In this document: piece after piece, positions 1 through 21,034 of the stretch
Position numbering within the stretch: position 1 is the stretch's first letter
Layout: each line of letters begins with the position of its first letter
Notes under the pieces: generated by a model
Databases searched by the model: none
Told to the model about the DNA's origin: nothing
The model's input: only the letters and a program-made list of their open reading frames with translations
Translations under genes and position numbers: made by a program
IMG/VR virus record: IMGVR_UViG_3300033148_002887
Coordinates: 1 to 21,034 of that record
Direction: 5' to 3' (one strand)
DNA from: a virus
DNA length: 21,034 bases

Positions 1-295
1 ATTCTACAGATCCAGCCTTAACTCGCTTCATTTTCACCGAGCCAGAAACTTTCGATCCATCATCTATTAGAGATCCATCTAGCCAATCTTCAGCTAATAA
101 AGCATTAGCATACTTAATTTCATCTGGAGGATCGGCTTCGTCGAAAACTGCACAACTATATGTAGAGTCTAAATGAACTCTGCCCCAAAATAAAGCATTA
201 TTCTTTTGAGATGTATTAGCACTACTCCAGATTTCTGATCCGGTAAGATAAGTGTTTGCTTCGGCTACTGTACAATATGGTGTTACGAGCGCCAC
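1..295 (-). CDS. Partial DnaT-like head-tail connector protein (C-terminus outside window)
   Basis: The reading frame opens at a GTG at 293-295 and stays open for 98 codons to the left edge, so the C-terminus is missing. An AGGAG site at 302-306 lies six bases before the GTG, which decides the start; no ATG is available there. The N-terminus reads as PYCTVAEANTYL, then a Trp, a helix with KNNALFWGRVHLDSTY and later YANALLAEDWLDGSL. This pattern (TVxEAxxYL, then W, then AL and LD) is typical of the phage DnaT-like/head-tail connector family that sits under the portal and joins head to tail. It follows the 308-670 gene by 12 bases in the late operon. The family call rests on recalled sequence pattern, not a search. 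Confidence 0.72.
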   Translation of the reverse strand, partial: MALVTPYCTVAEANTYLTGSEIWSSANTSQKNNALFWGRVHLDSTYSCAVFDEADPPDEIKYANALLAEDWLDGSLIDDGSKVSGSVKMKRVKAGSVE

Positions 296-307
296 AGTAA
301 TCTCCTG

Positions 308-670
308 TTAAATTGGGTCAATGCCCTGTGGGACAACTTTCAACGTATAATGCTCCTCGATATTAAATGGAGGGGCTAACGTAGTATTGATTACTTCAAT
401 TACTTGAGTATATGGACGATAACTTTCGCTATCATCAACATCTAATAGATTTGTTTCCGTCGGAGTTAATGCAGCGATAAATCTTAAATTATCCGCTGTC
501 TTGCCAGTCACTTCCCTCTTAGCAATTACAACTGCTCCATCTGCATCATTGACAGCGGTAAAGCAGCTCCAGTTTGAATCGAGAGTCGCTCCATCATCTA
601 ATACCGTTGGTCGTGGCCTAATAATTGGCCCAGTATCACCTTGGTAAATTGTATATTCTTCAACAGCCAT
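308..670 (-). CDS. Hypothetical phage structural protein, 120 aa
   Basis: A small protein of 120 residues with no signal peptide or membrane segment. It opens with EEYTIYQGDTGPIIRPRP and alternates beta-strand-like stretches, for example GAVVIAKREV, NLRFIAALT and HYTLKVVPQ. This resembles small beta-sandwich proteins found near phage fibres and baseplates (a start with QGDTGP and a polarised strand pattern), but I cannot assign a family. AGGA lies seven bases before the ATG. The gene overlaps the end of the 660-5225 adhesin by 11 bases, so the two are probably translationally coupled. It sits between the adhesin and the head-tail connector, so a virion role is likely. Confidence 0.75.
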   Translation of the reverse strand: MAVEEYTIYQGDTGPIIRPRPTVLDDGATLDSNWSCFTAVNDADGAVVIAKREVTGKTADNLRFIAALTPTETNLLDVDDSESYRPYTQVIEVINTTLAPPFNIEEHYTLKVVPQGIDPI

Positions 671-3600
671 CTTCTAGTCCTATAAGTTCAATAGTAGAGT
701 CTAACATATAATTTTCAGGCAGCATAGATAGATCGAGTGTTTCTATTTCGATATCTAAATCATAAGATTCATTATCATAATTTATTCCATATGGAACGCA
801 TAATAACGGAGTTCCACCAGTAAAGGATAAGGTTGCGTCAGAACCAGTTATATCAAATTCAACTGTTTCTGCTACTATACTATGGTGATATGCAAATTCT
901 ACATTTGTGCCGGAAATTATAAAAGTACCGGACTCTGTACCAATAGACTTATTATGTGCTAAGCCTATATCTTGGCCGGATATTAAGAAAGATCCATTTT
1001 CTGCAATAATAGAATTTACAGTCTTTAATGTAACATCTTGCCCGAGTATTACATACTCGCCAACCTCAGAGGATATTGCATAACTTGTTTTAAACGATAC
1101 ATCCGTTCCAGATATATCATATTCGCCGTTAGAGACAGATATGGCATACCCTTTTCCTAAATCGACAGATTGACCCGTAATATTAAATGATACGCTATCT
1201 ACAGATGCTACTTTATCTGATAGGAAATTAACGTCCGTACCAGTAATATTGAATAGCCCAGTTTCAGTAAATAATACTAATTCACTATTAAATGTTACAT
1301 CAGCGCCAGTTATTAAAAACTCGCCATTTAACGTAGATACTGTATAGTCTCTATTAAAGTCAATATCTATGCCAGTAATATTAAATACGGTAGTCGCTGT
1401 AGATAAAGTATAATCTATTAATAGTTCAGCAGGTTGGCTATTAATAGCAAAAGCGCCAGATATGACATTCGCCGTATAGTCTATGCTGAAGTTGACGTCC
1501 TGTCCTGATATATTAAACTGCCCATTCTCTATAGAAATTGCATATCCAACTGCTAAATCTACATCAAAGCCAGATAGCGTAAATTCTCCATTTTCTGCTA
1601 TTAGCGAATTTTGAGCCGAAAGATTAACATCTTGTCCCGTTACGTTAAATGATCCAACTTCATTAATGAGAACGTACTCTTTAGATAATACTATATCAGT
1701 ACCATCTAAAGAAAACGCTCCATTATTTGAATTAAGGATATAATCAACTGAGAGATCAACAACAGTTCCGCTGATCGTATATCCTTCAGAAATATTAGAC
1801 AAAGTATAGTCTACTGAAAGATTTACATCAAATTCAGTTATTATATATGAGCCAGACCCTGCTAATATTGATTTCTCACTATCAAAATTAACATCTGTTC
1901 CTGTTATTAAGTATGCCCCATAATCCGGTATTAGCGCATAATCACGATTAAACGTAACCTCCGTTCCAGTGAATAAATAAGAGCCAGAAAGTACATCTAG
2001 TGTATATTTTATCGAGAGATTAACATCGGAGCCATCGATTAAGAAAGCGCCATTTTCTGTAGCTAGAGTATAATCTCTATCTAATTCTGCATCTATTCCA
2101 GTAATTAGAAATGATTCAACGGTAGGGATTAATATATATCCTTGCTGGAGATCTACGCTTGCCCCAGTAATATTAAATAATGTAGATATTGAGCCTAATA
2201 CATATCCCTGTTGCAGGTCTACGTCTGTCCCTGTAATATCGAATAATCCAGATCCAGCGGATAATGATTTTTCGCTATCGAAATTAACATCAAATCCAGT
2301 TATTGTATATTCGCCAACAATAGTTGATATTGCATAATTACGGCTAAATGCAACATCTATTCCCGTAATATTAAATGCAGTCGTCTCAGTAACTAATGAA
2401 TATCCCTGCCGTAAAGTGGCATCCGTTCCATCAATATTAAACGCTGAGGTTATCGTGCTTAATGAATACCCTTGTTGAAGGTCTACATCAAAGCCAATTA
2501 TATTAAATATGCCAGAGCCAGCGGATAGTGATTTAGTACTATCGAAGTTGATGTCATACCCTGTTATTACATATTCGCCAGCAATAGTAGTTATTGCATA
2601 ATTAAGATCGAACGTAACATCGTTGCCGGATATATTAAAGGCTTTAGTTGATGTAGTTAGTGTATAGTCCTGAGAAAGAGTTACATTAGAGCCAGAGATA
2701 ATAAATGATTCTGTAGAAGGAACTAATGAATATCCCTGAGTAAGATTAGCCGCCGTACCCGTAATATTAAATTCTTCTGTAATCGTTTGCAATACATACG
2801 ATATTGCAAAATCTACATCAGTACCAACTATATCAAATGATACAGTTAGATTGGGGAGACTATACCCTATTTGAAGATCTGTGTTTGACCCAGTAATACT
2901 AAATACTTCTGTAAGAGTATCTAATGTATAGTGTATCGCGCTAGATCCCTTAGTCAGTGTAACGTCTGTACCGATTATGTCGAATTGTACTGTTTCTATT
3001 GCTACCGGATGACCATGGATTAAGCGAGTAGATCCAGTCTCACCAAGAATAATTGCCCCGAGTTTTGCGGATCCTAATGTAAAACCATAATCACCATATA
3101 TATAAGTTCCAGATAAAGCATCAAGAATACTAGATGCATCTATGCCTAAATCGACAATCGTCCAAGTGTGATCTGCAATAAGTGCAGCGCGTGCAGCCAC
3201 AGCACTCGAATTATAATGGATTGTGCTCGCACCTAAAGATACATCGTTAAGAACTGCTTGCGCTTCCCACCCTATTAATATATTACTATAATTCTCTGTG
3301 GATAATCCGGATTGGTCAAATGTATTAGGAGCAGTGGTTAATCCAGTAACATTCCAGGATGCTAGATTTTGATTAAAGGAAGTAGCTAAACCAAAAGTAA
3401 AGGTTAAATTCGATAATGATGAACTCGGTTCCCAGCTAGATATATCTTGATTAAATGCAGGTGAATTATAAAATGTCGCGTAGCATGTCGTTACTGCACT
3501 TACATCCCAAGACGTTATATTTCCATTAAATATAAGACAAGAAGAAAACGTGCCAGCTAAATTATTAACAAGACTTGTATTCCACGAATTTAAGTCTTGA

Positions 3601-5225
3601 TTAAACGAATCACAATCATAAAATGTATAGTACAGGCTATTACAGCCTGAAACGTCAAACCCATCAATATCGGCGTTAAATAAAGGACAACCCCAAAAGG
3701 TTCTTTGTATATTTGTTAATGCTGAAGTAATCCAACTAGATAATCCTGTTCCAGTGAAGGATGAGCACCCTCTAAAAGTTTGATATAGAGATTCAACTAA
3801 AGTTACATCCCAACTAGAAAGATCAGCATCAAAATCAAAACATTGATTAAAGGCTTCTTCTAGCGTCGTTATTGACGTTGTAGTCCAGTTGGATAATCCA
3901 ACACCCGTAAAAGAAAAGCAATTACTAAAGGCTTTATATAAACTTATTCCAGAACTAATATCCCAGTCACTAAAATCATAAACACTTAGTGAAGAGCAGC
4001 CATTAAACATGTTTTCAAAAGCTGTTACACCAGATAAATCAGGATAATCGGTAGCCGATATATCTAAGTTAATACAATCATATGCAAAACTTGACATAGT
4101 ATCAAAAGCAGCGTCGCCCCACCGCTTAATATCTATCCATTTTATATTATCCGACGATTCACCGAACTCAAAATTAAACGCCGAACATGTTCCTATAATC
4201 GAAACATCATACTCACCGGCTAATTCATACTCGTGAGTTTTACTCGTCTGCCATCCAGCGGTTACAGTAGATGATTCCCCGTCTCCCCAATAAACGGTAA
4301 AGTTATATGTGCTACCAGAAAAATTAAGAGGGAGAGTAATAGACTCAGCATCAGCCGTAGTCTTCCAAGTAGTTATAAATGGATTGCCACTTATAATATT
4401 TACATTCACCCCTGTAATATTAAACGCTTCAGTAAGCGTATCTAACGTATAATGATTGGCGACACTTTCTTTTGTTAGAGTAACATCCGTGCCAGTTATA
4501 GCAAAAGATTCAGTTATTGCCTCGGTAGCGTAACCTTGCTTTAATATTACATCTGTGCCCGTTATTGCGAAAGATTCTGGTATTGCCTCGGTAGTGTAAC
4601 CTCGTTTTAATGTTACATCTGCGCCAGTTATAGCAAAAGATTCCTCTAAAGCGTCGAGCGCGTGATGCTTAATATAAGTAAGCTCTACATCCGTTCCTGT
4701 TATTGCGAAAGATTCTGTTGTCGCATCTAATGTGTAATGAGTAACCTCTATTTCGTACGTTATCGTAAATTCAAGTTGATCTTGTAAGCAAACCGTGGAA
4801 CCATAGGGGTCGTTGCCATATCCGGTTGAATCAGTACCAGCTGAATTTTTCCAAGAAGTTGAGCCCGTTTCTAACGCCTCCGCTGATAGGGTAATGGTAG
4901 TGGCACCATCAACCAGGACAACAAGACCAGATTTTACTGAGACCCCAGTAACAAAATCAGTAACCCTGTAATCCATTGAGGCTGAAGTAACTCCTGTTAC
5001 TGTTGTTCCAGCCGGAACACCCATATCCTCCCAAGTTAGCGTTCTATCCCAGTAGTTTGGAGAAGAAGTATTACCTTTATTTCGTCCGTAGCAATGCGAG
5101 CTAAGCGAGCGGAGTGGATTGCCTTGGAAAGCATTCAGCTCCATAGTAACGGAACTACTATCTGGATGCGAAACGAAGCTCTCTACATCAGTATAAAAGG
5201 CGAAGGTTTTTACTACAGTAGCCAT
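660..5225 (-). CDS. Giant phage adhesin: 22-residue repeat arrays flanking a BspA-type (DUF285) LRR module, 1521 aa
   Basis: Residues 1-161 form a beta-rich N-terminal domain, probably for virion attachment. Residues 163-279 hold five copies of a 22-residue repeat with the core FxITGxDVxL. Residues 281-693 hold a PKD-like unit (VYWGDGESS, then THEYELAGEYDVSI) and a BspA-type LRR (DUF285) with recurring FNxDLSSWDVS-type motifs. Residues 740-1468 hold 33 more repeats, the last 32 exactly in 22-residue register. A 53-residue tail ends in GLEDGC. No signal peptide is seen, as expected for a virion protein. The ATG lies one base after the TAA of the upstream gene and has no clear SD, which suggests coupled translation. 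A role as tail fibre, receptor-binding or decoration protein is inferred from the domains and the late-operon position. Similar ITGxDVxL repeats occur in phage tail-associated proteins by recollection. Confidence 0.88.
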   Translation of the reverse strand: MATVVKTFAFYTDVESFVSHPDSSSVTMELNAFQGNPLRSLSSHCYGRNKGNTSSPNYWDRTLTWEDMGVPAGTTVTGVTSASMDYRVTDFVTGVSVKSGLVVLVDGATTITLSAEALETGSTSWKNSAGTDSTGYGNDPYGSTVCLQDQLEFTITYEIEVTHYTLDATTESFAITGTDVELTYIKHHALDALEESFAITGADVTLKRGYTTEAIPESFAITGTDVILKQGYATEAITESFAITGTDVTLTKESVANHYTLDTLTEAFNITGVNVNIISGNPFITTWKTTADAESITLPLNFSGSTYNFTVYWGDGESSTVTAGWQTSKTHEYELAGEYDVSIIGTCSAFNFEFGESSDNIKWIDIKRWGDAAFDTMSSFAYDCINLDISATDYPDLSGVTAFENMFNGCSSLSVYDFSDWDISSGISLYKAFSNCFSFTGVGLSNWTTTSITTLEEAFNQCFDFDADLSSWDVTLVESLYQTFRGCSSFTGTGLSSWITSALTNIQRTFWGCPLFNADIDGFDVSGCNSLYYTFYDCDSFNQDLNSWNTSLVNNLAGTFSSCLIFNGNITSWDVSAVTTCYATFYNSPAFNQDISSWEPSSSLSNLTFTFGLATSFNQNLASWNVTGLTTAPNTFDQSGLSTENYSNILIGWEAQAVLNDVSLGASTIHYNSSAVAARAALIADHTWTIVDLGIDASSILDALSGTYIYGDYGFTLGSAKLGAIILGETGSTRLIHGHPVAIETVQFDIIGTDVTLTKGSSAIHYTLDTLTEVFSITGSNTDLQIGYSLPNLTVSFDIVGTDVDFAISYVLQTITEEFNITGTAANLTQGYSLVPSTESFIISGSNVTLSQDYTLTTSTKAFNISGNDVTFDLNYAITTIAGEYVITGYDINFDSTKSLSAGSGIFNIIGFDVDLQQGYSLSTITSAFNIDGTDATLRQGYSLVTETTAFNITGIDVAFSRNYAISTIVGEYTITGFDVNFDSEKSLSAGSGLFDITGTDVDLQQGYVLGSISTLFNITGASVDLQQGYILIPTVESFLITGIDAELDRDYTLATENGAFLIDGSDVNLSIKYTLDVLSGSYLFTGTEVTFNRDYALIPDYGAYLITGTDVNFDSEKSILAGSGSYIITEFDVNLSVDYTLSNISEGYTISGTVVDLSVDYILNSNNGAFSLDGTDIVLSKEYVLINEVGSFNVTGQDVNLSAQNSLIAENGEFTLSGFDVDLAVGYAISIENGQFNISGQDVNFSIDYTANVISGAFAINSQPAELLIDYTLSTATTVFNITGIDIDFNRDYTVSTLNGEFLITGADVTFNSELVLFTETGLFNITGTDVNFLSDKVASVDSVSFNITGQSVDLGKGYAISVSNGEYDISGTDVSFKTSYAISSEVGEYVILGQDVTLKTVNSIIAENGSFLISGQDIGLAHNKSIGTESGTFIISGTNVEFAYHHSIVAETVEFDITGSDATLSFTGGTPLLCVPYGINYDNESYDLDIEIETLDLSMLPENYMLDSTIELIGLEDGC
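822..3008 (-). repeat. Long coding tandem array: 33 units of 22 residues (66 bp)
   Basis: This stretch encodes residues 740-1468 of the giant adhesin. From residue 765 to 1468 there are 32 consecutive units of exactly 22 codons (2112 bp) without an indel; one further unit precedes them with a short linker. The unit is GYxLxxxxxxFxITGxDVxLxx. The DNA has diverged between units while protein register is kept, which indicates selection on the protein rather than fresh slippage. A higher-order repeat is visible: units at residues 875-962 (2340-2603) match the next four at 963-1050 (2076-2339), each block starting NYAI and containing KSLSAGSG in its second unit. Confidence 0.95.
4389..4739 (-). 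repeat. Short coding tandem array: 5 units of 22 residues
   Basis: This encodes residues 163-279 of the giant adhesin, upstream of the BspA module. Five units carry the same core as the long array. The first four contain ESFAITGTDV or ESFAITGADV and are much more alike than the units of the long array, so they look recently duplicated. Two small linkers (2 and 5 residues) break the register, unlike in the long array. The LRR module appears inserted between two parts of one repeat system. Confidence 0.92.
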
Positions 5226-5226
5226 A

Positions 5227-5667
5227 TTACTGGTTCGCTATAATCCTATCTGCGATAGCTTTTATTTCAAGATATGAATCCTTAACGGCTGGATCAAAAT
5301 CAGACGCTAAGATTACGCTATCATCCAATAACTTACTTACTAACTGAACAAGAACTAGAACGGTATCTTTTCCATATAACCTAAGAGCCTCCGTGTCCTT
5401 TGCTACCCGTTCTTGATCCAACTCCATTTGAGTTTTAGTAACTACTGTATAAACTCTAGTAGCAACATTTGTTACATAATCATACGAATCTTCGGGAATA
5501 GAAAGACGTTCTATTTCTGTATCTACTGCCGGCTTAGTAATATCAACTTCTACTAGAAATATTTTTCCGTTAACAATAGAAGAATCTTTAGTATTATATG
5601 TTTCAAATAATCCGGTTCTACTACCAATTATAATATGTACTACAGGGTCTATTTCAAAATAAAGCAT
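5227..5667 (-). CDS. Hypothetical protein, 146 aa, between the two BspA-LRR genes
   Basis: I chose the ATG at 5665-5667 (MLYFEIDPVVH) because GGAGGT at 5676-5681 lies eight bases upstream and the ATG overlaps the TAA of the preceding gene by one base (TAATG). A longer frame starting at 5697 would overlap the upstream gene by 31 bases. The N-terminal half looks beta-rich (HIIIGSRTGLFETYN, GKIFLVEVDI). The C-terminal half is helical and charged, with MELDQERVAKDTEALRLYG and a last helix near LEIKAIADRIIANQ. No membrane segment is seen. The shape recalls small fibre-associated or chaperone-like proteins, but I do not recognise it. It lies in the adhesin cluster of the late operon. Confidence 0.8.
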   Translation of the reverse strand: MLYFEIDPVVHIIIGSRTGLFETYNTKDSSIVNGKIFLVEVDITKPAVDTEIERLSIPEDSYDYVTNVATRVYTVVTKTQMELDQERVAKDTEALRLYGKDTVLVLVQLVSKLLDDSVILASDFDPAVKDSYLEIKAIADRIIANQ

Positions 5668-6719
5668 TACGCTGAACCTCCATCGGTTATAGCCCAATTA
5701 TAAGTATCTGTAAGAACTAACTTAGCGGCAGTTTTGGTATATTTGGCTGTGCCAGCGTGGAACGGAACATCGCTTTGTAACGACTGGTGCTCCCAAGCAT
5801 CGAGAAGCAGATCGTAGTTTGTATCTGAAAACGCAGAAGAATAAAACATAAAGTCCATAGTGGCAACATCAGCAACGTCTAATCCACTAACATCTGGGTT
5901 AGCAAGTGTTGCCCCGTAAAACATGTAATCCATATTAGCGACGACGCCAGTGTTCCACCCACTGATATCTGGATTCAGCGCTGTAGCATTACAGAACATA
6001 TACTGCATATTCTCTACTAGTGTCGTCACCCAATCAGCTACATACGGATCAGCTGAAGTGGCCCCATAAAACATAAACTCCATACTTGTTACGCCACTAA
6101 CATCCCAATCCGTTACATCTGGATCCGCTGATGTTGCACCATAAAATACAAATTCCATATTCGTAGCGGAACTTGTATCCCAAAAACTCGTATCTGGATC
6201 TGCTGCTATAGCGCCATAGAACATAGCATAGAAGCTCCAAGCTGTGCCTAAATCCCATGAACTTGTATTCGGATTGACCAGTACCGCATCGCGGAACATA
6301 CCGCCAACATCTGTTACAGAGCCAAAAGCTCCAGCGTCTGTCGCAGTAGTATATAAATTGGAACAACCGTAAAAAGCTCCATTAAGATAAGTGAAGCCTA
6401 CATCTCCCCAATTAGATACATCTATGATCTTTAGCCTATCTCCAGCATTATTGAAAGACCAAGCCTCACAGGTTCCTGAAATAGTTACAATATAATCACC
6501 AGCATCATCATATTCATGAGTGGCATCAGCATCATCCCACGCTGTCACCGTTTTTAATCCAGAGTCATCCCCATAATCAACCATGAAGTCATATGTATAT
6601 ATGCCAGTTATTAATGGAAGAACAATACTCTCGCTTGCACCAGAAGTGTGCCATTCAGTAATAAAATCAGATGACCCCCTGGATGCCTTACCAAATTGCA
6701 TTCCATTCATACTAAACAT
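5667..6719 (-). CDS. BspA-type (DUF285) leucine-rich repeat phage protein, 350 aa
   Basis: Residues 19-82 form a PKD-like unit (FMVDYGDDSG, then THEYDDAGDYIVTISG). Residues 100-300 are a BspA-type LRR (DUF285) with an exact 25-residue spacing of the key Trp at 155, 180, 205, 230 and 255, in the pattern WDxSxxxNMxxMFYGAxxADPD. A tail follows (DAWEHQSLQSD to WAITDGG). The whole module parallels residues 281-693 of the neighbouring giant adhesin, from its FITxW start through its HxWTIVD-like end, so the two genes share a duplicated or exchanged module. The ATG directly follows the TAA of the fibre gene; GAGGA lies ten bases upstream, and an internal ATG at codon 4 is an alternative. Surface binding is inferred. 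Confidence 0.88.
   Translation of the reverse strand: MFSMNGMQFGKASRGSSDFITEWHTSGASESIVLPLITGIYTYDFMVDYGDDSGLKTVTAWDDADATHEYDDAGDYIVTISGTCEAWSFNNAGDRLKIIDVSNWGDVGFTYLNGAFYGCSNLYTTATDAGAFGSVTDVGGMFRDAVLVNPNTSSWDLGTAWSFYAMFYGAIAADPDTSFWDTSSATNMEFVFYGATSADPDVTDWDVSGVTSMEFMFYGATSADPYVADWVTTLVENMQYMFCNATALNPDISGWNTGVVANMDYMFYGATLANPDVSGLDVADVATMDFMFYSSAFSDTNYDLLLDAWEHQSLQSDVPFHAGTAKYTKTAAKLVLTDTYNWAITDGGSA
5850..6257 (-). repeat. Coding 75-bp tandem repeats of the DUF285 LRR
   Basis: About five and a half units of 25 codons (residues 155-290 of the 350-residue protein). Adjacent units keep near-identical DNA around the MFYGATSADP segment; on the plus strand this shows as recurring blocks containing CCATAAAACATA and TCCAT. 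The high DNA identity compared with the older 22-residue array suggests recent unequal recombination or gene conversion. Confidence 0.85.
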
Positions 6720-8405
6720 TTAGGTATCATCCTCAGCGTCAATTGTATAATATAAAGTTACACCATGTAATCTCGCATCAATAGCCATATCATCAGATGC
6801 ATGTGCGACATCCCTATTAATCTTAAAGACAATAATATCTTCAGCTGCCGGAGTTCCAGCTATCGTTACCGCAGATGATCTACTAGAAATGTATAAATCA
6901 TCTGTTGTCCCTCCGGTATTTTCTATATCAATCTCCGTACCAAATGCACTATCTAACGCGTCTCCGTCAGAATTAGCGTTTCCCGATAAAGACCAAACTA
7001 CACCAAAGTTAGTAGTAGTCGCAGCGTGACTCCATGAAGCAGCGAATAGAATAGTTTCTTCATCCCATGACTTTGGCATCCTTACTTGAAATTGAATTGA
7101 CTCAGATGTAGTAGCGTCAAAATCCATAGCTGCTATCATTACATCGTTTGTAGCCAATTCTAACTCTGCATATTCTGCTCCATTTGTCTCATTGGATATC
7201 ATTGCAGATGCTGGGATCCAAATAGTATGAAGCCCTTGTGCTATTTTTGCATCAAGTTCGGTTTGCAAATCTGTTTGGTCGGCAATAGTCCCAGTAATGC
7301 CTCCCCATATCGAGCTTGTCGCGCCACTTACGGAAAGAGCAATTCCAGCGCTAGTAAATCTCCAATCTACATAATCTCCACCAGTATCCGTCGTCCTTAT
7401 TACTGATTTTACGCTGTTCGCATAACTATCGTTTGTTTGTATTATAAAACTAGCGATTGATTTATATTCCGTTATTGGCAGTCGTCCGTATTCTATTGTT
7501 GATATTTCATCTAAGGCTCCACTTCTAGCACTAGTAACATTTAGATATTCGTTTTCACCAACTATAAAGAAGAAATTATCATCGATGTCGTTTGTTGCAT
7601 ATAAGTGCATTAGCATATAACGACCATTTGAAATCTCGGCTAATTGCCAAGTAGCACCAGTCCATTCATTATACGCAGCCCTACCGGTGCCAGTAGTAGT
7701 AATGATATAATCGGTGGCTGGAATTTTAACCCATAGGCCAGATGAGGATCCAGCTCTATATAATATCGGAATACTAGTTGGCCTCGGATCGGAATCAATC
7801 TCTATTTTTATGTCTTCATCCCAAATCGCTCCTAACGTAATTCCAATCTGCGCATGGATCGCTAACGATCCATCACCATCGGGAGTTATATCAATTGGCT
7901 GTAATCCATCTGAATATGCTGTTCCACGAGTATTGTGTAAATACTGATGTGATATGGCATCCATAATTATACCATGCCTTTCATCCGCCACCGTTGTTGC
8001 AGACGATTCTACTCCATTCCAATATACAAAAGCAATAAGTGCAGTATTGAGAATATAAGAATCATGCCAAATTACAGATTCTGTTAAATTACCTGATACA
8101 TTATAAAAAATATAATGCATCCCCGAATCAGTTGATAAAACGAGATCGTCAGCCTCAGTTATTACATGCTGATTTCCATTAGAAAAAAATGTAAAAGATG
8201 TAGATGAAGGCTGAATAGTAAACGTCCTTGTGCCATCTACAAAGGAAATTATACTATCCGCCCTATTAACAAAACCATTTTCTACGGGCTGATATTTAAC
8301 AAACTCATCCTCAACAAGATCAAAGCCAGTCTCTATCTCTTCCACATCAGAAGCGCTATAAACTTCGCCATCAACCAAATCATTATTAAAGAATGAGTTT
8401 GTCAT
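6720..8405 (-). CDS. Tail fibre / receptor-binding protein, 561 aa
   Basis: The N-terminus (NNDLVDGEVYSASDVEEIETGF) matches the opening helix motif of many phage fibres. A long beta-rich shaft follows. Residues 367-388 (WGGITGTIADQTDLQTELDA) are a classic fibre linker with a short coiled coil. Residues 392-558 form a C-terminal domain with LHTIWIPASAM, a central MPKSWDEETILFAASWSH, VVWSLSG and an end DARLHGVTLYY. By recollection this domain recurs in fibre or surface proteins of environmental phages. AAGGA lies eight bases before the ATG. The gene ends directly at the ATG of the BspA-LRR gene, so the two are probably co-translated. It likely contacts the host surface. Confidence 0.85.
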   Translation of the reverse strand: MTNSFFNNDLVDGEVYSASDVEEIETGFDLVEDEFVKYQPVENGFVNRADSIISFVDGTRTFTIQPSSTSFTFFSNGNQHVITEADDLVLSTDSGMHYIFYNVSGNLTESVIWHDSYILNTALIAFVYWNGVESSATTVADERHGIIMDAISHQYLHNTRGTAYSDGLQPIDITPDGDGSLAIHAQIGITLGAIWDEDIKIEIDSDPRPTSIPILYRAGSSSGLWVKIPATDYIITTTGTGRAAYNEWTGATWQLAEISNGRYMLMHLYATNDIDDNFFFIVGENEYLNVTSARSGALDEISTIEYGRLPITEYKSIASFIIQTNDSYANSVKSVIRTTDTGGDYVDWRFTSAGIALSVSGATSSIWGGITGTIADQTDLQTELDAKIAQGLHTIWIPASAMISNETNGAEYAELELATNDVMIAAMDFDATTSESIQFQVRMPKSWDEETILFAASWSHAATTTNFGVVWSLSGNANSDGDALDSAFGTEIDIENTGGTTDDLYISSRSSAVTIAGTPAAEDIIVFKINRDVAHASDDMAIDARLHGVTLYYTIDAEDDT

Positions 8406-8416
8406 TATTCTATTCC

Positions 8417-8833
8417 TTATTCAACAGTAAGAACGCTAGCGCCGAAGTCCAATGTAAATGTCTCTGTATCCGCGAGGGTCACTTCAGAACCATAATCATA
8501 CCAACCGACTAGATTCTTGCTGCCAGCAGTATCGTTATATAATGCAACATATTGGAATGGCCCCATCGAGGCGGTTGCAGTCCAGACGACGTCAGTCGCG
8601 GTCATAGTTCCAACACCACCAGATTCTGTATACAGGTTTTGGATATCTTCGCCACCAGTAGTATATCCAGCACCATTAGTCAACTCATTACCGGATATAT
8701 CGGCGTATGTAGCATTAGATGCAATAGGAGCTGTATTTGTCAGCATCGCCATAACAGCATCAGTGTTAAGATCGTGTACACCCAAGCCAATTTGCTCGGC
8801 AAAATCTTCAAATTTATTAAATGCAGAAGCCAT
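8417..8833 (-). CDS. Small phage structural protein, 138 aa
   Basis: It begins ASAFNKFEDFAEQIGLGVHDL and continues with AMLTNTAPIASNATYADISGNEL, NGAGYTTGGED, TATDVVWTATASMGPFQYVALYND and GWYDYGSEVTL, ending TFTLDFGASVLTVE. This order of motifs recurs in a widespread family of phage structural proteins that are usually annotated as hypothetical; it looks like a beta-sandwich and may be a tail-tip or decoration protein. AGAGGA lies seven bases before the ATG. The gene lies 11 bases before the fibre gene and follows the endolysin. Length is normal for the family as I recall it. Confidence 0.82.
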   Translation of the reverse strand: MASAFNKFEDFAEQIGLGVHDLNTDAVMAMLTNTAPIASNATYADISGNELTNGAGYTTGGEDIQNLYTESGGVGTMTATDVVWTATASMGPFQYVALYNDTAGSKNLVGWYDYGSEVTLADTETFTLDFGASVLTVE

Positions 8834-8853
8834 ATTTTAATCCTCTATCAATG

Positions 8854-9279
8854 TCAATAACAACTTAGGTCGTGCCTAAGTTTACGAATGTCATACTTCT
8901 TTTTCATGCCAGTTTTTTGAAAGTGAGGCATATCATATTTCCAAAGATCATAACCCCAATCAATTCCTAATCCGTTGACTCGGTTAACCTCTTTCATAGC
9001 GTTAGCTACTATAATACATGCATCTTCTTCCCATTTTGCAGTACCATTGATCCACGGGACTAAATCAACTGCCAACCCATATAGATGATAACTATCTATA
9101 GTAGAACTTGCTCCAACCAAAATTAAATTTTCTTGCTTTTGGATCGAGCGTATTCCGTCAAAAGCGGTAAAATCTTGCTTGGTAATCTTAATTGCCTCTG
9201 TAACACAATAGCTTACCTCTGGGTGAAGGCCAACTAATTGCGCCATAGATTTTTTCCCTAATTTAAAATGAATAGACAT
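8854..9279 (-). CDS. Endolysin, M15-family zinc peptidase (L-Ala-D-Glu / D-Ala-D-Ala type), 141 aa
   Basis: The N-terminus FKLGKKSMAQLVGLHPEV is the family's opening (LGxxS...L.GVHP). DFTAFDGIRSIQKQENLI follows, then the zinc motif SYHLYGLAVDL with His65 and Asp72, then WGYDLWKYDMPHFQ with His119 as the third zinc ligand. These are the hallmark motifs of M15 peptidases that cut peptide links in peptidoglycan. The length is that of single-domain phage endolysins. There is no signal or SAR segment, so a holin should release it; several small membrane-protein genes lie directly upstream. The start overlaps the stop of the 9279-9752 gene by one base. Confidence 0.93.
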   Translation of the reverse strand: MSIHFKLGKKSMAQLVGLHPEVSYCVTEAIKITKQDFTAFDGIRSIQKQENLILVGASSTIDSYHLYGLAVDLVPWINGTAKWEEDACIIVANAMKEVNRVNGLGIDWGYDLWKYDMPHFQKTGMKKKYDIRKLRHDLSCY

Positions 9280-9752
9280 TAGTCAAAATTCGTATGCGTA
9301 CGCAATTCAATCTTATACAAACGAGATTCTAAATCATCAACCCGCATCTTTAGTTCTTTACCTTCTTCTTCAAATCTGCTTGGTTCATTAGATGCGGATT
9401 CGAGTGATCTAATTCTTTCTTCCGCTGCAAGTCCCATATCGAAAGTATATCTTTTTCCTTGAGTAGCTCTGTTGTATGACAAATCTATTTTAATGTCTCT
9501 TGCTGCTAATTCACTCATAAAATGATCAGTAATATTATTATGCGCCATTCGTCCATTATCGGATATTGTAGTCAGTTTATTTGACACAACTCCCATATAA
9601 TACGCTCCTGTCGCTAAAGGAACTAGAAGAACAGCGACTAACGGCCAAATTTTTACCATGTCATCGCTTACTGCTGCGGCCATTCCAAGTGCACCTATAA
9701 ATGTCTTTTTGCCAGCTATAGTAAAGCCAGCTATTGTTACTGGATCAACCAT
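9279..9752 (-). CDS. Membrane-anchored coiled-coil protein, possible holin or inner-membrane spanin, 157 aa
   Basis: A weakly hydrophobic N-terminal stretch (residues 6-28) precedes one strong membrane helix at about 35-57 (KIWPLVAVLLVPLATGAYYM). The rest is charged and helical, with a likely coiled coil at about 105-152 (EERIRSLESASN, ELKMRVDDLESRLYKIELR). A single membrane helix followed by a coiled coil is the shape of an inner-membrane spanin, but it also fits some holin or lysis-accessory proteins. It lies directly upstream of the endolysin with a one-base overlap and overlaps the 9745-10014 gene by eight bases, so a lysis role is inferred from context. No family was recognised. Confidence 0.8.
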   Translation of the reverse strand: MVDPVTIAGFTIAGKKTFIGALGMAAAVSDDMVKIWPLVAVLLVPLATGAYYMGVVSNKLTTISDNGRMAHNNITDHFMSELAARDIKIDLSYNRATQGKRYTFDMGLAAEERIRSLESASNEPSRFEEEGKELKMRVDDLESRLYKIELRTHTNFD

Positions 9753-10014
9753 TGTCTATTTTATACTTTCCGACTAGCGCTTCAATCAAAAGATTGATTA
9801 GCCATGGTGCGGTAGAGGACAAAGCCTCACCAAGTACGCCGCCAATATCAGCGAGTTCAGCTGATACAGCCGCCTTCTTTTCTTCACCAGTCATATCAAA
9901 ATCGAACGCGGCAACAACAAACTGTTGAATTTGCTCTACTAGGCCATTATCCATCATTGACTTGATCATTGTGATAATCATATTAATGGCGAATTGACTT
10001 AAAAACGTTTCCAT
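9745..10014 (-). CDS. Hypothetical helical protein of the lysis region, 89 aa
   Basis: The protein appears all-helical. Residues 4-22 are hydrophobic and Met/Ile-rich (SQFAINMIITMIKSMM), and residues 57-82 form a second semi-hydrophobic helix (GGVLGEALSSTAPWLINLLI). The middle is acidic and polar. It could be membrane-associated. AGGA lies before the ATG with a spacer of about seven bases. It overlaps the next gene by eight bases. I do not recognise a family; its position within the lysis cluster suggests a lysis-accessory or regulatory function, but that is inference only. Confidence 0.75.
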   Translation of the reverse strand: METFLSQFAINMIITMIKSMMDNGLVEQIQQFVVAAFDFDMTGEEKKAAVSAELADIGGVLGEALSSTAPWLINLLIEALVGKYKIDNG

Positions 10015-10081
10015 TGACTAGTCCTATAAAGTGGAATGCTCGTCATCATCAGAGCGTGCTGTGGATGGTGGTTTGAGGTCA

Positions 10082-10252
10082 TCATGCAGTTTGATTCGTC
10101 CGCCCCGTGTCTACTATGCCAGTTAGCACTATGATGCTAGACAGAATCATAATAGTGCTAGTTGCCATTGTCTTAGATATGCGCCAGCCAGAATCTTTTA
10201 GATCATCGTAGACCATGAAGGCATCTTTGAATAAATTAATCCATTTAATCAT
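10082..10252 (-). CDS. Small single-membrane-helix protein, holin candidate, 56 aa
   Basis: Residues 1-27 are amphipathic and charged (MIKWINLFKDAFMVYDDL), residues 28-47 form a clear membrane helix (TMATSTIMILSSIIVLTGIV) and a short polar tail follows. Its size and layout fit a small holin or another lysis membrane protein, but no family motif is present. AGGTG lies seven bases before the ATG. The start lies within the end of the 10245-10415 gene (8-base overlap), which supports it being a real, coupled gene. It lies two genes upstream of the membrane-anchored protein that precedes the endolysin. Confidence 0.7.
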   Translation of the reverse strand: MIKWINLFKDAFMVYDDLKDSGWRISKTMATSTIMILSSIIVLTGIVDTGRTNQTA

Positions 10253-10415
10253 TATTAGGCACCTGGTCTACTTCTAGCTCGAAACATGGGAATTTAATAG
10301 AGGAATAATGATCATCTTCGAGATCAAATGAATCTCTTTGATCGGGTAAACCTTGACGATCAGCCTGTTTATCTTCGGGAATAAATCGTCTTTTTTTAAC
10401 GTCAGTAGATTTCAT
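10245..10415 (-). CDS. Small acidic hypothetical protein, 56 aa
   Basis: The N-terminus is basic (MKSTDVKKRRFIPEDK) and the rest is acidic, with DSFDLEDDHYSSIKF and FELEVDQVPNND. No membrane helix or motif is visible. It starts inside the stop of the 25-residue peptide gene (ATGA overlap) and ends 8 bases into the next gene, so it is embedded in a chain of overlapping genes. SD is weak, consistent with coupled reinitiation. Function unknown; the position suggests the lysis cluster. Confidence 0.62.
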   Translation of the reverse strand: MKSTDVKKRRFIPEDKQADRQGLPDQRDSFDLEDDHYSSIKFPCFELEVDQVPNND

Positions 10416-10489
10416 ACATCACCGCTAGTCATCCAAAAAATCCAAATAATCAATAATAACCAAACCATAAATATTGTTACTACAGTCAT
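10412..10489 (-). CDS. 25-residue hydrophobic membrane micropeptide
   Basis: The peptide starts MTVVTIFMVWLLLIIWIFW and ends MTSGDV: nearly all of it is one membrane helix unusually rich in Trp. It begins with a TGATG overlap with the upstream 40-residue gene and ends with an ATGA overlap with the next gene. Such precise overlaps at both ends make chance unlikely, although the size alone would not justify a call. It could be a holin partner, an antiholin or a membrane-disrupting lysis peptide; none of this is shown by motif. Confidence 0.55.
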   Translation of the reverse strand: MTVVTIFMVWLLLIIWIFWMTSGDV

Positions 10490-10611
10490 CAGTACATTCC
10501 ACCCTGATTATTATCGCTACAGCAAGATAATATTACAGCTATAATAACGAATATTATAGTAAACCAAGCTAATGGGCTAACTAAAATTCTTATTATCAGG
10601 TCTAACAACAT
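10489..10611 (-). CDS. 40-residue membrane or lipoprotein-like peptide, outer-membrane spanin candidate
   Basis: After MLLDLIIRILVSPLAW comes a hydrophobic run (residues 14-28) ending in VILSCCSDNNQGGMY. The ILSC at residues 27-30 resembles a lipobox with Cys30 as the modified residue, although Leu at the -2 position is atypical. A short lipoprotein near an endolysin is the profile of an outer-membrane spanin, but a mature tail of only 11 residues would be very short. The stop overlaps the ATG of the next micro-gene (TGATG). SD is weak. The alternative is a simple one-helix membrane peptide. Confidence 0.5.
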   Translation of the reverse strand: MLLDLIIRILVSPLAWFTIIFVIIAVILSCCSDNNQGGMY

Positions 10612-10659
10612 ATACTCGACAATCAAATACCGATAACAATTATCTGTGATTTAACTAAA

Positions 10660-10830
10660 TTACGTTACTGTAAGTTGCGCTTCTGAAGATGAGATTACGA
10701 TAGAACCAGAATTAGCCCTTATTCTATTCGCATCGAACCTTTCCCTAGTTCTTTTTCGCGTGTAATATAAAACGGCGGCAAGCACCTTTTTATGCTTACC
10801 CCATTTTGGTTTTTTGAGTAGTTTGCCCAT
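10660..10830 (-). CDS. Small basic hypothetical protein, 56 aa
   Basis: The first 38 residues are strongly basic (GKLLKKPKWGKHKKVL, YYTRKRTRERFDANRIR), followed by a polar tail (SGSIVISSSEAQLTVT). It could bind nucleic acid or line the capsid interior, but no family is recognised. No good SD is visible before the ATG. A perfect 9-bp stem-loop lies just upstream at 10841-10862, between this gene and the stop of the 10871-11395 gene. The remaining bases to 10612 show nothing else clear. Confidence 0.6.
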   Translation of the reverse strand: MGKLLKKPKWGKHKKVLAAVLYYTRKRTRERFDANRIRANSGSIVISSSEAQLTVT

Positions 10831-10840
10831 AATTTTGATT

Positions 10841-10862
10841 GCTGGCTAGCATTCTAGCCAGC
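10841..10862 (-). other. Perfect 9-bp stem-loop between late genes
   Basis: GCTGGCTAG (10841-10849) and CTAGCCAGC (10854-10862) pair perfectly around a 4-base loop. It begins 9 bases after the stop of the head-decoration-like gene. There is no U-run downstream on the minus strand, so it is not a standard terminator; mRNA processing, 3'-end protection or attenuation are possible. Confidence 0.75.
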
Positions 10863-10870
10863 AAGCTCCA

Positions 10871-11395
10871 TTAGTCATCACCGAGAACAATATATGCAAT
10901 GTCCAGAGTTCCAGAAATAGCGAACGTGCCATCTTCAGTATCCGTAATTACATTATCATCAATCAAGATATTAAGATTTAATTCCATGCTACCGTCTGCA
11001 TTGTCAAGAATAACTTGTTCCGTCGCCGTAGACAATCCTCGTGTAGATTGTGCATCCTTATCGTCGGCAGCAGATGCTAGCGCGGTAGATGGAACAACAT
11101 TATCGTCTTCCGCGTCGCTAAGGTCATAATCTCCATTCGGTGCCGTTCCAATACCATAATCGCCATCCCAATCGTCGATTACATGTTCATCAGTGCCAGC
11201 CTTTACTGCGACATACGCAACAGCCCCTAGAAGTAAAATATTTCCTTCGGGAAGTTGGCCGATTACAGCGGTCGTAGCGTCCACCGTATCCGCTTCGCCA
11301 GTAATGTCTGCGCTAAAAGAAAACGCAATTCGTCTCTTTACGATTGACCGATCCGTTTCTGACGCTCGACCAAGTGATCTTAATAGACCTTTCAT
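10871..11395 (-). CDS. Head-decoration-like structural protein, 174 aa
   Basis: The N-terminus is basic (KGLLRSLGRASETDRSIVKRR). The body has IGQLPEGNILLLGAVAYVAV, then WDGDYGIGTAPNGDYDLSDA, ILDNADGSMELNLNILIDD and the end GTLDIAYIVLGDD. This pattern recurs downstream of major capsid genes in phages and is usually called a head-decoration or head-fibre-like protein. No signal or membrane segment. The ATG overlaps the TGA of the 45-residue gene (ATGA). It lies two genes after the capsid gene, which fits a capsid surface or stabilising protein. The family call is by pattern memory. Confidence 0.72.
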   Translation of the reverse strand: MKGLLRSLGRASETDRSIVKRRIAFSFSADITGEADTVDATTAVIGQLPEGNILLLGAVAYVAVKAGTDEHVIDDWDGDYGIGTAPNGDYDLSDAEDDNVVPSTALASAADDKDAQSTRGLSTATEQVILDNADGSMELNLNILIDDNVITDTEDGTFAISGTLDIAYIVLGDD

Positions 11396-11529
11396 TCTAC
11401 ACCTCGATTAATTTGATTTAAAAGATCCTTAATAGATGGCTCTTTCGCTGATTTTTCTTGGATAACTTCTTCCTTTGCTTCTTTAACTGCAACCCTTTTA
11501 ATTGGACTGGTCGCTTTCGTAATTGGCAT
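11392..11529 (-). CDS. Small basic/charged protein after the capsid gene, 45 aa
   Basis: Residues 1-45 are highly charged: PITKATSPIKRVAVKEAKEE, then KEPSIKDLLNQINRGVE. The C-terminal part looks like an amphipathic helix. A strong AGGAG lies six bases before the ATG, and the stop overlaps the next ATG by four bases, so this is very likely translated. Such short Lys/Glu-rich genes are common after phage capsid genes, but I cannot name the family or the function. Confidence 0.78.
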   Translation of the reverse strand: MPITKATSPIKRVAVKEAKEEVIQEKSAKEPSIKDLLNQINRGVE

Positions 11530-11578
11530 AATTTGCTCCTAAAATTTAGGTGGCCATCCTTGGCCTAGGGAAAATAAC

Positions 11579-12634
11579 TTATCCGTTTGAGGTCAAGAAT
11601 GCAACACCGATGTTTTTACGCTCGGCGTATACGCGATCCCACTGGGCTGCAGCGGCAAGCTCAGCGTAAGTGGCCGTATCATTACCGGTCATAGTCATGG
11701 TAGAGAAAGAGAATCCATATGGATGAACAATCTCGGTGGAGCGAGTCCACAGAATGTCTTGACCACCACCATTTCCAGTTGCTGGAGAACGATCCATCTC
11801 AGATGGCACCATAGGAGTACCGGCGCCATATGCAACAGCGCCACCAGCGAACAATACAGTGGTATAAACATAACCACTTGTAACTCCATCGCGAGGAGCC
11901 AAAGAATCATCTACGATAACGCGATAGCCAAGATAAGTCGGGATATTAACTTCACCACGAGCATCTGGGATAAAGTCGATCAAGTTCTGTTTCTGCAAAT
12001 TAGCATATGGCACTGAGTGCATAGCAATCGCAGAAAGATTTTGAGCATGATCACCCATAGTAGCCGCAGCATCAATTACAGCTTCTGCACCAATACGATT
12101 GCTAGCATCAACACCGACGGTAGTTTCCAGATGGATAGCATTAACCATATCGCTAGAATCGCCAGCGATGTTATCAAGCAATACACCTTGCATGGAGTTA
12201 ATTAGACGCTTCTCGGTATCCACAGCCCAGTACTTACCAGTACGAGCCATGATAGCACCGAGAGGATCTTCCAGACCAAGTTCACGAGCCATGTCCATAG
12301 TAGACCATGCCTTATTCTTGTACGCTACAGCGTAAGTCTGCTTCGCACCTTGAATGCGATCCGCTGTGGCTGAAGATGCTGGATCATCAGTAGAGTAATT
12401 AGGCTCGTCATTAGTGAGACCTTTAAAGAAAGGCAGATCACCGATTGAACCCGGGCCGGATGCCATAGCGTTAAGTCTTGGATCGATGACCATAATGCCA
12501 GACTGAACGAAGCGATTCTGTTCAATCGCTAGCTCTTGCATTCCAGCGTTAAAAATAGTTGGATCGTAAATATCCAATAGAGTTGAACTAACACTGGAAG
12601 TTGTGCCCGTATATGTAGGAACTGTACCAAACAT
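11579..12634 (-). CDS. Major capsid protein (HK97-like fold), 351 aa
   Basis: The order of motifs matches HK97-fold phage coat proteins: a flexible N-arm, DPTIFNAGMQELAIEQNRFVQSG, SIGDLPFFKGLT, QTYAVAYKNKAWSTMDMARELG, ARTGKYWAVDTEKRLINSMQGV, AIAMHSVPYANLQKQNLID, TYLGYRVIVDDSL, YTTVLFAGGAVAYG and an end KNIGVAFLTSNG. It follows the scaffold gene and is preceded by GAGGA seven bases before the ATG. The length is normal for a coat protein with a separate scaffold. It has its own untranslated leader of about 100 bases, unlike most late genes here, which may allow high expression. Confidence 0.9.
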   Translation of the reverse strand: MFGTVPTYTGTTSSVSSTLLDIYDPTIFNAGMQELAIEQNRFVQSGIMVIDPRLNAMASGPGSIGDLPFFKGLTNDEPNYSTDDPASSATADRIQGAKQTYAVAYKNKAWSTMDMARELGLEDPLGAIMARTGKYWAVDTEKRLINSMQGVLLDNIAGDSSDMVNAIHLETTVGVDASNRIGAEAVIDAAATMGDHAQNLSAIAMHSVPYANLQKQNLIDFIPDARGEVNIPTYLGYRVIVDDSLAPRDGVTSGYVYTTVLFAGGAVAYGAGTPMVPSEMDRSPATGNGGGQDILWTRSTEIVHPYGFSFSTMTMTGNDTATYAELAAAAQWDRVYAERKNIGVAFLTSNG

Positions 12635-12737
12635 AATTGTATCCTCAAATTAAAATAAATAAATTAACATGAGGCACAACCACATGTTGCCTTTCGTTAT
12701 ATTACATGATAATTAATATCTAGTAATATCATTAAAT
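12635..12737 (-). promoter_or_regulatory. Untranslated leader of the capsid gene with a hairpin
   Basis: This is the longest gap inside the head-gene block. On the minus strand it carries an AT-rich stretch, an imperfect hairpin formed by AGGCA and TGCCT (12672-12692), then an AT-rich linker and GAGGA before the capsid ATG. The hairpin could protect the capsid mRNA or cause processing. A convincing promoter was not found. Confidence 0.45.
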
Positions 12738-13469
12738 CTACGCAGCAGCAGCTTTGAGTCTTTCAGCCTTAGAAGGATCTGATCTCATGAGCTTAGCTTG
12801 ATCGGTATAATTAAGGGTGTCCTTGGAAAACGGATTAACACCATCATTAGACCCACTAATAGAACCATTTGCACCACTGCCTTTCGACTGTGGCCATAAA
12901 TGCGCGGCGGAATCTTTAAGCGACTCTACGAAAACATCAGGTGAAGCAATCTTTTTACCAATTTTGCGAAGATTTCCATCGGAATCTCTTGATTCAAGAG
13001 CACCTTCTTCGCTAATTGAGAATACACCAGTAGCACGGCTAATGACATCATCGATTGCGGTAGGCAATACTCCTGCCTTTTCCGCTGACTGTCGGAGCGC
13101 TCCATTAACACGCTCTGAGTCGTATTGTAATTTCAACTTACTATATCCACTTTGCGCATCGGTTAAACTTGTCTGCATCTCTAAAGTTTGCGCATCAAAC
13201 TTAGTCTGAAGTTTTTCTACTCTTTGCGATACAAGTTCGTCTACTTTTTGCTTTGTATCGGCATCTAGAGATGAACTCGTTTTAAATTCCTCGAATTCGC
13301 TTGTAAGATTCGAGAATTTCAATTCAAAATCACGCTTATCGTGTTTTGCCGTCTTTGTTTCGGTTAGCAATTGATCCATTTTGGCTCTCATGCTATCTTT
13401 TTCGCCACCTAGTGCTTCAAGGTTGACTTTCTGTTTATCAATTAATGCTAATGCTTCTTCTAATTCCAC
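12738..13469 (-). CDS. Capsid scaffold protein, coiled-coil, 243 aa
   Basis: Residues 1-125 are almost entirely charged coiled coil (ELEEALALIDKQ, FELKFSNLTSEFEEFKTSS, QRVEKLQTKFDAQTLEM). AEKAGVLPTAIDDVISRATG follows, then VFSISEEGALESRDSDG and a C-terminal segment with GVNPFSKDTLNYTDQAKLM and DPSKAERLKAAAA. This layout is typical of phage scaffolds that shape the procapsid and bind the capsid protein through the C-terminal helix. It lies between portal and capsid genes. The start is GTG, chosen by AGGAGA five bases upstream. No protease motif is visible. Confidence 0.88.
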   Translation of the reverse strand: MELEEALALIDKQKVNLEALGGEKDSMRAKMDQLLTETKTAKHDKRDFELKFSNLTSEFEEFKTSSSLDADTKQKVDELVSQRVEKLQTKFDAQTLEMQTSLTDAQSGYSKLKLQYDSERVNGALRQSAEKAGVLPTAIDDVISRATGVFSISEEGALESRDSDGNLRKIGKKIASPDVFVESLKDSAAHLWPQSKGSGANGSISGSNDGVNPFSKDTLNYTDQAKLMRSDPSKAERLKAAAA

Positions 13470-13533
13470 TGGAATCTCCTAATTTTGGTCACAGACCTGC
13501 CTGTGTTGAGCGAGAAATTTAATATTAAGTTGC

Positions 13534-15114
13534 TCATTTCTTAATAGTCTTATCCATAGTATTCGTCTTAACTAAGCCTTCACCTACGTCTAATTCGTCA
13601 GTAATCATTCCATCGTTAGCGCTCGAATCTATATCCCCTGGCTCTACTGGCGCTTCGTATTTCTCTCCGTCTTTATCTAGCCTATCTAATTCATCCTGAA
13701 CAGTTTCACCTGGATGTAACATCCCGGCCTTACGGAAACTTTCAAGAAGCGTGCTATGGCTAATAGCGGTAGACTGCCAGCTTTGGATCATAGCGATCTG
13801 CTCGTTAGCAGTAAGGCTAAACGTAGAGAACTCCTGATTCGGAGTAAATTCGGTTTCGTTTTCGTCTCCGCCAGCCCAAATAGTAGCCCATCTACTTATT
13901 TGCTGTAGCCCTACTCCAACATTACCGACGACGGATTTAAGCGATGCAGTAGCCGAAGCCTGCCTAAGTCGAAGAGCCTCTCCAGATTCTGCCGCTCCTT
14001 TTCTCGATCCGAGCAATGATGCACCGAGTTCTTGCGCTTGAGAATATAAATCTACTATCCTAGCCAATAGGTGAGTCATAGCGGAAGTATCGGTAGTTGT
14101 ATACCCTACCCTTGCCTGACTATCCGCTAGAGATATGAGTACGCCTAGTCCAGTAGCACCAGGTGTCTCGTCCTTATCAACTCCGGTCATATACATAGTC
14201 GGAACTGTAGACGTATTCTCTGCATGCTTTAGCATACAAGATAAATCATATATACTAATTTCGCAGTCTGCTATTCCCTCTAAAGGAATAATATCTATAT
14301 CTGGGGTATTATCGAGAGATCCACATGCAATTACTGGAATAAAGTCAATCGTCTTGCCCATATATGTCGGCACTATCGTTTCTACTACAGTGCCATCATC
14401 AGTCGCTCTATGGTTCTCGATTGTGTATATGCCGTTAACTAGCATATGGCGAATTATAATTTCCTTATGTTTTGGCACGCCACGATTAGAAATTGGATCG
14501 TATTTTTCGTTTAGTTCATAATCGCGAAAAATAGCCCAATTAAAAGTAGAGTCGTCAGTAGATGCATCGGACGCTTCCCAATTTAAAAGCGCCGTTTCAC
14601 GAAATTGTACGATTTTAATTTTACCGTCAGAGTCATCTATATCAAGCACCAAAGGACAACGCCCCTTGAGCAAAATCTGAAGAGCTACTCTTAAAAATAA
14701 TTCGTTAAGTGATTTGCCATCTTTCGTCGCACGCTCGGAAAGATATTCCATGCTATCGGGGGCTTCATAAACAGACTTATGCTCTCCGACGAGAGACATG
14801 TTTCCCCGTGTAGTTGGCCCTAGCAAATCCGGGACGTATCCATCGTTAATATATTTCTTAGTTAATGGGAAGTCGTCCCAGCCAGCACCTTCCGCGAGTG
14901 GTTGAATCAGACCGTTAGTGGACTTCTTCATCTGCTCTATCTGCGTCGCATCGAGCAACGTAACGTCCATTTGACCTGCTGGAGCAGCTATGTACCTTTG
15001 AGCGTAGCGCTTTACGTCACGATTATAGCAGTCGTCCATTTTCATCCATCTGGATAAAGCACGGCCATAAGTTTCGTGAATATCTACGTTAATAGCGCTA
15101 GATTGCATTATCAA
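13534..15114 (-). CDS. Portal protein, DUF4055-like, 526 aa
   Basis: The protein is large, polar and without membrane segments. The pattern (DLLGPTTRGNMSLVGEHKSV, LKGRCPLVLDID, IVQFRETALLNWEASD, PLEGIADCEISIYDLSCMLKH, ETPGATGLGVLISLADSQAR and ASLLGSRKGAAESGEALRLR) matches the DUF4055 portal group: the SGxALRxR motif and a long C-terminal helical region are characteristic. It sits between terminase and scaffold, the canonical place for the DNA-translocation ring of the head. The TTG at 15112-15114 is preferred because GGAG lies seven bases before it and it overlaps the upstream TGA; the ATG at 15106-15108 would have a 13-base spacer. The C-terminus is acidic, with a short basic tip. Confidence 0.85.
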   Translation of the reverse strand: MIMQSSAINVDIHETYGRALSRWMKMDDCYNRDVKRYAQRYIAAPAGQMDVTLLDATQIEQMKKSTNGLIQPLAEGAGWDDFPLTKKYINDGYVPDLLGPTTRGNMSLVGEHKSVYEAPDSMEYLSERATKDGKSLNELFLRVALQILLKGRCPLVLDIDDSDGKIKIVQFRETALLNWEASDASTDDSTFNWAIFRDYELNEKYDPISNRGVPKHKEIIIRHMLVNGIYTIENHRATDDGTVVETIVPTYMGKTIDFIPVIACGSLDNTPDIDIIPLEGIADCEISIYDLSCMLKHAENTSTVPTMYMTGVDKDETPGATGLGVLISLADSQARVGYTTTDTSAMTHLLARIVDLYSQAQELGASLLGSRKGAAESGEALRLRQASATASLKSVVGNVGVGLQQISRWATIWAGGDENETEFTPNQEFSTFSLTANEQIAMIQSWQSTAISHSTLLESFRKAGMLHPGETVQDELDRLDKDGEKYEAPVEPGDIDSSANDGMITDELDVGEGLVKTNTMDKTIKK

Positions 15115-15626
15115 TGTACTACTCCACGTGTTTGTGGTTTAAGTTCGCGCACTGGCATTAGGTAATATACTAGATACCCAACTGCGTCAGTAATATGATC
15201 TAGCCCAGACTTCTTATCGGGTTGCCCGTTAGGAGTATAAATTTGCTGTTCGAGGGCTTCTGTTATTTCGGGGCATCTTTCAGTATCGATAAATAATTTT
15301 TCGCGATTAAATGCGTTATTTACCGACGCAATTCTATCCTTAATGAATGGGTTTTTACTTCTTGCCCTAATTGAAAATCCAGCTTTGCGCAATAATGCAA
15401 TATCAGACGTTCCTGCGTCGGTCGATCCTCTCTTTATGCCACTAGCATCGGGATAACAAATTAGTTTATCGTCTGGAAAATCGAATTGTATTGCTGCAAC
15501 TAATTCCGGGGTATCCAAGAAATCATGGTATTCTTTGAATACATATAATTTTCCGTCGATTAATCTAGCGCAAACAGCCGCCATATGCTCCACGTTAAAG
15601 TCCATTCCTACGTGAAGAATCTTCAT
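15111..15626 (-). CDS. terL: Terminase large subunit, nuclease domain (separate gene), 171 aa
   Basis: It opens with KILHVGMDFNVEHMAAVCAR, the start of a RuvC-like TerL nuclease with Asp9 as the first metal ligand. A second acidic motif is ICYPDASG, with the Asp in a strand end. The third is GLDHITDAVGYLVYYL near the C-terminus. These are the three acidic sites of the headful-cutting nuclease. It normally belongs to the same protein as the ATPase; here it is a separate frame, shifted by -1 and joined to the upstream ATPase by an ATGA overlap. AGGAT is too close to the ATG to be a good SD. The stop overlaps the portal TTG. Confidence 0.87.
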   Translation of the reverse strand: MKILHVGMDFNVEHMAAVCARLIDGKLYVFKEYHDFLDTPELVAAIQFDFPDDKLICYPDASGIKRGSTDAGTSDIALLRKAGFSIRARSKNPFIKDRIASVNNAFNREKLFIDTERCPEITEALEQQIYTPNGQPDKKSGLDHITDAVGYLVYYLMPVRELKPQTRGVVH

Positions 15627-16522
15627 CCTATCGATACCACGTTAGAGTTATACATTTCGTCGTTAATAGCGTCGTTGAATTCAAAGTGATGATCCTTTCT
15701 GCTAAAGCAATGATAGCAGGCTCCGCCAGTTAAGTTGACGAATTCTCCATTTAGATATGCTTCGATTAACTGTGGTGGATAACTAGCGCGCAAATTAGCT
15801 ATATAGCTCTTAGGCAAATAAGGATTAGATTCAGTGGCCGCCCTGACTAAAAGGTATCCTTCATTATCTTCCTTTTCCCATTTCTTATAAGTAAATTTAT
15901 ATCCTTCAGGAGTGGTGAACACTCCTACTTTATTAGGAATTGTGAACGTCCCATTATATATAGTATCCGCTGGTAGCGGTGCAGACTCGTTTTCAAAGTC
16001 TGCCATTATATCTTTTGGGATGACCGTTCCAAGAGGCGGCTGCTGACGATTACGAGAGATGATTTTATTCCATGCTTCTTCGGCTCTCGATTGGGGCATA
16101 GTATCTAATTCGTCTACAAAGCTAGCGAATACTTCATAGGCTATAATCCTTGCCGGGTTATCCATGGAGCGACAGATTATCTTACCGTGGCCTTTAATAT
16201 AAAAGATGAAATCTTGTTTATTAAAAGTCCAGGACAGGCCAAAGTGATCAAGGAGTTCCGCGATTCGGGGCTGATTGTTTAGCTTAATCAAATCGTAAGT
16301 AGGAGCGTAAAGAGCTACGTTAGCCCAAGGGAATTTTACTACGGTCATTACTGCGATATAGTGCATGATTTCTGATTTGCCGGAGCCAAAGCCCGCGACG
16401 AACGCTAATGCCCAAGCAGTAAGCGTGAACCATGCATTCCAGAACTTTCCTTGTGGAGGCGTCGTTTGCCAAGCGTGATCGCTATCGCTGACTGTAGACT
16501 GAATTGATGCCTGCTTACTCAT
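15623..16522 (-). CDS. terL: Terminase large subunit, ATPase domain (separate gene), 299 aa
   Basis: The Walker A motif is GFGSGKS at residues 44-50 and the Walker B is FASFVDELD at 132-140, with Asp137 and Glu138. A coupling motif (VFTTPEGYKFTYKKW, 201-215) follows. The end (EAYLNGEFVNLTGGACYHCF) is the usual end of the ATPase region. ATPase plus nuclease gene total 470 residues, the normal length of a whole TerL, so no sequence is lost at the junction. The start overlaps the putative small terminase stop by four bases (ATGA). It stops in NVVSIG just where the nuclease strand should begin. Confidence 0.9.
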   Translation of the reverse strand: MSKQASIQSTVSDSDHAWQTTPPQGKFWNAWFTLTAWALAFVAGFGSGKSEIMHYIAVMTVVKFPWANVALYAPTYDLIKLNNQPRIAELLDHFGLSWTFNKQDFIFYIKGHGKIICRSMDNPARIIAYEVFASFVDELDTMPQSRAEEAWNKIISRNRQQPPLGTVIPKDIMADFENESAPLPADTIYNGTFTIPNKVGVFTTPEGYKFTYKKWEKEDNEGYLLVRAATESNPYLPKSYIANLRASYPPQLIEAYLNGEFVNLTGGACYHCFSRKDHHFEFNDAINDEMYNSNVVSIG

Positions 16523-16935
16523 TCGATTTTACCGTCACCATCATTAACAGTGATTGTAACGGATTTTGAGTTTCCATCAGACATCTCTACTTCTTTCCAT
16601 TTATCTGCATTAGCAGTTAGAAAAGCAAGGCAGGCATCCGCTGCCTTAGGAGATACTGAGCCCATAATCTTAAAGAGCTTCTCAGTTACCTTAAATTTGG
16701 CATCGTTCCGGCCTTTAAGGACGTTAATAGAGAAGAAATAAGCGTCAGGAATCGAAAGCTGATTAAGATCCTCAATCCCGTAAGTGCCTAGAACCTCATT
16801 ATCACTAAGCCCCGCCGCAAGTCTCTTGATTACGTTTTCATCCTTTTCAACGAAAAATGACATAGCTTCATAATTCCACGCTTTAGGTGGAAGATCAGAT
16901 GTATCATTTTTATTAAATTGGGCCAGAGTACTCAC
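16519..16935 (-). CDS. Probable terminase small subunit, 138 aa
   Basis: The gene lies directly upstream of the TerL ATPase with an ATGA overlap, the usual place for the small subunit. The protein is helical and of plausible size. It contains AAGLSDNEVLGTYGIEDLN, which resembles a helix-turn-helix, then DAYFFSINVLKGRNDAKFKV, and a Lys/Asp-rich C-terminus ending SVTITVNDGDGKIE. The start is a GTG (GTG AGT ACT CTG); the upstream AGGA is distant, so the exact start is uncertain. The function is inferred from position and from the helix-turn-helix-like stretch, not from a clear family motif. Confidence 0.68.
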   Translation of the reverse strand: MSTLAQFNKNDTSDLPPKAWNYEAMSFFVEKDENVIKRLAAGLSDNEVLGTYGIEDLNQLSIPDAYFFSINVLKGRNDAKFKVTEKLFKIMGSVSPKAADACLAFLTANADKWKEVEMSDGNSKSVTITVNDGDGKIE

Positions 16936-16962
16936 AACAACTATTTTTCCTAATGTATCATT

Positions 16963-16984
16963 AAACTTAGTTACAACTAAGTTT
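16963..16984. promoter_or_regulatory. 22-base perfect palindrome, candidate operator
   Basis: AAACTTAGTT and AACTAAGTTT form perfect 10-base arms around AC. It lies 28-49 bases upstream of the terminase small subunit start. The size and symmetry fit a dimeric repressor or activator site. As RNA it could form only a stem with almost no loop, so a protein-binding DNA site is more likely. Confidence 0.7.
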
Positions 16985-17056
16985 ACCTTATTTTTACCGA
17001 AAAGTAAAGAACTATTTTTGAGCCGATTTTCTCCTTGCGAATCAATAACTTACTAG

Positions 17057-17062
17057 ATTATA
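17057..17062 (-). promoter_or_regulatory. Candidate late promoter -10 box (TATAAT)
   Basis: A perfect TATAAT reads on the minus strand, about 122 bases upstream of the terminase small subunit start. No convincing TTGACA-like -35 box is found at 16-18 bases (CTCCTT at 17 bases), so an activator or phage factor would be needed if it is used. The palindrome at 16963-16984 would lie downstream in the transcript region. Confidence 0.35.
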
Positions 17063-17120
17063 GAGAATTTAAGGATTCTAAGGAGTTCTAAAGCGGAACC
17101 TATATACCGCCCTTCCTTCT

Positions 17121-17149
17121 CGGCTAGCGTCCCCCTAGACGGCTAGCGT
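17121..17149. repeat. Direct repeat CGGCTAGCGT (two copies)
   Basis: The 10-mer occurs at 17121-17130 and again at 17140-17149, 19 bases apart. Each contains the self-complementary GCTAGC. The function is unknown; protein binding is possible. Confidence 0.7.
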
Positions 17150-17327
17150 AGGACGAGGGAGGCTAAATCTTAGTATCGATACCCCTAAACTCGGGCCGAT
17201 AACATATGTGCTCCGCTGTCCACAGTTCCGCGTGCTCTCCTCCCTATTTGCTTTAGGCTATTTTCTTTTGAAAAATTTTTGAGGCTTTCGGATTTATTCG
17301 TTCGGTGGAGAAGATTAAGGGGCTTGA

Positions 17328-17390
17328 GGTTGAGTTGAGGGTTGAGAGTGGTTGAGGGTGGTTGATGGAGGTATCTAGGGGTTGATGGAG
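17328..17390 (+). repeat. Helically phased GGTTGA boxes in a G-rich, C-poor tract
   Basis: GGTTGA occurs at 17328, 17340, 17350, 17360 and 17380, with AGTTGA at 17334. The spacings of 12, 10, 10 and 20 put the last four boxes on one face of the helix. GGTTGATGGAG is exactly repeated at 17360 and 17380. The tract from 17324 to 17373 has no C on the plus strand. It lies about 20 to 110 bases upstream of the candidate early promoter. Candidate activator or replication-initiator binding array; G-quadruplex or R-loop potential is also possible. Confidence 0.7.
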
Positions 17391-17405
17391 CGCCGCCGGG
17401 TAGCT

Positions 17406-17440
17406 TTTTCGTGGAAAAGGCGGTATACTACGTGTATGAT
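17406..17440 (+). promoter_or_regulatory. Candidate early promoter with overlapping inverted repeat
   Basis: TGGAAA (17412-17417, 4 of 6 to the -35 consensus) and TATGAT (17435-17440, 5 of 6 to the -10 consensus) are separated by 17 bases. A second -10-like TATACT is at 17424-17429. An inverted repeat TTTTC-GTG-GAAAA (17406-17418) overlaps the -35 and could be an operator. The early gene leader starts directly downstream. Strength is uncertain. Confidence 0.45.
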
Positions 17441-17461
17441 AAATAAAAAACGAAATGAGAC

Positions 17462-17543
17462 TTTCCCCCCACGCGGGAAACGCTCGCCCGAAAATCGGGT
17501 GGGCGATACGGGTAATTTTACCCAGAATAAGGGGATTTCCCCT
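17462..17543 (+). promoter_or_regulatory. Structured 5' leader with four consecutive hairpins
   Basis: Four perfect stem-loops are lined up before the first early gene. TTTCCC/GGGAAA spans 17462-17480. TCGCCC/GGGCGA spans 17484-17506 with an alternative inner CCCG/CGGG. GGGTAA/TTACCC spans 17510-17523. AGGGG/CCCCT spans 17530-17543. The last ends 21 bases before the ATG. None is followed by a U-run. A regulatory leader or a protein-binding RNA is possible. Confidence 0.65.
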
Positions 17544-17564
17544 ACAACCATAAAGGTAATTAAA

Positions 17565-17921
17565 ATGAAAGCACTTACTAAAAACGCAGTCAATACCGCC
17601 ATAGAAAATGAAACTACCTGGACTAAAATAATACAATTAGTATCTACCCTCGAAAATGTAGATAAAGCTGGCGCGGAAAGCCTACTCAAAAAAGGCGGAT
17701 TCGATAAGCCGGAAAAAGCCGTGAAACGCTCCGTGCCGCAAAAAGTGGCCGATAGACTCGCCGAAGGAAAAATGACAGAAAGCGAACTTAAAACGCTCCT
17801 GAAAGCGATTTCCGGTAATCCAACCAGAGCGTTCAAAACGAACCTTCCAATGCTCGAACTCGCTAACAAAATCCACGCTAAGGTAGAAATGGAAAAAGTA
17901 GCTGGCCCAATCCAAAGCTAG
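17565..17921 (+). CDS. First early gene, hypothetical basic helical protein, 118 aa
   Basis: I chose the ATG at 17565 (MKALTKNAVNTAIEN) because AAGGT lies about seven bases upstream. A longer in-frame upstream start at 17382 would run through the hairpin leader and has no SD. The protein is helical and Lys-rich, without membrane segments: TTWTKIIQLVSTLENVDKAG, LLKKGGFDKPEKAVKRSVPQ, DRLAEGKMTESELKTLLKAI and PMLELANKIHAKVEME. It looks like a compact nucleic-acid-binding or regulatory protein, but I do not recognise a family. It is followed by a strong terminator 8 bases after the stop. As the first early gene behind a structured leader, it may be abundant. Confidence 0.82.
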   Translation: MKALTKNAVNTAIENETTWTKIIQLVSTLENVDKAGAESLLKKGGFDKPEKAVKRSVPQKVADRLAEGKMTESELKTLLKAISGNPTRAFKTNLPMLELANKIHAKVEMEKVAGPIQS

Positions 17922-17929
17922 CCTATAGG

Positions 17930-17955
17930 AAACCCCGTCGCAAGACGGGGTTTTT
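17930..17955 (+). terminator. Rho-independent terminator after the first early gene
   Basis: A perfect 10-bp stem AAACCCCGTC/GACGGGGTTT with a GCAA loop is followed by Ts (TTTTT at 17951-17955). This is the strongest terminator in the window. Later early genes still follow on the same strand, so read-through, antitermination or another promoter must exist downstream. Confidence 0.9.
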
Positions 17956-17981
17956 AAATTCCGATTTTTGGAGAAAAAGTC

Positions 17982-18167
17982 ATGGATTATAGAGCATACA
18001 GAGAATTGGCGGAGACCGCCGGAATCGCATTCTCTGACATTTCCAGCTGCCTGCTGGCAAACAGCGACCTGGAATTCGTAGAACTGAGAGGCGAATCCCA
18101 GACCGAACGTCAGACCGAATGCCTGTCGAATATCGAATGGCCGACCGAATATCAGCCGAATACCTGA
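17982..18167 (+). CDS. Hypothetical early protein, 61 aa, with a repeat-encoded tail
   Basis: MDYRAYRELAETAGIAFSDI is a short helical start with AETAGI and DISSCL. From about residue 37 (ESQTERQTECLSNIEW) the tail is encoded by the CCGAAT repeat array. TTGGAGA lies 10 bases before the ATG and matches the shared leader of the other early genes. The stop lies inside the array. The C-terminal tail is probably a by-product of repeat expansion; no family recognised. Confidence 0.6.
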   Translation: MDYRAYRELAETAGIAFSDISSCLLANSDLEFVELRGESQTERQTECLSNIEWPTEYQPNT

Positions 18168-18200
18168 CCGAATAGGCCAGTCGAATAGGCTGGCCGAATA
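18086..18200 (+). repeat. Iteron-like array: about ten CGAAT units with 11-13 base spacing
   Basis: CGAA(T/C) cores begin at 18092, 18104, 18116, 18127, 18134, 18146, 18157, 18169, 18182 and 18195. Spacings are 12, 12, 11, 7, 12, 11, 12, 13 and 13. The consensus is close to CTGACCGAATAC. The array overlaps the end of the 61-residue gene and runs to the leader of the 18215 gene. A hairpin GGCCAG/CTGGCC (18175-18195) lies at its end. The spacing fits iterons or a protein-binding array; the degeneracy suggests an old repeat. Confidence 0.75.
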
Positions 18201-18214
18201 ACCTGGAGATAAAA

Positions 18215-18388
18215 ATGAAAGCGAAAATGTATAAAGTAGTTGAAGATTGGAATTATTATTTCTTTGACAGTAAAGAAAAAGCAATTGCCGTCGCAGAAAA
18301 AGATTTCGCAGAAGGCGAGTCATACAGAATTACCGTGTTCGATATGGACACGGACGAAGAAGTATTTTACCTGCAAGAAGAAGATTGA
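18215..18388 (+). CDS. Small early acidic protein with EKAIAVAEKD helix, 57 aa
   Basis: The sequence starts MKAKMYKVVEDWNYYFFDSK and continues EKAIAVAEKDFAEGESYRI, then TVFDMDTDEEVFYLQEED. It looks like a small alpha/beta fold (strand-strand-helix-strand-strand). FDSKEKAIAVAE matches the pattern seen in two later early proteins. CCTGGAGA lies before the ATG in the shared early leader. It has no recognised family and is acidic at the C-terminus. A gap of 12 bases leads to the next gene. Confidence 0.75.
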   Translation: MKAKMYKVVEDWNYYFFDSKEKAIAVAEKDFAEGESYRITVFDMDTDEEVFYLQEED

Positions 18389-18400
18389 CAGGAGATAGAA

Positions 18401-18493
18401 ATGAGTAGAAAAACCAGAGAGAGAATTGAAATCGCGCTGTTTATCGCAGCAATCGCCTTAATAATGTACATACCGTTTCCGGGAGATTTCTAA
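18401..18493 (+). CDS. 30-residue single-helix membrane peptide
   Basis: MSRKTRERIEIALFIAAIAL is followed by IMYIPFPGDF. A basic N-terminus and one hydrophobic helix (residues 10-24) indicate an inner-membrane peptide with its N-terminus inside. CAGGAGA precedes the ATG. Its TAA overlaps the next ATG by one base (TAATG), which supports a real gene. Function unknown; host-modifying early peptides of this size are common in phages. Confidence 0.6.
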   Translation: MSRKTRERIEIALFIAAIALIMYIPFPGDF

Positions 18494-18690
18494 TGTGGGA
18501 TTTAATATTGTTACCGGCATACGGTCGGAAGTATACAGACGCTAAAGGAGTTAGAAAAGATTGGGAGGGAGGATTAGATTTTAGGATTCTGCAAGGCCCA
18601 TACACCTCCATTAGAGACATCGAAACTCTCAGCGGCGAATATTTAACAATTGCCATATATTACGGTGCGGGGAACTTCCTGGAATTATAA
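18493..18690 (+). CDS. Hypothetical early protein, 65 aa
   Basis: The protein begins MWDLILLPAYGRKYTDAKGV, then DWEGGLDFRI, GPYTSIRDIETL and YLTIAIYYGAGNF. It is a small beta-rich protein with the pattern AYGRxY...DWxxGxDFxI. I have a weak memory of this pattern in other phage small proteins but cannot name a family. GGGAG lies seven bases before the ATG, which overlaps the upstream TAA. It ends before a stem-loop (18703-18733). Confidence 0.72.
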   Translation: MWDLILLPAYGRKYTDAKGVRKDWEGGLDFRILQGPYTSIRDIETLSGEYLTIAIYYGAGNFLEL

Positions 18691-18702
18691 GCGAATTAGC
18701 CT

Positions 18703-18752
18703 AATGCTCCTCATATAGATGCCGGGGAGCATTGGGGTAACAACTTGTTACC
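18703..18752 (+). other. Two adjacent hairpins of an early gene leader
   Basis: AATGCTCC (18703-18710) pairs with GGAGCATT (18726-18733). GGTAACA-ACT-TGTTACC (18736-18752) is a perfect 7-bp stem-loop just before ATAACCTGGAGA and the ATG at 18770. Neither has a U-run. The same hairpin-then-leader design recurs at other early genes. Confidence 0.75.
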
Positions 18753-18769
18753 ATAACCTGGAGATAGAG

Positions 18770-19015
18770 ATGAAAATAAGAACTCAAGATAACTTAATTG
18801 CAGCAGGAATGGTGTCGGTCGGAGTTGCGCTGACAGTTGGAATCATGATTACATCCGCCGGAATGGCCAGTCGAATACCAGCATCGAATATTTGGGCCGA
18901 ATGTGTCAACGATATAGCTTATAAAGCCTATGTCGAAGATGACATGGATAACGATTTTGATTCAGGATTCGACGCCGGATTGTATGCGGCAAAAGTTTGC
19001 GGAGTAGAGAAATGA
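18770..19015 (+). CDS. Membrane-anchored small early protein, 81 aa
   Basis: The ATG at 18770 follows CCTGGAGA with a short spacer and is preferred over the frame's upstream start at 18719, which lies in the hairpins. A basic start (MKIRTQDN) precedes a hydrophobic helix (residues 9-32: LIAAGMVSVGVALTVGIMIT). The rest is soluble and acidic (AYVEDDMDNDFDSGFDAG) and contains two Cys, at ECVND and KVCGV. The tail could be periplasmic; an anchor plus soluble domain is likely. The stop overlaps the next ATG (ATGA). Unknown function. Confidence 0.75.
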   Translation: MKIRTQDNLIAAGMVSVGVALTVGIMITSAGMASRIPASNIWAECVNDIAYKAYVEDDMDNDFDSGFDAGLYAAKVCGVEK

Positions 19016-19284
19016 AAGAGAAAATCAAATTTGGGAAGATAAACACAGGTCGTGGATATAATCCTCGGCATGAGCATATAGTCGCTTACGCAATTGAAGA
19101 ACTTGGAGATGGCAATTCAGTCGTCACTTTTGTAGACGAAGTTCGCCAGATTACAGGCGAAATTGTTATAAGCTACGAGGAAGTATCATCGGGGGACATC
19201 TTGCGGAATTACGATGAGGGGAACTACGTTGACCTTTCCTTTTCCCACCCTATGGTGGAGCGCATAATGGTCGGGAACTTATAG
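19012..19284 (+). CDS. Hypothetical early protein, 90 aa
   Basis: The ATG at 19012 is chosen because it overlaps the TGA of the upstream gene (ATGA) and GGAG lies seven bases before it; a longer frame from a TTG at 18997 would overlap more and lacks an SD. The sequence is beta-rich and charged: GRGYNPRHEHIVAYAIEEL, SVVTFVDEVRQITGEIVI and the end VERIMVGNL. It has a His-rich RHEH. No family recognised. The stop overlaps the next GTG start. Confidence 0.75.
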   Translation: MKEKIKFGKINTGRGYNPRHEHIVAYAIEELGDGNSVVTFVDEVRQITGEIVISYEEVSSGDILRNYDEGNYVDLSFSHPMVERIMVGNL

Positions 19285-19490
19285 TGGGGGAGCAAAGGTT
19301 AAGGTACGTGAGGACATACCTGCTGAACGAGCTGCTGGCTCATAGCCCAGACGAGGACATCTGTTCCGCTGGGTTATGGGTCGCATCAGCCCTGGATAGC
19401 GAAATCCTGGAGCTGTTCAACGCACTGGTAAACGGACGAGTCAGTGTTGAATACAAGGACTGCGGTTTTAACTTTGTAGAGAGGAAATAG
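19284..19490 (+). CDS. Hypothetical early protein, 68 aa (start uncertain)
   Basis: The GTG at 19284 overlaps the upstream TAG (TAGTG); an in-frame GTG at codon 9 (19308) is an alternative that has GGGGGAG 15 bases before it. The core is helical: RTYLLNELLAHSPDED, AGLWVASALDSEILELFNAL, then YKDCGFNFVERK. It looks like a small soluble helical protein; no family recognised. Followed after two bases by the next gene, so it is within the same operon. Confidence 0.62.
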   Translation: MGEQRLRYVRTYLLNELLAHSPDEDICSAGLWVASALDSEILELFNALVNGRVSVEYKDCGFNFVERK

Positions 19491-19492
19491 CG

Positions 19493-19696
19493 ATGAATGC
19501 ACAACAGATACTAGATACTATGGTGTTCCTGGGAGACTCGATTACCGAAGAACAGAAGGGCAGGCTATTAGATGAAATCAGGACATTAGGCCACGGAGGG
19601 ATAATGTGGCTGTCGGAACAGCCCGATTTCATCCTTTCGGATGTGGAGCTTTATACAGATATCAGCATGATGCGCGGCGAGATGGGAATCTACTAA
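19493..19696 (+). CDS. Hypothetical early protein, 67 aa
   Basis: A strong AGAGGAAA lies about five bases before the ATG. The sequence is mixed helical: NAQQILDTMVFLGDSITEEQ, GRLLDEIRTLGHGGIMWLSE and LYTDISMMRGEMGIY. GHGGIMW and the acidic ends are notable, but no family is recognised. It ends in an early hairpin at 19704-19731, which marks the end of this four-gene overlapping set. Confidence 0.72.
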   Translation: MNAQQILDTMVFLGDSITEEQKGRLLDEIRTLGHGGIMWLSEQPDFILSDVELYTDISMMRGEMGIY

Positions 19697-19703
19697 GCAT
19701 CTT

Positions 19704-19731
19704 ATAGCCCATTCGATATTGAGTGGGCTAT
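19704..19731 (+). other. Intercistronic hairpin
   Basis: ATAGCCCA (19704-19711) pairs with TGGGCTAT (19724-19731) around a 12-base loop. It follows the 67-residue gene by 8 bases. No U-run is present. It precedes the ACCTTGGAGA leader of the 19774 gene. Confidence 0.7.
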
Positions 19732-19773
19732 GGGATGGGGGATGTTCCTTCATCACGACCTTGGAGAACAAAG

Positions 19774-20016
19774 ATGAAAATGACGATAAAAACTACGAAG
19801 ATGATTGAATTTGAAGATGAGGGTGGGTATGTCCATTCGATAGAATTCAGCAAGCAAATTGAAGAGGCTTGGAAGATGGTCAGAGCAACCTGGTATTTAT
19901 ATGGGGAACAAAATAAAGTTCTTCATATTAAGATGGTGAAGAGTATGCTGAATATCGGCTTGCATGATGCGGCGTATCTTGTTAAGGATGCATACAATTG
20001 TAAGACCCAATACTAA
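19774..20016 (+). CDS. Small early protein with L7/L12 C-terminal-like helix, 80 aa
   Basis: The ATG at 19774 follows ACCTTGGAGA; an upstream frame start at 19723 would run through the hairpin region. Residues 1-20 are basic (MKMTIKTTKMIEFEDE). The middle is KQIEEAWKMVRATWYL. The C-terminal NKVLHIKMVKSMLNIGLHDA and AYLVKDAY match the K-I-x-V-I-K...GL-x-x-A-x-x-L-V-x-x-A signature of the C-terminal domain of ribosomal protein L7/L12. By recollection, phage proteins with this domain are known; a translation or ribosome-related role is an inference from fold alone. Confidence 0.72.
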   Translation: MKMTIKTTKMIEFEDEGGYVHSIEFSKQIEEAWKMVRATWYLYGEQNKVLHIKMVKSMLNIGLHDAAYLVKDAYNCKTQY

Positions 20017-20024
20017 ATTACCGC

Positions 20025-20054
20025 TTCCCCGTTGGCAATATCGCCGATGGGGAA
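20025..20054 (+). other. Intercistronic hairpin, 12-bp stem with two G-U pairs
   Basis: TTCCCCGTTGGC (20025-20036) pairs with GCCGATGGGGAA (20043-20054) with two G-U wobbles. It sits 9 bases after the stop of the 19774 gene and directly before ATAACCTTGGAGA. No U-run. Confidence 0.72.
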
Positions 20055-20073
20055 CATAACCTTGGAGAATAAA

Positions 20074-20454
20074 ATGGAATCGAAATTTGCATATGAAACC
20101 GACCGGGAGGCCATCGCCATCCTGAATGCAATCGACGACCTTGGCTTGGACTATATCAATGAAGAGCCAACAGACGAATGTCCGGGCATCATCTTCGTGG
20201 ATATAGAGCTGGAGGAAGAATTCAGTTATATCCGTGATGCCTACCATGTAGCAAGCCGGCAGACTTTCATTACTGTATACAAGGCCATTGGCGGATGGAA
20301 ATCAGTATGTATGGTTTTCGATAAGGAAATCGATTTTTACGATACAGCGTTTACTGGAATTATGTATCACGATGAAAAGGACGCCGCCATCAAGGATGCC
20401 AAACAATTAGCATTCGACATTGAGCTGCGGTATATCCCACCTGAAACTAATTAG
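20074..20454 (+). CDS. Early acidic protein with EKDAAIKDA motif, 126 aa
   Basis: The ATG at 20074 follows CCTTGGAGA; the longer frame from 20032 would run through the hairpin. The N-terminal half is KFAYETDREAIAILNAIDDL, IIFVDIELEEEFSYIRDAYH. The second half is FITVYKAIGGWKSVCMVFD, FDKEIDFYDTAFTGIMYHDE and KDAAIKDAKQLAFDIELRY. The HDEKDAAIKDA helix is shared with two other early proteins. It is acidic and has no membrane helix. Function unknown. Followed by a 12-bp hairpin and the 20513 gene. Confidence 0.78.
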   Translation: MESKFAYETDREAIAILNAIDDLGLDYINEEPTDECPGIIFVDIELEEEFSYIRDAYHVASRQTFITVYKAIGGWKSVCMVFDKEIDFYDTAFTGIMYHDEKDAAIKDAKQLAFDIELRYIPPETN

Positions 20455-20465
20455 CCAATCCACCC

Positions 20466-20496
20466 AATCCGCTGGCACTCGTCCTGCTGGCGGATT
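20466..20496 (+). other. Intercistronic hairpin, 12-bp stem
   Basis: AATCCGCTGGCA (20466-20477) pairs with TGCTGGCGGATT (20485-20496) with G-U wobbles and a 7-base loop. It lies between the stop at 20454 and TTGGAGGAG at 20501-20509. No U-run. Confidence 0.72.
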
Positions 20497-20512
20497 CCTA
20501 TTGGAGGAGCAT

Positions 20513-20704
20513 ATGATAGACTCACCTTACGTCACGACTTGTGGCTACGCGAATAACTGGAGGGCAATCATTATGGAGCACCACGAAGTAATGCACATCC
20601 ATATGCCAATGAAAACCGGCGGGCATTTCGATACAGAAAAAGCGGCCATCGAATATGCCCATCGAATATCCGAAGAAACTGGAATCGAATACAAAAGCCG
20701 TTAA
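20513..20704 (+). CDS. Small early protein with FDTEKAAIEYA motif, 63 aa
   Basis: The ATG at 20513 follows GGAGGAG at 20503-20509 by three bases; a longer frame from 20420 would overlap the previous gene. The sequence MIDSPYVTTCGYANNWRAII, then HHEVMHIHMPM and HFDTEKAAIEYAHRISEETG, is a compact strand-helix protein with a His-rich centre. The FDTEKAAIEYA helix matches the 18215 and 20074 genes. It could bind metal through the His residues, but this is speculative. The last gene before the terminator at 20729. Confidence 0.75.
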   Translation: MIDSPYVTTCGYANNWRAIIMEHHEVMHIHMPMKTGGHFDTEKAAIEYAHRISEETGIEYKSR

Positions 20705-20728
20705 TCGGAAATAAAATGTAAATCGAAT

Positions 20729-20751
20729 AAGGGCTACTTATGTAGCCCTTT
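20729..20751 (+). terminator. Hairpin terminator at the end of the early genes
   Basis: AAGGGCTAC (20729-20737) pairs with GTAGCCCTT (20742-20750) around a TTAT loop and ends in TTTC. The short T-run makes it a moderate rho-independent terminator. It begins 24 bases after the stop of the last early gene, which fits the end of that transcription unit. Confidence 0.75.
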
Positions 20752-21034
20752 CAATTGGAAGCAAGTAAATAAAATCGTGTATTTGTTAGAAAAAGAATCG
20801 AAATCGCTAATATAAAAAGGTTTTCGATTTTTAGACCTATTTAAACCCCGTCGCAGCTGGGTTTCGGGAGATTCTCCCCTATATAAGTTCTAAAGATATA
20901 TATACTTGTGTAATATATAGTATATATATATACGAGGCCCCCCCTCCTAACCTCCTTATTTAATGTAGCTAGCCTATTGATTTATAAGACTTTTTTAAAA
21001 ATCCGCGTAAACGCCTTTAAAACCGTAGAGAACT
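20752..21034. other. Non-coding right end with hairpins and an AT-rich tract
   Basis: No gene was found. It has repeated ATCGA/TCGAT words at 20774-20832, AAACCCCGTCGCA at 20843-20855 (identical to the 5' arm of the 17930 terminator), a hairpin AAACCC/GGGTTT (20843-20864), a hairpin GGGAG/CTCCC (20866-20878), then a TA-rich tract (20897-20932) and a run of seven Cs near 20937-20944. It could hold promoters or an origin, but no clear promoter or start was found. Confidence 0.6.

Follow-up and report, generated by a model that had tools for sequence, protein, structure and literature searches.

A 22-residue repeat array in a putative modular appendage protein of a siphovirus-like phage

Introduction

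Most characterized phage fibers are anchored to the virion N-terminally. The fiber of P-SCSP1u is an example (PMC10575957). Phage fibers with BppU_N or gp77 adaptors include lactococcal BppU and podophage GP4. PARCEL repeats, in turn, are known for their dispersal between genomes and are found on microbial cell-surface proteins (PMC2996958). Proteins matching PARCEL/DUF285 (PF03382, TIGR02167) are commonly annotated as 'BspA family leucine-rich repeat surface protein', and a phage example is ORF 200 of vB_VhaM_pir03 (PMC7765460).

Here, we describe a 1521-residue phage protein that can be compared to each of these systems. In contrast to known PARCEL/DUF285 proteins, its module is inserted within a phage array of 22-residue units, and the coding DNA has little dyad symmetry. 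Genes of BppU_N or gp77 adaptors adjoin array genes in several phage groups, whereas the 120-residue protein encoded next to the array gene described here has no detectable homology to either.

Results

The window, the whole stretch of 21,034 nucleotides that was analyzed, is the linear 21-kb IMG/VR record IMGVR_UViG_3300033148_002887. Coordinates refer to the window, and the features located in it are encoded on the minus strand. A near-identical 28-kb record, L004, also includes a gene resembling that of a tail tube and a long ORF of tape-measure-like character, and the phage is therefore siphovirus-like. The gene of the 1521-residue putative modular appendage protein (660–5225) has a near-identical counterpart of 1539 residues in L004 and a 1154-residue relative in L005. 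It is located in a tail-fiber cluster. Upstream lie genes of a phrog_644 protein (8417–8833), a 561-residue putative tail protein (6720–8405; phrog_25379, E = 4e-4), a solo PARCEL/DUF285 protein (5667–6719), and a 156-residue protein (5227–5697), the last of which is kept in L005. The gene of the 120-residue protein (308–670) starts within the end of the appendage gene and is followed by the gene of the head-tail adaptor Ad1 (2–295; phrog_493 and phrog_477), which is truncated where the record ends. Lysis-type genes (8854–9752), encoding an M15 peptidase and its neighbor, separate the capsid genes from the fiber genes. The large terminase is encoded in two ORFs (15111–16522) with a 4-nt overlap, one for the ATPase (Terminase_6N) and one for the nuclease (Terminase_6C); such split ORFs are also present in L006 (655–2161 of that record).

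The 1521-residue protein is composed of a β-rich N-terminal domain (residues 1–160; 4746–5225), repeat units 1–5 (residues 163–279; 4389–4739), an inserted PARCEL/DUF285 module with its leading domain (residues 280–692; 3150–4388), an atypical linker that aligns with a homologous linker in L005 (residues 693–737; 3015–3149), repeat units 6–38 (residues 738–1468; 822–3014), and a 53-residue C-terminal tail (663–821). An iterated 22-column profile identified exactly 38 units of 22 residues, arranged 5+33, all of which score at least 26.7; in 200 shuffled versions of the protein, the score never exceeded 11.0. Units 1–5 have spacings of 24, 22, 22, and 27 residues, whereas units 7–38 (residues 765–1468) are 32 consecutive indel-free copies of exactly 22 residues each. 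The preliminary description had reported the same 5+33 arrangement with 32 indel-free units, and its span of 822–4739 is exact, from the last base of unit 38 to the first base of unit 1; the BspA/DUF285 module that it placed between the two parts of the array is indeed there (PF03382, E = 3.4e-86).

The core of the unit is strongly conserved, with F/Y11 in all 38 units, L/F20 in 37, G15 in 36, I13 in 34, D17 and V18 in 28 each, and T14 in 22. Core positions of the array are about 90–100% conserved and the other positions mostly 55–85%. Self-comparison of the gene revealed old block duplications, for example at offsets of one and four units. The junctions of units 4–5 and 6–7 resemble copies of one another, which suggests that a duplication of units accompanied the insertion of the PARCEL module.

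The 22-residue units are predicted to form an ordered β-repeat fold. An AlphaFold2 model of units 25–38 with the tail has a pTM of 0.73 and pLDDT values of about 66–89 in the array blocks up to residue 280; most units have their β-strands at equivalent positions, and the C-terminal tail is predicted to be disordered. The model thus bears out the ordered repeat fold anticipated in the preliminary description. Foldseek matched it to the model of phage protein A0A6J5NQD7, named for an F5/8C domain (TM-score 0.73, 2.7 Å over 326 columns), and to a second phage model with a TM-score of 0.68. Among solved structures in the PDB, Foldseek found no match at E ≤ 0.001. The weak matches are mostly β-helix proteins, resembling β-helical tailspikes and other β-solenoids, but the similarity is not significant (best E = 0.16) and the array protein lacks a catalytic domain. 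The model of the N-terminal half has a mean pLDDT of 58 and is poor outside the PARCEL region. It has jelly-roll and CBM-like Foldseek matches, which at this low confidence serve as a lead only.

A profile search with the 22-residue unit found arrays in 94 loci. Adjacent units are spaced by 22 residues in 1102 of about 1400 pairs from these loci, with 20 residues as the next most frequent spacing (147 pairs), and the consensus of 903 distinct units is [GA]xxLxAxxGSFTLTGQDAxL. In scans with the consensus unit, 265 of 303 matching stretches in viral contigs encode the 22-residue repeat, as opposed to a single true relative, in Pelagibius, among 316 matches in prokaryotic genome contigs; the scans used short exact patterns, so that the counts are lower bounds and the viral-cellular contrast is approximate. 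The array had no match in plasmids, and a genome scan with the array of L013 as the query returned none. Neither Pfam nor NCBIfam contains a model of the repeat, and its PHROGs matches are unnamed. A PDB search with a single array sequence found nothing, and one with the array profile gave one weak match, to the large adhesion protein 6xi3 (E = 0.009). We found no description of a 22-residue phage repeat among open-access papers, to which the literature search was confined.

The array of the 1521-residue protein belongs to this family by its tandem 22-residue units with the core F-x-[IL]-[TS]-G-x-[DA]-x-x-[LF]. Arrays of other phages (parts of phrog_21462, phrog_2356, and phrog_8591; L010, L013, L019, and L031–L110) share its unit length and the core G-[ST]-F-x-[LI]-T-G-x-D-x-x-L. 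The lineage of the 1521-residue protein differs from them in its IxGTDV rather than LTGQDA core, its 38–40 units compared to at most 36 seen elsewhere, and the PARCEL insert. The protein is thus a striking member of a widespread unnamed phage repeat family and not a unique object. A short N-terminal motif similar to MLGFSPLASAPLADxG precedes the array in thirteen loci (L024, L041, L042, L047, L051, L054, L060, L072, L077, L094, L099, L102, and L106). Apparent mini-repeats of 10–14 residues make up the C-terminal tails of array proteins from L037, L054, L061, L062, L070, L086, L088, and L097, for example xIVQVVEQDAN in L097, and are possibly repeated docking peptides.

The reading frame is intact in L004, where 7 synonymous and 6 non-synonymous codons out of 1521 differ, and it is kept in L005. 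Units 19–38 pair one-to-one with units 21–40 of L005, at 78% amino acid identity and a dN/dS of 0.30. Differences in number comprise whole units and are confined to the N-terminal side of unit 19. The selection on array order and register postulated in the preliminary description holds in that the array is under purifying selection with its frame kept, but the order is retained one-to-one only in the C-terminal 20 units. The array dN/dS is the highest among the products compared with L005. The most constrained are the C-terminal tail (94% identity, dN/dS 0.06, a rough value since the tail has only 53 codons) and the 120-residue protein (91% identity, dN/dS 0.06); elsewhere dN/dS is 0.10–0.21. 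Identities of other products include 72% for the major capsid protein and 69% for Ad1. The dS values of the 3' half of the array (0.43), the tail (0.42), and the 120-residue protein gene (0.83) are lower than those of most other genes (1.4–2.6; M15 peptidase 0.84), which indicates that these segments have a more recent history of exchange than the bulk of the genome. Their raw identities are therefore inflated, whereas the contrast in dN/dS is independent of the exchange. An exposed rod with a docking interface would give such a pattern, in which the array evolves fastest and the tail and the next gene slowest. Two further ORFs are located among the structural genes of L005 and L006. In L005 (3861–5045), a 394-residue ORF that resembles a homing endonuclease separates the capsid gene from the structural gene next to it, and L006 (7833–8708) carries a sulfotransferase-like ORF.

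The variable parts of the protein, as judged from L004, L005, and L006, are the N-terminal domain and the PARCEL module. The N-terminal domain is 18 residues shorter than its counterparts in L004 and L006, and a 54-bp in-frame deletion relative to both lies at residues 136/137. L005 has a different domain in its place. In L006 (10001–12514), this N-terminal domain precedes another kind of repeat, with units of about 20 residues (HTGxGxLxSxxSxISGxG).

The embedded module matches PF03382 with 285 bits (cut-off 25), and the DUF285 match of the solo gene has an E-value of 3e-39. Against TIGR02167, a 26-residue repeat with a cut-off of 30 bits, the embedded copy scores 18 bits and the solo gene 37.8 bits. 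The module, previously called a BspA LRR, is better named a DUF285/PARCEL repeat of 25–26 residues. We sought strong dyad symmetry in the PARCEL DNA and found none: the embedded module has a single 14-nt hairpin besides two distant pairs that are weak, and none were detected in the solo gene. The solo gene, next but one upstream of the appendage gene, is a paralog of the embedded module, the leading domain of which shares homology with the beginning of the solo protein. Given an amino acid identity of just 32%, we reject the notion that the insert arose from the solo gene by recent duplication. The module is missing from L005, in which the array runs on through the homologous linker. The idea of a stalk carrying an LRR head accordingly fits this lineage only, as the module is optional and is inserted toward the N-terminal side.

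The upstream neighbors of array genes across the family belong mostly to tail-fiber, fiber-assembly, and baseplate-wedge families. Of 54 array loci, 14 encode a homolog of phrog_644 no more than three genes away from the array gene, and in L019, L021, and L025 array genes are located beside fiber or spike genes and not neck genes. A degenerate array is fused N-terminally to a hub-like protein (phrog_8917) in gp72 of EBPR siphovirus 2 (L009, 5017–7776). Head-tail adaptors are encoded downstream of array genes in the 21-kb record, L005, and L013. BppU_N is encoded downstream of the array gene in 10 of 78 loci scanned. A 107-residue BppU_N-type ORF follows directly (+1) in 13 representative loci. 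A Gp77 fiber-tail adaptor is encoded downstream of the array gene in L037 (5e-22), where it matches PDB 8jou, and in L077 (1e-17). As these adaptor-bearing loci are partly related, they represent at least four independent groups rather than thirteen. Such adaptors occur in other array loci only, and no homologous one is encoded beside the 1521-residue protein. The 120-residue protein has no Pfam match, and profile comparison gave probabilities of 7% for BppU_N and 0.1% for Gp77, so that its assignment to either is unsupported. It is a candidate docking adaptor by virtue of its position, size, and constraint, not homology.

Discussion

We consider it probable that the 1521-residue protein is a modular appendage, in which a solenoid rod docked by the C-terminal tail carries exchangeable N-terminal and PARCEL modules. 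It would be a fiber-type appendage of the siphovirus-like phage, and we infer its presence on the virion, as well as its polarity, docking partner, and binding role. The 22-residue units may stack into a β-rich solenoid-like rod, in which units 7–38 would span about 15 nm if one unit corresponds to one rung at the usual rise of 4.8 Å. Most likely, the rod is attached to the virion by its conserved unstructured tail, probably via the 120-residue protein encoded immediately downstream, beside the head-tail adaptor gene. The rod would then most likely project from the virion and present the swappable β-rich N-terminal domain and the PARCEL module near it as candidate binding parts. Recombination appears to add and remove whole units, mostly in the N-terminal half.

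The main rival of C-terminal docking is ordinary N-terminal anchoring, in which the N-terminal domain would attach to the virion, the tail would be distal, and the PARCEL module would be a side decoration near the base. This arrangement is the usual one in characterized phage fibers, and it agrees with the short N-terminal motif shared as a conserved end by many array proteins and with the occurrence of the same N-terminal domain before a different repeat in L006. We nevertheless hold it to be rather unlikely, since L005 replaces the N-terminal domain while the tail and the downstream gene are the most conserved, and a tail predicted to be disordered would be an odd receptor-binding tip.

The 'decoration fiber' alternative raised in the preliminary description also has points in its favor. 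The appendage gene is located between the capsid and lysis genes and the head-tail adaptor, array genes are comparably placed in L013, next to neck genes, and in L010, next to the gene of the tail tubular protein, and microbial cell-surface proteins carry PARCEL repeats (PMC2996958). The protein could thus decorate the head or neck and aid loose sticking to surfaces or matrix, instead of being a receptor-binding fiber. The fiber, fiber-assembly, and baseplate families that mostly surround array genes across phages point to a role in adsorption or as an appendage more than to simple decoration of the capsid, and no capsid-binding domain was found in the protein; we judge decoration improbable. 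It is similarly doubtful that the array acts as a passive spacer that sets length, with a 22-residue register arising from unit-wise slippage alone and no selected periodic surface. The highest dN/dS among the compared products and the gain and loss of whole units in relatives would suit a spacer, but this dN/dS is still well below 1, the core is far better conserved than the other unit positions, and the C-terminal 20 units are retained one-to-one.

If C-terminal docking of the solenoid rod is true, it is the opposite of the usual N-terminal anchoring of phage fibers, and swapping of N-terminal domains and mobile PARCEL modules between phages would change what is bound. The pair formed with L005 is a natural experiment, in which the N-terminal domain was swapped, the PARCEL module inserted, and whole units added, while the tail was kept. 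We speculate, tentatively, that the 22-residue solenoids form a widespread class of appendages with C-terminal docking to a small adaptor encoded directly downstream and exchanged distal N-terminal or PARCEL modules. Naming the 22-residue repeat would annotate many phage proteins and flag likely appendage genes in uncultured phages.

Follow-up and report, generated by a model that had tools for sequence, protein, structure and literature searches.

Here, we describe a conserved two-gene form of the large terminase subunit (TerL) in a small clade of uncultured IMG/VR phages. In the 21,034 b virus record IMGVR_UViG_3300033148_002887, a fragment taken here at its full length (the window), the ATPase and the nuclease of TerL are encoded by two adjacent genes, and the same division was found in one nearly identical record and in three diverged relatives. 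It is very likely, judging from sequence comparison, that one gene fission gave rise to a two-polypeptide large terminase, whose halves would be translated separately, reassemble non-covalently and package DNA. A sequence-only reading of the window had reported two ORFs with Walker A and B motifs in one and acidic nuclease motifs in the other, and left a choice between a natural two-protein terminase, a coupled reinitiation, a frameshift and a sequencing or assembly error. That description agrees with the ORFs, Pfam matches and translations, which are given below in the order of the minus strand.

16519-16935, minus strand: TerS-like gene of 138 aa with a GTG start, a candidate small terminase; shares ATGA with the ATPase gene at 16519-16522
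15623-16522, minus strand: TerL ATPase gene, 299 aa; Pfam Terminase_6N, 4.6e-13, residues 41-271, above the gathering cut-off
16373-16396, minus strand: Walker A, AGFGSGKS, read from the translation; identical in all three split ATPases that are complete
16109-16123, minus strand: Walker B and catalytic glutamate, SFVDE, read from the translation; D137 and E138 invariant in 46 relatives
15626-15712, minus strand: ATPase C-terminal tail (residues 271-299, the last three being SIG); low-confidence in the model (pLDDT <60, and <50 from residue 279)
15623-15626, minus strand: ATGA stop/start overlap of the ATPase and nuclease cistrons, read from the sequence
15111-15626, minus strand: TerL nuclease gene, 171 aa, RNase H-like; Pfam Terminase_6C, 5.8e-10, residues 6-153, above the gathering cut-off
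15600-15602, minus strand: catalytic Asp D9, invariant
15447-15449, minus strand: catalytic Asp D60, invariant
15186-15200, minus strand: third acidic motif, D143-H-x-x-D147, invariant in the split clade and at least 90% conserved in relatives
13534-15114, minus strand: portal gene (phrog_145 portal, 6.5e-64), directly downstream of the nuclease gene

Each ORF carries the hallmarks of one TerL domain, namely Walker A, Walker B and the catalytic glutamate in the ATPase, and an RNase H-like fold with an acidic triad in the nuclease. The two halves have the same folds as the D6E TerL (PDB 5OE8): residues 17-270 of the ATPase AF2 model (pLDDT 82) align to D6E TerL 11-239, and residues 2-159 of the nuclease AF2 model (pLDDT 88) align to D6E TerL 256-417 with a Z of 16.6. 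The ATPase model also matches the P74-26 ATPase fold (Z about 23 for both P74-26 and D6E), and the closest structures to the nuclease model are the terminase nuclease domains of D6E, SPP1 and P22. By sequence, a search of the PDB with each half returned nothing at E values up to 1, and a profile search of the PDB reached P74-26 TerL and T4 gp17. According to the models, the break sits in the short linker between the two domains (D6E TerL 11-239 versus 256-417) and both domains are complete; the D6E authors isolated the ATPase domain as residues 1-234 (PMC5727402). The weak model confidence at ATPase residues 271-299 would be expected of a linker end that has been set free, and the terminal SIG of this tail is common to three split lineages. 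At the other end of the pair, the C-terminal arm RELKP..VV of the nuclease is kept in three split lineages; in D6E TerL the C-terminal arm touches the ATPase active site (PMC5727402).

The pair lies in a packaging and head operon with the minus-strand order TerS-like gene, ATPase, nuclease, portal, scaffold (matching phrog_206), major capsid (matching phrog_247, Gp13-like) and then tail and lysis genes. The TerS-like gene had no family match, and its proposal as a candidate TerS comes from its position and from the homologues that precede the ATPase gene in two split relatives, L001 and L024. In the window and in these two relatives the TerL pair is located between the TerS-like gene and the portal gene. 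ORFs on both strands overlap at 17250-17920, where the minus-strand structural operon meets plus-strand genes. The tail region includes proteins with DUF285 (PF03382) repeats at 660-5225 and 5667-6719, both on the minus strand (3.4e-86 and 2.8e-39); in the 1521-aa protein among them, a repeat of about 22 residues resembling FxITGxDVxL also occurs about 27 times. These repeat proteins are candidate receptor-binding or adhesion fibres.

At the hinge, the two cistrons of the window overlap by the four bases ATGA, the nuclease frame is -1 relative to the ATPase frame, and about 16 nt are open in both frames. The absence of an X XXY YYZ heptamer, which had been reported for the short stretch open in both frames, held for the 60 nt upstream of the overlap, and the Shine-Dalgarno sequence before the nuclease start is weak, as had also been stated. 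ATGA or short overlaps are common at other borders of the operon (TerS/ATPase in the window and L001, nuclease/portal in L212), so termination-reinitiation at the ATGA overlap is probably the route by which the window nuclease is translated, which supports the option of coupled reinitiation.

The sequence-only reading had proposed to look for the same split in related phages, and it was found in L002, L001, L024 with L028, and L212. L002 (IMGVR 3300033143_002861) has the same junction as the window; the 7,177 b over which the two match at 99.86% identity contain 10 substitutions, all away from the junction, and 0 gaps. In L001 (3300033153_001992), the ATPase and the nuclease are each 85% identical to those of the window (69-75% at the DNA level); its ATPase ends in the same SNVVSIG followed by TAA, and a 91-nt spacer precedes a nuclease that has its own ATG behind the Shine-Dalgarno-like AAGGA. 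Inside the spacer lies a 30-aa ORF (L001:2437-2529; MIDFANIFLIPSALLAVGIMVYLVYTRNYR), which overlaps the nuclease start by ATGA and resembles a single membrane span; among the loci read, no homologue of it was found in the other three split lineages. L024 (3300033155_001112) is more distant from the window (ATPase 68%, nuclease 70%, portal 44% and capsid 72% identical), and in its junction, of which L028 is a second record, ASIG is followed by a TAA that abuts the ATG of the nuclease in the same frame. TAA also terminates other genes on the L024 contig and, as far as the sequence tells, is not obviously reassigned there. In L212 (3300033153_003382; nuclease 62% and portal 41% identical to those of the window), the contig starts within the ATPase, of which only the last 53 residues are visible; the ATPase frame stops 11 nt inside the nuclease ORF, whose start lies behind the Shine-Dalgarno-like GAGGAG. 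Thus, the break falls in the same linker in four lineages, each with a DNA junction of its own (ATGA overlap, 91-nt spacer, TAA abutting ATG, 11-nt overlap), TerL is in two cistrons in all of them, and every split nuclease opens with its own ATG just ahead of the first nuclease strand. Wherever a source is given for a split record, it is an IMG/VR set in the series 3300033142-3300033155, which is probably a single project, and no record of the clade is a proven complete genome.

In TerL trees of 51 and 62 sequences, the split taxa formed one clade (support 100/100 and 100/96), and the nearest intact sequences, L040, L186 and the L210/L253 group, each have a single TerL ORF. Single-ORF TerL was also observed in 80 of 80 proviral relatives retrieved by a profile search of genome contigs with a broader alignment, and in nearly all of about 80 IMG/VR relatives found by the nuclease or by the capsid gene (33 loci); a search of the genome contigs with the split-nuclease alignment found no relative. 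The exceptions in IMG/VR were records cut by contig ends and L045 (IMGVR 2724679370_000006), which was rejected as a split because it is a truncated C-terminal remnant of TerL with no adjacent ATPase frame; it lies in a provirus and has apparently decayed. The earlier proposal that intact relatives without the split would count against it is therefore answered in two parts: distant relatives are intact, whereas all four lineages of the window's own clade are split. The trees are most simply explained by a single fission, after which the junction drifted, and two independent cistrons would permit spacing, overlap and ribosome-binding sites to vary freely in this way. Within this TerL family, L006/L043 (IMGVR 3300035698_013577) has an intein-like insert inside Walker A (GYG, then CLRADTQV...HHN, then SGKT), and the TerL of L123 (Taishania pollutisoli contig NZ_JACVEL010000022) is nearly identical in the tree to the TerL of Salmonella phage SETP13-type Jerseyvirus, which in a Bacteroidota assembly is probably contamination.

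The split clade shows no variation in the Walker A motif, the Walker B motif and its glutamate, the TTPEG motif or the three acidic motifs of the nuclease, and intact relatives have the same motifs. Between the window and L001, the numbers of changes at codon positions 1, 2 and 3 are 40, 27 and 154 for the ATPase and 33, 10 and 93 for the nuclease, with dN of about 0.11 and saturated dS; between L001 and L024, dN/dS is 0.11 for the ATPase and 0.18 for the nuclease, and NG86 dS is saturated for most pairs. Judged from these substitutions, both halves are held by strong purifying selection and their divergence is mostly synonymous.

With these data, a sequencing or assembly error, which had been among the options, is excluded by L002 and the three diverged split relatives. 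There are terL records with one-base frame breaks (phiPDS1, described below, is an example); however, an error could not be shared by four lineages that have one linker broken in differing DNA arrangements, and the junction of L002 is identical to that of the window. A decaying pseudogene is hardly better placed, since the split persists down to 62% identity with all catalytic residues kept under strong purifying selection, and we give error and decay together almost no weight. A programmed -1 frameshift or stop readthrough, which would yield a full-length TerL and leave the lone ATPase as a by-product, could make use of the -1 offset and the stretch of about 16 nt open in both frames of the window. 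However, the shared stretch holds no slippery heptamer and the geometry of the junction varies among relatives. The overlap of the window, the 91-nt gap with its small ORF in L001 and the in-frame TAA followed by ATG in L024 rule out a single recoding signal, and the 11-nt overlap of L212 and the separate ATG of each nuclease also speak against it. Recoding is thus very unlikely.

It is also highly improbable that the halves are rejoined after translation by a split intein or at the mRNA level by an intron. The intein-like insert at Walker A of L006/L043 and the two inteins of Mic1 TerL (PMC7156551) indicate that such elements do enter terL genes. In the split clade, however, neither new terminus carries extra sequence of intein size, the 4-nt gene overlap in the window contains no insert and leaves no room for an intron, and a spacer is present only in L001. 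Group I introns are longer than the 91 nt of that spacer. There is likewise only a slight chance that the split is real and the nuclease is an independent enzyme outside the packaging motor (a resolvase-like one, for instance), as might be considered for a nuclease fold shared with RuvC and poxvirus resolvases. The best structural matches of the nuclease are nevertheless terminase nuclease domains, its gene keeps its place beside the ATPase gene, and its C-terminal arm is conserved; furthermore, the scanned proteins of the window, which is a fragment, included no second recognisable terminase nuclease. Of the options raised at the outset, it is the natural two-protein terminase that the nearly identical record and the three diverged split relatives support.

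By domain content, the split enzyme is a TerL like that of Guernseyvirinae (e.g. Salmonella phage SETP13), with the same domains, motifs, order and operon position and about 42-47% identity by domain. The TerL proteins of SETP13 and D6E are single polypeptides with a covalent linker, whereas in the window a stop and a new start replace the linker; it is hence a conserved two-gene TerL. In the open-licence literature that was searched, where an older report may be missed, the only split or two-gene large terminase was that of phiPDS1, in which large terminase domains were annotated in two adjacent CDS and the authors suggested that an alternative codon table or a problem of assembly might be the cause (PMC10773633). 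In our analysis, terL of phiPDS1 (Parabacteroides phage PDS1, MN929097; L090:23502-25054) lies in two frames. Since the isolate C1_85S2P, which is 98.6% identical to phiPDS1 and separated from it there by a single gap, has one terL ORF, and five other phiPDS1 relatives have one intact terL ORF each, a point frame break (or an assembly issue) is, on this comparison, the simplest reading of the phiPDS1 split, which differs in this from the conserved fission here. The searched part of a review of jumbo phages reports split DNA and RNA polymerases, and a split terminase was not found in it.

Other known arrangements differ as well. Interrupted terL genes, such as those of Mic1 with its inteins and of Campylobacter phage IBB_35 (PMC3322345), have their interruptions spliced out to give one chain, whereas the window has no such element. 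Packaging ATPases of the phi29 type lack a fused, active terminase nuclease, and one of them, phi28 gp11 (PDB 7JQ6), was only a distant fold match to the ATPase of the window; here, in contrast, an intact and conserved nuclease gene directly follows the ATPase gene. When the domains of T4 gp17 were separated at the hinge, each reportedly kept its own activity and translocation was lost (PMC9958956, review). That cut falls between ATPase and nuclease as it does here, but it is artificial, whereas the split in the window is natural and conserved. With T4 as the best-studied case, a working natural split is therefore surprising, and its function cannot be assumed.

In the explanation that we favour, terL underwent a single fission in the linker between ATPase and nuclease, which left adjacent cistrons in the packaging and head operon. 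The window nuclease would be made by termination-reinitiation, and those of L001 and L212 would be translated from their own ribosome-binding sites. The two polypeptides would then reassemble non-covalently, with the ATPase ring sitting on the portal and the nuclease docking on this ring via the surfaces and the C-terminal arm that single-chain terminases use. Alternatively, the nuclease might join only for the cuts made at initiation and termination. That the pump ring runs without a covalently attached nuclease, which would be a separate subunit binding only for DNA cutting, is a tentative proposal that we hold at somewhat below even chance. If it were true, the inter-domain hinge would be dispensable for translocation in this TerL family, and motors could differ in how many nuclease copies they carry.

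For annotators, these lineages indicate that a terL gene in two ORFs is not always an error, and a natural split yields separate subunits, which packaging assays could combine, leave out or count. In models of the T4 motor, the nuclease domain and the hinge move DNA, whereas in the Sf6 model the lid of the ATPase does the work. Models thus disagree on whether the nuclease domain helps to move DNA or serves for cutting alone, and a lineage with a natural split offers a system in which the need for a physical link between the halves can be tested. Given that a clean split has been kept through saturating synonymous divergence, the comparison of these genes suggests that the covalent link between ATPase and nuclease is dispensable in the split lineage.
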